Below are positions 1-64,000 of a stretch of 64,000 nucleotides of DNA, in pieces. This DNA is from Viridibacillus arenosi (GTDB taxonomy: Bacteria > Bacillota > Bacilli > Bacillales_A > Planococcaceae). The translations under genes and the position numbers were made by a program. The notes below the pieces were generated by a model. That model made no database searches, was not told the origin of the DNA, and was given only the letters and a program-made list of their open reading frames with translations. The stretch covers positions 310,001 through 374,000 of the forward strand of contig NZ_MSPW01000003.1 of NCBI RefSeq assembly GCF_001955655.1. Direction: 5' to 3'. Within the stretch, counting starts at the first letter, position 1. The number at the start of each line of letters is the position of its first letter.

Positions 1-900
1 GATAGCGATAATCGCAGCAGGTGTTATGGCAATAATAGGTCCTAAATAAGGCACAACACTTGTAACCATCGCTAAAAAACCTAGCACGATAGCATAATCC
101 ATATCGATAATTAAGAAACCAATTGTGATCATGACACCGATACAAAATGCAACAATAATTTGCCCTTGAATATATGAGCTAATTTGGCGATCAGCTTTAT
201 GGAAAAGGTGAGCCGCGTCATCTCTCATACGAGGAGGAAGCATTTTCAAAATAAATTTTGGAAGTTTTTCTCCATCTTTTAATAAGTAGAATAAGATGAA
301 TGGGACAGTTACGATTGCTAAAAGAATTCCCGTTAGAGTGGAAATAAAGCCTGTAATACCTGTCGCAATACCGCTTCCTAGTTTACCCGCTGTATCTTTA
401 ACTGTATCACTTAAATCTTTCGTTATATCTGACATTACTTGATCTAAATCAAAATTGTATTTAGACAAGAAGGAATTGAAAGTCGATCCTTGTACGAAAG
501 ATTGCGTTTTATGAAGCATTTCCATAAAGTATTGTGGGAATTCATTGATTAAATTCGTAAACTGCCCTTTTAGGAATGGGAATACTAGAATAACTAACAA
601 AGTAATTATTCCGGCTAGCCCAAGGTAAATAATCAAAATCCCCCATACTCTCGGAATTTTCCAATTCTCAAGTATACGCAGAATAGGTCTTAATAAATAA
701 TAAGCAATTGCGGCTAAAATAACCGGGAGTACTACTGTTTGTAAAAAAACAATAATGGGATAGAAAATAAATGATACTTTATCATAGATGAAAATAATAC
801 AACCTAAAATTAATAAGGTTAATAATCCAAAAAGTAAATTTCTACCTCCTAAGAAACGAATAAATCTCGTTGAAAAAAATGATGGTTTTTCTGGTTCCAT
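1..900 (-). CDS. AI-2E family transporter (PerM-like permease), C-terminus beyond the window
   Basis: The frame is open from an ATG at 900 to the window edge (300 codons), so the C-terminus is missing. The translation starts MEPEKPSFFSTRFIRF and continues with a hydrophobic helix pair, a long amphipathic stretch (about residues 100-175, including FNSFLSKYNFDLDQVMSDI) and further helices with PFILFYLLKDGEKLPKF and YIQGQIIVAF. This arrangement is typical of the AI-2E exporter/UPF0118 permease family, whose members export autoinducer-2 or small metabolites, or act as cation antiporters. A GGGGGGAT ribosome site precedes the ATG. The family is clear but the substrate is not. The gene lies upstream of the LCP gene on the same strand, with no sign of a shared function. 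Confidence 0.85.
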   Translation of the reverse strand, partial: MEPEKPSFFSTRFIRFLGGRNLLFGLLTLLILGCIIFIYDKVSFIFYPIIVFLQTVVLPVILAAIAYYLLRPILRILENWKIPRVWGILIIYLGLAGIITLLVILVFPFLKGQFTNLINEFPQYFMEMLHKTQSFVQGSTFNSFLSKYNFDLDQVMSDITKDLSDTVKDTAGKLGSGIATGITGFISTLTGILLAIVTVPFILFYLLKDGEKLPKFILKMLPPRMRDDAAHLFHKADRQISSYIQGQIIVAFCIGVMITIGFLIIDMDYAIVLGFLAMVTSVVPYLGPIIAITPAAIIAI

Positions 901-984
901 CCAATCCCCCCTTTTGACAAAAAGTGCTATATGATTAGTTTACAGGATGCATTCGTTTTGCGCTAATAATATTATACCCCTATA

Positions 985-1929
985 TTACTGTTCAAAATCA
1001 AGAAATTCCTCTAAAGCTTTATTATTTAATGCACGATCAATTTCAATAACAGATCCTGCATGAGGATAATTGGCAAATGAATAGCCATGTTCAACCGGAA
1101 TAGTTAGTTTTTCGATATTAAGGTCCCCACCTTTTATGATTGATGTCATAAATGATAATTCATCTTTAGTTGTCATATCAGTTTGAACATAACCTTGAAG
1201 CGCACCTAATAATTTAGGGAAGTTTTTATAATTTCCAGGTGATACAACTTCTTTTTTCAATGCCTCTAGAGCCTTTTGTTGACGATCTACACGCCCAAAG
1301 TCACCCTTTTCATCCGAACGGAACCGAGCAAAGCCTAATAATTCTTTACCATTCAACTGATGTGTTCCTTTTTTCAATTTAACTCCGATGTTTTTCGACA
1401 TATCTTTGTCGACATTTACTTCTACCCCATTTGGTGCAAGAATATCTACCATTGATTCAAAGCTTTTAAAGTCAATTAATGCATAGTGATTAATTTCAAC
1501 ATCGAACATATTACTAATTGTATCTTTCAATAATTGAACACCATCTAAATAATAAGCTGTATTCAACTTATATGATTGATAGCCAGGGATTTCTGCATAA
1601 ATATCTCGCATGAATGATACCATTTTAATGTCATTTGTGTCTTTGTTCCATGAAACAAGAATCATAGAGTCTGTTCGCGATTTTGCCTCTCCGCGAGAAT
1701 CGACACCTAAAAGTAAAATATTATCTATATTTTTTGATGAAGCCTCATCACCAATAAAGTCTTCTTTTATATGTTCTTGCCCTTTCGCAAGTTCTAATCC
1801 TGCTTTATATTCAGTGTATGCATATACTCCTACCCCTACTAATAGAAGTAGTAGAAAAGTAAAGAACACACGTCCTTTTCGAAGTTTGCGTCTTTTTTTG
1901 CGCACTCGCGTTTGTTGATTTTCTTGCAT
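985..1929 (-). CDS. LytR-CpsA-Psr (LCP) family cell-wall polymer ligase
   Basis: About 314 residues. A basic cytoplasmic N-terminus (RVRKKRRKLRKGR) and one transmembrane helix (about residues 22-38) lead into an extracellular LCP domain with the family hallmarks LLLGVDSRGEAKSRTDSMIL, FRSDEKGDFGRVDRQQ and the Arg/Asp residues that bind polyprenyl pyrophosphate. Family members transfer teichoic acids or other glycopolymers from lipid carriers to peptidoglycan at the outer membrane face. The frame opens at a TTG at 1947, but the AAAGGAG Shine-Dalgarno sequence lies inside those first codons, eight bases before the ATG at 1929, so 1929 is the better start. It is short compared with TagT/U/V relatives only in its tail. 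Confidence 0.9.
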   Translation of the reverse strand: MQENQQTRVRKKRRKLRKGRVFFTFLLLLLVGVGVYAYTEYKAGLELAKGQEHIKEDFIGDEASSKNIDNILLLGVDSRGEAKSRTDSMILVSWNKDTNDIKMVSFMRDIYAEIPGYQSYKLNTAYYLDGVQLLKDTISNMFDVEINHYALIDFKSFESMVDILAPNGVEVNVDKDMSKNIGVKLKKGTHQLNGKELLGFARFRSDEKGDFGRVDRQQKALEALKKEVVSPGNYKNFPKLLGALQGYVQTDMTTKDELSFMTSIIKGGDLNIEKLTIPVEHGYSFANYPHAGSVIEIDRALNNKALEEFLDFEQ

Positions 1930-2041
1930 GATGTATGCTCCTTTCAAGTGGGTATGTTTTTCTAGTAGTCAATGTTGTAAACTATAAGATGTACAAGATG
2001 GCACGTATTAATGACGTCTTTATACTAATGGAGGTTACAAC

Positions 2042-2569
2042 ATGGAACAAATTACAAATAAGGCTACATTTGCTGGTGGATGTTTTTGGTGCATGGTCAA
2101 GCCATTTGTCGAATATGACGGAATACATAAAGTAACTTCAGGATACATGGGTGGACATATAGAAAATCCAACATATGAAGACGTAAAAGCAGGTCAATCA
2201 GGTCACTTAGAAGTCGTTCAGATTGAATTTGATCCAGCGCTCTTTTCATACGAAAAATTACTCGAAATCTATTGGCCACAAGTCGACCCTACAGATGACG
2301 GAGGTCAATTCCAGGACCGTGGTGAATCTTATAAAGCTGCCATTTTCTATCATGATTCATTGCAACAACAATTAGCCGAAGCTTCCAAACAAGCGTTAGT
2401 TGAAAGTGGTCGTTTTAAAAAGCCAATCGTTACTGAGATTCGAGAAGCAAGTATATTCTATCCTGCTGAAGATTACCATCAGGATTATTACAAAAAAAGT
2501 GCCAAACACTATAAAGAAGACCGTGCAAAATCCGGTCGCGATGAATTTATCAATACAAATTGGAAGTAA
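2042..2569 (+). CDS. msrA: peptide-methionine (S)-S-oxide reductase MsrA
   Basis: 175 residues, the usual length for MsrA. The active-site signature TFAGGCFWC lies at residues 9-17, with catalytic Cys14 and a second Cys17. The family motifs SGYMGGH and [15 protein letters not shown] follow. The enzyme reduces methionine-S-sulfoxide in oxidised proteins, or free, using thioredoxin, in the cytosol. The start is set by GGAGG nine bases upstream. No msrB is fused or adjacent, so the R-isomer partner must be elsewhere. The gene is monocistronic: a strong hairpin terminator begins nine bases after the stop. Confidence 0.96.
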
Positions 2570-2577
2570 CAATAGTT

Positions 2578-2606
2578 AACACGTAGGTTAGTTACTACGT
2601 GTTTTT
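2578..2606 (+). terminator. rho-independent terminator of msrA
   Basis: A nine-base stem (AACACGTAG paired with CTACGTGTT) with an eight-base loop is followed directly by a T-rich run, just after the msrA stop. Confidence 0.9.
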
Positions 2607-2700
2607 CTTTGAAAAATAAACTTTTTTTAAAATAGTATTGTCTATATTTTTTAAAGTGGAATAATAAGAAATATCTAATAAATCTAACGGAGATGATTAT

Positions 2701-3606
2701 TTGTCATTATTTCTTATTATTTTACCGGTTCTAATAGTGTTTTCAATAGGTTTTATCGGACAAAAATGTATAGGCTTTGATATAAAATCAATTTCTACAG
2801 CAGCCCTATACTTAATGTCACCATTCCTCGCTTTTCGGACATTTTATACGACACCTTTAACTAAAGACTATTTATACATAGCGATTTTCGCAATTTTGTT
2901 AACGGTTGTACTGTTTCTCATTACATGGGCTATGTCCGCTATATTTAAGGCTTCTCGATCAGAATTTTCTGCAATGATCCTCGGAGCCGTGTTCATGAAT
3001 AGTGGCAATTACGGAGCACCCGTTGTGTTATTTGCTTTAGGTGCTGCAGGTTTTGATATAGCCGTAATTATAATGGTACTTCATTCACTTCTAATGAATA
3101 GTTTAGGCATTTTCTTTGCTTCAATTGGCGGATCACAAAAAGCAACAATACAACAATCCATTCAAAAAGTTTTGCGCATGCCTTTAATCTACGCAGCACT
3201 AGCGGGTATTACTTTAGAATTTTACCATATTCCTATTCCTAAAACAGTAATGGATGGTGTTAGTTTAGTAGCTGAAGCTTCTATTCCAACAGTTATGCTC
3301 GTTTTAGGGATGCAGTTAGCTGCTATTTCTGCTAAAAAGGTAGATTATCGCTTAGTTTCAGTTGTATCTATTATCCGTATAGTTTTATCACCGATTCTAG
3401 CAGCAGTTATCTTAACTTTTATGCCCCTCAGTTCTCTAATTAAAACCGTTTTGATCATCCAATCTGCTATGCCCGCTGCTGCAAATACAACGATGATAGC
3501 ACTACAGTTTGATACAGAACCTGATTTAGTATCCTTTACTACATTTGTAACTACAATTATTAGTATCGTATCAATACCGGTTGTACTTTATTTCTTAGGT
3601 ATTTAA
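2701..3606 (+). CDS. AEC family (auxin efflux carrier-like) permease
   Basis: 301 residues with about ten hydrophobic helices in two five-helix halves. The central motif MNSGNYGAPVVLFALG and the C-terminal MPAAANTTMIA are characteristic of bacterial AEC permeases, which transport malate, malonate or other small carboxylates or auxin-like acids. It starts at a TTG (MSLFLIILP) preceded by CGGAGATG. It is followed 95 bp later by another transporter on the same strand, but I see no evidence of a shared operon function. Substrate unknown. Confidence 0.85.
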   Translation: MSLFLIILPVLIVFSIGFIGQKCIGFDIKSISTAALYLMSPFLAFRTFYTTPLTKDYLYIAIFAILLTVVLFLITWAMSAIFKASRSEFSAMILGAVFMNSGNYGAPVVLFALGAAGFDIAVIIMVLHSLLMNSLGIFFASIGGSQKATIQQSIQKVLRMPLIYAALAGITLEFYHIPIPKTVMDGVSLVAEASIPTVMLVLGMQLAAISAKKVDYRLVSVVSIIRIVLSPILAAVILTFMPLSSLIKTVLIIQSAMPAAANTTMIALQFDTEPDLVSFTTFVTTIISIVSIPVVLYFLGI

Positions 3607-3700
3607 GCCTTGATTTTCTGATATATTCAAATATTATTGCAGATTAAATCAGTATGTCGAAAAAATGGATGCTATATATTTTAAGAGTGAGGTCCTTTAT

Positions 3701-4582
3701 ATGAATAGAATCCCAGCGTTTGTATTGCTACTTTTAGCAACTATTCTTTGGGGCGGCAATTTTGTCATTGGACGTGCAGTTGCCAATGATTTACCACCAT
3801 TCACACTTGCATTTCTACGTTGGTGTACGGCTTTTATCGTCTTTTTACCGATAGCCTATGTTGCTTTAAAACGAGATTTCAAAGAGATACTGAAGCATTG
3901 GCGAATTGTTTTTATTCTTGGTTTTACTGGGGTCGCTAGTTTCAACACACTCGTATACATAGCTCTACACTACACAACTTCGATTAATGCATCATTGATG
4001 AATATGTTAACACTCGTTGTCATTTACATATTATCTTTTATATTTTTAAAGGAACGTTTAACGAAAAATCAATTGATTGGTACAGCCATTTCTTTTATCG
4101 GTGTTTTATGTATCATTTCAAACGGTTCAGTAGAAACTTTACGCCATTTTTCCTTTAATAAAGGGGATATAATCGTTATTGCTGCTGTAGTTTTATGGAG
4201 TATCTATTCTTTATTAGTAAAACAATATGCAAAGCAATTACCTGGAAATTCAACATTTCTTGTTTCAATATTCGTAGGTATCATTATGTTACTACCCTTT
4301 TTCCTATATGAATCTGTTCAAACAACGACTGTGATCCATTGGTCTGGAACAGCATTTTTCGCTATTATTTATACAGGTATATTTGCATCGATTATTGCAT
4401 TTATTTCCTGGAATACTGGTGTAGTGCGTATTGGAGCCAATAAAGCCGGATTATATTTAAATTTCATACCTGTGTTTGCTTCGATTTTCGCAGTACTCTT
4501 TATTGGTGAATCCCTTACTTTATCACAAGTAATCGGAGGATTATGCGTAATTGCTGGTGTATATTGTTCAGGTAGAAAATAG
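3701..4582 (+). CDS. EamA-type drug/metabolite (DMT) transporter
   Basis: About 293 residues, ten predicted membrane helices forming two EamA repeats. The N-terminal ATILWGGNFVIGR and the second-half GLYLNFIPVFASIFAVLF with GESLT are typical of the RhaT/EamA branch of the DMT superfamily, which usually exports amino acids or metabolites. The frame opens at an ATG at 3665, but GTGAGGTCC eight bases before the ATG at 3701 and the hydrophobic start (MNRIPAFVLLLLATILWGG) make 3701 the likelier start. Substrate unknown. Confidence 0.87.
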   Translation: MNRIPAFVLLLLATILWGGNFVIGRAVANDLPPFTLAFLRWCTAFIVFLPIAYVALKRDFKEILKHWRIVFILGFTGVASFNTLVYIALHYTTSINASLMNMLTLVVIYILSFIFLKERLTKNQLIGTAISFIGVLCIISNGSVETLRHFSFNKGDIIVIAAVVLWSIYSLLVKQYAKQLPGNSTFLVSIFVGIIMLLPFFLYESVQTTTVIHWSGTAFFAIIYTGIFASIIAFISWNTGVVRIGANKAGLYLNFIPVFASIFAVLFIGESLTLSQVIGGLCVIAGVYCSGRK

Positions 4583-4663
4583 TATAGCGAAAATCTTCAA
4601 ATAATTTGATTTACAACACAATAATCCATATTCTATTTATATAGATAGGAGTTTAGATATAAC

Positions 4664-5413
4664 ATGACCAAACAAAATAAATATGATGAAACAAATTTCT
4701 TTTCTGCTTATGAACAAATGCCTCGCTCAGTCGAAGGTCTTGAAGCTGCAGGTGAATGGCATATATTAAAAACACTACTACCAAAACTAAAAAATAAGCG
4801 CGTACTTGATCTTGGATGCGGTTTTGGCTGGCATTGCCGATTTGCTCGTGAGCAACAAGCCAGTTCTGTAATTGGCGTTGATTTAAAAAAAAAAATGTTG
4901 GAAAAAGCGCGTGAAAAAACAGATGACTCTGGCATAACCTATATTCAAGAATCGATTGAAGATATTCAATTTTCAGATGCACAATTTGATGTAGTCATAA
5001 GCTCTCTCGCTTTACACTATATTCAGTCATTCGATACAATTTGCAAGAAAGTCTATGATTACTTAGATGATGGTGGGTCATTTGTCTTCTCTGTTGAACA
5101 TCCAATCTTTACTTCTAGAAGTGAACAAGATTGGTATAACGATGAAAAAGGCAATCGTTTACACTGGCCAGTAGACAATTATCATTTTGAAGGATTACGT
5201 GAAACGTCCTTTTTAAATGAAAGCGTTCAAAAATATCACCGTACGATTTCTACTTATATCAATGATTTGATTAACGCAGGTTTTAGTATTAGTGCAGTCA
5301 AAGAATCTACACCTTCTGAAGAAATGTTAAAGAATATACCTGAAATGCACGATGAAAACCGTCGACCAATGTTTTTAATGATTGCTGCAAATAAAGGTGT
5401 CTCTAAAAATTAA
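4664..5413 (+). CDS. class I SAM-dependent methyltransferase
   Basis: 249 residues. The SAM-binding motif I, VLDLGCGFGWHCRFA, lies at about residues 47-62. An acidic residue after beta-2 (IGVDLKKKML) and the motif FDVVISSLALHYI follow, placing it in the Methyltransf_11/25 type of soluble Rossmann-fold methyltransferases. The start is supported by AGGAG 12 bases upstream. The acceptor cannot be read from sequence. Relatives in Bacillus are annotated only as class I methyltransferases. It stands alone between EamA and a strong terminator. Confidence 0.88.
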   Translation: MTKQNKYDETNFFSAYEQMPRSVEGLEAAGEWHILKTLLPKLKNKRVLDLGCGFGWHCRFAREQQASSVIGVDLKKKMLEKAREKTDDSGITYIQESIEDIQFSDAQFDVVISSLALHYIQSFDTICKKVYDYLDDGGSFVFSVEHPIFTSRSEQDWYNDEKGNRLHWPVDNYHFEGLRETSFLNESVQKYHRTISTYINDLINAGFSISAVKESTPSEEMLKNIPEMHDENRRPMFLMIAANKGVSKN

Positions 5414-5424
5414 TAATAATCTCT

Positions 5425-5465
5425 AACAAAAAGCGTTCCTACTTAATGTAGAAGCGCTTTTTGTT
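5425..5465 (+). terminator. terminator after the methyltransferase gene
   Basis: An 11-base arm AACAAAAAGCG pairs with CGCTTTTTGTT around an inner partly paired loop. The right arm supplies the T run. It sits 11 bases after the methyltransferase stop. Confidence 0.85.
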
Positions 5466-5600
5466 AATCCAATATCCCTTCAGATCTATTGATTTACATA
5501 TCGCCATACTTTCCCTGTAACATTTCCCGTAATAATGCGAATTTAAACCATCTAATTATGAATCGATTACACTTGTAGTAGTAGGCTTTTCACAGATTAA

Positions 5601-5630
5601 AATCCGCTCATTCCTAGGAACAAGCGGATT
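5601..5630 (-). terminator. terminator of the DUF3784-like gene
   Basis: AATCCGCT pairs with AGCGGATT around a loop that contains TCCTAGGA. Read on the minus strand it is followed by TTTAATCT, ten bases past the end of the neighbouring minus-strand gene. Confidence 0.7.
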
Positions 5631-5639
5631 ATATCCAAC

Positions 5640-5942
5640 TTATTGATGTTGCTTTCTTGTATAAAGAACCAAAATGATTAACAACAACAGCATGATGAAT
5701 GAAATTAAGTTTAAAAATATATGCCCAAAATATTTTAAAAAAGGGGTAATAAAAAGTAAACATGCAAAGGCTATACAGAATAAGCCGTTGTTTTTTGCGA
5801 ATTTTGATTTATTGCCTTTGAATTTTTGACCATTATATCCTGCAACTAATTCAACATCTTCTTTTTTATAGATAAATAACCCTAAGGCTAAAAAGCAGAG
5901 ACTGATCAAACTTGTAATCAATATGTCGATTAAAGTAGCCAA
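5640..5942 (-). CDS. small membrane protein, DUF3784-like
   Basis: 100 residues with three hydrophobic segments (about 5-25, 50-70 and 75-95). Between the first two lies the sequence ELVAGYNGQKFKGNKSKFAKNN, which resembles the (L/I)AGYN motif of the DUF3784 family of small Firmicutes membrane proteins of unknown role. The start is a TTG with a strong AAGGAGGAG ribosome site five bases upstream. It has its own terminator and therefore seems monocistronic. No function can be assigned. Confidence 0.7.
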   Translation of the reverse strand: MATLIDILITSLISLCFLALGLFIYKKEDVELVAGYNGQKFKGNKSKFAKNNGLFCIAFACLLFITPFLKYFGHIFLNLISFIMLLLLIILVLYTRKQHQ

Positions 5943-6221
5943 GTTTACTCCTCCTTAGTGCTTATTTTATTTCATTTAATAAAATCTATGCATGGAAGAT
6001 GTCTTGCTTTAATAATTATATCCTCTAAAAGTTAATGTTATTTAATTGTTTTGTAAATTTTCATTCATTTTATATAAAATTTATTAAGGGTATCCTTGGA
6101 AAGTAGCTTATATTCAGTGATTATATCTAATTAGGACTGATTCTTATTCATCGAATTTGAATGAGCAACTAGTATATTTTCACAAAATATTTACAAAAAA
6201 CACTTTAAGTGGATAAGGTTT

Positions 6222-7316
6222 TTACTCACTTTTTATTTTTCTAATTTTAGCAACAATTAATAACAATAAAGGTAGTAATAAAGCAAATGTAGCTGAATAT
6301 GGTATCCAGATTTCCTTATTAAACTTTAGTTGATGGACTACATCAGTATGAATCGTTTGAGAAAGAGCAACCATACTTAATCCTAAAGGTAATATTAGAG
6401 ATCTATAATTCTTTAACTTGAGTAACTGTGCCGTTCCTACAACTGTCACATGAAAATAAAAATAGATTCTAACATACAGTGTAATAATCCATAAGAGAGC
6501 CATAGTGATTTCAATACGTTGAATAAAATTCCCTATAGAAATCCTTTGTGCCATTGCATAGCTAGGGAAAACTCGGTGAGCCGTATCAGTAGGACCAAGA
6601 ACTAAGACACATAAAGTAATCAAGATTATTAAAATACCCCCCCCAGCTATAGCACCTATATAAAACCCTTTTGTTCCAGATTTAGGAACATTAATAGCAA
6701 CAGGGAATATCATTAACAATACGACCAATGGAAATGCAAATTCACTAATAAAAATCAAAATACCATTGATTAATGGTTTAGGATTCGAATTTAAAACCGG
6801 CTCTAAATGTTTTATATCTACTTGTGGAGAAATAAAAACCACTAAGAATATAAACAGTAAAAAAAATATTGGAAAGAGTATTTCCGAAGATCGTGCAAAT
6901 GTTTCTATTCCTAAATAAGTACCAAACATAATCACAATCATGAATAACCCACCAAATGCTACGATAGGTGTTTCAGGCATAACTTCAGTACGCATGAAAT
7001 CGCCTAAAAAATATAGAAGTCCAGTCCCAGAGAGATACGTAAATATTAGAAACAAAATTACAATAATCTTACCAACATATTTTCCAAGAACTTTTTCAAT
7101 CAATTGAACTAAAGATAATTTAGGAGAAATATTTCCAACAGTGATATAAAATTTCGCTAGTAATAAACCGACCAATACTCCTAATACAGCTGCAACCCAT
7201 GCATCTTGCTTCACAACTTGTGTTAAGCTTGCAGGTACAATTAAAATAGCTGCTCCTACAGAATAAAGCATTACAATTATCGTGAATTGTCTTACACTAA
7301 TAATCTCTTTTCCCAT
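6222..7316 (-). CDS. gerKB: germinant receptor B subunit (GerAB/GerKB-type permease)
   Basis: 364 residues and about ten membrane helices of the amino-acid-permease-like spore germination family (Spore_permease). It starts ISVRQFTIIVMLYSVGAAIL, the usual GerXB opening, and has PVVLLMIFPVAIN-type helices in the second half. B subunits sit in the inner spore membrane and bind the germinant. AGGAAAT precedes the ATG. It is the last gene of the A-C-D-B array (10362 to 6222). The A-C-B order is that of B. subtilis gerK rather than gerA (A-B-C), hence the symbol, but the germinant specificity is not predictable. Confidence 0.88.
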   Translation of the reverse strand: MGKEIISVRQFTIIVMLYSVGAAILIVPASLTQVVKQDAWVAAVLGVLVGLLLAKFYITVGNISPKLSLVQLIEKVLGKYVGKIIVILFLIFTYLSGTGLLYFLGDFMRTEVMPETPIVAFGGLFMIVIMFGTYLGIETFARSSEILFPIFFLLFIFLVVFISPQVDIKHLEPVLNSNPKPLINGILIFISEFAFPLVVLLMIFPVAINVPKSGTKGFYIGAIAGGGILIILITLCVLVLGPTDTAHRVFPSYAMAQRISIGNFIQRIEITMALLWIITLYVRIYFYFHVTVVGTAQLLKLKNYRSLILPLGLSMVALSQTIHTDVVHQLKFNKEIWIPYSATFALLLPLLLLIVAKIRKIKSE

Positions 7317-7352
7317 AGCTTATTTCCTCTTTTACTGTTAAATTATGCCACT

Positions 7353-7586
7353 TTATTTAAGTGCCATCGTAATAAATTCTCCCATTGGTTTAAAGATTAC
7401 AATGATTAAATCAAAAGGATTTGGTATTTTTACTTTTAAAGCTACAGCTATACATAAAGTAGTACTGATGAATAGTAATATTGAAAAGGTCCAAATTTCT
7501 TTTTTTTCACCATTCTGCTTTAGTTTTGGTAATTGAAATAACAAGATGGCAGTAAAGAGGATTAAAATCCCAATTGTTTTAAACAT
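7353..7586 (-). CDS. germinant-receptor D subunit (small two-helix membrane protein)
   Basis: 77 residues with two hydrophobic helices (about 3-18 and 30-50) separated by a charged turn (KLKQNGEKKE) and a short hydrophobic tail. Its size, topology and place inside a ger operon match the D subunits found in some Bacillus germinant receptors, which tune the response of the A-B-C receptor. It begins six bases after the gerKC stop and ends 36 bases before gerKB, so it is co-transcribed. Assignment rests on topology and context. I do not recognise a sequence motif. Confidence 0.72.
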   Translation of the reverse strand: MFKTIGILILFTAILLFQLPKLKQNGEKKEIWTFSILLFISTTLCIAVALKVKIPNPFDLIIVIFKPMGEFITMALK

Positions 7587-7592
7587 TCTCCA

Positions 7593-8801
7593 TTACTCCT
7601 TTGTTTCATATAGCGGTGAATTTCTCAAAGTCCCTAATCCTTTTGTCTTAATTTTCACTTTCACATTTATTTTTGCTTTAGGAAAAAACTCTTCTTCCCA
7701 TTGACCTTTTATCTTTTCCCATTCTTTTGGGTGAGAACGATACATCGTTTCCCCAAAGCCTACTACATCAACTTGATATTTGTTTTGTAATTTCTCAATT
7801 AAGCTTTTTATTCTCTTTTCAATCTGTTTGCTTTCTTTTTCATTAATTTGCTTTAATGTATTGGAATCTGTTAAGTCGATTTGACATTCCACTTCTCCAA
7901 TATTTTGTTCAACATTAATATTGACATCAAATTCAGGAATATCGTTTATTAATTTTACTTTTATTTCTGTTTTAGAATTAATAACTTCTGTTGCAACATT
8001 CCCGTCATTTTTTGGACATGAGACACTTTCTATCGTACTTTCTATTTCATCTCTTAAGTAATTATAACTTTTACTTTCTTCTTCATTTAAAATACCAACT
8101 AACTTATCCTCTTTAAAAATTGATAAACCACTGTACTTCAATAATGCAGGAGTATTAACAATTTCCATATTAGTTTGCTCATTCCCGATTTGTTGGTCCC
8201 CGATTATTTCTACGGTTGATAATGCAGCACTTTTAATTTCGCTACTTAGATGGTTGATTAATTGATCTAAACGCATCTTTGATGTTATACCAATTTTTTT
8301 CTGAGAAACCTCTAATGAAGAAAACAATTTATTGGCTGGAATCTTTTCTAAAGGCGTTAAAATATTCAAGACTTCTCTTGCAGTAGATTTACTTGAAACA
8401 ACAATATAAAAATTATTCCGTACTTCATGATCCCTCGCTAGGAGGTCAAGCGTCGGTTTAATCCCATCAGTTGCCATCCCCTCACCGATTACCATCATTT
8501 GAAGATGAGATAAATAGATTGCCCTTGAAGATATTAACGTCATTTTTCTTATTGCTTCAAAAATTGTTTTACCCTGTGTTGTATATGTTACTACTGCTGT
8601 TCTACTACTTGATTGTTTAATTGAAAGTTCAGAAGGATCGACAAGTTGAACAGTAACTTCATATTGATCGTCTACTCTATCTATACCCAGCGCCACTCCA
8701 ATTGCTAGTTCATTTAATTCACGTTTACTCCAACATCCTGTTAATAAAAGCGTAATTGAAAGTAGAAATAGGATAAACGTTATTTTTTTTCTAACTTTCA
8801 C
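7593..8801 (-). CDS. gerKC: germinant receptor C subunit, Ger(x)C lipoprotein
   Basis: 402 residues. The signal peptide ends in a lipobox, LLLTGCWSKRELNELAIGVA. The Cys and the following W-x-x-x-E-(L/I)-x-x-x-x hallmark are invariant in GerAC/GerBC/GerKC lipoproteins. The mature protein has the usual long soluble domain (SSRAIYLSHLQMMVIGE; IPANKLFSSLEV). C subunits sit on the outer face of the inner spore membrane and are needed for receptor function. The start is a GTG with AGGAG eight bases upstream and overlaps the gerKA end by 11 bases, implying translational coupling. Confidence 0.93.
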   Translation of the reverse strand: MKVRKKITFILFLLSITLLLTGCWSKRELNELAIGVALGIDRVDDQYEVTVQLVDPSELSIKQSSSRTAVVTYTTQGKTIFEAIRKMTLISSRAIYLSHLQMMVIGEGMATDGIKPTLDLLARDHEVRNNFYIVVSSKSTAREVLNILTPLEKIPANKLFSSLEVSQKKIGITSKMRLDQLINHLSSEIKSAALSTVEIIGDQQIGNEQTNMEIVNTPALLKYSGLSIFKEDKLVGILNEEESKSYNYLRDEIESTIESVSCPKNDGNVATEVINSKTEIKVKLINDIPEFDVNINVEQNIGEVECQIDLTDSNTLKQINEKESKQIEKRIKSLIEKLQNKYQVDVVGFGETMYRSHPKEWEKIKGQWEEEFFPKAKINVKVKIKTKGLGTLRNSPLYETKE

Positions 8802-10362
8802 CTAGATCACTCCTACCCTTTTTTCGTACTAGCTTCTGTTCTCTCTTGATATTCTTTTGATTAACTAAACGTGGTCTTGTTAAAAGTGAATCACGTGAAA
8901 ATAGTACAATTGCATCTTTTTGGTCAGATGGTATTAATGGTGCAAATGGTGCTGTATACGGTATACCAAAAGACCTTAAACTACAAACATGAAGAATAAT
9001 TGCAAAGGCACCCATCATTACTCCGTACAAACCAAACATCGCAGCTAAAATCATTAAAGGGAATCTTAGCATACGAATTGAATTTGACATTGCATACGCT
9101 GGTGATAAAAAACTACAAATGGCTGTTATTGACACAATAATAACCATTACTGCTGAAACAATCCCAGCCTCTACTGCAGCTTGCCCAATGATTAATGTCC
9201 CTACTATGGATACTGCTGGACCGATGACTCTTGGCATTCGTAGGCCGGCTTCTCTTAATATTTCAAATGCTATTTCCATAAGGATTGCTTCGATAAATGC
9301 TGGAAATGGAACTCCTTCTCGTTGAAGTGCAATACTAATCAACATGGGAGTTGGTATCATTTCTTGATGGAAAGTGGTGATTGAAATGTACAAAGAAGGA
9401 ATCATTAACGAAACAAATATTCCTCCAAATCTTAAAATACGAATTAAAGTGCTAATAATTGACCGTTGATAGTAATCTTCTGCCGCATGTAAAAAAGTTG
9501 GAAACAACGCTGGAACAATCAAAACAAATGGCGAACCATCCACTATGATTGCAACTTTTCCCTCTAACAGTGCTGCAGCAATAACATCTGGTCGCTCTGA
9601 ATTATAAACGGTTGGGAACGGGGTGAATTTAGAATCTTGAATTAACTCTTCAATATAGCCGCTATCCAATATGCCGTCTATCTCAATTTGGTCTAATCTT
9701 TCAAGAACTTCTTTTACGATTTTATCGTTTGCTATTCCATTGATGTACATAATCGCAACATCTGTTTGTGTTATTTCTCCAATAACTCTTGATTTTATCC
9801 AAAGATTAGGATCTTTTATCTTACGACGAATAAGTGCTGTATTCGTACGGAGTGTTTCAGTAAATGACTCCTGAGGTCCTCGAATGACTGATTCCGTACT
9901 TGGTTGTGATATCGCTCGATCCTTTGAACTTTTTGTACTTGTAGCAATACCTTTTGTTTGACCTTCTAATAGAATGACTGTTTCACCATTTAAAACAGCA
10001 CGATATACACTCTGTAGATCAGTAACATCTTCCACATCACCAACTGTTAAGCAAAAATTTTTCAGATATTGAATGATATCTTCTTCGCGTGTTTCTGGTG
10101 TCGACTCTATATCTAGCATAAGCGATTCCATGATAAAATCTGTAATTGCAGTTTTATCAGCAAGACCATCAGCATAAATAATTGCAATCCGTTGTTTATC
10201 TGTTTTTAAAATATCTACTTCTCGGATAATAATATCGTTACTGTTTCCCATTGCTTTTTTGATGATTTTCACATTCTCAGAAAGGCTTTTAAGAAGCGGA
10301 TCCTTAGATTTATTCTTTTTGGATTCAGGAGAATTTGAATTATTATTCTTTGAAAAGCTCAA
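8791..10362 (-). CDS. gerKA: germinant receptor A subunit (GerAA/GerKA family)
   Basis: About 523 residues. A large soluble N-terminal half with duplicated features (IAIIYADGLADK and VAIMYINGIANDKIV) is followed by the GerA signature LLEGKVAIIVDGSPF, PALFPTFLHAAEDYYQR and about five membrane helices. The C-terminus is LIPSDQKDAIVLFSRDSLLTRPR. The frame opens at an ATG at 10425 with no ribosome site and a poor N-terminus. AAAGGGG lies eight bases before the TTG at 10362 (MSFSKNNNSN), so I choose 10362. It is the first gene of the operon, presumably forespore-expressed, but I could not see a convincing sigma-G promoter. Confidence 0.9.
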   Translation of the reverse strand: MSFSKNNNSNSPESKKNKSKDPLLKSLSENVKIIKKAMGNSNDIIIREVDILKTDKQRIAIIYADGLADKTAITDFIMESLMLDIESTPETREEDIIQYLKNFCLTVGDVEDVTDLQSVYRAVLNGETVILLEGQTKGIATSTKSSKDRAISQPSTESVIRGPQESFTETLRTNTALIRRKIKDPNLWIKSRVIGEITQTDVAIMYINGIANDKIVKEVLERLDQIEIDGILDSGYIEELIQDSKFTPFPTVYNSERPDVIAAALLEGKVAIIVDGSPFVLIVPALFPTFLHAAEDYYQRSIISTLIRILRFGGIFVSLMIPSLYISITTFHQEMIPTPMLISIALQREGVPFPAFIEAILMEIAFEILREAGLRMPRVIGPAVSIVGTLIIGQAAVEAGIVSAVMVIIVSITAICSFLSPAYAMSNSIRMLRFPLMILAAMFGLYGVMMGAFAIILHVCSLRSFGIPYTAPFAPLIPSDQKDAIVLFSRDSLLTRPRLVNQKNIKREQKLVRKKGRSDLGES

Positions 10363-10408
10363 TTTGAATTCCCCTTTCAAATGGACATTAGTATTAGAAA
10401 AAGTATGT

Positions 10409-10422
10409 ACTTGTTTACAAGT
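10409..10422. promoter_or_regulatory. 14-bp palindrome upstream of gerKA
   Basis: ACTTGTTTACAAGT is a perfect six-base inverted repeat with a TT centre, about 47 bases before the likely gerKA start. It could be an operator or a leader hairpin. No regulator is recognised for it. Confidence 0.4.
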
Positions 10423-10463
10423 CATTAAACAAAATTTGTTATTGAAAAAAGTTGATTAACTTA

Positions 10464-10507
10464 AAAACCCCACTTCTACCAATCGAAATAGGTGAGAGTG
10501 GGGTTTT
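10464..10507 (-). terminator. strong hairpin terminator upstream of gerKA
   Basis: AAAACCCCACT... pairs with ...AGTGGGGTTTT around an A-rich loop, with T5 on the minus strand. It lies upstream of gerKA, so it must end a separate minus-strand transcript that starts near 10700, or insulate the operon. T-rich flanks make it possibly bidirectional. Confidence 0.75.
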
Positions 10508-10582
10508 ATATATAAAAAATTTTATTAGATTATTACTAAACTTTTTGAATCGATAGTTCATTACCGTTGTTGTTTCCTGTTC

Positions 10583-10730
10583 TTATGAGGTAGAAGCTTG
10601 CCACATATCGATATTAACCCATAAGTTTTTGGCATATATATTTCCATCCATTTCATGACATATCAGTTCCCCTTTTTATTCCTTACGGAAAATTTATTTC
10701 CTTAAGGAAACTTTATTATAATATATTACC
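10583..10730 (-). other. candidate short MntR-controlled transcription unit with a tiny ORF
   Basis: Reading leftwards: a TATAAT-like element at about 10713-10722, the MntR-like boxes, an AAAAGGGG Shine-Dalgarno sequence (10669-10676), and then short frames. The ATG at ideal spacing gives only ATG-TCA-TGA. The adjacent frame gives a 22-codon ORF at 10583-10651 (MDGNIYAKNLWVNIDMWQAS...) that would join the ideal ATG if one base were removed. A 31-codon ORF also exists at 10561-10656. The unit ends at the terminator 10464-10507. It may be a decayed tiny gene or a small RNA. I do not recognise the peptide. Confidence 0.3.
10679..10710. promoter_or_regulatory. orphan MntR-like operator pair
   Basis: TTTCCTTAAGGAAA at 10697-10710 is a perfect 14-base palindrome identical to the two boxes in front of the mntABCD operon in this window. 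TTCCTTACGGAA at 10679-10690 is a near copy 18 bases away. The shape is that of Bacillus MntR (DtxR-family) operators as I remember them. A TATAAT-like element adjoins it, readable on either strand. Confidence 0.6.
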
Positions 10731-11064
10731 TATTTCCGTTTTGGTTCACTATTCATAGGGGAAATTTATATTTATACCTATTTCAGCACAAAGTATGTAC
10801 AAATGACTATCACAGTTCTTAGTTCACTTAACAATTTCAGAAAACCTGATGAAGGGACATATTGTAAACAATGAGTTTAGTCCTGTTAATGAAGATAAAT
10901 TATTCAGTGAATTTGTTATACAGGTAGAAGAATGATATTTCTTCAACAGGTTCTAGTTAGATAAAAAGCTCTCAATAATTAAAACGCAAGGTTTTTACAC
11001 CCTGCGTTTTTTGAGGTTTAGCTGTCAAATTTAGTTTAAATAGCACGCTTTAAGAAAAATACTT
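10711..11064. other. intergenic stretch without a recognisable intact gene
   Basis: It holds a possible rightward transcript from the MntR-like promoter to the hairpin at 10981-11010. The only open frame with protein-like character is a start-less run at about 10807-10935 ending in ...EFSPVNEDKLFSEFVIQVEE, which could be a gene relic. Nothing else is supportable. Confidence 0.3.
10981..11010. terminator. hairpin terminator between the lipoprotein gene and the MntR-box region
   Basis: AAAACGCA-AGG pairs with CC-TGCGTTTT, with T runs on both sides. It can end the minus-strand lipoprotein gene (stop at 11065) and any rightward transcript from about 10720. Confidence 0.75.
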
Positions 11065-11544
11065 TTAGCTCACCCAAGATTCTCTTAGTTTCTTTATTCG
11101 CCAAGTTCCACCTTTGTAGTGAACTGTACTTTCTACTCCGATAGCCCCTTTTGCTGATCTGTATTTCGAACCATTAAAGAAGATATTGTTTTTTACGTTA
11201 AAATTAACTTTTTGAACTGTTAGAAGTACTCCGTCTAAGGTATCCTCATTATAATATCCTTTTTCTTTTAAATCATCGAAAGTTGCTTCCATTACTTTAA
11301 CTTTATATTTATCTTCGAAATAATCTAGAATTGATTTTTTCTGTTTTTCATTTAATGCATCAAAATTACTCATATCAATAGCTATAAATTTCATATCATC
11401 ATTCAATGATTTGTCTGTTTCCATAATGGCATTTAAAGCAATTGTATATATTTCACTTGCATGTTCTTTTGGATTTATGTCAGTGTTGCAGGCTATAAGT
11501 AAAAACGTCAGCATAAATAGCATTGCCTTTAGTCTATTTTTCAT
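11065..11544 (-). CDS. small secreted lipoprotein of unknown function
   Basis: 159 residues. The N-terminus MKNRLKAMLFMLTFLLIAC is a lipoprotein signal with Cys19 as the lipid attachment residue. The mature part is charged and ends in a compact region (GSKYRSAKGAIGVESTVHYK, then WRIKKLRESWVS) that resembles the tails of other Bacillus surface lipoproteins of unknown role. A GGGGGAGG ribosome site lies directly upstream. There are no cofactor or catalytic motifs. It is monocistronic between two intergenic regions, and no partner can be named. Confidence 0.7.
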   Translation of the reverse strand: MKNRLKAMLFMLTFLLIACNTDINPKEHASEIYTIALNAIMETDKSLNDDMKFIAIDMSNFDALNEKQKKSILDYFEDKYKVKVMEATFDDLKEKGYYNEDTLDGVLLTVQKVNFNVKNNIFFNGSKYRSAKGAIGVESTVHYKGGTWRIKKLRESWVS

Positions 11545-11742
11545 TTGCCTCCCCCTGATAAAAATAATTACGTATACTATTAAAAATCATTATAAAATTT
11601 AACACTTAATTCAGCAGCTACTTCTAGATAATCAACTTTGAATCATTTAGCATCTTATAGTTTTTCAAGATTGTGCTAGAAACGATTTTTTTCATAACTA
11701 ATACCTCTTTATTAAAACATTATCATTTTTTGTAATATTTTT

Positions 11743-12930
11743 CTAAATATTATTAGCTTGATATAGATTAATTAATTTTTCTTCACCCGCTAAAAAATGG
11801 ATAACAGATTGTGAAATCAATGTAGCTGCTGGAACTAGCATTGACTCGTCGATATCAAATTTTGGATGATGGTGTCCATAGGTTTCCCCTGGTCGCCCAA
11901 TACCAATATAAGTATACATACCCGGAATGACTTCTGTATAATTAGAAAAATCCTCGCTTCCAAGTATCGGAGTAATCTCCTCTACTCTTTTTTTACCGAA
12001 TAATTGAATAGCATTTTTCTTCACCATTTTATAAAGCTGGTCATCATTCACCAATGTAGGGTCCCCATGTAAATACTCCAATTGATATTTTGCACCGAAT
12101 GATTCACATAATCCACTAATTATTTTATCCATCCGATTATGGATCTTCTCAGCAATTTCTTTTCCGAATTGCCGCACAGTTCCCGCTATATAGGCTGTAT
12201 CTGGAATAACATTATAGTTTGTTCCAGATTTTAATTCTCCAATACTTATAACTGCCTGTTCAAGAGGATGTAATGACCTACTAACAATAGTCTGTAACTG
12301 AGTAATAAATTGAGCAGCGATAATGGTTGGGTCCACTGTTTCATTTGGCATTGAACCATGTCCTCCACTACCAAAGATAGTGAGAGTGAATTTATCACAC
12401 CCCGCCATTGTAGGGCCACTACGGACGCCTATTTTACCTAACTCTAACGGTTCCCATAAATGAAAACCAAAAATTGCGTCTGCATTTTTTAAACCACCAC
12501 TTTTTACGACTTCAATAGCACCTGCTGGAACATCTTCTTCGGCGTGTTGAAATAGAAAACGTATTTTCCCTACGATTTTATCAGGATTTTCTTTAAAATA
12601 ATGGATCAATCCTAATAAAATTGCCATATGTCCATCATGCCCACAAGCATGCATTACTCCTTCTATTTTCGAAGAGAAGGGTAAGCCAGTTTCTTCTAAT
12701 ACGGGTAGAGCATCCATATCGGCTCTTATGATAACAGTTTTCCCTGGTTGTAGTCCGGCTATTTCAACAGCAACATCTTTCCCAGAAAATGTGTAAGGTT
12801 TCAATTCTAATTTCTCTAATTCTTTTATTATATAAAGTCTAGTATTGACCTCATCATAAGATACTTCTGGATATTGATGAAAATGTCTACGGTAATCAAC
12901 CATAGTTTGATGTAAATTAGTTAAAGTCAT
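11743..12930 (-). CDS. M20 family amidohydrolase (N-acyl-amino-acid / hippurate hydrolase type)
   Basis: 395 residues, the normal length for the HipO/AmaA/YxeP group. Metal and catalytic motifs are present: RADMDALPV, HACGHDGHMAILLG, the HAEEDVPAGA catalytic Glu pair, and ILGSEDFSNY near the C-terminus. The dimerisation domain carries GGHGSMP. These cytosolic zinc or manganese enzymes cleave N-acyl, N-aroyl or carbamoyl amino acids. It starts after AGGAGGTGG seven bases upstream. It is the last gene of the leftward array that begins at the sigma-54 promoter, 30 bp behind the YfcC transporter, suggesting that the transporter imports, or exports the product of, an amide-linked amino acid. Confidence 0.9.
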   Translation of the reverse strand: MTLTNLHQTMVDYRRHFHQYPEVSYDEVNTRLYIIKELEKLELKPYTFSGKDVAVEIAGLQPGKTVIIRADMDALPVLEETGLPFSSKIEGVMHACGHDGHMAILLGLIHYFKENPDKIVGKIRFLFQHAEEDVPAGAIEVVKSGGLKNADAIFGFHLWEPLELGKIGVRSGPTMAGCDKFTLTIFGSGGHGSMPNETVDPTIIAAQFITQLQTIVSRSLHPLEQAVISIGELKSGTNYNVIPDTAYIAGTVRQFGKEIAEKIHNRMDKIISGLCESFGAKYQLEYLHGDPTLVNDDQLYKMVKKNAIQLFGKKRVEEITPILGSEDFSNYTEVIPGMYTYIGIGRPGETYGHHHPKFDIDESMLVPAATLISQSVIHFLAGEEKLINLYQANNI

Positions 12931-12960
12931 ATATGAACCACCTCCTACTGCTTTCTTCAG

Positions 12961-14358
12961 TTATTGATAATTGATTAATTGGGCAATGGTTACAAAAATA
13001 GCACCTAGAACATAATGAATAACGATCAATGGCCAAATCCACTTCACCCATTTGATCCACGAGATACCTCCTAATGCTAAACCAGCCATAAAATAGCCAG
13101 AAGTAGGTGTGAAAATATTTGAAATACCATCACCAAATTGGAAAGCTAATACTGCTGTTTGACGGGTAACCCCTAACAAGTCAGATAACGGAACCATTAT
13201 TGGCATTGTTAATGCGGCTTGGCCACTACCTGATGGGACAATATAATTCACTAAACATTGCACTATATACATACCAAGTGCAGCTAGTTGAGGTGGTAGG
13301 GAGTCTACAGCAGAAGCAAGCCCATATAAAATCGTATCCATTATAAGACCTTCTCTTAAAATAATTAGAATTGCATTCGCAATACCTACAACTAAAGCAC
13401 CCATTATTAAAACCTCACAGCCTTTAATAAATGCTTCAGCCATACTACTAAAATTCATTTTTGAGACAAGACCAATAAGTATACCCATTATCAAAAACAG
13501 TCCTGTCATTTGAGTTAATCCCCACTCAAATTTAATGACACCAACAGCTAGCCCTACTAACGTCCCTAATAACACAAAGAAAGCGAGTTTGTGCCGTGTA
13601 GTAAAAGGAAATGTTTGGTTTGAATCCGAACTATCTATGAGTGCATTTTTTTCACCGAACATAACACTTGCCTTTGGGTTCTTTTTTATTTTATTTGCGT
13701 ATCGCATGACATACCAAATACTAACCGTTAAGAAAATGACAAAAAAGATGATTCTTAAATACATACCAGAGAAAATGGGTAATTCTGCGATTCCTTGAGC
13801 TATACCGACTGTAAACGGATTCATAAATGCAGCAGTAAATCCAGCAGATGTTCCAAGTAGTACGATTGCTGTCCCTACCATCGAGTCAAATCCAATTAGA
13901 ACTGCTAATGGGATTAGAATGGTGATATAAGGGATAGTCTCCTCTGCTAATCCTAGCATAGCACCTGATAATGCAAAGAAAGTCATTAATACTGGGATTA
14001 AGAGTTGCTCTCTCCCAGCAATTTTTTTCGCCATACTATGGACTGCACCTTCTATAGCCCCAGTAGCTCGCAATATTCCAAATGCTCCACCTACTATAAA
14101 AATATAAAAAATCAGCGGTGCAGTGGCAATCATCCCTTTATGAATTGACTCAAATACATTTAAAATTGTCGTTCGATTTTCTGGGATTTCGTGATAACTT
14201 CCTGGTACCACAATCGTTCTACCATCTTGTTCGATGCGATCAAATTCTCCAGCTGGGATAATGTAAGTACAAATAGCTCCAATTATAATGACAGAAAATA
14301 AAATGACATACACATGAGGAACTCTGAACCTGCCCTTTTTCTCTGTTTGCATTTCCAT
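12961..14358 (-). CDS. YfcC family membrane transporter (DcuC/AbgT-like)
   Basis: About 465 residues, twelve or more helices. The opening GRFRVPHVYVILFSVIIIGAI..TYIIPAGEFDR and the motifs GGAFGILRATGAIEGAV and ALSGAMLGLAEETIPYI are typical of YfcC-family carriers, often annotated as arginine/ornithine or basic amino-acid antiporters, with C4-dicarboxylate carriers as distant relatives. The C-terminal half has the IVPSGSGQAALTMPIMVPLSD motif. The frame starts at 14388, but AAAGGGGTG within codons 6-8 serves the ATG at 14358. It is coupled to the M20 hydrolase gene (30 bp gap). Direction and substrate are not determinable. Confidence 0.86.
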   Translation of the reverse strand: MEMQTEKKGRFRVPHVYVILFSVIIIGAICTYIIPAGEFDRIEQDGRTIVVPGSYHEIPENRTTILNVFESIHKGMIATAPLIFYIFIVGGAFGILRATGAIEGAVHSMAKKIAGREQLLIPVLMTFFALSGAMLGLAEETIPYITILIPLAVLIGFDSMVGTAIVLLGTSAGFTAAFMNPFTVGIAQGIAELPIFSGMYLRIIFFVIFLTVSIWYVMRYANKIKKNPKASVMFGEKNALIDSSDSNQTFPFTTRHKLAFFVLLGTLVGLAVGVIKFEWGLTQMTGLFLIMGILIGLVSKMNFSSMAEAFIKGCEVLIMGALVVGIANAILIILREGLIMDTILYGLASAVDSLPPQLAALGMYIVQCLVNYIVPSGSGQAALTMPIMVPLSDLLGVTRQTAVLAFQFGDGISNIFTPTSGYFMAGLALGGISWIKWVKWIWPLIVIHYVLGAIFVTIAQLINYQ

Positions 14359-14501
14359 AATCAACACCCCTTTTACAATTACTTTCAAAACGCCTTATTA
14401 ATAGTCTGTTATTCAATCTATTTAATAATCTAGATTCTATTAAATAAATTTGATAGAGTATTTGAATTAAGCGAAAATAAAGCAAGTATAGAATTATGTT
14501 G

Positions 14502-15254
14502 TTAAGCTAATTCTCCTCCGTCTACGGGTATATTTTGACCTGTAATATATACCCCCTCATCAGAAGCTAGGAACGCATAAACCCCTGCAATTTCTTCAGG
14601 AGTAGCATGTCTTTTAAGTGGTATATTTTCATTAACCTGCGCTAACATTTCAGGCGAATACTCGGCAATTTGCATAGCTGTTAACACATAACCCGGACAA
14701 ACTGTATTTACACGAATCGTTGGTGCAAGTTCTAAAGCCATTGTTTTTGCTAAAAGGTTTACACCAGCTTTTGACGCATTATAATCGGCGTAATATGGAT
14801 GACCTGTTATTCCATTTGTAGAGGCTGTCATTAAAATAACCCCACTACCTTGTATCAACATTCGTTTAGCTGCTTCTTGTGCTGTGTAAAAAATACCATC
14901 TAAATTAATTCCAATTACTTTTTTCCATTGTTCTGGAGTGATGTCTATAAATTTATTTCTTATACTAATACCTGCATTTGATATTAATATATCGATTCCA
15001 TCCATTGCCTCATCAACTTCTTTAAAGGCTTCTTTCACTTCATCAGGATTACTAACATCGACTAAAATCCCGTATTTGATAGCAGAATGTTCTTCTAAAG
15101 TCTTTTTTAATTGTTCTTCATTATTATCAAATATGGCTACAATTGATCCTTCTGCAGCAAATCGAAGCGATGTGGCTAGACCAATACCACTAGCTCCCCC
15201 TGTCACTACAACACGTTTATTTTGGAGACTATCTGAATATCTTCCGAATCCCAT
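14502..15254 (-). CDS. SDR family oxidoreductase
   Basis: 250 residues with the classical SDR layout: NAD(P)-binding TGGASGIG at about 19-26, DILISNAGIS, catalytic Ser in MTASTNG, and YNASKAG (Tyr and Lys). The C-terminus TGQNIPVDGGELA is as in FabG-like dehydrogenases. The Asp after beta-2 (IFDNNEEQ) suggests NAD(H) rather than NADP(H). Cytosolic and probably tetrameric. It lies between the RocB-like peptidase and YfcC in the sigma-54 array. A second SDR heads the array at 22444. The substrate is probably a hydroxy- or keto-acid derived from the imported compound, by context only. Confidence 0.9.
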   Translation of the reverse strand: MGFGRYSDSLQNKRVVVTGGASGIGLATSLRFAAEGSIVAIFDNNEEQLKKTLEEHSAIKYGILVDVSNPDEVKEAFKEVDEAMDGIDILISNAGISIRNKFIDITPEQWKKVIGINLDGIFYTAQEAAKRMLIQGSGVILMTASTNGITGHPYYADYNASKAGVNLLAKTMALELAPTIRVNTVCPGYVLTAMQIAEYSPEMLAQVNENIPLKRHATPEEIAGVYAFLASDEGVYITGQNIPVDGGELA

Positions 15255-15312
15255 GAAACTTCACACCCTCTGCAAAAATTTTTCAATAAAATTAGTTATC
15301 TATATCCACTTT

Positions 15313-16986
15313 CTACTTTTCTACTTCAACAACTTCCATTCCTAATAACTTTCTTATTACTTGATTTGTTAAATTAGGAACTACTTCCATCGTGTAAGCT
15401 AGTTCTGTACGCTCATATCGATTATGTGCATCGTATCCATATGGACCAATGTTAATAGTTGGAACATTTATTTCACGGATTGCATCATAGTTTACATAAT
15501 GCTTTGTGCCCCAACTTGGATTATTTTCAATAACTGCTTTTATATCATCTTCCCCATCACTTAATGCAACACAGCTCATATCACATACATAGGGGAAATA
15601 GTTGCGTGTTACTATAGGTTTTGAATAATGAGGTTGTACAATTTCAATTGCATAGTCCAATGCCTTTATCAAATTTTGCTCTTTTTCATTTTTCCCACTC
15701 AAATCGACACGAGGTGAATAGAGTGAAGAGTAAAATAGAATGATTGCTGGACTTTTATCCTTCATCCAATTCCATTCTTCTTCGACAACTCGTGCAGAAA
15801 ACATCCGAACATCAAGCGTTTCATCTAATAGTAGATTTTCTTTAAATTGCTTCATATGGTTTAAGTATCTATCTCCATGAAGCTCCACCAGCGTTTTTTG
15901 CATATCTTCATAAACAATTACTCTAGTCTTCCAAGGTAATTCTGAATATGGTTGCCCACTTATTTCACAATATTTTCGATGTCTTTCTTTCATTGTATTA
16001 ATCCCGTTTTCAAAGGCGATTTCCGCTTGTTCTTTCAACAAACAAAGTACCTCTTTAGGAGACCATGATTGGATAAAAAAATTATAGTAAACGTATGCTG
16101 ATAAAGCTGTTTGAATCGTATAAGTTGGCTTAAAATCAGTTTGTTTCAACGAAACTGGCGGCATAGGCGTTTCACCGAGGGATTGATCGCATAAATCTGG
16201 ATTATAACTAATCTGTCTCGTTAACTCCGCTGCAATATAATTTGGATCTAATCCTTCAAAACTAGAACCTGCATGTGTTTCAGCACCTGTGATAAAGAAA
16301 GAAGGTAATAGTTTACCGACTGTTCCTTTATAGATATATCGATTAGGGTCACCTTCGTAGCGAGGGGCAACGAAATCTGAATTGATTAATGCTTGATAAT
16401 CAAAAAGATGTTCTTCCCTTAATCGTTTTAAATCCTTCAGACCAGATAAAACACCATGTGAACTATCTTCTTCGTCACATTCTGCAAAGAATACTAGATT
16501 ACCAATAAGCTCTTCAGGATGTTCTGAATAATACTTTAATAAGTAGAAATGACTTGCAACTCCACTCTTCATATCCAAAACACCACGTCCAAAATGCCAT
16601 TCATCTGATTGTAAATGTTCTTTCACTAAATCCGGAAGTTTCTCATTTGCAAGCGCTTTCTTTAATTCACTTGGTGAACATGCTTTATCTTTCAAATGAC
16701 TAAAATCATCAATTCCTACAGTATCGGTATGACCCATTAAAATAACAGTCTTATTCGACTTTGCCTTTGTACCTTTGACAAAGGCAAAAACATTGTAGCG
16801 TTCGACTTTATCATCTTCTGTACGTGACATGAATACATGGGATGGGTTACTTTTGAAATAATTTTGTGAGAAGATTAAATCAAATAACCTCTTAGCAACC
16901 TCAATCTCTCCAGTAGTATTTACGATACTTTCCACTCCTACTAATTCATCCGTTACTTTCAAAACATCATCATAACAAGTCAACAT
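15313..16986 (-). CDS. RocB-like M20 metallopeptidase/hydrolase
   Basis: 557 residues, close to Bacillus RocB (about 566), and much longer than ordinary M20 enzymes. The metal motifs are VILMGHTDTVG, FGRGVLDMKSGVASH and FFAECDEEDSSHGVL. A large C-terminal insert includes ITRNYFPYVCDMSCVA, and the end is IGPYGYDAHNRYERTEL, as in RocB. RocB is encoded with arginine catabolic genes that also need sigma-54 (RocR/SigL) in B. subtilis, but its reaction is unproven. Here it follows an amino-acid ABC importer by 47 bp, so an amidase or peptidase role on an imported amino-acid conjugate is plausible. Confidence 0.88.
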   Translation of the reverse strand: MLTCYDDVLKVTDELVGVESIVNTTGEIEVAKRLFDLIFSQNYFKSNPSHVFMSRTEDDKVERYNVFAFVKGTKAKSNKTVILMGHTDTVGIDDFSHLKDKACSPSELKKALANEKLPDLVKEHLQSDEWHFGRGVLDMKSGVASHFYLLKYYSEHPEELIGNLVFFAECDEEDSSHGVLSGLKDLKRLREEHLFDYQALINSDFVAPRYEGDPNRYIYKGTVGKLLPSFFITGAETHAGSSFEGLDPNYIAAELTRQISYNPDLCDQSLGETPMPPVSLKQTDFKPTYTIQTALSAYVYYNFFIQSWSPKEVLCLLKEQAEIAFENGINTMKERHRKYCEISGQPYSELPWKTRVIVYEDMQKTLVELHGDRYLNHMKQFKENLLLDETLDVRMFSARVVEEEWNWMKDKSPAIILFYSSLYSPRVDLSGKNEKEQNLIKALDYAIEIVQPHYSKPIVTRNYFPYVCDMSCVALSDGEDDIKAVIENNPSWGTKHYVNYDAIREINVPTINIGPYGYDAHNRYERTELAYTMEVVPNLTNQVIRKLLGMEVVEVEK

Positions 16987-17033
16987 TTAAATGCACTCCT
17001 CTAAAATAAATTACGGCCTCATATTAATTACCT

Positions 17034-17756
17034 TTATAAAACTTGCTGTAAAAAACGGATTGTTTTTTCTTCTTTTGGATTTTTGAAAAATTCAGATGGT
17101 GGTCCTTCTTCAATAATTTTGCCATCAGCCAACATAATGACACGATCAGCTACTTCCCTAGCAAAGCCCATTTCATGGGTTACGATGACCATCGTCATTC
17201 CTTCTTTTGCTAGATTTTTCATCGTTTCTAAAACTTCTCCTACAAGCTCTGGGTCTAGAGCAGATGTAGGTTCATCAAATAACATAACTTCAGGCTCCAT
17301 AGCAAGGGCTCTTGCTATCGCGACTCTCTGTTTTTGACCACCAGACAGTTGATCCGGATAAAAGTTTGCTTTATCTGCTAAACCTACTTTTTGTAAAAGT
17401 TCCTTCGCCTTTCTTGTAGCTTCTTCCTTACTCTGTTTTTTCACATGAACAGGTGCTTCTATAACATTTTGTAAAATCGATAAATGTGGGAACAAATTAA
17501 AATGTTGAAATACCATTCCCATATTTTCTCGAACTTTATTTAGGTTCTCTTTTCCAGCATCGATTAATTTTCCGTTAATCTCTATTTGACCGCCATTATT
17601 AATTTCAAGAAAATTCAGACATCTCAGCAAAGTACTTTTCCCTGAACCACTCGCACCAATTAATACGACAACTTCTGACTTCTGTATTTCTAAAGAAATA
17701 TCTTTTAACACTTCTAAATCACCGAATGATTTACGCAAATTTTTCAGTTTTATCAT
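17034..17756 (-). CDS. polar amino-acid ABC transporter ATP-binding protein
   Basis: About 240 residues. Walker A is GASGSGKST, the Q-loop is [11 protein letters not shown], the signature is [17 protein letters not shown], Walker B is [19 protein letters not shown], and the switch His is in [17 protein letters not shown]. This is the GlnQ/ArtP subgroup. The ORF opens at 17780, but GGAGGGAGAG lies inside those codons and the ATG at 17756 ([12 protein letters not shown]) matches the family start. It overlaps the permease gene by 26 bases. It energises uptake of the amino acid bound by the 18474-19295 lipoprotein. Confidence 0.93.
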
Positions 17757-18429
17757 TTTTCTTCTCTCTCCCTCCAACATCTAATTTTTTCTCCAGCTTA
17801 TTGAAAAGAAGTGTGAAGATTAGAACTAAGATTAAATAATAAATACCAACTACAAAATACGTTTCAAAAGGCATATAGTTAGCCGCTTGGGCAGATAGGG
17901 CATGATTAAATAGTTCAGAAACTGCAATATAAGCCACCAACGATGAATCCTTCAATCCAATGATAAATTGATTTCCTAATGCTGGTATAGCTCTTTTAAA
18001 AGCTTGAGGAAGTATGATACGTCGCATTCCTAGCATATATGGCATACCTAATGAGCGAGCTGCCTCCACCTGTCCACGGTCAATAGATTGAATAGAACCA
18101 CGGAAAATTTCAGCTATATAAGCTCCTGAGTGTATTCCTAATGCTAAAGCTCCTGCAGTAAAATCTGATAATACAAAAACACTTGAAATACCATAGTATA
18201 AAAACATTAATTGAACAATTAACGGCATTCCTCGAATTAAGAATATATATATATCTGCAATTTTTCCTAGTATTTTAATATTTGAGACTTTAAAGAATGC
18301 GAATACTAAACCAATAATAGTAGCAATTATTAATGATACAAAGGTAAGTTCTACTGTAATTACTGTCGCTTTTAAAAATTCAATTCCATGAGTTTGAAAT
18401 ATTGAAGTAATATTGGTTAAGAAGTTCAA
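17731..18429 (-). CDS. polar amino-acid ABC transporter permease
   Basis: About 232 residues with five helices of the HisM/GlnP type. The cytoplasmic EAA loop reads [20 protein letters not shown]. The N-terminal domain motif [15 protein letters not shown] fits the family. AAGGAGGAG is nine bases before a TTG at 18429. Another TTG at 18435 is closer to the ribosome site, so the exact start is uncertain by two codons. It is translationally coupled to the ATPase gene. A single permease gene implies a homodimeric channel. Confidence 0.92.
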
Positions 18430-18473
18430 TAACAATCTCCTCCTTTCTCATTTTGTACTATTGAAATTAAACT

Positions 18474-27077: not shown

Positions 27078-27172
27078 TTTTAACAACTTTTAATTTTTTT
27101 CAACTTTATGGAATAGCATAAAGCTAATAATTATAAAACTTAACAAGGCTTTAAAAAACCGGGTAAACCTAC

Positions 27173-28057
27173 CTATGATTTTATAGTGAGATTGTTCAAG
27201 TTAAGTAGTTTCCTTTTTTTCATTAATAAACCCTCATACGGTCTAAATAAAAAGACAAGTAAGAATATCCCTCCCGCTGTAGTAGCCATCATGCCTGCAA
27301 TTGATGCGTCAAAGAATTTTGCGAAATAATAGCCTCCAATAGCAGACAACATTCCAATTATCATACTTAAAATAATCATTCTTTTTACAGATTTACTAAG
27401 TAAATACGCCGTAGAAGCCGGTACAATTAACATCGCAACAACTAAGACAGCACCTACACTGTCAAATGCCGCAACAGTTGTAAACGATACGAGTGTCATA
27501 AATGCATAATGTAGAAAAACGAGAGGTAGGCCAATACTCATTGCAAAGATAGGATCAAATGTTGACAGTTTTATTTCTTTATAAAACCCTAAAAGAAATA
27601 GAATATTTATCAACAACACAAACATTAACATCCATACAGCTTTCGGCATTGTTAAGTTCATAAATGTCCAAGTATTCCAAGGTACAAATGCAATTTCGCC
27701 CATTAATACATGTTCTACATCTAAATGTACATTTCCAGCAAAAAGTGTAATCAGTAATACTCCTACCGCAAATAAAGTAGTAAAAACAACTCCAATTGAA
27801 GCATCCTCTTGTAATCCATTCGATTGTAGAACTTGCACTAAATAAGCCGTTATAACCCCTGCAATTCCAGCTCCTAGCATCATCCATATGCCATTTAATG
27901 ACTGTGTAATAATGAATGCCATGACGATACCAAATAAAACAGTATGACTAATCGCATCTGCTATCATAGCCATTTTGCGTAATATTAAAAATACACCTGT
28001 TAAACCACAAGTAATCCCAACTAATGAACCAGTTACTAAAACCCAAAACTCATTCAA
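27173..28057 (-). CDS. mntD: manganese ABC transporter permease (MntD/TroD-like)
   Basis: 294 residues, about eight to nine helices of the ABC-3 metal permease family. Motifs are MAMIADAISHTVLFGIV, DASIGVVFTTLFAVGVLLI and SVGAVLVVAMLIVPASTAYLL. It overlaps the preceding permease gene by four bases (TTGA) and uses a TTG start ten bases after GGAGG inside that gene. With 28054-28944 it forms a heterodimeric channel, the two-permease arrangement seen in mntABCD/troABCD. Manganese is inferred from the operator boxes in front of the operon. Zinc cannot be excluded from the permease alone. Confidence 0.88.
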   Translation of the reverse strand: MNEFWVLVTGSLVGITCGLTGVFLILRKMAMIADAISHTVLFGIVMAFIITQSLNGIWMMLGAGIAGVITAYLVQVLQSNGLQEDASIGVVFTTLFAVGVLLITLFAGNVHLDVEHVLMGEIAFVPWNTWTFMNLTMPKAVWMLMFVLLINILFLLGFYKEIKLSTFDPIFAMSIGLPLVFLHYAFMTLVSFTTVAAFDSVGAVLVVAMLIVPASTAYLLSKSVKRMIILSMIIGMLSAIGGYYFAKFFDASIAGMMATTAGGIFLLVFLFRPYEGLLMKKRKLLNLNNLTIKS

Positions 28058-28944
28058 GAGGCTTGCACCTCCTGTTTTAAAACCCGCTTCGCTATTTGTC
28101 GTCTTCTTTGAATTTTCACTAACAGACCTCGTCTTGGAGAAAATATATATGAAAAAATAAATAACAAAGATGCTGTAATGACAATGATTGGTCCAGTTGA
28201 TAACCCTGTCTTTAAAGAACTAATTAAAGTTCCGCATGCACCTGAAAAAGCACCAAACAAAGCACTCATAATTATCATGGTGACTAATTTATCCGACCAT
28301 ATTCTGGCTGTAGCCGCCGGAATAATCAGCATTGCAGACATTAATATAACACCTACAGCCTGTATACCTGTAACAATTGTTAACACTGTTATTGCTGTAA
28401 GTATAAATCTAAGAAAATTTACAGGTAAGCCAATTCCTTTAGCGAATGTAGTATCAAATATGATTAATTTCCATTCTTTATAAAAAGTTAAGCAAGTCAA
28501 AATGATTATTAAAGCACTTCCTGATAACCACACTAGGTCGCTTTTTGCCATAGTTGCTGCTTTGCCAAATATAAAATCGTTTAATCCACTTTGATTGCCA
28601 GAACTACTTTGATTAACAATTGTTAGTAAAACAATACCCGCTCCGAAGAAAACTGATAATACTATTCCAATGGCAGCATCTGACTTCAATTTGGAGCGAT
28701 TAATAATACCTTGAATCAAATATACTGATATAGTTGCCGTTATTATTGCACCCAGCATTAATAATGGTAAATCCTTTTGCTGAAATATCAGAAATGAAAT
28801 TGCAATACCTGGAAGTGCTGCATGAGCAGCAGCATCACCTACAAGGCTTTGCTTTTGAAGAAATGCAAATGATCCGATTAATCCAGAGGCAACTCCTAAT
28901 AAAGATGCACCAGCTAGAACCCACAATAAGTTACCTGATAGCAT
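28054..28944 (-). CDS. mntC: manganese ABC transporter permease (MntC/TroC-like)
   Basis: 296 residues of the ABC-3 permease family. Motifs are LLGVASGLIGSFAFLQKQSLVGDAAAHAALPGI, SDAAIGIVLSVFFGAGIVLL and QAVGVILMSAMLIIPAATARI. A charged C-terminus (RRRQIAKRVLKQEVQ) follows the last helix. GGGGAGG precedes the ATG, and the start overlaps the end of mntB by 14 bases. It is the paralogous partner of the permease encoded next (27173-28057) in the inner membrane. Confidence 0.88.
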   Translation of the reverse strand: MLSGNLLWVLAGASLLGVASGLIGSFAFLQKQSLVGDAAAHAALPGIAISFLIFQQKDLPLLMLGAIITATISVYLIQGIINRSKLKSDAAIGIVLSVFFGAGIVLLTIVNQSSSGNQSGLNDFIFGKAATMAKSDLVWLSGSALIIILTCLTFYKEWKLIIFDTTFAKGIGLPVNFLRFILTAITVLTIVTGIQAVGVILMSAMLIIPAATARIWSDKLVTMIIMSALFGAFSGACGTLISSLKTGLSTGPIIVITASLLFIFSYIFSPRRGLLVKIQRRRQIAKRVLKQEVQAS

Positions 28945-29704
28945 TCAATCCTCCCCTTTCAGCAAGCGCTTCATTTTGCTTTTCATTCATAAAGAATAAC
29001 TTTCCTCCATACGCTTGTTGTAAATTTTCTTTTGTAAAAATTTCCTTAGTTGGTCCATAAGAAATGATTGTTTTATTCAGTAATACGGTCCAATCAAAAT
29101 AATCATTTACTGTTTGTAAATCATGGTGTACAACCAGTACTGTTTTCCCTTTTGCTTTTAATTCCTTTAAAATATTGATAATTGTAAGTTCAGTTGCTGC
29201 ATCAACACCTACAAATGGTTCATCCATAAAATAAATTTCAGCTTCCTGAGCAAGTGCTCGAGCTAAAAAAACGCGTTGTTGTTGCCCACCTGATAATTGA
29301 CCAATTGAACGATTTGCAAATTCCCCCATACCAACACTTTTCAGACATTTAATAGCCTTTTTTCGATCTTTAGCTTTAGGTCTATTAAATAATCCTATAT
29401 GACCATAACGTCCCATTAAAACGACATCTAATGCATTTGTTGGAAAATCCCAATCTACTGCATTTCGTTGTGGAACATAACCCACAAGATGATTTTTAGG
29501 ATTTAAAGAATGACCTAATATCTCCACTTTCCCAGTTTTATTAGGTAGCTGATTTAAAATTGCTTTTATCAGTGTAGATTTCCCAGCACCATTCGGACCA
29601 ATAATCCCAACTAATTTTCCAACAGGTACACTTAAATTAATATCACGTAAAACAAGATTGTCTTCATATGCCACTGATAAATGGCTTACTTCAATTGCAT
29701 TCAT
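28931..29704 (-). CDS. mntB: manganese ABC transporter ATP-binding protein (MntB-like)
   Basis: 257 residues. Walker A is GPNGAGKST, signature LSGGQQQRVFLARALAQ, Walker B IYFMDEPFVGVDAAT, and switch His VLVVHHDLQTVNDYFDW. The segment VGYVPQRNAVDWDFPTNALDVVLMGRYG with the V-D-W-D-F-P pattern is characteristic of Mn/Zn/Fe importer ATPases. It lies 12 bp behind mntA and overlaps mntC. Confidence 0.92.
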   Translation of the reverse strand: MNAIEVSHLSVAYEDNLVLRDINLSVPVGKLVGIIGPNGAGKSTLIKAILNQLPNKTGKVEILGHSLNPKNHLVGYVPQRNAVDWDFPTNALDVVLMGRYGHIGLFNRPKAKDRKKAIKCLKSVGMGEFANRSIGQLSGGQQQRVFLARALAQEAEIYFMDEPFVGVDAATELTIINILKELKAKGKTVLVVHHDLQTVNDYFDWTVLLNKTIISYGPTKEIFTKENLQQAYGGKLFFMNEKQNEALAERGGLNAIR

Positions 29705-29716
29705 ATTTTCCTCCCC

Positions 29717-30625
29717 CTACTTCAATGAGTTTACAATTGTATCTACATTGTGTTTATACATTCCAATATAAGTTCCTTGTTCTGTTCCTTCTTTTCCCAT
29801 AGCATCTGAATATAACTCCCCGCCAATTTTCACATTTTGTCCTTTTTCTTTAGCTCCATCAATTACTGCTTTCATCGCTTTATCAGACACGCTTGATTCA
29901 ATAAATACAGCTTTAATATTGTTTCCGACTAAAAAGTCAACAACGTCCCTTACATCTTTTAGACCATATTCAGACTCCGTACTTAACCCTTGTAAACCAC
30001 GTACTTCTATATTCAAACTACGACCAAAATAATTAAAAGCATCATGTGCTGTTACCAGTACACGCTGATCTAAAGGTATCTCATCAATTCTTTGTTTTGC
30101 ATAACTCGATAGATCATCCAATTCTTCAAAGTAGATAGCTTCATTTTCACTAAACTCTTTCTTATATTCTGGATATTTTTCACTTAATGTAGCTGTAATT
30201 TGATGGACAGCAGTTTTCCAAATATCGATATCAAACCATACGTGAGGGTCATATAACTTTGCATCCATTTCATTTCCTAACAATTTCTCTTCTTCAATTG
30301 ATTCACTTATTGCATTAACAGTTTTATCATTTTCTTGCATCTTCTCAAAAACATCTAGCATCTTTCCTTCAAGATGAAGGCCACTATAAAAAATCACATC
30401 CGCACTTTCTAATTTACTCAAGTCTCCTTGTGTCGCCTTATACAAATGTGGATCTACTCCAGGTCCCATCAAAGCCTTTACTTCTACACGATCTCCAGCA
30501 ATAACAGATACAGCGTCTGCAATTTGGCTAATTGTTGTTACAACAACTGGTTTATCATTTTCTTTTTTCGTTGAACATCCAGCTAAAAATAAGATTGCAG
30601 CAAAAAAAATAACTAACTTTTTCAA
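29717..30625 (-). CDS. mntA: manganese-binding lipoprotein (MntA/TroA-like)
   Basis: 302 residues. Signal peptide with lipobox LAGCSTK (Cys17). The cluster-A-I metal-binding fold has its ligands in GPGVDPHLYKATQGD (His60), DPHVWFDIDIW, TAHDAFNYFGR and GGELYSDAMG (Asp), the His-His-His-Asp set expected for Mn/Zn binding. There is no His-rich loop of the kind seen in many ZnuA proteins, which favours manganese. The start is a TTG with AAGGGGAG upstream. It is the first gene of mntABCD and lies behind two identical MntR-like boxes, so it should be repressed when manganese is plentiful. Confidence 0.93.
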   Translation of the reverse strand: MKKLVIFFAAILFLAGCSTKKENDKPVVVTTISQIADAVSVIAGDRVEVKALMGPGVDPHLYKATQGDLSKLESADVIFYSGLHLEGKMLDVFEKMQENDKTVNAISESIEEEKLLGNEMDAKLYDPHVWFDIDIWKTAVHQITATLSEKYPEYKKEFSENEAIYFEELDDLSSYAKQRIDEIPLDQRVLVTAHDAFNYFGRSLNIEVRGLQGLSTESEYGLKDVRDVVDFLVGNNIKAVFIESSVSDKAMKAVIDGAKEKGQNVKIGGELYSDAMGKEGTEQGTYIGMYKHNVDTIVNSLK

Positions 30626-30658
30626 TCTCTTCTCCCCTTTTTCCCTATGTTAATTGTT

Positions 30659-30724
30659 TTTCCTTAAGGAAACTTTTTAGGTAAAAAAATAATTCCTTCG
30701 AACAATTGTTTTTCCTTAAGGAAA
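30659..30724 (-). promoter_or_regulatory. two identical MntR-like operators in front of mntABCD
   Basis: TTTCCTTAAGGAAA occurs at 30659-30672 and again at 30711-30724, 52 bases apart (about five helical turns). Each sits inside a longer direct repeat (AATTGTTTTTCC... to ...GGAAACTTT). The perfect palindrome and its position upstream of a Mn-type ABC operon indicate repression by a DtxR-family manganese regulator. Confidence 0.82.
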
Positions 30725-30832
30725 CTTTATTTTAGCTTATCGACTTTTTCCATTTATGTCAACTAATTATTTGAATTATTATTTAGTACATAAATCAAGG
30801 TTGGATTGTGCTATTGTAAAATATATACAATA

Positions 30833-30872
30833 AAAGCCCCAAATGACTTATTTAAAAGTCATTTGGGGCTTT
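30833..30872 (-). terminator. terminator of the secreted beta-propeller-like gene
   Basis: A 17-base perfect stem, AAAGCCCCAAATGACTT with its complement, around six bases. The minus strand then reads TTTTATTG. It lies 30 bases after the stop at 30902. Confidence 0.9.
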
Positions 30873-30901
30873 CTCATTATTAAAAATAATTAAGTTTATA
30901 T

Positions 30902-31939
30902 CTAAAACCCAACCTCATACAACCGAATACCTTGTATATACTGAATCTTTTTAGCACTCATTCTCACTTTATAGATGTAAACAATTTTATTTGTTCGTTT
31001 AATCAACTTAGTCTTTCTCGTTTTACTATCATATATTTTCAAGCCTTCTTTATCTGTAAAAACAATACTGTGAGAAGAATAGTCGATATACTGATTGCCT
31101 TCATAAATATTAATATTAGGAAATTTAATACTTTTTCCTGTATTCGTGTTTAAATAATAGTACCTACCATCTCTACCACTATAATAAATGAGAACATCAT
31201 TTATCGTAACACCGAAACTTCTTGCCTCAAAACCAATAGAGTTATATAAGTAATCAATCGATTTATATTTTTTTATATTTTCTCCATCTTGTTGCATCGA
31301 ATACAAACTACCTTTTTTCGTGTAATATATCCTTCCCGACTTTATCCAAAAACTATCTACCAATCTCTTCAGAGTCTTTTTCTTTTTTGATTTCAGATCA
31401 AATACATTTAAATCATATTCCTTCATGGACTGTTTATTATAAGTAACGTAAAACAGTTTATAGCCCTCTATTTTATAAGGTGTGACAGTATTCGATGGGA
31501 TATAATCTTTGATCACACGTTTTTTATTTTCGTTAGCTGTCATTTCATATAATTTTAGAGCATATCCTTCTGCTGGTCCATATATACTTTCAGTTCGATA
31601 GACAGGCGAAGTGAGGTAGAGTTTAGACCCTACTTTTTGCAGTTTATATATCGAACGATCAAAATCAGGAATTAGGTCACCAGATTTCGTAGATAATTTA
31701 TACTGAGCTGTCATATCCTTTAATCCGAGAGATTTCTTCACCTTTTTATTAGTATTATAACGAGTAAACTTAACAACCATTTTTGCTTTGGCATTAGGTT
31801 TTGCATAATACATCCCTTTGGAAACATTTTCACTATCATTTGAAATGTAATATTCATTTGTAGATGCCATAATTTCTACTGGTGTAAGAAATGCAATGGT
31901 TGCTATAAATAATAAGAAACTAAGCATGCCCTTCTTCAA
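30902..31939 (-). CDS. secreted protein of unknown function, probable beta-propeller
   Basis: 345 residues. The signal peptide (about 1-25) ends near PVEIMAS. The mature protein consists of short repeating beta-strand units with Tyr-rich cores (KLYLTSPVYRTES, KLFYVTYNKQSM, RIYYTKKGSLYSM, VLIYYSGRDGRYYYLNTN, SIVFTDKEGLKIYD), the look of DUF5050-type propellers. No catalytic motif is visible. The start is a TTG behind GGAGGGGAG. An ATG four codons on is possible. It is monocistronic and divergent from the PucR-type regulator gene, which may or may not control it. Confidence 0.65.
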   Translation of the reverse strand: MKKGMLSFLLFIATIAFLTPVEIMASTNEYYISNDSENVSKGMYYAKPNAKAKMVVKFTRYNTNKKVKKSLGLKDMTAQYKLSTKSGDLIPDFDRSIYKLQKVGSKLYLTSPVYRTESIYGPAEGYALKLYEMTANENKKRVIKDYIPSNTVTPYKIEGYKLFYVTYNKQSMKEYDLNVFDLKSKKKKTLKRLVDSFWIKSGRIYYTKKGSLYSMQQDGENIKKYKSIDYLYNSIGFEARSFGVTINDVLIYYSGRDGRYYYLNTNTGKSIKFPNINIYEGNQYIDYSSHSIVFTDKEGLKIYDSKTRKTKLIKRTNKIVYIYKVRMSAKKIQYIQGIRLYEVGF

Positions 31940-32262
31940 ATAATCTCTCCCCTCCCTAAAACAAATATCTATTGACTTTTGCTTGAAATTATTAGATTTA
32001 TAAAATTACGATAATACCTTCATTCTCAATGCTAAATTCGTCATTTTTAATACGCCTCTAACCTTAATAGATATGATTAACATTAAATAAAAATAACTAT
32101 TATTTATCTTTCAAATATTTCAACTGTTCAGTTATGTCAAATAGAGTTTTGTGATTTATAATAGTAAAAAGGAATGTTTACTTTTAATTGGCATTTCCTA
32201 ATATCAAATTACTTTATTATTATCATAAGCTGTAATAGCTTAAGGAGAGGAGATCACATATT
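31940..32262. other. divergent intergenic region
   Basis: 323 bases between the divergent secreted-protein gene and the PucR-type regulator. It is AT-rich with many possible -10 elements. I see no ORF, strong hairpin or clear operator. The regulator's AGGAGAGGAG ribosome site is at its right end. Confidence 0.5.
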
Positions 32263-33177
32263 ATGTCAACTAACTTAGCAGCTCTATTTCCTTCTATCAA
32301 TCTACTAACCGAATGTCCCGTTAATACTGAAGAAAATATTCATATATTCCATAACCAATTCAACAATACTTGGATGACCGTCGACAGAAAAGAATTAACA
32401 GCTCGTGATTATGCTCTGTTAACTTCACTTTTTAAAGAGATACAACCCACTCCATTTAGTAATGATTCCATCTCAGAAAAATGGATTCAATTTTTACTAC
32501 AAAGTGGTTCTTCTCCTTTAAAAGAGGATTGTGATATCCGTATTATCCAACTTCATTTTAAAGCTGACGACATCTTAAAGTCCGACTTGAATCAAGCTGT
32601 TCAAGCTTATTTTAATGATGCTATGCAACTTGTTTTTATTTCTACACATGATGCCGTCCTTATTGAACAGAAAGCCTCATATATACATACTTTTGATGAC
32701 TTCTCTTCTTTTGTCGTTGCACTTGAAAGTGATTTTTTTTTAAAAGTTAAAATGTATATTGGAAAATTCTATTCGACAGCTACACCCTTTTCTAGTCATT
32801 TTATAAAAGAAAAAGAATGGTTTAAAAAAGGTCTTATAAGAAATCATTCTGAACAAATTTATACGATGGAAAAGACTTTCCCTATTAGTTTAATTGAACA
32901 AATGTCTGACGAAATGAAACAGATGATCCGCAAAGAAGTATTAGAGCCAATTGAATTTGATATGGAGTTACTGCAAACAGTTCAACTCTTTTTTGAAAAT
33001 GGATTTAATGCTTCTGTTACTGCTAAAGAATTACATGTGCATAGAAATACGCTTCAATATCGCCTTACAAAGTTCCAAGATATTACTGGTATTTCTGTAC
33101 GGTATTTTGACGGTGCTCTTGTTTCATATTGTGCGAGTTTGATAGCTAGTGAAGAAGAAGACAAAGCGCACAATTAA
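32263..33177 (+). CDS. PucR/CdaR-type transcriptional regulator
   Basis: 304 residues. The C-terminal 60 residues (LLQTVQLFFENGFNASVTAKELHVHRNTLQYRLTKF, split here only for description) carry the PucR C-terminal helix-turn-helix, with the hallmark H-x-H-R-N-T-L-x-Y-R. The N-terminal two-thirds has no recognised ligand domain. Such regulators control purine, sugar-diacid or amino-acid use. ATG at 32263 follows AGGAGAGGAG. The gene is 92 bp upstream of msmX on the same strand, so it may regulate the multi-sugar ATPase. Confidence 0.82.
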   Translation: MSTNLAALFPSINLLTECPVNTEENIHIFHNQFNNTWMTVDRKELTARDYALLTSLFKEIQPTPFSNDSISEKWIQFLLQSGSSPLKEDCDIRIIQLHFKADDILKSDLNQAVQAYFNDAMQLVFISTHDAVLIEQKASYIHTFDDFSSFVVALESDFFLKVKMYIGKFYSTATPFSSHFIKEKEWFKKGLIRNHSEQIYTMEKTFPISLIEQMSDEMKQMIRKEVLEPIEFDMELLQTVQLFFENGFNASVTAKELHVHRNTLQYRLTKFQDITGISVRYFDGALVSYCASLIASEEEDKAHN

Positions 33178-33269
33178 TACGTCAGAAAATTGTGCACATT
33201 ATACATATGATGTTTCGTATATGATTGTTAAACTTTAATATATAAAGCGATAATAAAGGGGTGCTTAAT

Positions 33270-34367
33270 ATGGAGAAAATGGTTCTTGAAGATATTTTTA
33301 AAGTTTACGATGACGGAAGTACAGCAGTTTCTAATTTCAATTTGCGTGTGCAAGATGAAGAGTTTATCGTTCTTGTAGGTCCTTCTGGATGTGGGAAATC
33401 GACAACACTACGTATGATTGCAGGACTTGAAGAGATTTCTGAAGGGGAATTTAGCATTGATGGTAAATCTATGAATAATGTCCCTCCAAAAGAACGGGAT
33501 ATCGCAATGGTGTTCCAAAACTATGCACTTTATCCTCACATGACTGTATATGACAATATGGCGTTCGGATTAAAGCTAAGAAAATTCTCTAAAACGGAGA
33601 TTGAAAAACGTGTGAAAAATGCAGCGAGTATTCTTGATCTTGAGCCTTATTTAGATCGTAAACCTAAAGCATTATCAGGTGGACAACGACAACGTGTTGC
33701 ACTTGGTCGCGCAATTGTTCGTGATGCAAAAGTATTTTTAATGGATGAGCCTTTATCAAACTTAGATGCAAAATTGCGTGTTCAAATGCGTGCTGAAATT
33801 GCAAAATTACATAAACGTTTGAAAACGACAACAATCTATGTAACTCATGATCAAACTGAAGCGATGACTATGGCTTCACGTCTTGTTGTTATGAAAGACG
33901 GTCTAATTCAACAAATCGGAACACCAAAAGATGTTTATGAAAATCCCGAAAACGTATTTGTAGGCGGCTTTATTGGATCACCTGCAATGAACTTTTTTGA
34001 AGGTACAATCGATAGTGGTTACTTCAAAGCTGGAAGTGTATTGTTGAAAATCCCTCAAGAAAAACTAGCAATCTTAAATAGTCAAGGCTATAACGGTAAA
34101 GAAATTATTCTTGGTGTTAGACCCGAGCATATTTCTGAAGATCCATTAGTACTGGCTCAACATACAGAGTCAACTGTTGAGGCAAATATTGAAGTATCTG
34201 AATTAACAGGAGCCGAATTAATGGTCTATTCTGCACTAGATGGTCAACAATATATTGCTCGATTATCTTCTGATTCACTTATCCAACCTGGACAAAAAAT
34301 TAAGCTTGCATTCGATATTTCAAAAAGTCATTTCTTTGATAAAGAAAGTAAGAGTCGCATTAGATAA
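33270..34367 (+). CDS. msmX: multi-sugar ABC transporter ATPase MsmX/UgpC type
   Basis: 365 residues from the ATG at 33270, exactly the size of B. subtilis MsmX. Walker A is GPSGCGKST, then VFQNYALYPHMTVYDNMAFGL, signature LSGGQRQRVALGRAIV, Walker B VFLMDEPLSNLDAKLRV and switch His VTHDQTEAMTM. A C-terminal TOBE/regulatory domain begins at about residue 240. The GTG at 33261 lies inside the AAAGGGG ribosome site and is rejected. It is the only sugar-type ATPase in the window, and the Lpl-type importer at 40928-44470 has none of its own, so MsmX probably powers it in trans. Confidence 0.93.
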   Translation: MEKMVLEDIFKVYDDGSTAVSNFNLRVQDEEFIVLVGPSGCGKSTTLRMIAGLEEISEGEFSIDGKSMNNVPPKERDIAMVFQNYALYPHMTVYDNMAFGLKLRKFSKTEIEKRVKNAASILDLEPYLDRKPKALSGGQRQRVALGRAIVRDAKVFLMDEPLSNLDAKLRVQMRAEIAKLHKRLKTTTIYVTHDQTEAMTMASRLVVMKDGLIQQIGTPKDVYENPENVFVGGFIGSPAMNFFEGTIDSGYFKAGSVLLKIPQEKLAILNSQGYNGKEIILGVRPEHISEDPLVLAQHTESTVEANIEVSELTGAELMVYSALDGQQYIARLSSDSLIQPGQKIKLAFDISKSHFFDKESKSRIR

Positions 34368-34371
34368 CAAA

Positions 34372-34401
34372 AACCCCCACCTAGTAATCTGGATGGGGGT
34401 T
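34372..34401 (+). terminator. terminator of msmX
   Basis: AACCCCCA-CC pairs with GG-ATGGGGGTT, followed by AATTTTTTA, directly after the msmX stop. It may also serve the convergent ROK kinase gene. Confidence 0.85.
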
Positions 34402-34407
34402 AATTTT

Positions 34408-35307
34408 TTATCTTTTTTCTTCTATTATTGTTGAGGCAACACCACGTAATACAGCTTCGTCCTTATATATGCTTGCTTCAATACGCTCTTCTTTGCCTTT
34501 TAGTAATGGATGGCTAAGATACTTTCCGACCTCATTCTTAACTGCCTTGATCAGTTCAGGATGATGATTGAAAACACCACCTCCAAGAACGATACAGTGC
34601 GGATCTAAAAAAACCATAATATGATGTACTTCTTTAGCTAACGAAGTAACTGCCTCGTTTATGATAGAAACGGTTGCATCGTCACCTTGATAATATAATT
34701 CCATCATTTCATGTAATTTTAATGTAGTATTATTAAAATGCTCTCGTCCTTTTGATTCCAATGCAGGACCAGAAACTAGAGGTTCAAGCGTTGTCTCTGG
34801 ATTGTCTGTGAGACTAAACCCAATTTCTCCTGCCATGCCTGCTCCTCGTAAAAACTCTCCTTGATGAATCGAACAACAAGAAATGCCTGTACTCAGCGTC
34901 ACATAAACCATGGACTCTTTAGAATATCCTCGGTTCGTATACTCTCCCCAAGTAGCCATATACACATCATTGTCTATTTTAATCTTAGTTTCTGGAAACT
35001 CAATAGCTAGTCTATCTGATAGTGGAAAATCTCTCCATGGTAGATTATTTTGAAAAACTGCGATGCCTTTTTCTGAGTCTACAATCCCGGGAATTCCCAA
35101 TGCAATCCCCATCACATCATCCATGTAAACACATGAATTCACTAGTAGATTCTTAAAAGAATCTACTAGTGAATGGAATAGTTTTTCACCGTCTTGTTTT
35201 TCACTTTGTATTACGCTCTCTTCCACAATGGTACCATCTTTGCGAAATAAAGCTGTTGCTAGTTTAGTTCCTCCAACATCGGCTGCTAAAATGTATTCCA
35301 TTCTCAT
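34408..35307 (-). CDS. ROK family sugar kinase
   Basis: 299 residues. The N-terminal ATP motif is AADVGGTKLATALF, catalytic Asp in KIDNDVYMATWGE, and the sugar-binding Glu in GAGMAGEIGF. A second phosphate motif is IVLGGGVF. The Cys-rich zinc motif (CxCGxxGCxE) of many ROK kinases and repressors is absent, and there is no DNA-binding domain, so this is a kinase. It is the last gene of the aldolase-PfkB-SIS-ROK operon. With an ABC importer delivering unphosphorylated sugar, it is the likely N-acetylhexosamine (GalNAc or GlcNAc) 6-kinase. Confidence 0.88.
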   Translation of the reverse strand: MRMEYILAADVGGTKLATALFRKDGTIVEESVIQSEKQDGEKLFHSLVDSFKNLLVNSCVYMDDVMGIALGIPGIVDSEKGIAVFQNNLPWRDFPLSDRLAIEFPETKIKIDNDVYMATWGEYTNRGYSKESMVYVTLSTGISCCSIHQGEFLRGAGMAGEIGFSLTDNPETTLEPLVSGPALESKGREHFNNTTLKLHEMMELYYQGDDATVSIINEAVTSLAKEVHHIMVFLDPHCIVLGGGVFNHHPELIKAVKNEVGKYLSHPLLKGKEERIEASIYKDEAVLRGVASTIIEEKR

Positions 35308-35318
35308 TCACCATCCAA

Positions 35319-36335
35319 TTACGACAATTTAACAACTTGAGTAAGGTTACGAGGCTTATCTGGATTATATCCAAGATGAATCGCACGTTGATACGCAAGT
35401 AATTGCAGATATGGGACATAAATTCCATGTCTATTTAAATCGCTAATTTCATCCGTCAAATTTATAATATGGTCCGCTTCAAAGCCTTCAGGTGTTGGCC
35501 CAATAGTAAGAACACGGCCACCAAGTTTTTGAATATCTTTAACTAATGCTTGATCATAATCAGCTGTTTCTAGTTGAGTCATCAAGATAACAACTGTAGT
35601 TTCGTCTACAATTGAAATCGGACCGTGTCTAAATTCTAAATTAGAATAGCTTTCACATTCTGTTTGCGTCATCTCTTTTAATTTTAGTGTTGCCTCTTTC
35701 GCTATACCGTTATATGAACCAGATCCTAAGAAGATAATACGAGTTTTAGTAAGATCCTCAGCAACAACTTTTGTTAAGTCTTCTTTTGTTAACGCGTCTG
35801 CAACCAATTGTGGCACTTGTTTTAACTCATTTAAATTGTGAGTTGAATTTACTTGTGTTGCTGCAAATACTTGTAGGCCATACAACATATTTGAGAATGA
35901 TTGTGTCATTACAACGCTCTTTTCAGAAATATGATCAAGAGCGATTACTTTATCTGCTGCAGTTGCCATCGGTGTATCACCGTTACATGTAATTGCCATA
36001 GTGCTAAGGTTAGCATGGCCTTTTAAATGATCCAATGCGATAAGTATTTCAGAAGTAGTTCCTGATCTTGAAATTGCAACAATAAGATACTTTTTACCTG
36101 GTACTATACATGAAGAAGTATGAAGGAATAATTCAGATGCAGGAATTGCTGAAGCAAATACTCCTGTAACTGTTTGGAAATACTTAGCTGCTGAAGCTGC
36201 TATGTAATAGGATGTTCCGCATCCTGTAAATAAGACTTGATCTACATTTCCGATTTCAAGATTTAAATTCTCTACAATCTCAAGAGTCTTTTGAAGTTGT
36301 TCGCCTTGACCAGTTATCTCTTTATAAGTATACAT
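35319..36335 (-). CDS. SIS-domain sugar isomerase/deaminase (AgaS / NagB-II type)
   Basis: 338 residues, two SIS domains. Motifs are LFTGCGTSYYIAASAAKYF, IAISRSGTTSEILIAL, FLGSGSYNGIAKEATLKLKEM and the EFRHGPISI loop, with the end NPDKPRNLTQVVKLS. These are shared by AgaS (galactosamine-6-P to tagatose-6-P) and NagB-II (glucosamine-6-P deaminase), which cannot be told apart by eye. The neighbouring hexose-phosphate kinase and class II aldolase are needed for tagatose-6-P but not for fructose-6-P, so AgaS is the better guess. GGGGAAAAG precedes the ATG. It lies 16 bp after the PfkB gene. Confidence 0.87.
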   Translation of the reverse strand: MYTYKEITGQGEQLQKTLEIVENLNLEIGNVDQVLFTGCGTSYYIAASAAKYFQTVTGVFASAIPASELFLHTSSCIVPGKKYLIVAISRSGTTSEILIALDHLKGHANLSTMAITCNGDTPMATAADKVIALDHISEKSVVMTQSFSNMLYGLQVFAATQVNSTHNLNELKQVPQLVADALTKEDLTKVVAEDLTKTRIIFLGSGSYNGIAKEATLKLKEMTQTECESYSNLEFRHGPISIVDETTVVILMTQLETADYDQALVKDIQKLGGRVLTIGPTPEGFEADHIINLTDEISDLNRHGIYVPYLQLLAYQRAIHLGYNPDKPRNLTQVVKLS

Positions 36336-36351
36336 ATTTCTTTTCCCCTAT

Positions 36352-37281
36352 CTATAATTTTATGATTGTAATTTGCCCCATCAATTCTTCAACTTGTTGC
36401 GAATCAATGAAACCAATTTTGCTATACATTGCGTTGACTGAACCACATGCTAATGCTCTTTTATAAGCTTCTAAAGGTTCTTCACCATTAGCTAATCCAT
36501 ATAACAAACCACCTACAAAAGCATCTCCACTACCTACTGTGTTAACAACCTCTACTTTCGGTGCATCTGCTTTGAAATAACCATCTTTATTGACAAAAAT
36601 CGCACCTTTTTCTCCTAAACTAAAGCAGACATGCTCAACTCCATCGTCTACAAAACGTTTTCCTACATCAAGTAGATCAGTTTCATTTACTGTTGCTTTG
36701 CCGAGAATTGTAGCAATTTCAAATTCATTCGGTTTAATCGCAAAAGGTTTTGCTTTAATGCCATTTCGTAAAGCATCTCCACTTGAATCAAGAATCGCTT
36801 TTGCTCCGTTTGCATTAATAATATCAATAAGTTCAGTATAAGCCGTTGTTGGTAAACCTTTCGGCAAACTGCCAGATAGTGCAAACCACTTCACACTTTT
36901 AGATTGTTCATCTATCCAATTGAGCATTGCTTGCCATTCTTGCTTTGTAATCTCTGGACCACTCTCAAGTAATTCTGTTACTTTACTTTTCTTTGAATCT
37001 AGCACAGTTAAGCAGACACGGCTTTCACCCTCTACTTGAATCAACTCACTTGGAATACTTTTCTTCAAAAGTAACTGACGAATTCTCTCACCATTAATAC
37101 CACCTGCAAACCCACCGACAGTAACGTCTGCTCCAGAACGCTTGAGAACTTTTGCAACATTAATCCCTTTACCGCCCGCTTCTTGAATTATGGTTGAAAC
37201 TCGATTCGTACCTCCAACAGCTAATGAATCAACTTCATAGACTTGATCGATTGCTGCATTTAACGTGATTGTTGTTATCAT
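36352..37281 (-). CDS. PfkB-family hexose-phosphate kinase (1-phosphofructokinase / tagatose-6-phosphate kinase)
   Basis: 309 residues. It starts ITTITLNAAIDQVYEVDSL, has the PfkB signature GGKGINVAKVLKRSG, and near the C-terminus the anion-hole/catalytic GSGDAFVGGLLYG. This is the FruK/LacC branch. It overlaps the aldolase gene by four bases (ATGA), so kinase and aldolase are coupled. In context it would phosphorylate tagatose-6-P to tagatose-1,6-bisphosphate. 1-phosphofructokinase activity is the alternative. Confidence 0.9.
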   Translation of the reverse strand: MITTITLNAAIDQVYEVDSLAVGGTNRVSTIIQEAGGKGINVAKVLKRSGADVTVGGFAGGINGERIRQLLLKKSIPSELIQVEGESRVCLTVLDSKKSKVTELLESGPEITKQEWQAMLNWIDEQSKSVKWFALSGSLPKGLPTTAYTELIDIINANGAKAILDSSGDALRNGIKAKPFAIKPNEFEIATILGKATVNETDLLDVGKRFVDDGVEHVCFSLGEKGAIFVNKDGYFKADAPKVEVVNTVGSGDAFVGGLLYGLANGEEPLEAYKRALACGSVNAMYSKIGFIDSQQVEELMGQITIIKL

Positions 37282-38120
37282 TTTTGTAAAGTAACAATCT
37301 TTGTTTTTACTAATTCAATAAGCGCTTCACGTGCAGGCATGAAATATTTGCGTGGGTCGTTTTCATTTGGATTTTCTTTAAAAAATGCTCGAACTTCTTC
37401 TGCGAACATGTCTTTTAATTCCGTTGAGAAGTTCACTTTTGCAACACCATAATCTAATGCCTTTCTTAGACTAGCATCCGGTACACCCGATGCTCCGTGC
37501 ATAACTAAAGGGATATTTGTTAATTTTTGAATTTCTTCTAGTAAATCAAATTGTAACTTAGGCTCTTTTTTATAATTTCCGTGTGCCGTTCCAAAAGCAG
37601 GGGCAAATGAATAGATTCCTGTTTCTCGTACAAATCGTTCAGCAATTACCGGATCAGTGAAAAATGCTTTAGACTCTTCAAGTTCAAGATCATCTTCTAC
37701 ACCACCAATTGTTCCTAGTTCCGCTTCTACTGGTACATTGATTGCATTTGCTGCATCCGTTACTTTTCGAACAAGCGCAATATTTTCTTCTAATGGTAGT
37801 CTTGAACCATCGATCATAATAGATGTATAACCTGCGCGTAAACATTCCATCACAACATCATATGATTCACCATGGTCCAAATGTAGTGCTACTGGTACTT
37901 TTGCTTGTTCGGCAGCTGCTTTTGCCATTGCAATCATATATGGCATTTCTACATATTTATATGTGCTTGCAGTAGTTTGCAGAATAACTGGTGAACCAGT
38001 TGCTTCAGCGCCCGCAATTACTGCTTTAATAATTTCTAAATTGTGCGCACCGAATGCACCGATTGCATAATGATTATCGTAAGCGTCTTTTAACATTTCT
38101 TTCGTTGTAACTAATGACAT
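37278..38120 (-). CDS. class II fructose/tagatose-bisphosphate aldolase
   Basis: 280 residues. The catalytic Asp and Zn-binding His lie in VALHLDHGES. Other zinc ligands are the Glu in VEAELGTIGG and the His in APAFGTAHGNYK and PLVMHGASG. The phosphate loop is KVNFSTEL. This is the GatY/KbaY/Fba class II zinc aldolase family that splits ketose-1,6-bisphosphates into DHAP and glyceraldehyde-3-P. It is the first gene of the four-gene operon ending at 34408. The GntR gene upstream probably controls it. Confidence 0.92.
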   Translation of the reverse strand: MSLVTTKEMLKDAYDNHYAIGAFGAHNLEIIKAVIAGAEATGSPVILQTTASTYKYVEMPYMIAMAKAAAEQAKVPVALHLDHGESYDVVMECLRAGYTSIMIDGSRLPLEENIALVRKVTDAANAINVPVEAELGTIGGVEDDLELEESKAFFTDPVIAERFVRETGIYSFAPAFGTAHGNYKKEPKLQFDLLEEIQKLTNIPLVMHGASGVPDASLRKALDYGVAKVNFSTELKDMFAEEVRAFFKENPNENDPRKYFMPAREALIELVKTKIVTLQK

Positions 38121-38172
38121 AATTTCTTCCTCCTAATAGATGGGTTGTTGGGTTAACTTTAGTTATTTAAAA

Positions 38173-38194
38173 ACTCATAGAAAATTCTATGAGT
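38173..38194 (-). terminator. palindrome/terminator between gntR and the aldolase operon
   Basis: ACTCATAGAA and TTCTATGAGT form a near-continuous palindrome with T5 following on the minus strand, just after the GntR stop. It could alternatively be an operator. Confidence 0.6.
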
Positions 38195-38195
38195 A

Positions 38196-38927
38196 TTAAT
38201 GAAGCTCAGTGTAAAATCTACAACGATCACCACGTACAATTGAAATACAAAATTCTACAGGGCGATTATTCGTGTCAAAGGCTGTTCTTTCCAATAGTAA
38301 AGCAGGTTTTCCGACTTCTGTCTCTAAAAGTACACTTTCTTCCTCTCGAATTAGAACCGGTTCAAAAGCCTCTTTCGCTCGAACAACTACCACGTTATAT
38401 CGTTCAGCTAATAAATCATAAAGAGAAAACGTTCCAACTTCATGCAAAACGGACATATCTTGAATAACCGATTTTGGCAAAAATGATGATTCAAGAATAA
38501 TAGGTTCGTCTTCTGCACAGCGTAGTCGTTTTATTTCAACGACCATTTCACCTTCTGGAAGCTGTAGTCCTTGCCTTACAGTTGCTGATGGCTTGACTTC
38601 CTTCACTTCAAGCACATGATCTTTTGGATGTAGACCTTGTTCTTGTAAAACTCGACTAAAACTATAAAAACCACCTAGTGACTGTTCAAATTTAGGTTTC
38701 GAAACAAAAGTCCCTTTTCCTTGTACTCGATACAATGTACCTTCTTGAACTAATTCTTCAATCGCTTTTTTCGCTGTGTTTCTACTTACTTGAAACAATT
38801 CCATTAAACGATTTTCAGAATCTATTTTATCACCCGGCTTCCATTCACCTCCTCTAATGCGCGCATCTAAACGTTGCTTTAGTTGATGATATAATGGAAT
38901 AATACTTTTTTGATCTAACGGTTTCAT
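38196..38927 (-). CDS. GntR family (HutC/UTRA) transcriptional regulator
   Basis: 243 residues. The winged-helix N-terminus has FQVSRNTAKKAIEELVQEG and GKGTFVSKP. The C-terminal UTRA ligand domain has EIKRLRCAEDEPIILESSFLP and LLERTAFDTNNRPVEF. NagR/DasR-like regulators of this type respond to amino-sugar phosphates. It lies between nagA and the aldolase operon, all leftward, which supports amino-sugar control. I found no clear TGGTCTAGACCA-like DasR/NagR box by eye. Confidence 0.9.
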   Translation of the reverse strand: MKPLDQKSIIPLYHQLKQRLDARIRGGEWKPGDKIDSENRLMELFQVSRNTAKKAIEELVQEGTLYRVQGKGTFVSKPKFEQSLGGFYSFSRVLQEQGLHPKDHVLEVKEVKPSATVRQGLQLPEGEMVVEIKRLRCAEDEPIILESSFLPKSVIQDMSVLHEVGTFSLYDLLAERYNVVVVRAKEAFEPVLIREEESVLLETEVGKPALLLERTAFDTNNRPVEFCISIVRGDRCRFYTELH

Positions 38928-38992
38928 ACGTTACTCATCCTCTTCTTACTTCTTCATAATTTCAATATATCATCATTTCACAAAGATTGACA

Positions 38993-40186
38993 TTATTTGA
39001 ATACATCTTTTTGTTGAAAAGCAACTAATCCTCTACAAATTGTCAATTCGACTGCACCATTCTCCCCTAGAACTACGATGTCAGCATCTTTTCCAGCTTG
39101 AATAGATCCTTTAATATCGTATATACCTAGACGCTTAGCTTGATTAGCCGATGTGACTTGTAGTTGTTCGTGAATAGTAAGTCCTAGCCATTTTATTAGA
39201 TTCAATCGTGCATTATTCATCGTGACGATACTACCTGCTAGTGATCCCGTAGAAGTTAAAATGCATTTACCAGCATTAACCGTCACCTTTTGACCACCTA
39301 GATCATAAACCCCATCGGACATTCCTTTAGCACGAATTCCATCGGTTATTACGAGCATCCTTTCAAGCCCTTTCATCTTTACAACCATTTTCAATAAGTC
39401 TGGATGAAAATGAATGCCATCAGGAATGACTTCAACAAAAATATCATCATTTAAAAGTGCACTTCCTACTACACCCGGATCACGATGATGCAATCCTCTC
39501 ATTCCATTAAAAAGATGCGTAGCATGTTCAACTCCATGATTTATAGCTTGCAAACACTCATCGTAAGAACCATCTGTATGACCCATTGATGGAATAACAC
39601 CGTTACTTTTAAGTTCCTTTAGCAATTCAAAATGGTTATCTAATTCAGGAGCAAATGTTAAAACTTTAATATTATCTCCAGATAGCGTTTGCCATTCTTT
39701 AAATAAACTCACATTAGGTACTAGAATAGCATCTTCAGGTTGAGCCCCTTTTTGTTCCTTATTAATAAATGGTCCTTCAACATGAATACCTAACATCTCC
39801 GCCACACCCGAAAGATTATTCTCTTTCATATAGCTTGCTAGATTTTTAATAACCTCATTTATATGTAATATCGGATTTGTCATCGTTGTTGCAAGAAAAG
39901 AAGTTGTACCCTCTTTTGCAAGTGCATAGGCGATTTCTTCAAAAGATTCTTTAGTCGAATCCATAAAATCATATCCGGCAGCACCATGTATATGCATATC
40001 GATCATACCTGGAATAACATATTGTTTTCCGGTACAATCAAACACTTGGTCCACATCACTATATTTCGGACATTCTTCCATCTTACCAACAGACTCAATC
40101 TTTTCCCCTTTTATATAAACAAATCCATTTGGAACAATTGTTTTTTCAAGTACAACTGTTGCGTTAATTAATATTATATTTTTCAT
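38993..40186 (-). CDS. nagA: N-acetylhexosamine-6-phosphate deacetylase NagA
   Basis: 397 residues, amidohydrolase superfamily. Motifs in order are GMIDMHIHGAAGYDFMD, MLGIHVEGPFINKEQKGAQ, SMGHTDGSYDECLQA, ATHLFNGMRGLHHRDPGVVG and MLVITDGIRAKG (catalytic Asp). All metal and catalytic residues expected of NagA/AgaA are present. It removes acetate from GlcNAc-6-P or GalNAc-6-P. The gene overlaps yesL by four bases and is followed by gntR. NagA and AgaA are not distinguishable by eye. Confidence 0.94.
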   Translation of the reverse strand: MKNIILINATVVLEKTIVPNGFVYIKGEKIESVGKMEECPKYSDVDQVFDCTGKQYVIPGMIDMHIHGAAGYDFMDSTKESFEEIAYALAKEGTTSFLATTMTNPILHINEVIKNLASYMKENNLSGVAEMLGIHVEGPFINKEQKGAQPEDAILVPNVSLFKEWQTLSGDNIKVLTFAPELDNHFELLKELKSNGVIPSMGHTDGSYDECLQAINHGVEHATHLFNGMRGLHHRDPGVVGSALLNDDIFVEVIPDGIHFHPDLLKMVVKMKGLERMLVITDGIRAKGMSDGVYDLGGQKVTVNAGKCILTSTGSLAGSIVTMNNARLNLIKWLGLTIHEQLQVTSANQAKRLGIYDIKGSIQAGKDADIVVLGENGAVELTICRGLVAFQQKDVFK

Positions 40187-40863
40187 GATATAGTACCTTC
40201 TTCAAATTGCTGTTTATTATTTTTATCTTCTTTCTGTATAGAACCATCCGATTCGCCTTTTAATTTAAAAATTTGGGATGACATCCATGTGAGAAATAGT
40301 ATCGTTACACTTATTCCAAAAAACGGAAGTAAACCTGGTATGAATAAGAAAATTCGATACAAAACATAGAGACCGATAATAGAACCAAGCATTTGGAGTG
40401 GAAATGAGATACTTAATAGAAGAGATGTCGAAAAATAACGAGAGAATGGTAGGTCGTAATGCGCAAACACTTGGAATATATTCATTACCATTACAGCATA
40501 CAAAATCGTAATCATGACAATCAACGTCAACATTAAAATACTATAACTACCACTCATATTTAAAACAATTTTCAAATTGATTATTAAAAAATAACCAATA
40601 CCAATTAAAATAACACCAATCTTATTTGAGTTAATAAACTCTTCTTTATATATTTTCCAATAATTTTTGATAAGTGTTTTTAAATCATCCTGACCATGTA
40701 ATCTTTTTCTCATTATCGAAAATAGTCCAACAGTAGCTGGTGATACACCAAAAATAATTAGACCTAGTAAAGTTAATCCAATCCACATTAGTTGCAGCAC
40801 AGCCAACATCGTCACAAATTCTACAAACCAATAGAGCTTCCCTATCCATCCGTTCATGTTCAA
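40183..40863 (-). CDS. YesL-like membrane protein (DUF624)
   Basis: 226 residues with five to six helices. The N-terminus GWIGKLYWFVEFVTMLAVLQLMW and ATVGLFSIMRKRLHG are the DUF624 signature. YesL proteins are encoded with Lpl/Yes/Ytc oligosaccharide importers across Bacillales, but their role is unknown. They may be accessory subunits or sensors. The start is a TTG eight bases after GGGAGG (ATG two codons later is worse spaced). It lies 65 bp after the binding-protein gene, behind a hairpin, and overlaps nagA. Confidence 0.87.
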   Translation of the reverse strand: MNMNGWIGKLYWFVEFVTMLAVLQLMWIGLTLLGLIIFGVSPATVGLFSIMRKRLHGQDDLKTLIKNYWKIYKEEFINSNKIGVILIGIGYFLIINLKIVLNMSGSYSILMLTLIVMITILYAVMVMNIFQVFAHYDLPFSRYFSTSLLLSISFPLQMLGSIIGLYVLYRIFLFIPGLLPFFGISVTILFLTWMSSQIFKLKGESDGSIQKEDKNNKQQFEEGTIS

Positions 40864-40890
40864 TTATACTACCTCCCTTAAAGGGTAAAA

Positions 40891-40916
40891 CTCATACAAG
40901 GAGGTCCTTGTATGAG
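40891..40916 (-). terminator. hairpin after the binding-protein gene
   Basis: CTCATACAAGGA pairs perfectly with TCCTTGTATGAG, followed by TTTTA on the minus strand. It probably attenuates read-through into yesL-nagA. An equivalent hairpin follows the second copy of the gene at 62673-62704. Confidence 0.75.
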
Positions 40917-40927
40917 CAATTTTAAAT

Positions 40928-42544
40928 TTACTTTTCACCTTTAGTGCGATCGTATGCTCCTTGAGCAGTTTTAAGATAATCTTGTAATTGCATTTTATCA
41001 AGAGTCTTCTTGTAGTCTTCCCACTTGCTGAAGTCTTGTTTACCTGTTATAAAGCCTGCAGCCATTTCATCAACATATGTCTGAATATCTGTCAAGATTG
41101 CACTAACTTTATCACTTTCTTCAAGTGTATAGTTCAGTCCTGGCAGAATATCTTCGTCTTTAATACGATATGGGCGAACTTGCTCAGCGTTTTTAATTGT
41201 ATTTTCTTTTGCTTCAGCACCTTGGAAGTATTTCTGTTTTACAATCCCAGGGTAATATCCACCTGGCCAAGTTAAAAATTCACTGATCGCTTGGTCCATA
41301 TTTTTACCGTCTGGATTATCTGTAATTTCTGGTAGATATTTGAAATTACCATCTTTATCTTCTTCATAAGTTACACCTTCGAAGCCCATGAAGAACATTT
41401 TCGTACCTTCATCACCGTAAAGGTAATCAATCCAGCGGATTAATGCTTCTGGATTTTTCGCCTTATCAGTTAAAACAAACATACCAAGGTTTCCAAGTCC
41501 ATTTGTAACTGCGTTATAAGCACGTTCTCCTGAAGGACCCTCTAAAACTGGTATACCTACATAACCATCAAGTTTCAACAATTCTTTAGGGTCAACTTCA
41601 TTTAACATACCATAATTACCTTTAGATGCTTCAGCAGAAAATGTTTGAGGTTCTGTAGTGAAAACATCTTTGTTAATTAAGCCTTCTGTATAAAGCTTGT
41701 TCAAGAATGTAAGTAATTCTTTATATTCATCCGTTGACGGAACAAAACGGAATTCTTCAGTTCCTTCTTTAAAGTCGAGGTTAATATTCATCGTTCCTTG
41801 TTTATTTAAGCCATACGTTCCACGTAAATAATTAATGAATTCAAGAATACCATATCCACCACCCCAAGCTTGTTCATCCGCTTTACCATTGCCATTAGGA
41901 TCATTTTCCTTGAATGCTTTCAATACTTTATATAATTCATCCGTTGTTTCTGGCGCTTTTAAGTTTAATTTATCTAACCACTCTTGGTTAATCCAAGGTG
42001 TCCCAGCACGAAGCGATTCAAATTTCGGGTCATAGATTGTAGGGAAGCCGTAAATATTGCCATCTGCCATTGTAACGCCTTGTTTCACTGATGGATATTC
42101 ATCCATAATTTTCTTGAAATTTGGTGCATATTCATCAATATAGTCATTTAATGGTAGAAACACTCCTTGCTGTCCGTATTTAACCAAATCTGTTTTAGGA
42201 AAAGCTGATGCAAAGAATAATTCTGGGTAATCTCCTGCTGCAAGCATTAAGTTTCTTTTCTCAGCTAAAGCCTCAGTTTGTACTGTTTTCCAGTTCACTT
42301 CAATATTTGACTTTTTCGCATACTCATCCCAAAGCATCAATTTGTTCCAATCTTGTGATGCAAAGAATTTTGCTCCAAAACCATCTACTTCGATTTTTTC
42401 TTTAGCAATAGGCATACCTGTTTTATTAACATTATCTACATTCTCGCTTTTTCCAGTTGTTCCTTCATCACTAGAGCATGCTCCTAAAATACTAGATGTT
42501 AATAATAGACTTGTCACAATACCAGCAAAATACCTCTTCTTCAA
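40928..42544 (-). CDS. Lpl/YtcQ-type sugar ABC substrate-binding lipoprotein, copy 1
   Basis: 538 residues. The signal peptide ends in LLTSSILGACSSDEG. It is a large SBP_bac_1-type binding protein of the LplA/YtcQ/YesO group, with VNWKTVQTEALAEKRNLMLAAGDYPEL, NDPNGNGKADE (a calcium-loop-like motif) and a C-terminal YKKTLDKMQLQDYLKTAQ. Such proteins capture oligosaccharides for MsmX-powered importers. TTG start with GGGGGAG. It follows the two permease genes. A near-identical paralogue begins at 62713. Substrate by context: an amino-sugar-containing oligosaccharide. Confidence 0.92.
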   Translation of the reverse strand: MKKRYFAGIVTSLLLTSSILGACSSDEGTTGKSENVDNVNKTGMPIAKEKIEVDGFGAKFFASQDWNKLMLWDEYAKKSNIEVNWKTVQTEALAEKRNLMLAAGDYPELFFASAFPKTDLVKYGQQGVFLPLNDYIDEYAPNFKKIMDEYPSVKQGVTMADGNIYGFPTIYDPKFESLRAGTPWINQEWLDKLNLKAPETTDELYKVLKAFKENDPNGNGKADEQAWGGGYGILEFINYLRGTYGLNKQGTMNINLDFKEGTEEFRFVPSTDEYKELLTFLNKLYTEGLINKDVFTTEPQTFSAEASKGNYGMLNEVDPKELLKLDGYVGIPVLEGPSGERAYNAVTNGLGNLGMFVLTDKAKNPEALIRWIDYLYGDEGTKMFFMGFEGVTYEEDKDGNFKYLPEITDNPDGKNMDQAISEFLTWPGGYYPGIVKQKYFQGAEAKENTIKNAEQVRPYRIKDEDILPGLNYTLEESDKVSAILTDIQTYVDEMAAGFITGKQDFSKWEDYKKTLDKMQLQDYLKTAQGAYDRTKGEK

Positions 42545-42577
42545 TACAATCTCCCCCTCGTATATCTGTTTTCTTTG

Positions 42578-43456
42578 TTACCCCTTAAGTGATCCAATCA
42601 TAACCCCTTTTACAAAATATCGTTGTAAAAACGGATAAAGCATAAGCATTGGCAAGTTTGCCACAATCAGTACTGCATATTTCAACCCTTCAACACTTAG
42701 TTGTTGAGCTAAAAAGCTTTCAGAAGTTGCTTTAATCATGTCATCAGTTTGACCTTGAATCAGTATTTGTCGAAGAATCAATTGAAGTGGGAACTTATCT
42801 TGATCTTGCAAATAGATTAATGCTTGGAAGTATGAATTCCAATGGCCTACTGAATAGAAAAGTACCATTACAGCTATTACAGGGAACGATAAAGGAAGTA
42901 CAATACTCCAAAGAATTTTGAAATTCCCTGCACCATCAATCATTGCCGACTCCTCTAACTCATGAGGAATAGACTGGAAGAACGTACGCATTATGATAAT
43001 ATTCCAGACTGCAACAGCATTCGGAATGACCATAACCCAAAACGTATTTAACATTCCTAAATCACGAATAAGTAAATATGTCGGGATAAGCCCCCCACTA
43101 AAGAACATTGTGAAAACGATAAATGCCATGATGAATCCGCGTCCCTTTAAATCTCTACGTGACAACGGATATGCCGCTAAAATGGTCATGATAACATTCA
43201 GGATAGTACCAAATACTGTATATTTCAACGTGTTCACAAAACCATTAATAATATCCTCGTTCTTGAATACCTTTTCATATGCATCTAATGTAAATTCTTT
43301 AGGCCATAACCACAGCTCACCTGATAAAACATACTGTGGGTTACTAAGAGATGCACTGAGAACAAAAACCAATGGATAGATTACTAGTAAAGCGACAATT
43401 GCAAGAAATACAATGTTGAATATATTAAACGCGCGATCTGTTTTCGTTTCTCTCAA
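42578..43456 (-). CDS. carbohydrate ABC transporter permease, LplC/YtcP type
   Basis: About 292 residues, six helices. The EAA loop is EESAMIDGAGNFKILWSIVLPLS. The tail LQRYFVKGVMIGSLKG is the near-invariant end of LplC/YtcP permeases. The frame opens at a GTG at 43465, but AAGGGG is eight bases before the TTG at 43456 (MRETKTDRAFNI), which I prefer. It lies 12 bp after the other permease gene and forms the heterodimeric channel with it. Confidence 0.92.
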   Translation of the reverse strand: MRETKTDRAFNIFNIVFLAIVALLVIYPLVFVLSASLSNPQYVLSGELWLWPKEFTLDAYEKVFKNEDIINGFVNTLKYTVFGTILNVIMTILAAYPLSRRDLKGRGFIMAFIVFTMFFSGGLIPTYLLIRDLGMLNTFWVMVIPNAVAVWNIIIMRTFFQSIPHELEESAMIDGAGNFKILWSIVLPLSFPVIAVMVLFYSVGHWNSYFQALIYLQDQDKFPLQLILRQILIQGQTDDMIKATSESFLAQQLSVEGLKYAVLIVANLPMLMLYPFLQRYFVKGVMIGSLKG

Positions 43457-43468
43457 TTTAGTCACCCC

Positions 43469-44470
43469 TTACCATAGACTTGTCTCATTCACTTTTTTCG
43501 CAATTTGATTTACCATGATGAGCATGATGAAGTTAATGAGCGAGTTGAACAGTCCAACTGCAGCTGAGAAACTATATTGAGCTTCCAAGATACCGCTTCG
43601 GTATACGAAAGTTGAGATAACATCAGACGTCGACATATTTAAATCATTTTGCATAAGATATACTTTTTCAAATCCTACTGCCATAACTGATCCTGCATTC
43701 AAAATGAATAGAATAACAATTGTAGGCATAATTGCTGGAATGTTGATATGAATAATTCTTTGGAACTTAGAAGCACCATCAATCATTGCTGCTTCGTGTT
43801 GAGCGGGATCCACCGCAGCGAGTGCTGCAATATAAATAATTGAGCTCCAACCCATTGTTTGCCATACATCAGAGAATACAAACAGCGTTTTAAACCAACC
43901 AGGCTCTGTTATAAAATCAATTGAATTGCCTCCAAATAACATAATCACTTGATTGACAAGTCCATCTGATTTCAAGAACAAGAGTAGCATCCCAACGACA
44001 ACAACTGTTGATAGGAAATGCGGTGCATAAATTACTGTTTGAACAAATTTCTTATATCGTAAGCTTTTCACTTCATTTAGCATAAGAGCTAGAATGATAG
44101 GAACTGGGAATGAAACTAAAAGTGTGAATAGTCCAATTCCTACAGTGTTTTTAATAAGTCTCCAGAAATAATAACTATCAAAGAATCTCTCAAAGTGTTT
44201 AAATCCTACCCAAGGACTCCCCGTAATCCCTTTCGTCGCGATAAAATCTTTAAATGCGATCTGTAGACCATAAAGAGGAAAGTAATGAAATACAAGAAAG
44301 TATAAAATAACAGGTGTAAGTAATAGATAAAGCTCCCAGTTTTTCTTGAATGATTTTTTCCATTCAATTCGAGCGTTTTTCTTCACTTTAGGTCTATTTT
44401 TTAACGGCTTCTTTATTTCACTTTTCTTTATTTCATCTACATAACCTACACCTTCATCCAGTTTAGTCAT
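43469..44470 (-). CDS. carbohydrate ABC transporter permease, LplB/YteP type
   Basis: About 333 residues. A long charged cytoplasmic N-terminus (to about residue 45) is followed by six helices with LLLTPVILYFLVFHYFPLYG and an EAA loop in HEAAMIDGASKFQRIIHINIP. The end, NFIMLIMVNQIAKKVNETSLW, is typical of LplB. The ORF opens at a GTG at 44476, but AAAAGGGG is correctly spaced for the ATG at 44470. It is the second gene of the MocA-permease-permease-SBP-YesL-NagA array. Confidence 0.92.
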   Translation of the reverse strand: MTKLDEGVGYVDEIKKSEIKKPLKNRPKVKKNARIEWKKSFKKNWELYLLLTPVILYFLVFHYFPLYGLQIAFKDFIATKGITGSPWVGFKHFERFFDSYYFWRLIKNTVGIGLFTLLVSFPVPIILALMLNEVKSLRYKKFVQTVIYAPHFLSTVVVVGMLLLFLKSDGLVNQVIMLFGGNSIDFITEPGWFKTLFVFSDVWQTMGWSSIIYIAALAAVDPAQHEAAMIDGASKFQRIIHINIPAIMPTIVILFILNAGSVMAVGFEKVYLMQNDLNMSTSDVISTFVYRSGILEAQYSFSAAVGLFNSLINFIMLIMVNQIAKKVNETSLW

Positions 44471-44497
44471 GGTCACACCCCTTTTCTTACAAACATA

Positions 44498-45649
44498 TTA
44501 ACTGTGTACGATAGTAGATTCTTGAGAAATGTTGACTACTTTACCACCTGAACGGATAGATTCAGTAGCTGCACATCCAACTGCTACGCTCATTCTTCCA
44601 GCAAATGGAGTTGTAAGTGGTTGTTTATTGCGTAAGATTAATTCAACAAAATCTTGTGCAATTTTCGGATCTGCTCCGCCATGACTTCCTTCTTCAGGTT
44701 TCATTTCGTATGTGACATTACTAAACTCTTTCACTGTGTTAGTTTTACGTGTTTTTAGGTAAATTTTGTCGTTTACATCATCGTTCTCTATACGACCTTC
44801 TGTACCGATGAACGTATAGTTACGGTTATAATCTGGTGTAAAGTGACATTGCAGATATGATGCCTTAATGCCGCCCTCAAGTTCCATAATAAGCATATTG
44901 TTGTCTTCAACATCAATTTCTTCTCGGAATGCACATTCCGTAAATGTATGTGGAACGTACTCAGGACATGTATTCTTTAAATCACACTCTGGACATGTTA
45001 AAGTGTTTGGCTTGTCCCCTCCGTAATAATCAAGTGAGCCAAATGCCGAAACTTTTGTCGCGTACTTTCCTGAAATCCAATGGATAACGTCCAGATCATG
45101 TGAACCTTTTTGTAATAGTAGAGAAGTTGTATTCTTTGAATTCCCGTGCCAATCGTGGTAATAGAAATAACCACCAAATCCTACGAAGTGACGAACCCAA
45201 ATCGTTTTCAATTCGCCGATAGCACCAGAATCAATAATATCTTTCATAGTTTGGTACATACTCATATAACGCATGTTGAAACCAACCATTAAATGCTTCC
45301 CTGATTTTTCCCAAGCTTCAATAATTCGGTCACAACCTTCGACCGTAATAGCAAGTGGTTTTTCAGAATACACATGTTTTCCAGCTTCAAGAGCCGCAAT
45401 TACATGTTCTTCATGTAAATAATCTGGAGACAATACTGCGATTGCATCGATATCATCACGAGTCAATAATTCTTTGTAGTCTTTTGTTAAAAATAACGGT
45501 GAGCCGATTTTTTCTTGAAACTTGTCTAATCGTTCTTGGGATAGATCAGCGAGTGCAACAACTTCTGATTCACCTTCTGGTTTGTGCCAGTATTGAGCAA
45601 GTCCACCTCGTAAACCTGCACCAATGACACCAATTCTTACTTTTTTCAT
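44498..45649 (-). CDS. Gfo/Idh/MocA family protein with a four-cysteine insert
   Basis: 383 residues. The N-terminal NAD-binding Rossmann domain starts VRIGVIGAGLRGGLAQYW. The family motif is VYSEKPLAITVEGC. The C-terminal domain includes FYYHDWHGNSKNTTSLLLQKGSHDLDVIHW (in parts). It is unusual in carrying CPECDLKNTCPEY and a following Cys (about residues 217-240), a possible metal site. The family covers sugar dehydrogenases and the NAD-dependent glycosidase family GH109 (alpha-N-acetylgalactosaminidase), attractive here given the amino-sugar genes. No secretion signal. It heads the importer operon behind the LacI-type operator. Reaction uncertain. Confidence 0.85.
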   Translation of the reverse strand: MKKVRIGVIGAGLRGGLAQYWHKPEGESEVVALADLSQERLDKFQEKIGSPLFLTKDYKELLTRDDIDAIAVLSPDYLHEEHVIAALEAGKHVYSEKPLAITVEGCDRIIEAWEKSGKHLMVGFNMRYMSMYQTMKDIIDSGAIGELKTIWVRHFVGFGGYFYYHDWHGNSKNTTSLLLQKGSHDLDVIHWISGKYATKVSAFGSLDYYGGDKPNTLTCPECDLKNTCPEYVPHTFTECAFREEIDVEDNNMLIMELEGGIKASYLQCHFTPDYNRNYTFIGTEGRIENDDVNDKIYLKTRKTNTVKEFSNVTYEMKPEEGSHGGADPKIAQDFVELILRNKQPLTTPFAGRMSVAVGCAATESIRSGGKVVNISQESTIVHS

Positions 45650-45708
45650 TTTTACACCTCATCTATTTTTTAATTATTTAAATAACGGGGGAATATTTCC
45701 TGATTTCC

Positions 45709-45722
45709 GGAAAACGTTTTCC
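45709..45722. promoter_or_regulatory. LacI-type operator in front of the importer operon
   Basis: GGAAAACGTTTTCC is a perfect 14-base palindrome with the central CG typical of LacI/CcpA-family operators, 60 bases upstream of the MocA gene. It is the likely target of the adjacent LacI regulator. Confidence 0.75.
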
Positions 45723-45753
45723 CAAAGAGTTTTAAAAATTAATTGACGATTTG

Positions 45754-46776
45754 TTATGTAGACTGGCGAACTAATAATTCGAATGGTAATAAGGTTTTTA
45801 ACGCCATATTCGGATTATCTTCTATTTGACTCATTAACGTTTTTGCTGCAATTACACCCATTTCATATTGTGGAACCGATATAGTAGATAACGCAGGAAC
45901 AATGTATTGTGCCATTTCGTTATTATCAATTCCTATGAATGCAATATCACCTGGAATATTAAGTTCAAGTTCATGTGCAGCCCTCATTGCTGCTATTGCA
46001 AGTAAATCACCTGCACAAAAAATCGCGGTAGGACGGTTATTTATTGTCTCACTTAATATTTTTTTTGCTGCCAGATAACTTTGTTCCATGCACCAATCAG
46101 AATTAATGATCCAGTGCTTTTCAATTGCTAATTCAAAATCATTCATTGCCTTTTTAAATCCTTTGAAACGTTTTTCTTTCGTCATTTCAATTCCAATTCC
46201 ACCGCCGATGAAACCAATTTTTTCATGACCTCTTTTAATTAAATGTTCAACAGCTTGATACGCAGCTTCTTCCCTATCATAATCCACAGTAGAAATTGCA
46301 TGATCACTATAGTTAAAGTCCACTCCAACGACTGGAATCAAATCCTTAATTTCAGTGAGTTTTTCTTCGTCAACCTCATCAATTAGTAATACACCATCTA
46401 CTTCTTTTTCTCGGATTATTTGATGAAAAAGTACATCATCTTCTAAATCTTCATTGCTTATTAACAATAAAGTGTAGCCCGCGTCATTTAATGTTTCATT
46501 AATGCCTGAATAAATTTTAGAAAAGTACGGGTTAGTCTCCGCTAAACGCGGACTTGCGAGCCAAGCAATCCTCTTTGTACGTTTCTTCTCTTGAGCTGAA
46601 GATGATACGAGTTGTCTTGCATATTCATTTGGAATATAACCTAGCTCTTTAACTGCCTTCCATATTTTCTTCTTCGTATCAGGGTTCACATTCCGTGACG
46701 GATCATTTTTTATAACGCGTGAAACTGTTGTAATTGAAACACCAACATGTTCTGCTATTTCTTTTAACCTAACCAT
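45754..46776 (-). CDS. LacI family transcriptional regulator
   Basis: About 340 residues. The N-terminal HTH VRLKEIAEHVGVSITTVSRVIK is followed by the hinge and a periplasmic-binding-like effector domain (RIAWLASPRLAETNPYFSKIYSGI, GFIGGGIGIEMTKEKRFKGF, DIAFIGIDNNEMAQYIVPALSTI). The ORF opens at a TTG at 46800, but GAGGT is eight bases before the ATG at 46776, which also gives the canonical start. It lies immediately upstream of the operator and importer operon, on the same strand, so it is probably their repressor, responding to the imported sugar. Confidence 0.92.
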   Translation of the reverse strand: MVRLKEIAEHVGVSITTVSRVIKNDPSRNVNPDTKKKIWKAVKELGYIPNEYARQLVSSSAQEKKRTKRIAWLASPRLAETNPYFSKIYSGINETLNDAGYTLLLISNEDLEDDVLFHQIIREKEVDGVLLIDEVDEEKLTEIKDLIPVVGVDFNYSDHAISTVDYDREEAAYQAVEHLIKRGHEKIGFIGGGIGIEMTKEKRFKGFKKAMNDFELAIEKHWIINSDWCMEQSYLAAKKILSETINNRPTAIFCAGDLLAIAAMRAAHELELNIPGDIAFIGIDNNEMAQYIVPALSTISVPQYEMGVIAAKTLMSQIEDNPNMALKTLLPFELLVRQST

Positions 46777-46794
46777 TCTATGTACCTCATTCCC

Positions 46795-46810
46795 TTGCAA
46801 CCGTTTTCAA
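46795..46810. promoter_or_regulatory. cre-like / LacI-type operator at the lacI-family gene
   Basis: TTGCAACCGTTTTCAA (TTGAAAACGGTTGCAA on the minus strand) fits the CcpA cre pattern WTGNAANCGNWNNCW at each defined base. It overlaps the region just upstream of the regulator's ribosome site, implying catabolite or self-repression. Confidence 0.65.
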
Positions 46811-47386
46811 TTCCTATTATTATACAATATATTTTATAGTAGTATAGGGAATTTTTTACGCATGCCTATATTAGGTCAACAGGTTGTAGGTACAAGTTAA
46901 ATTAAAGAAATATCAATACCTTTTTTATATTCTGAAAATTGGTACTAAATACAATATATAATCCGAAATATTAATTGTCAATATATTTTTTTATTTACTT
47001 TATTAACATAATTTATCATTAAACCACTGTTTAAATGTTGAGTTTATTTAATGTTAATACAATATTATTCTAGAGCTATCAGCGTATTCATGCATATTAA
47101 CAATACTTATTTTTCGTTTACCAAAACCATTAAAAAGACTGTTAAAAATTATATCTTGTACGTAATCATTATTGGGATTTCATGAGAATTGTAGATCGTA
47201 TTTATCGATTTTAGTTTGTAAAATATATTCTTTTTATTAAATACGACGATTTAATTTAGAACAGTAAGTCTTTATATTAAGGTTAGTTTTTTTAAACATT
47301 TCTATATATTAAAAGAGCATTCTCCTGTAATAGAAATGCCCTTTAATATTTCATATTCTTATTCTCTTTTGACGAAAATTCTTTTA
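46811..47386. other. long AT-rich intergenic region with a terminator at its left side
   Basis: About 575 bases, strongly AT-rich, with no ORF over 40 codons that looks coding. It must hold the promoter of the LacI-type gene. At 47312-47344, AAAGAGCATT pairs (one mismatch) with AATGCCCTTT and forms the terminator of the leftward ABC-2 operon. I see no other structure. Confidence 0.5.
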
Positions 47387-48010
47387 TTATAAATCCTTTT
47401 CGTTATATTTATATACGCAAATTCTATAAGAAATATAAAACAGTAATAGTGCAATTACTGGTACAGTCAGAAAAACAAAAATGGATGGAACAGTTTCAGC
47501 TACAATTAGTAATAATAACAATGGTAATACAGAAGCACTAATTATCAATAGCACAATAATTAATATCCACTGTGCAAATTGAGTGCTTTTATTTATAACA
47601 ACAGGCAGATAAAAAACAAATATAAATATAAACACACCATAACTTACTGAAGTTGCTGATATTAATAAAAATAGTGACAGCTCTTTTTCCATTAGATTGA
47701 GCAGAAACGCAATGCAAAATGTACTGATATGCGTAATTGTATTAATCCAAAAGGACATTACATAGCGAGATTTCACATACAGTTCTCTTGTAATTGGTAA
47801 AATGTTAGCGAATTGCTGCCAATTTGCTTTCTCATCAATTGCAAATGTATTTACTATAAAAAATAGCCCCATTAAAGGAGCACCAAATAATGATATTGCA
47901 AATGGCCCTTCACTGATTAATGCTATAGAAATTATTAATGTAAAAGATGCTACTATAAACCACCAATGAATCCTATTTATATACCAATCTCTCTGAAGTA
48001 ATCCCCTCAT
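47387..48010 (-). CDS. ABC-2 type exporter permease subunit
   Basis: 207 residues with six hydrophobic segments. It starts LLQRDWYINRIHWWFIVASFTL and has FAIDEKANWQQFANILPITRELYVKSRY, the cytoplasmic coupling motif of ABC-2 permeases in YtrA-type operons. It is a paralogue of the gene 9 bp upstream (48020-48640), which has NWGRFANTMPVKMHQHILSKY at the same place. The two would pair as a heterodimer with the ATPase 48637-49485. Such systems often confer stress or antimicrobial-peptide tolerance. No substrate can be named. Confidence 0.82.
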   Translation of the reverse strand: MRGLLQRDWYINRIHWWFIVASFTLIISIALISEGPFAISLFGAPLMGLFFIVNTFAIDEKANWQQFANILPITRELYVKSRYVMSFWINTITHISTFCIAFLLNLMEKELSLFLLISATSVSYGVFIFIFVFYLPVVINKSTQFAQWILIIVLLIISASVLPLLLLLIVAETVPSIFVFLTVPVIALLLFYISYRICVYKYNEKDL

Positions 48011-48019
48011 TGGTACCCC

Positions 48020-48640
48020 CTAAAATTCCTTTTTCACATAAATTTGTACTGATAGTAGATAAGAAATAACCATAATTAATAACCCACCAATTGGCGCAAA
48101 ATAGATAAAGGTTTCAATCGTTTTCATCGATGGTATCGTCCAATTAAAATAATCATCTACTAAAAGGTATACAAAAGTTGGAAGCAAGAAAATGGCGACT
48201 AAAATAATCCGCCCCATATTTGGTCCTAATTTAATAAACACAGGTAACACGATTGAAAATAGGATTAAACATAATGTCAAGATCCCTAAAAGGATAAAAC
48301 TCGCTGCCTTTTTATCGTTGAGTATTGAGTCCCCTCCAATAAAAAGTAGAGGTAGAGAGAAAACTAAGCCTATCCCTGTCAATATCAATGCTAAAACATA
48401 TTTACTTAATATATGCTGGTGCATTTTCACTGGCATCGTGTTTGCAAATCTTCCCCAATTTGACATGTCATCGTAAGTGAAGGCAGTCATTACTTGCATC
48501 ATAATGAAGACGATAAAAGTACTGAAAAAAGCTACATTTTGAAACGAATAACTTACGATTAACATTAAACAAAACAAGCCAAGCATTACTTTCATTTGCT
48601 TTTGTATGACCATCAAATCTTTTTGAATCAATGCCATCAT
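48020..48640 (-). CDS. ABC-2 type exporter permease subunit
   Basis: 206 residues with about six helices. It begins MALIQKDLMVIQKQMKVMLGL, with FTYDDMSNWGRFANTMPVKMHQHILSKYVLALI as the conserved first cytoplasmic loop (in parts). It overlaps the ATPase gene by four bases, so it is translationally coupled. It is the third gene of the GntR-ATPase-permease-permease operon. Confidence 0.83.
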   Translation of the reverse strand: MMALIQKDLMVIQKQMKVMLGLFCLMLIVSYSFQNVAFFSTFIVFIMMQVMTAFTYDDMSNWGRFANTMPVKMHQHILSKYVLALILTGIGLVFSLPLLFIGGDSILNDKKAASFILLGILTLCLILFSIVLPVFIKLGPNMGRIILVAIFLLPTFVYLLVDDYFNWTIPSMKTIETFIYFAPIGGLLIMVISYLLSVQIYVKKEF

Positions 48641-49485
48641 TTTAGAGCCCCCCCTTTCACTGTAAATAACATAACCTCTTCAATTGTCGGTTTCTCAAGA
48701 GAGAAGATAGTATTTACTTCAGATCTCTTCACCAGCGCTTCGACACTATAGGCATTTCGACGAATACCTTTAATAGCGGTTGGTGGTATCGCTTTAAGCT
48801 CCTGATCATCTCCTCGGAAAATGGCATACTCTTCAAGTAAATAGTCCTTCTCTTCACTGAACTGAATTTTACCTTCATGGATAAATGTAATATAGTCTGC
48901 AATTTTCTCTAAGTCTGTAGTGATATGTGATGAAAATAAAATACTATGAGACTCATCTTGCATAAAGTCCTGGAAAAGTTCTAATATCTCATCACGTACA
49001 ATCGGATCCAAACCGCTTGTAGGTTCATCTAATATTAAAAGTTTTGGATGATGCGCTAATGCTACGGCAATGGATAGCTTCATACGCATCCCGCGTGACA
49101 GCTCTTTCATTGTTTTCTTTAGCGGTACATGGAATTTTTCTAGTAGTTCAAAATAGTAACTGACATCCCAATTTTTATATAGTTTCTTCATAAAGTGATT
49201 TATCTTAGTTGGGTTTAACGGTTCCGGAAATAAAATATCATCAAAGACTACACCGATTTCTTCTTTTATTTCAATTTCGGCTTCCTCTAATTTTTTTCCG
49301 AATAACCGTATTTCTCCTGTATCGTTTTGCAATAAATTTAAGATACATTTAATAGTAGTTGTCTTACCTGCCCCATTCTCACCGATGAAACCCATAATGA
49401 CACCTCTAGGTAATGTTAGTGAAACATCCTCGATTTGAAATTCTTTATATTTCTTCGATAGGCCTTTTACTTCAATGCTATTCAT
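48637..49485 (-). CDS. ABC exporter ATP-binding protein (YtrB/CcmA type)
   Basis: 282 residues. Walker A is GENGAGKTT, signature-like LSRGMRMKLSIAVALAHHP, Walker B LLILDEPTSGLDPIVRDE and switch His LFSSHITTDLEKIAD. The R-G-M signature variant is normal for YtrB-like ATPases. A C-terminal extension of about 70 residues follows. It overlaps the upstream regulator gene by eight bases. It works with the two ABC-2 subunits encoded next. Confidence 0.92.
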   Translation of the reverse strand: MNSIEVKGLSKKYKEFQIEDVSLTLPRGVIMGFIGENGAGKTTTIKCILNLLQNDTGEIRLFGKKLEEAEIEIKEEIGVVFDDILFPEPLNPTKINHFMKKLYKNWDVSYYFELLEKFHVPLKKTMKELSRGMRMKLSIAVALAHHPKLLILDEPTSGLDPIVRDEILELFQDFMQDESHSILFSSHITTDLEKIADYITFIHEGKIQFSEEKDYLLEEYAIFRGDDQELKAIPPTAIKGIRRNAYSVEALVKRSEVNTIFSLEKPTIEEVMLFTVKGGALK

Positions 49486-49861
49486 GAATATTCTCCTCCC
49501 CCAAGAAATTTAGGATCTCTATTAAATCTTGACGATCGATTCCTGCTGTTTTTGCAAGATCTAACGCTTTTTGCAAGTGCGACTCAATTTCTCGTTGATA
49601 TTCTTCTAACATAAACTGACGATTACGTTCTGCTACAAAAGAACCTTTCCCTGGTACTGTTTCAATAAAACCGTCCTTCTCCAAATCGGAATATGCACGT
49701 TTCGTCGTCATGACACTAATCTTCAAATCCTTTGCTAACATTCTGATGGAAGGCAATGCTTCCCCTGACTTTAAATCCCCTTTTACCATCGCATTTTTCA
49801 ATTGCAACGTAATTTGTTCATAAATCGGCTTGTCACTTGCATTACTTATGATTATTTTCAT
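49478..49861 (-). CDS. GntR family regulator, YtrA subfamily
   Basis: About 127 residues. The winged-helix reads KPIYEQITLQLKNAMVKGDL, LPSIRMLAKDLKISVMTTKRAYSDLEKDG and GKGSFVAER, followed by a short helical dimerisation tail rather than a ligand domain, as in YtrA. The ORF opens at 49930, but the ATG at 49861 (MKIIISNASDKPIYEQ) matches the family start and has GGGCGGTG upstream. It lies first in its operon, behind a palindromic repeat, so it probably represses itself and the exporter. Confidence 0.88.
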   Translation of the reverse strand: MKIIISNASDKPIYEQITLQLKNAMVKGDLKSGEALPSIRMLAKDLKISVMTTKRAYSDLEKDGFIETVPGKGSFVAERNRQFMLEEYQREIESHLQKALDLAKTAGIDRQDLIEILNFLGEENIHE

Positions 49862-49887
49862 GGTCACACCGCCCTGATTTTCTAACT

Positions 49888-49906
49888 GTATATACACAGT
49901 ATATAC
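49888..49906. promoter_or_regulatory. probable YtrA-type operator
   Basis: GTATATAC occurs twice (49888-49895 and 49899-49906), separated by ACA. Each half is itself palindromic, and the repeat period is 11 bases. It lies 27-45 bases before the regulator's start, where it would block the promoter. Confidence 0.6.
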
Positions 49907-49931
49907 GGATGACAATTCATTGTCTATCATT

Positions 49932-50401
49932 GTGTAATAAAAACCCTATAACCATTGAGTTTTTCATTTATCTACTTCAACGTGATTCATTGTCTTATGA
50001 TGAATTGGGGGACATTCGGGGACTATTTTGGGGACCTATCTTGTAACACAATAAAACTATACGTCGGCAGGTGTTTTACATAATACATTAACTATATATA
50101 TAGAAGAAACTCAATTAATTACGAATTAGTCATTCTATTTAAATGAAATATAAAAAGGACTATTTATCACTCTTTTCATCTTTATTGACGCTAACATCCA
50201 GTTTGTAAATTTAAAACTTTAAAACACCAACCATACAAGAAAATTTTTCAAAAAAAGAGCACCCCGAAGGATACTCATTTATTCTTTATAGTTATGGTCT
50301 TATTGGGCAGTTACCTTTATTATTACTTTTCGTGTGGAGCAACTCCCCCTTCACCATCACCGCATTGAAGTTTATATACTACGTAAAGAGCTTCTCAACT
50401 T
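49932..50401. other. intergenic region with GGGGAC repeats, a terminator and a gene relic
   Basis: At 50007-50035, GGGGAC occurs three times in 29 bases. At 50250-50276 a GAGCACCC/GGATACTC hairpin with a CGAA loop and a T7 tail on the minus strand forms a terminator. Between 50325 and 50395 a start-less minus-strand frame ends in VVYKLQCGDGEGGVAPHEK and then three stop codons, probably the tail of a lost gene. No intact ORF. Confidence 0.45.
50308..50332 (-). repeat. 25-bp repeat, copy 1
   Basis: CAGTTACCTTTATTATTAC followed by TTTTCG recurs at 52243-52267 with one difference. On the minus strand it reads as three stop codons and an AAAGGTAACTG ribosome-site-like tail. Both copies lie just upstream (minus sense) of a GCACCCC-type terminator. 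Confidence 0.6.
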
Positions 50402-50563
50402 TTAAATCTTCAACCCACGATTATCTAACAAATCCATATGCTTCGTTAACAGGTCGAGTGCCTTTATTTTGTCAGCAAGTTTAATAGATATCCCATCACG
50501 TCCTTGCTTTGTTTCGGATTCCTTGTTAACTCTCTTTCCATAACACCATCTCGAATATATCAT
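50402..50563 (-). pseudogene. phage terminase small-subunit fragment
   Basis: A 53-codon frame with no ribosome site. Its C-terminal part, KQGRDGISIKLADKIKALDL followed by LTKHMDLLDNRG, is the characteristic C-terminal end of TerS (terminase_2 type) proteins of Bacillus prophages, where SIKLADRMKALDWLAKHMDLL-like sequence is usual. The N-terminal DNA-binding part is missing and unrelated codons precede it. No large-subunit gene follows. It is a relic of a prophage, ending upstream of a minus-strand terminator. Confidence 0.72.
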
Positions 50564-50576
50564 TGTGTCAGAGTAA

Positions 50577-50603
50577 AATAAAAAAGCACCCCTAAGGATG
50601 CTT
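50577..50603 (-). terminator. terminator of the 50609-50911 gene
   Basis: AAGCACCC pairs with GGATGCTT (one G-T pair) around CTAA, with T6 on the minus strand, directly after the gene's stop. Confidence 0.8.
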
Positions 50604-50608
50604 CAGTT

Positions 50609-50911
50609 TTAGAAAGATTCGTTTTCTAGCCAAACACCATTTTCATCTGCTGGATCATAAGACGAAACTATTTGTAATTTTGCATTCATAATCGCTATTT
50701 TTTCAGAAGGAAAATTTGATAAAGATGCAATATATGATTCTGCTTGCTTACTGCCTTGATAGTAATGGCTGTTTACAAATTGAAAATGTCCATGAGCATC
50801 TTTAGTGATTCTTATTTTAATCTTCTGATCACCAATTTTAACGATAAATTGTCTAACAACTTCTTCGACACTCTCAAATGCTTCATCTTCTAAATAATCT
50901 ATATCTAACAT
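50609..50911 (-). CDS. small hypothetical protein
   Basis: 100 residues, soluble and acidic: MLDIDYLEDEAFESVEEVV, a short beta-rich centre (KIGDQKIKIRITKDAHGHFQF) and a helical part. There is no signal, membrane segment or recognisable motif. The ORF opens at 50932, but GGGAGG lies eight bases before the ATG at 50911. It has its own terminator. It could be a cargo gene of the decayed prophage region. I do not recognise the family. Confidence 0.6.
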   Translation of the reverse strand: MLDIDYLEDEAFESVEEVVRQFIVKIGDQKIKIRITKDAHGHFQFVNSHYYQGSKQAESYIASLSNFPSEKIAIMNAKLQIVSSYDPADENGVWLENESF

Positions 50912-51152
50912 GATATTCGCCTCCCATACCAATTATAATTTGTAAAAGACTAAAAGTCTGTGATGTAAATCACAATGTTAATAAAAGAAACATTACATAC
51001 GTGAATTTACTTAAACCTCACTTTGCTTCATGAATAGCATTGTTTCAATAAATTCCTTAAATAGAAATTAAACACATCAACGATTCTTCATAAAAAAATA
51101 CATGTAGCATAAAATAGTTATGACAAAACATTGATTACTGGAGGCTAACAGT

Positions 51153-51428
51153 TTGAAGGGAAATAATAAAAGCATAGGGCAAGATAATGGAAACCAATTA
51201 TCACTTCAGGCCGCTGAGCTAGCCGTCGTTGCTGAAGTAATATCTACACTCGGTGACACAATATCCACTATTTCAGCAATACTTGCATTAGAGGCAGAAC
51301 GACAAGAAATAAATAATGATAAAAAGGATAGAGAAGATAATAAAAATATGCAAAAACAGATTGATTATTTAACCTCTGAATTAGAAAAACTAAAGTATCA
51401 AGTTAATAAACAGAAACCTTATAGGTAG
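51153..51428 (+). CDS. small helical protein, unknown function
   Basis: 91 residues. An alanine/isoleucine-rich segment (SLQAAELAVVAEVISTLGDT) precedes a charged coiled coil (about 50-88, NKNMQKQIDYLTSELEKLKY). The start is a TTG, eight bases after GGAGG, so the ribosome site is strong. No membrane helix is certain. Related small proteins occur in Bacillus as unnamed hypotheticals. No neighbour points to a function. Confidence 0.6.
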   Translation: MKGNNKSIGQDNGNQLSLQAAELAVVAEVISTLGDTISTISAILALEAERQEINNDKKDREDNKNMQKQIDYLTSELEKLKYQVNKQKPYR

Positions 51429-51846
51429 TAGTTTGACTAACTCCTCTGTGTAAAATTGAAATAGTCATTCTTTTCATTTTTATTCCATGGGCTTTGCAGT
51501 TGTTGTGCTCAACAATAGTATCTAAATTCTAGTATAAGTGAATTATAGCGGAACTTTTCCCCCGCATTCTTGTATGTTTTCGTTAACTTTCAGTTATTCT
51601 GCAACGCTTGTAGTTCACCCATACTAGTTTGAAATTTCTCAACCTCATCTTCTTCATTTGCTTTCTTTCACTTGCAAACAGACAGAATCGATTTCATTCT
51701 CAATTTATTTCTTCGACTTCAAAGGTCCGTTACATATAGTACATAGCTCCATAGCAAACCTCCAATGCATCCTTCTTATAAATCCTAAAACGTACAGGCA
51801 CCTAGTAACTCAAAAAACATATACTGTGCTGAAAGGATTGATAATT
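51429..51846. other. intergenic region with a tiny broken cysteine-rich ORF
   Basis: 418 bases. On the minus strand at 51654-51752, GGAGGTTTGCT and an ATG start a frame MELCTICNGPLKSKK, then TAA, then IENEIDSVCLQVKESK and TGA in the same frame, so one nonsense change (CAA to TAA) would explain it. The rest is unremarkable AT-rich sequence. Confidence 0.4.
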
Positions 51847-52068
51847 ATGCCTTGGCATTATAAAATTAGGTACTTAATAGGCCAACCAGTTGGAATCTCA
51901 TTCACAAATGGTCAAGGGACTTCAGGTGTTTTGTGTGGTGTATCAGGCGGAAAACTTCTTGTTACTGAATACCTATATCAAGCACAATTCGCACTCAAAC
52001 AATACGACCTCCACATGATCCAAGATATCAATGGATTTCCTTCATGTCATAACCAACAGTTATATTAA
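51847..52068 (+). CDS. small conserved-looking protein, LSm-like beta barrel suspected
   Basis: 73 residues from the ATG at 51847 (the frame is open upstream, but the ribosome site GAAAGGATTG sits right before this ATG). The sequence IGQPVGISFTNGQGTSGVLC, then GVSGGKLLVTEYL, then IQDINGFPSC has the strand pattern of small LSm/DUF2642-like Bacillus proteins, some of which are spore-coat related. No certain family. A terminator follows at once. Confidence 0.65.
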   Translation: MPWHYKIRYLIGQPVGISFTNGQGTSGVLCGVSGGKLLVTEYLYQAQFALKQYDLHMIQDINGFPSCHNQQLY

Positions 52069-52070
52069 TA

Positions 52071-52096
52071 AAGCATCCATTTAGGATGTTTTTTTG
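52071..52096 (+). terminator. terminator of the 51847-52068 gene
   Basis: AGCATCC and GGATGTT pair around ATTTA, followed by a T run on the plus strand. Confidence 0.8.
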
Positions 52097-52185
52097 TTTA
52101 TAATTAAACATAGTAGGGTATTGACGATAATCACCAAATAAACGAACATTCAATAAGTATTAGTTTGAAACTCTCTTTTACCACA

Positions 52186-52209
52186 GTAAAAAAGCACCCC
52201 GGAGGATGC
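52186..52209 (-). terminator. terminator of the SOS-boxed gene pair
   Basis: GGCATCC and GGGTGCT pair on the minus strand around TCC, followed by T6. It is the only strong hairpin downstream of the 52283 stop. Confidence 0.75.
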
Positions 52210-52242
52210 CGAGTTTTACTGTGTAATTAGAGTTTTATCATA

Positions 52243-52267
52243 CAGTTACCTTTATTATTACATTTCG
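52243..52267 (-). repeat. 25-bp repeat, copy 2
   Basis: One difference from the copy at 50308-50332. Here it lies between the stop of the 121-residue gene and the terminator at 52186-52209. Confidence 0.6.
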
Positions 52268-52282
52268 GCAGAGTTAGGTAAC

Positions 52283-52648
52283 TTAACTAAGTTGCTCTCT
52301 ATATTCCAATCCAAGTCTTTTCTTTACTTCCTCATTTACTTGATTTCGTAAAGCTACTTTAGAGTAACGTAATTCCTTGTCATTTCCTCGAGTCTTAATA
52401 GTATAAGCGACGAAATATTCGTCAATTTCCTTTGTACCTTCCAATACCTTCATGCCATGCATACCCAATGTTCGGCTCACATCTCTTAGATCTCTCGTTA
52501 AATTTTTCAACTCTTGATCAATCCACGCTTTAAAAGCAAAATTTGTTTTTAACGAATCCATATGTTTTTTATCCCGCTCTAAAGTACGTAGTGTAAGTTC
52601 TAATATGATTGCATTATGAATATGAATTTGTGGGTCTTGATGAATCAT
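52283..52648 (-). CDS. hypothetical protein, second gene of an SOS-boxed pair
   Basis: 121 residues, mostly helical and basic: HNAIILELTLRTLERDKKHM, AWIDQELKNLTRDLRDVSRTLG and YTIKTRGNDKELRYSKVALR. I recall similar small proteins encoded after yolD in UvrX (Y-family polymerase) operons of Bacillus, but no function is known. It overlaps the preceding gene by four bases, so the two are coupled and share the LexA box upstream. Here the polymerase and yolD genes are absent from the window. Confidence 0.6.
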   Translation of the reverse strand: MIHQDPQIHIHNAIILELTLRTLERDKKHMDSLKTNFAFKAWIDQELKNLTRDLRDVSRTLGMHGMKVLEGTKEIDEYFVAYTIKTRGNDKELRYSKVALRNQVNEEVKKRLGLEYREQLS

Positions 52649-52875
52649 ACAACAACATTCTCTTTTCGAAATACTGAACTAGTAGCAAGAACATTTTCTA
52701 TTATGAAAGTTCTTTTTGCATGTTTCACAAAGCAATAATCTTGGAAAATTCCATCGGTCATTTTAATGATTTTCACACGCCTTTTAGTTATCTTTCCACC
52801 TTTCGACATGTATATTAAATCAATAATTTGATTGCGCTGCATGGCTTTGATTAGCTGCTCTTTCACTATGTTCAC
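52645..52875 (-). CDS. small WYL-like protein, first gene of an SOS-boxed pair
   Basis: 76 residues. QLIKAMQRNQIIDLIYMSKGGKITKRRVKI (in parts) and the tail RTFIIENVLATSSV follow the pattern of a short WYL-type SH3-like fold (I-x-Y-x-s, basic turn, F-x-x-x-x-I). Such small proteins accompany UvrX/YolD genes in Bacillus. Ribosome site AGGAG before the ATG. A LexA-type box lies 20-33 bases upstream, so expression should rise on DNA damage. Confidence 0.68.
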   Translation of the reverse strand: MNIVKEQLIKAMQRNQIIDLIYMSKGGKITKRRVKIIKMTDGIFQDYCFVKHAKRTFIIENVLATSSVFRKENVVV

Positions 52876-52894
52876 TCCTTTTTTATCAGTATAC

Positions 52895-52908
52895 AGAACA
52901 TTTGTTCT
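52895..52908. promoter_or_regulatory. LexA (SOS) box
   Basis: AGAACATTTGTTCT contains the invariant GAAC-N4-GTTC core of the Bacillus LexA operator (CGAACN4GTTCG), with A/T instead of C/G at the outermost positions. It is a perfect palindrome in front of the two-gene unit. Confidence 0.8.
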
Positions 52909-52928
52909 TATTTCAAATAAAAAAATAA

Positions 52929-52954
52929 CCTGTTAGCTTTTAATTGCTAACTGG
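52929..52954 (-). terminator. terminator of the frameshifted small gene
   Basis: CC-A-GTTAGC pairs with GCTAAC-A-GG around eight bases, with TTATTTTTTTATTT on the minus strand. It lies about 50 bases after the stop at 53003. Confidence 0.8.
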
Positions 52955-53002
52955 CCAAACTATGTATTACTTTTCTACTGCAAATTATCCGCTCTATCTT
53001 TG

Positions 53003-53162
53003 CTAATTCCACTTTTGTATTGTTTCTTCTATCAGGTCACCTGCTTCTAAAAGAATTGAAAGGTGATTTTCATTTTTGATTATCTGACGGATTGGTAACA
53101 AGCTGTATTCACTTTTGGCAACTCTGTAAGATCTCTGAAAAAGAAAATGAATACTGTGCCAA
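53003..53162 (-). pseudogene. small gene interrupted by a frameshift
   Basis: AGGAG (53172-53176) is nine bases before a TTG at 53162, which starts MAQYSFSFSEILQSCQK and then meets TGA. In the +1 frame the sequence continues at once as SEYSLLPIRQIIKNENHLSI and on to EETIQKWN and a stop at 53003, with a proper terminator beyond. Removing one base near 53110 gives a single protein of about 53 residues. Either it is a pseudogene or a +1 frameshift at TGA. An alternative ATG-started frame at 53203 exists, but its ribosome site is badly spaced. Family unknown. Confidence 0.55.
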
Positions 53163-53303
53163 ATTAAATTGCTCCTAATTCTTATCAAGATTATTCTCGT
53201 CATCCTACCTGTTCGTTAACACATAAATATAAAAATTATATTATTCAAAAAGCTACAATATAATAATCAATTATAACATTTACTTTTGCATATGATTTTC
53301 AAT

Positions 53304-54131
53304 TTAATTATCCTTCATTATTGTTCTCTTGGCTTTTTTAATAATTCTACTCGTCTCCCTAGTATCTGAATCTTTCTCCCACTTTTCGCACAGGTTTATT
53401 ACCCATTCTGGTTGGGTTTTGCTAGCATCATTTAACCAGTTTCCAACAGAATCTTGAACATACTTAGACGAATCTGATTTGAGTAAATTAAGAATCGGTA
53501 GGGCTTGTTGAGGTTCTTGTTTTAGTGTTTCAATGTGCTTAGTCCATACACCACGTGGACGAATAGATTCTACTGAGAATCTGCGAATATTCTCATCATC
53601 ACTTTTTGCCCATTCTTCTAACAAATTCACACTCATCTCTATATTTTCTGAAAGGTTTTCTCGAATAGACATCCAGGCAATTTCCCGAACACCAAAATGA
53701 GGATCTGCTGCGAATGGCTCAATATACTTCAATTTCCCTTCTAATGAGTCATTGGAATTTTTATTCATAAATGCTGCCCAACATCTTACACTATCTGACA
53801 TATGAATGGAGCATTTCATTATGATTTCTTCCCTTTTTATTTCAACTTGCCCTGCCATTACTTTATCTAACAAAGCTCCTGTCATACGTATAGCTTTCAT
53901 GCCAGAATGGGCTTCCTGCAGCTCTAATTCAGCTATGACAAATTCTACTTTATCCTCTAAACCAATCTCTGGCAAGATACTCTTTACTAATGAACTATGA
54001 TTAATAGAAAGCCATTCCGTTAAATTAACACTCTCTATTTCACCTTGATTAAGTAATTCTAGAACTTCATTGGGGATTTCACTAGCTTTTCTAGCCCCTT
54101 TTCTGTTTAATATATCTTCACTAACAGTCAT
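53304..54131 (-). CDS. DNA alkylation repair protein (AlkD/AlkC-like HEAT repeats)
   Basis: 275 residues of ARM/HEAT-like helical repeats. The C-terminal signature RRFSVESIRPRGVWTKHI with LKSDSSKYVQDSVGNWLNDAS and PEWVINLCEKW matches the DNA-alkylation-repair family of glycosylases that remove 3-methyl- and 7-methyl-purines. The Trp/Asp pair (VQDSVGNWLND) lies where AlkD has its catalytic and aromatic residues. It lies close to the SOS-boxed genes but has no LexA box of its own that I can see. It is monocistronic. Confidence 0.85.
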   Translation of the reverse strand: MTVSEDILNRKGARKASEIPNEVLELLNQGEIESVNLTEWLSINHSSLVKSILPEIGLEDKVEFVIAELELQEAHSGMKAIRMTGALLDKVMAGQVEIKREEIIMKCSIHMSDSVRCWAAFMNKNSNDSLEGKLKYIEPFAADPHFGVREIAWMSIRENLSENIEMSVNLLEEWAKSDDENIRRFSVESIRPRGVWTKHIETLKQEPQQALPILNLLKSDSSKYVQDSVGNWLNDASKTQPEWVINLCEKWEKDSDTRETSRIIKKAKRTIMKDN

Positions 54132-54415
54132 TAAACACCCTCCTTATAATCAAAACACGACCGAATTATACCTTAAATATATAAATTAGGTAATTTTCTA
54201 TTCATTAATACTATTGTAAACTAAACTATTCAAAAAAATCTTATCAACACACTTCATAATTTGGAAATATTTAAATAAATAGAATATTGTAGTAAAATGA
54301 TATAGATTATTATTAATTTTTTAAAATAATACATATTAAATGTAACAGGTGAAGTATTAAGCTAACACGATGAAACATTCACTTAAATAAAACGAGAATT
54401 AGAGAAAGGTGGAAA

Positions 54416-54952
54416 ATGATGATATCTCATAAAGATAATAGTGTTCTTATTCGCTCCATGATAAAAAGTGATGTAGGAAATTTTGTAACTGCGTTTGCTG
54501 AGCAAAATTGGGAGAAAGCATCTGAGTTATTTCATAACTATTTCAATCAGCAGGAGAAGAATGAAAGGGCTGTAATAATTGCTGAAGTAAACAATGCAGT
54601 TGCTGGATACGTTACATTACTTCCGAATACTGAAGTTGGTCCTTTTTCATCTAAAAACATACCGGAAATCGTCGACCTAAATGTACTTATTAAATTTCAG
54701 AATAAAGGTATAGGCAATAAAATGATGGATGTAGCAGAGAGACTTGCCAAGGAGAAAAGTAACTTTGTTTCACTAGCAGTTGGATTGCATTACGGATATG
54801 GTTCAGCTCAACGAATGTATGTAAAACGAGGGTATATTCCTGATGGTTCCGGCGTTTGGTATAAGGGGGAACAATTAGAACAATATGCAAAATGTGAAAA
54901 TGATGATGATTTAGTACTATATTTCCTCAAAGATTTTAAAACGAAAGATTAA
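54416..54952 (+). CDS. GNAT family N-acetyltransferase
   Basis: 178 residues. The acetyl-CoA motif A reads DLNVLIKFQNKGIGNKMMD (the Q/R-x-x-G-x-G/A pattern as QNKGIG). Strands before it (NAVAGYVTLLP) and SAQRMYVKRGYIPDGSGV after it complete the GNAT fold. The C-terminus DDDLVLYFLKDF is usual. The start ATG follows AAAGGTGG closely. The acceptor is unknown. It is monocistronic, flanked by relic sequences. Confidence 0.88.
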   Translation: MMISHKDNSVLIRSMIKSDVGNFVTAFAEQNWEKASELFHNYFNQQEKNERAVIIAEVNNAVAGYVTLLPNTEVGPFSSKNIPEIVDLNVLIKFQNKGIGNKMMDVAERLAKEKSNFVSLAVGLHYGYGSAQRMYVKRGYIPDGSGVWYKGEQLEQYAKCENDDDLVLYFLKDFKTKD

Positions 54953-55034
54953 TGACTAGATTTAATACATGATTATTTCACTGAGAAATCATGAAAAGGA
55001 CCTTTATAATACCATCTGATCATTTCTATTACTA

Positions 55035-55181
55035 CTAAATAACTGCACCATCAGGAAATGTAGAACAAGGCACTAATTCAATAAACGTTTTCTCTTTTTG
55101 TTTAACTTTAAAAGCTTCTGCATAAGCTCTTGCCTAAGATGGTTTTTCAGCCAATATAGCAATTTCCCCCATTTGACTCAT
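55035..55181 (-). pseudogene. DNA topoisomerase III N-terminal fragment with an in-frame stop
   Basis: The minus-strand frame reads MSQMGEIAILAEKPS, an amber stop (55134-55136), then ARAYAEAFKVKQKEKTFIEL and VPCSTFPDGAVI, then two stops. This is the start of the Toprim domain of TopB, where LAEKPSQARxYAxAF and FPxGAVITWGIGHL are normal, so the amber replaces a Gln (CAG to TAG). Everything after GAVI is lost. TopB-like genes are common on plasmids and conjugative elements as well as chromosomes. This is a dead fragment. Confidence 0.72.
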
Positions 55182-55222
55182 CACATCTTTTTTAATATTT
55201 TTTAGAGATTTACAAAAACATA

Positions 55223-55251
55223 AAACTCAACTAATCTAATTAGTTGAGTTT
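55223..55251 (-). terminator. terminator below the cupin gene and relic
   Basis: AAACTCAACTAAT pairs with ATTAGTTGAGTTT around a three-base loop, with TTTTATGTTTTTG on the minus strand. It is the first good hairpin after the Opp-cupin operon. Confidence 0.75.
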
Positions 55252-55275
55252 ATTATGAAATACATATTTATTATT

Positions 55276-55449
55276 TTACTTTAAACGATTTAAAATATCA
55301 CTTTTTAAAATTCTTGTATCAGTAGCGCCTTTTAAATATTTTAAATCACCTCTAGCAAGCCAATCTATTTCTCAAGATTCATTAAAATTTGAGGAATTTA
55401 TTGCATATCTTATTGGACCAATTTTGAATAAGAAAGCACCAATTATTAT
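55276..55449 (-). pseudogene. C-terminal gene relic with one in-frame stop
   Basis: A minus-strand frame reads GAFLFKIGPIRYAINSSNFN, ES, TGA (55372-55374), EIDWLARGDLKYLKGATDTR and ILKSDILNRLK, then a stop. It has no start codon and overlaps the cupin stop. The TGA could be a decayed TGG (Trp). I do not recognise the parent protein. Confidence 0.45.
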
Positions 55450-55784
55450 TCAGCTTTTTTCACCATAAAGCAAACGAGCATACATGGTTCACTGCTATTA
55501 TTAACGCACCAGTGCTCTTCGCCAGCGGGGATTAGTGTTGCATCTCCAGCCTTTTCCACACTGTATTCACCATTACAATATGTTTCTATTTCTCCACTGA
55601 AAATATAAGAATACTCATCTTCATTATGACAGCTCATGCCTACAGTAGGAATTCGTTCGCCAGGTGTTAGAGAAATAACACTCATGCTCACTTCTTGAAA
55701 ATTCCCCTGTTTTGTAAAAAGTTTCTTCATTTCATAAATTGGCATGCCAATGGGCTCGACTTGATTAATATTAATTTTTCTCAT
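55446..55784 (-). CDS. single-domain cupin protein, last gene of the Opp-type operon
   Basis: 112 residues forming one cupin barrel. Metal motif 1 is approximated by CHNEDEYSYIFSGEIE (His, Glu and Glu in H-x4-E-type spacing) and motif 2 by PAGEEHWCVNN. Small cupins serve as isomerases, dioxygenases or ligand sensors. It begins 13 bp after the last permease gene, and the operon's regulator also carries a cupin domain, so both may recognise the imported compound. Function open. Confidence 0.82.
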   Translation of the reverse strand: MRKININQVEPIGMPIYEMKKLFTKQGNFQEVSMSVISLTPGERIPTVGMSCHNEDEYSYIFSGEIETYCNGEYSVEKAGDATLIPAGEEHWCVNNSSEPCMLVCFMVKKAE

Positions 55785-55797
55785 TTCATTTTACCAC

Positions 55798-56631
55798 CTA
55801 TTCTTTTTGGAGTTTTGGATCCAGGAAGTCTCGTAGACCATCCCCTACGAAGTTAGCACCTATAGAAATTGAGAAAATTGCTAGCCCTGGGAAGGTAGAT
55901 ACCCACCAATTTTGAATAACCTTTGCCCCATCTGATACCATTGAACCCCACTCAGGTGTAGGGGGCTGTGTTCCTAGTCCAAGGAAGCTTAATCCAGAAA
56001 ACATCAAGATTGCATTCCCCAGGTCAAGTGTTGCCATAACCAATAATGGACCAAAGCTATTCGGTAAAATTTCTAAAAATAGAACTCGAATATGTGAAGC
56101 ACCCATCACGCGAGAAGCAGTAACATACTCACTTTCTTTTAAGGAGATAACCATTGAACGCATTAATCTTGCATAATTTGGCCACCATATAATGGCCATT
56201 GCAATTACTGAGTTTATGATACTTGGACCAAGTGCTGCTGCGATTACCATCGCTAAAATTAGTGGTGGAAATGCCATAATAAGCTCTGAGAAACGCATCA
56301 TTACTTCGTCCACTTTCCCGCCTTTATATCCTGCTATTCCCCCAAAGAAAATACCAAAAGAAAAGGCAATTATCACGGTAATAATACCTGCTGATAAAGA
56401 AATTCTAGAGCCATACATAACACGTGAGAATACATCACGCCCCAACTCATCGGTACCAAAGAAATGTGAAAAGCTTGGTGGCTGATATCGAATGGACAAA
56501 TCTTGTGCAGTTGTACTATGTGTAGCGATTAATGGTACAAAAATGACAACGAAAATCCAAAATGCACAAATGAATAATCCCAGTTTAAAAAGAAATCCTT
56601 TTTGAGAGATAAAAGAGCTAAATTTTCTCAT
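55798..56631 (-). CDS. Opp/Dpp/Nik-type ABC permease (OppC side)
   Basis: 277 residues, six helices. The N-terminal cytoplasmic part and helix are followed by FFGTDELGRDVFSRVMYGSRISL, the signature of DppC/OppC/NikC, and the EAA loop SRVMGASHIRVLFLEILPNS. The end is GANFVGDGLRDFLDPKL. It abuts the partner permease gene (shared base at 56631). Peptide, nickel or opine specificity cannot be chosen by eye. Confidence 0.92.
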   Translation of the reverse strand: MRKFSSFISQKGFLFKLGLFICAFWIFVVIFVPLIATHSTTAQDLSIRYQPPSFSHFFGTDELGRDVFSRVMYGSRISLSAGIITVIIAFSFGIFFGGIAGYKGGKVDEVMMRFSELIMAFPPLILAMVIAAALGPSIINSVIAMAIIWWPNYARLMRSMVISLKESEYVTASRVMGASHIRVLFLEILPNSFGPLLVMATLDLGNAILMFSGLSFLGLGTQPPTPEWGSMVSDGAKVIQNWWVSTFPGLAIFSISIGANFVGDGLRDFLDPKLQKE

Positions 56632-57644
56632 TATTTATACCTCACCCTCGGATCAATAATCCCATAAAGGATATCAATTAGTAGATTAATAACAACATAA
56701 ATAAAAGCAATTAATAATGAGACGCCGCATATAGCTGGGAAATCGAGTGAAACGGCAGATAGGTAGGCATATTGTCCAATTCCTGGCCAAGCAAAAATAT
56801 TCTCAACTAGCACCATTCCACCTAGTAAATTACAAAATCCTATTCCAGCTACTGTAATGACCGGTATCATTGCATTGGAAATCGCATGTTGAACGATAAT
56901 CGCAGATTCCTTCAAACCCTTAGAACGAGCTGTACGTATATAATCCATTGACAACACTTCAAGTAAATTAGATCTTGTTTGACGAGCAATTAATCCCATA
57001 GTAAAGAATCCTAACACCGTTCCTGGTAGAATCAAGTGCATAGCCACATCACCGAATAATTGAAAATTCCCACTAATAAGTGAATCTAATAGAAGTAATC
57101 CTGTTCCCCCTTCAGGAGTTGTTGCTCGTGCATCAATTCGTCCAGGTCCAGGCGTAATGCCTAAAACTGAAGAAAAAATATTGAGCATGATTAAAGCAAA
57201 CCAAAAGCTTGGTATAGATACCCCACTAATAGAAACAGTACGAATGATATGATCAATAGCCTTATTTCTGAAAATGGCAGAGATTGTTCCAAATAGAATA
57301 CCTAATACTAAGGCAATCACCATCGCTACTATCGATAATTCCAATGTTGCTGGGAAGAACTGCATTAAATCATCAAACACAGGTCTACCTGTTCGTATTG
57401 ATGTACCCAAATCACCAGTCAATAAGTGTTGGAAGTACAGAAGTAATTGACTAAAAAGCGACTGATCTAGTCCCCACTTCTCTTTAAAAGCAGCAACAAT
57501 TTCAGGATTATTCAATGCACTTTGGCTCAAATTCGCAGCAACCGGATCACTTGGCACTAAATGCGAAAGAATAAAAACGAAAAGTGCCACACCAAATAAT
57601 AAGAAAAGCAGAAACAATAGACGCCTAGCAATAAATCTAAGCAA
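56631..57644 (-). CDS. Opp/Dpp/Nik-type ABC permease (OppB side)
   Basis: 337 residues. It starts MLRFIARRLLFLLFLLFGVALFVFILSHLVPSDP (in parts: FIARRLLFLLFLLFGVA), typical of DppB/NikB. The EAA loop is IRTARSKGLKESAIIVQHAI, and ENIFAWPGIGQYAYLSAVSLDFPAI is the hallmark near the C-terminus. It lies 103 bp behind the binding-protein gene and pairs with 55798-56631. Confidence 0.92.
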   Translation of the reverse strand: MLRFIARRLLFLLFLLFGVALFVFILSHLVPSDPVAANLSQSALNNPEIVAAFKEKWGLDQSLFSQLLLYFQHLLTGDLGTSIRTGRPVFDDLMQFFPATLELSIVAMVIALVLGILFGTISAIFRNKAIDHIIRTVSISGVSIPSFWFALIMLNIFSSVLGITPGPGRIDARATTPEGGTGLLLLDSLISGNFQLFGDVAMHLILPGTVLGFFTMGLIARQTRSNLLEVLSMDYIRTARSKGLKESAIIVQHAISNAMIPVITVAGIGFCNLLGGMVLVENIFAWPGIGQYAYLSAVSLDFPAICGVSLLIAFIYVVINLLIDILYGIIDPRVRYK

Positions 57645-57747
57645 TTTGAATCACACTCCCAACTAAAATACAGCTTCCTAGTAAATTTCAATAAATAGCT
57701 ACAGTAGATAGTTACCTACCTACGAATAGCTGCTTGATCGTAAAAAA

Positions 57748-59346
57748 TTATTTTGAAAGCTTTAATTCATTTAATCGTAATTTATAAAGGTCGTTATAAG
57801 TAACACCTTCAAGTTTGGTACCTATAGCAAATGATTTAGGGTGCTGTACTAAGAATGCATATGGACTATTCTCAGCAATTATTTTCTGCATTTTCCCAGA
57901 AATTTCTGCACGTTTTGTATCATCAATTTCCACTTTCGCTTGTTCAGATAAACTTACTAATTCAGCATTAGCTGAGGGTTCCCAGTTCGCACGTTTTCCT
58001 ACAATATCGCCTGGAATAAATGCTAATTGGTTGCTTAGATCATAGTAGTCAGGTGACCAGTGCATAACTAGGAATGGCGTTTTCCCGTTTCTATAGTCTT
58101 CGATAACAACCCCAACATCTCCAGTTTGAATTTCCACATTAATATTAATTTTCGCAAGATCTTCTTTTACTTTTTCAGCAATTGTTACCCATGAAAGTCC
58201 TTCTGAATCGTAATTAGCAGCTGTTAGTGGTACTGTAAAGCCATTTTCATACCCTGCCTGTTTCATCAAATCCTTTGCCTTTTTTAAGTTTTGATAATTA
58301 TCTGCTCTAGATTTTGCACCAACAAAACCATCTTGAACAAATGACATTGGTAATAGTGCGCCATCGCCTGCTAATTGCTGGAAGCCTTCATAGTCAAGTG
58401 CGTAACGAACAGCTTGCTGAACAAGTGGATCCGCCATTTCTTTTCCTATTTCAGTACTATTATTCATTAGTAAGAATGAAATTGTTGAAGTTGGTGAAGA
58501 TACAACCTTCGAATTTCCACCCTCTTTGATATTTTTCACTTGGTCAGGTCCAACGCTTAACGCTACGTCAATTTCACCTTTTTCAAGTGCTTGAATTTGT
58601 GTATTTGGATCCGGAATTTCTTTGATGATAATCTTACTCGCATTCACTGTACCCTTATAATACGGATTCTTTTCAAGAACCATCTCTGTATTTGGAGTCC
58701 ACTTCTTCAATACATATGGACCGCTGCCTGCTGATGTCCCATCAAGGTGAGTAGTAGCTGTATCAGTTGTACTTGCATCTTCTGCATCTGATCCACCTTG
58801 TTCCTTCACAACTTTGCTATCTACAATTGCAAAGGCATTACTTGTAAGTTTTGAAATAAATGATGCATCCTTTTCCTTAAGATTGACGACAACAGTCTTG
58901 TCATCTGGCGCTTCCACTTTGGCAACTCCTTCTGCAAGGGCAGAAGCATTATCTTTTAAATTTATTGTACGATTAAAACTAAATACAACATCCTCTGCAG
59001 TTACAGCATTACCACTTGAAAATTTACGACCCTCGTCTAGCTTAAATGTATACGCAAGTCCAGATTCGTCTACCGTATATTCTTTTGCAAGGGCTGGCTT
59101 TGGTGTAAGTTCTGACCCTTCCAACGTGTATAAATTCTCATATGTTGCATAGAAATAGAGATTCCCAAACACTTCATAAGCACGAGCTGGATCCAAGGTT
59201 TTCCAGTCGGAAGCAACCCCGATAACGATTGTATCCGTGTTAGATGTGCCTTCAGATTCATTTGTTTTTTCTTCATCATTGCTACAGGCGAAAAGTGATA
59301 GAACCAATACCAATAAGATAGACAGTAAAGAAATTTTTTTCATCAT
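57748..59346 (-). CDS. Opp/Dpp-type substrate-binding lipoprotein (SBP_bac_5)
   Basis: 532 residues. Lipobox LSLFACSNDEEK. The family motifs are IVIGVASDWKTLDPARAYEV, YTFKLDEGRKFSSGNAVTAEDVVFSFNRTI and TSAGSGPYVLKKWTPNTEMVLEKNPYY (each cited in part). It binds peptides, nickel complexes, opines or other ligands on the outer membrane face. AAGGAG precedes two adjacent ATGs. It is the third gene of the operon, after the two ATPases, an order different from the usual SBP-first one. Confidence 0.9.
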   Translation of the reverse strand: MMKKISLLSILLVLVLSLFACSNDEEKTNESEGTSNTDTIVIGVASDWKTLDPARAYEVFGNLYFYATYENLYTLEGSELTPKPALAKEYTVDESGLAYTFKLDEGRKFSSGNAVTAEDVVFSFNRTINLKDNASALAEGVAKVEAPDDKTVVVNLKEKDASFISKLTSNAFAIVDSKVVKEQGGSDAEDASTTDTATTHLDGTSAGSGPYVLKKWTPNTEMVLEKNPYYKGTVNASKIIIKEIPDPNTQIQALEKGEIDVALSVGPDQVKNIKEGGNSKVVSSPTSTISFLLMNNSTEIGKEMADPLVQQAVRYALDYEGFQQLAGDGALLPMSFVQDGFVGAKSRADNYQNLKKAKDLMKQAGYENGFTVPLTAANYDSEGLSWVTIAEKVKEDLAKININVEIQTGDVGVVIEDYRNGKTPFLVMHWSPDYYDLSNQLAFIPGDIVGKRANWEPSANAELVSLSEQAKVEIDDTKRAEISGKMQKIIAENSPYAFLVQHPKSFAIGTKLEGVTYNDLYKLRLNELKLSK

Positions 59347-59379
59347 CTACGTTCTCCTTTTATAAAAAATTTTATAGTA

Positions 59380-60384
59380 TTACGTTGTATGCAAATGACA
59401 TGCTGCAAAGTGATTACTACCTGTTTGAATAAAGTCAGGCTCCTGTGTTTTGCAAATATCCATTGCTACAGGGCATCTTGTATGGAACCGACATCCGGCA
59501 GGCGGATTAGATGGACTTGGAACATCTCCTGTAAGAATAATCTTCTCTCGATGTTCATCGCTAACATCTGGAACAGAGGAGAGGAGCGACTTTGTGTACG
59601 GATGTTGCGTTTTTTCATATAGTTCATCACGAGTAGTCAATTCAACAATTTTACCTAAATACATAACTGCGACTCGATCACTAATATGGTGTACCACGCT
59701 TAGATCATGGGAGATAAATAGATAAGTAAGGTTCAATTGTTTCTGTAGGTCCTCTAGTAAGTTAATTACCTGTGCTTGAATTGACACATCTAAAGCTGAG
59801 ACAGGTTCGTCACACACTATAAGATCTGGATTTAGTGCCAATGCTCTAGCAATTCCAACTCTTTGTTTCTGACCTCCTGACATTTCATGAGGAAATCTAT
59901 CGAGGAAGCGACTTGCTAGACCAACCACATCCATTAGTTCTTTAATTTTTGCTTCACCATTTTGTATTTTATGAATTTTGAATGGTTCTAGTAAAATTTG
60001 CTTAATGGTTCTACGTGGATTTAAGCAAGCAGATGGATCTTGAAAAATCAGTTGTGCCTTTTTGGCAAAATTTTTCCGTTTTGATTTTGAGAAATTTGTA
60101 ATATCCTCGCCATTAAATAAAATTTCAGATCCCTGATCAGGTGTATATAGACCAAGTAACGTCCTACCTAATGTACTTTTACCACATCCACTTTCACCGA
60201 CAAGACTAAATGTTTCACCCTTTTTTATCGTAAAAGAAACATCATCTACTGCTCTAAGTAAGCCTTTTTTTCCATCTGGACTTTTAATATGAAAGGTCTT
60301 TTTTAAGTGTGAAACTTCTAAAATGTTTTCTGTGCCAATGTGGTTTGATATCGCAGCTATACGATTCGATTTATTTTGTTGCAT
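59380..60384 (-). CDS. Opp/Dpp-type ABC ATP-binding protein (OppF/DppF side)
   Basis: 334 residues. Walker A is GESGCGKST, signature [19 protein letters not shown], Walker B LIVCDEPVSALDVSIQAQV and switch His LFISHDLSVVHHISD. The C-terminal oligopeptide-transporter extension has a cysteine pattern GCRFHTRCPVAMDICKTQEP, which may hold an Fe-S cluster as in DppD/F. It overlaps the DppD-like gene by 14 bases. Confidence 0.93.
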   Translation of the reverse strand: MQQNKSNRIAAISNHIGTENILEVSHLKKTFHIKSPDGKKGLLRAVDDVSFTIKKGETFSLVGESGCGKSTLGRTLLGLYTPDQGSEILFNGEDITNFSKSKRKNFAKKAQLIFQDPSACLNPRRTIKQILLEPFKIHKIQNGEAKIKELMDVVGLASRFLDRFPHEMSGGQKQRVGIARALALNPDLIVCDEPVSALDVSIQAQVINLLEDLQKQLNLTYLFISHDLSVVHHISDRVAVMYLGKIVELTTRDELYEKTQHPYTKSLLSSVPDVSDEHREKIILTGDVPSPSNPPAGCRFHTRCPVAMDICKTQEPDFIQTGSNHFAACHLHTT

Positions 60385-61369
60385 TTACATCATCACCCTT
60401 TTTAGATCCGTCATAAATAAAGCATTTTACTTCACGACCATCTTCTAGTTGAAATAATGGTGGAGCTTTCAATTTGCATTTCTCTGTTGCATATTTACAA
60501 CGAGGATGAAAACTGCAACCACTTGGCATATTCAACGCATCAGGGACAGTGCCTTCAATCGCTTCAAGTCTTTCCACTTTACTAGAGATTTTAGGTATAG
60601 CATTAAGCAATCCTCTTGTATATGGATGAAGAGGATCAGTAAATACTAACTCAGTTGGACTTTTTTCAACAATTTGGCCAGTGTACATGACTACTACTTT
60701 CTCACACATTTCTTTCACGACACCCAAATCATGGGTGATCATAATAATACTCATATCTCTTTTTTTCTTCAGACTGTTCATTAAATCTAGAATTTGCGCT
60801 TGAATAGTAACATCTAATGCAGTAGTAGGCTCATCGGCAATTAATAGTTTGGTATTACAAGCTAAAGCGATAGCTATCATAATTCTTTGTCGCATACCAC
60901 CAGACATTTGATGTGGATATTCATGAAATCGCTGCTCAGGAGAAGGGATTCCTACCATTCTTAGTAATTCAATTGCATGATTTTTTGCCTCTTGTTTACT
61001 TACATCTTTTTGGTGAATCAAGATTGGTTCCATAATTTGCTTGCCACAAGTATGTAAAGGATTAAGTGAGGTCATTGGCTCTTGGAATATCATTGATATA
61101 GAATTTCCTCTAATCTTCCGCATTTCATTAGGTGAGAGTTTTAACAAATCTAAGCCATCAAAATCAATATTTCCAGTGATTTCAGTGTTAGCATTTTGTA
61201 AAAGTCCCATTATAGTAAGGGAGGTAACACTTTTGCCGCTACCACTTTCACCAACGATTCCTAATGAACTACCTTGCGCTAGTTCAAAGTTTAGTTTATC
61301 TACTGCTTTGACAACACCCTGGCGTGACTTGAATTTAATCGTCAAATCCTCCACTCTTAGTAATGTCAT
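60371..61369 (-). CDS. Opp/Dpp-type ABC ATP-binding protein (OppD/DppD side)
   Basis: About 332 residues. Walker A is GESGSGKSV, Q-loop MIFQEPMTSLNPLHTCGKQI, signature MSGGMRQRIMIAIALACN, Walker B LLIADEPTTALDVTIQAQI, and the C-terminal SGCSFHPRCKYATEKCKLKAP. The ORF opens at a TTG at 61387, but AAAGAGGTG is correctly placed for the ATG at 61369 (MTLLRVEDLTIKF). It is the promoter-proximal gene of the six-gene operon. Confidence 0.93.
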   Translation of the reverse strand: MTLLRVEDLTIKFKSRQGVVKAVDKLNFELAQGSSLGIVGESGSGKSVTSLTIMGLLQNANTEITGNIDFDGLDLLKLSPNEMRKIRGNSISMIFQEPMTSLNPLHTCGKQIMEPILIHQKDVSKQEAKNHAIELLRMVGIPSPEQRFHEYPHQMSGGMRQRIMIAIALACNTKLLIADEPTTALDVTIQAQILDLMNSLKKKRDMSIIMITHDLGVVKEMCEKVVVMYTGQIVEKSPTELVFTDPLHPYTRGLLNAIPKISSKVERLEAIEGTVPDALNMPSGCSFHPRCKYATEKCKLKAPPLFQLEDGREVKCFIYDGSKKGDDVNATK

Positions 61370-61732
61370 CAGTTTCACCTCTTTCAAAAGTATTGTTAAA
61401 AATGATTGCTAAAGAATAGATATACTACAGATATAAATAAACTTATAATTCAGAAAATTTAACATACTAATCTATAGCACAAAATTTGGCTTGGGGAACA
61501 CCAAATTAACTATTGCTCGCAATCTTCCTTTAATTTTCGCCAAGTTTCTTGGATTGTCGAAAAATCAAATAATTTCTATAAGTGTTTTAATAAATCTTTA
61601 ATAAATGGTTCCGTTCTGAAATTCTAACACCCATAGAGGAAATCAAATCTTAAAATCATTGGGTAGATCTTCCTTTTATTTGTTTACGGAAACCTTAAGT
61701 CTCTATGTGTTTAATTTATGAAATTTATTTGT
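61370..61732. other. intergenic region upstream of the Opp-type operon
   Basis: 363 AT-rich bases between the XRE-cupin regulator's stop and the first operon gene, both leftward. It must hold the operon promoter. I see no convincing ORF, terminator or palindrome longer than a few bases. Confidence 0.45.
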
Positions 61733-62278
61733 TTAGTTAAAAATAACTGGAGTGATTACGGAAAGTAATATAGTTTCCTGATTCGTAGGATTTTCCCATA
61801 TATGAGGAAGACTTGAAGGGAAATGTATTGCTTCTCCTTCACGCAGATAATATTCCGTCTGGTCAACAGTGAATAATACAGCCCCTTTTAGAACGTAATA
61901 AAACTCTTCACCCGGATGTTTAAATGGTTCATTTTCTTTTTGGTGAGGTTTTATTGTTACGAGAAATGGCTCTATTTTTCTATCTGTAAAATTATTGCTT
62001 AACCTAACATAAGTAGAATCAGAACTTTCTATTTTAAAAGGTTTTTGATCTTGCTTTTTCACTGCGTAATTTAGATTTTCTGTCTCTTCGAAGAAATGAA
62101 TCATCTTCACTCCAAATGCGTCAGCAATTTTTTTTAATGATGTGATAGCTAGTGATGATGTTCCTCTCTCAATTTGGGATAAGAAACTAACAGACAAATC
62201 TGTCTTTTCACTCAATTCCTTTAAAGTCATACCTTGTTCAAATCTTAATTGCTTTATTTTTTGAAAAATTTCTTCCAT
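61733..62278 (-). CDS. XRE family regulator with a C-terminal cupin domain
   Basis: 181 residues. The N-terminal HTH (about 1-62) has FEQGMTLKELSEKTDLSVSF and LSQIERGTSSLAITSLKKIA. The C-terminal cupin (about 108-178) has HPGEEFYYVLKGAVLFTVDQ and FPSSLPHIWENPTNQETILL. This is the PuuR-like XRE-cupin type, which senses small amines, amino acids or metabolites. It lies directly upstream of the Opp-type operon on the same strand and is its probable regulator. Confidence 0.92.
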   Translation of the reverse strand: MEEIFQKIKQLRFEQGMTLKELSEKTDLSVSFLSQIERGTSSLAITSLKKIADAFGVKMIHFFEETENLNYAVKKQDQKPFKIESSDSTYVRLSNNFTDRKIEPFLVTIKPHQKENEPFKHPGEEFYYVLKGAVLFTVDQTEYYLREGEAIHFPSSLPHIWENPTNQETILLSVITPVIFN

Positions 62279-62308
62279 AACTTAATTCCTTTCTCTTAAC
62301 AGAGGAAT

Positions 62309-62329
62309 AATTACTGTATAACTGTAATT
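62309..62329. promoter_or_regulatory. possible operator of the XRE-cupin gene
   Basis: AATTACTGTATAACTGTAATT is an interrupted palindrome (AATTAC / GTAATT arms) 30-50 bases upstream of the regulator's start, overlapping TATA-like promoter elements. Confidence 0.5.

Positions 62330-64000: not shown

Follow-up and report, generated by a model that had tools for sequence, protein, structure and literature searches.

The window analysed here is a 64,000-nucleotide stretch of the Viridibacillus arenosi genome (contig NZ_MSPW01000003.1, positions 310,001 to 374,000), and our comparison genomes within the genus were V. arvi DSM 16317, which is close to the window genome, and V. soli. Between the gerA operon and a minus-strand lipoprotein gene (11065..11544) lies a region that the initial annotation had called gene-less. 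That description has to be given up, since the region holds a fragment of mntA and a constrained 31-codon open reading frame (ORF). The features of this orphan locus, together with the parts of the mntABCD operon to which they correspond, are as follows.

10463..10508, minus strand: intrinsic terminator, ACCCCACT...AGTGGGGT and then a U run, conserved in V. arvi
10561..10656, minus strand: 31-codon ORF, MKWMEIYMPKTYGLISICGKLLPHKNRKQQR, with frame-specific constraint; 93 of 96 bases identical in V. arvi
10592..10677, minus strand: fragment from the middle of mntA, 63 of 86 bases identical to window positions 30209-30294
10666..10677, minus strand: purine-rich possible ribosome-binding site, AAAAAGGGGAAC (AAAAAGAGGAGT in V. 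arvi), from sequence
10678..10691, no strand assigned: degenerate second operator, ATTCCTTACGGAAA, 19 bases from the first
10697..10710, no strand assigned: predicted MntR operator, TTTCCTTAAGGAAA, an exact copy of both mntA operators and perfect in V. arvi
10715..10748, minus strand: promoter, from sequence and alignment to the mntA promoter
29717..30625, minus strand: intact mntA (PF01297), the parent gene and first gene of mntABCD (27173-30625)
30659..30672 and 30711..30724, no strand assigned: the two mntA operators, by pattern match upstream of mntA

The initial annotation had observed that the mntABCD-type palindrome recurs here with a TATAAT element. Both are present: the palindrome is exact, and TATAAT reads on the minus strand at 10720..10715. 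The latter overlaps a -10 element, TATATT (10725..10720), that is preceded by a 17-base spacer and a -35-like TGAACC (10748..10743). This -35 is weak; the aligned mntA promoter has TTGACA. The operator lies directly 3' of the -10, over the expected transcription start. As an exact 14-mer, TTTCCTTAAGGAAA occurs three times in the whole 4.43-Mb genome, at the orphan locus and at 30659 and 30711 before mntA, and the reversed pattern has no match in the genome. Five sites elsewhere in the genome carry one mismatch; four are inside long ORFs, and none of the five has a manganese gene downstream. Matches with up to three mismatches are not enriched in the 64-kb window (14, against 9.7 expected from shuffles), so that the weight rests on the exact match and its context only.

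A single MntR is encoded in the genome; it matches its B. subtilis counterpart with an E value of 3e-64. Half of the degenerate second operator is also found in the mntA promoter. In other genera of the family the exact box stands upstream of mntA, mntB and an mntH-like Nramp gene, and such boxes often come in pairs 19 bases apart. The MntR site of B. subtilis mntH is TTTGCCTTAAGGAAAC, also used in the literature as AATTTGCCTTAAGGAAACTC, and its core, CCTTAAGGAAA, is identical to that of the orphan box (PMC9861239). Unlike such Bacillus operators, the orphan box precedes an unannotated tiny ORF and not a transporter gene. Taking together its rarity in the genome, the single MntR gene, the B. 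subtilis core and the manganese genes downstream in relatives, we identify the orphan box with good confidence as a putative MntR operator. A member of the MntR regulon is expected to have an operator that overlaps its promoter or transcription start, in a genome that encodes MntR, and the locus has both.

Two further observations concern these boxes. In one genus of the family, an MntR-type box, often as a pair at the 19-base distance, lies upstream of sodA, which suggests that manganese superoxide dismutase is under MntR control in that genus. Operators have also drifted between close species. The box upstream of mntH (Nramp) is TTTCCTAAAGGAAA in V. arvi, TTTCTCTAAGGAAA in V. soli and degenerate in the window genome. 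In V. arvi the operator of the orphan locus is perfect, but both mntA operators have drifted, to TTTCCTTTAGGAAA and TTTCCTTCGGGAAA.

Used as a DNA query against relatives, the orphan region matched the genome's own mnt operon twice. Local alignment resolved two homologous pieces, with 10678-10785 corresponding to the promoter region of mntA and 10592-10677 to the middle of the gene (73%). The operator, the half operator and the purine-rich stretch adjoin sequence equivalent to mntA from about codon 110 onward. Compared with Bacillota mntABCD operons, which encode an MntA/SitA-type metal-binding lipoprotein, the promoter, operator and 86-base stretch are homologous to those of the genome's own mntA, whereas the orphan copy has lost the start, the signal peptide and most of the coding sequence, more than 300 bases of it from the missing front part. 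In the mntA frame the fragment reads KGELICHEMDGNIYAKNLWVNIDMWQASTS and then a stop, where intact mntA reads EEKLLGNEMDAKLYDPHVWFDIDIWKTA. This frame is dead and ends after about 30 codons, and the metal-ligand motif DPHVW is replaced by AKNLW. Members of the mntA family (PF01297) have an intact frame, a lipoprotein signal and metal ligands; the fragment does not qualify as one, its frame starting mid-gene. Beyond distant 30% relatives, there is no mntA paralogue in the genus that is closer to the fragment. From the promoter and mid-mntA homology, the dead frame and the lost DPHVW, we conclude that the locus is, by its sequence, a truncated mntA duplicate in which a deletion joined an mntA-type promoter to a mid-gene piece. 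The initial annotation had offered the promoter of a lost gene as one possibility, and this homology bears it out. Separately, intact mntA of all three Viridibacillus species already contains this out-of-frame reading as an open frame of about 29 codons (30199-30273 in the window).

The first sizeable minus-strand ORF past the purine-rich site is that at 10561..10656, and its frame differs from that of mntA. A G-rich site, AAAAAGGGG, lies at about 10669-10677 on the minus strand (AAAAAGAGGAG in V. arvi); the initial annotation had pointed to this site and to a terminator on the leftward side, and both are confirmed. The spacing from the G-rich site to the ATG (10656) is long in the window genome. 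Over 22 aligned codons, the ORF differs from mntA at 16 bases, which fall 3, 3 and 10 on ORF codon positions 1, 2 and 3; seven codons are silently changed and 17 of the 22 residues are kept. We simulated random placement of the 16 changes, with equal rates across sites and mntA treated as the ancestor. A mean of 11.3 to 11.8 residues was then kept, and at least 17 were kept in 0 to 0.08% of simulations (P 0 to 8e-4), depending on the substitution model and the mntA ancestor chosen. The same simulation gave P > 0.65 for each of the other five frames, and after correction for six frames P is still about 0.005 or less. Varying the assumed ORF length between 16 and 31 codons, or taking the copy of either species, leaves the constraint in place (P 0 to 0.012).

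We considered that selection on mntA itself might have left this pattern. Between the window genome and V. soli, intact mntA differs at 34, 18 and 90 bases on its own codon positions 1, 2 and 3. Position 3 of mntA is position 2 of the ORF, and the mntA pattern would place 63% of the changes there, where the fragment shows 3. Because changes under mntA selection would mostly hit a position where few occur, such selection cannot, on this comparison, be the source. The ORF frame itself appears to have been preserved by selection. A silent bias in one frame, the usual sign of protein coding, is found on the branch from mntA with P < 0.001; its strength is moderate because it comes from two species only, and the coding argument lies wholly in one short stretch of 66 to 96 bases. 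Between the window genome and V. arvi the ORF has one silent and two replacing changes, which are uninformative on coding. The predicted peptide has 31 residues, a net charge of +6 and a moderately hydrophobic middle. It matches no family in Pfam or NCBIfam, and AlphaFold2 models it, at low confidence (pLDDT 63), as one helix spanning residues 3-21.

V. arvi carries the mntA-derived unit at the same place, before the same gerA operon. Its ORF is 96.9% identical (93/96) to that of the window genome. Fourfold-degenerate sites are 80.6% identical between the two (5544 sites in the alignable part of the window) and non-coding DNA 89.1% on average, which gives P values of 2e-6 and 0.005, respectively, for the ORF. 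The stretch from promoter to stop (10561-10740) is identical at 170 of 180 positions, including a 69-base run without change, and the flanks (10741-10860 and 10506-10560) at 84%. As a background to these figures, 14% of 96-base non-coding windows are as conserved as the ORF; several of them are coding DNA missed by the mask, probably an edge gene (92-954) and a 77-residue ORF (7353..7586). Other conserved stretches stand out in their own right. Upstream of the DUF3784-like gene 5640..5942, V. arvi matches the window genome almost or entirely base for base over about 140 non-coding bases (5943-6084); with 96-base windows at 100% they are among the most conserved non-coding stretches of the window, and they have no Rfam match. 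Three more stretches outside long ORFs (45650-45753, 46865-47017 and 52775-52931) are conserved with V. arvi as well as the tiny ORF is.

V. soli does not have the unit. The initial annotation had proposed conservation of 10561-10720 in relatives as a check, and it is found in V. arvi but not in V. soli, where the locus is absent. Before gerA, V. soli has a homologue of the DUF3784-type gene 5640..5942, and mntABCD follows directly after its ger operon. DNA and peptide searches across the family (261 genomes) placed the locus in two soil bacteria only, V. arvi and the window genome; all else that matched was mntA itself, operators of other genes or a few weak hits at chance level. A similarity search of plasmid DNA with the locus found none. 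Either the unit arose once V. soli had split off, on the branch leading to V. arvi, or V. soli has lost it. The surroundings have changed as well. In V. soli, mntABCD and the ger operon adjoin the DUF3784-type gene and a 345-residue gene. The corresponding parts of the window genome (5640-10425 and 27173-31939) follow another order, with about 17-20 kb separating mntABCD from the ger operon and the DUF3784-type gene. The ger/mntABCD stretch is thus rearranged, perhaps together with the mntA duplication. We also note that the long gerA start (10425) is broken in V. arvi by an in-frame TAA (10360-10425 region). In V. arvi and the window genome alike, gerA probably starts instead at the TTG at 10362, which follows GAAAGGGG.

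What the locus produces can be read in several ways. The initial annotation had placed a terminator on the rightward side too. There is a real hairpin at about 10977-11013, and a near-symmetric AT-rich -10 could in principle start a short plus-strand transcript ending at 11013. Read on the minus strand, however, the hairpin immediately follows the lipoprotein gene 11065..11544, to which it most simply belongs; moreover, V. arvi lacks 10865-10948, and no plus-strand ORF is conserved. We rejected the rightward transcript as hardly credible, and with it the hairpin's role as its end. A spare operator that titrates MntR and has no product would account for the perfect conservation of the box in V. 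arvi. One extra site of three can presumably hardly titrate a repressor, though, and the ORF constraint and the terminator would be left unexplained, so we regard this as very improbable. A regulatory RNA, as the initial annotation had suggested in the form of a manganese-responsive small RNA, has more in its favour: the unit has its own promoter and terminator, it contains the 69-base run identical in V. arvi, and its RNA fold is somewhat more stable than shuffles (z -1.9), mostly due to the terminator, whose stem persists in V. arvi despite the change of an A-U pair to G-U. Sharing part of the mntA sense sequence, such a transcript of about 245 bases could, for example, act as a sponge for a binder of mntA mRNA. 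The shared sense also makes pairing with mntA mRNA impossible. The substitutions are patterned by codon position, and a function as RNA gives no reason to expect changes at the third position of one frame; Rfam searches of the window, at permissive and gathering thresholds, returned chance matches only, with none at the gathering score. We therefore set the small RNA aside as improbable.

The main rival is that the locus is no more than a pseudogene relic, left by a truncated mntA duplicate. Its promoter and operator would simply not have decayed yet, no useful product would be made, and any transcript would be without effect. Descent from mntA is clear, as is the loss of the start and the ligands, the locus is limited to two close species, the peptide belongs to no known family, and 10506-10560 is only 84% identical to V. 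arvi, all of which a relic would explain. A relic does not explain why the changes from mntA cluster on silent positions of one frame, why the ORF is 97% identical to V. arvi against 81% at fourfold sites, or why operator and terminator are kept. We consider the relic unlikely.

The reading that we prefer, and hold to be somewhat probable, is a tiny MntR-repressed gene overprinted from a broken mntA duplicate, MntS-like in role and not homologous to MntS. The locus has an operator, an mntA origin, frame-specific constraint and conservation in two species; from these, expression, translation, MntR control and a target of the peptide are inferred. A duplicated mntA promoter, together with its MntR operator, would have been joined to a mid-mntA piece when the gene start was deleted. 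In the presence of manganese, MntR:Mn would repress the unit. When manganese is scarce, MntR would leave the operator at the transcription start, and derepression would yield an mRNA of about 245 bases (from about 10712 to 10465, minus strand) from which the basic 31-residue peptide would be translated. The genome encodes MntP and MntH/Nramp homologues, and the peptide, by analogy with MntS, may be a small modulator of manganese homeostasis, possibly associated with the membrane, that works on a manganese transporter such as MntP or the importers. That an out-of-frame region of the metal site was recruited in this way as an MntR-controlled manganese-homeostasis peptide is a more tentative proposal, for which we would put the chances slightly short of even.

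In E. coli, MntS is induced by falling manganese, and its proposed action is a block of the exporter MntP (PMC4361602). MntS (42 residues, from the RybA transcript) is part of an MntR regulon; here too a tiny ORF goes with an MntR operator, in a genome that likewise holds MntP and MntH homologues. In contrast to MntS, the retained piece is mid-gene and out of frame, the phylum differs, and the peptide is predicted from sequence. The MntS peptide reportedly derives from SitA, a relative of MntA, and the origin of the orphan ORF may therefore run parallel. Homology to the 42-residue MntS is very unlikely, since the peptide comes from mid-mntA in another frame, and we do not class it as a member of the MntS family. 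Of the tiny MntS-like protein that the initial annotation had imagined, the constrained out-of-frame ORF stands, as read from the sequence, and homology is not claimed.

Genes for small proteins easily escape detection, and it is seldom possible to trace where they came from. At the orphan locus the sequence still reveals the gene of origin, the promoter and operator taken over from it, the deletion and the switch of frame. If the ORF is translated, its product would be a second, independent small protein of a manganese regulon to come from the gene of a manganese-binding protein, and would suggest that truncated transporter genes with a metal-responsive promoter are a repeatable source of small regulators.
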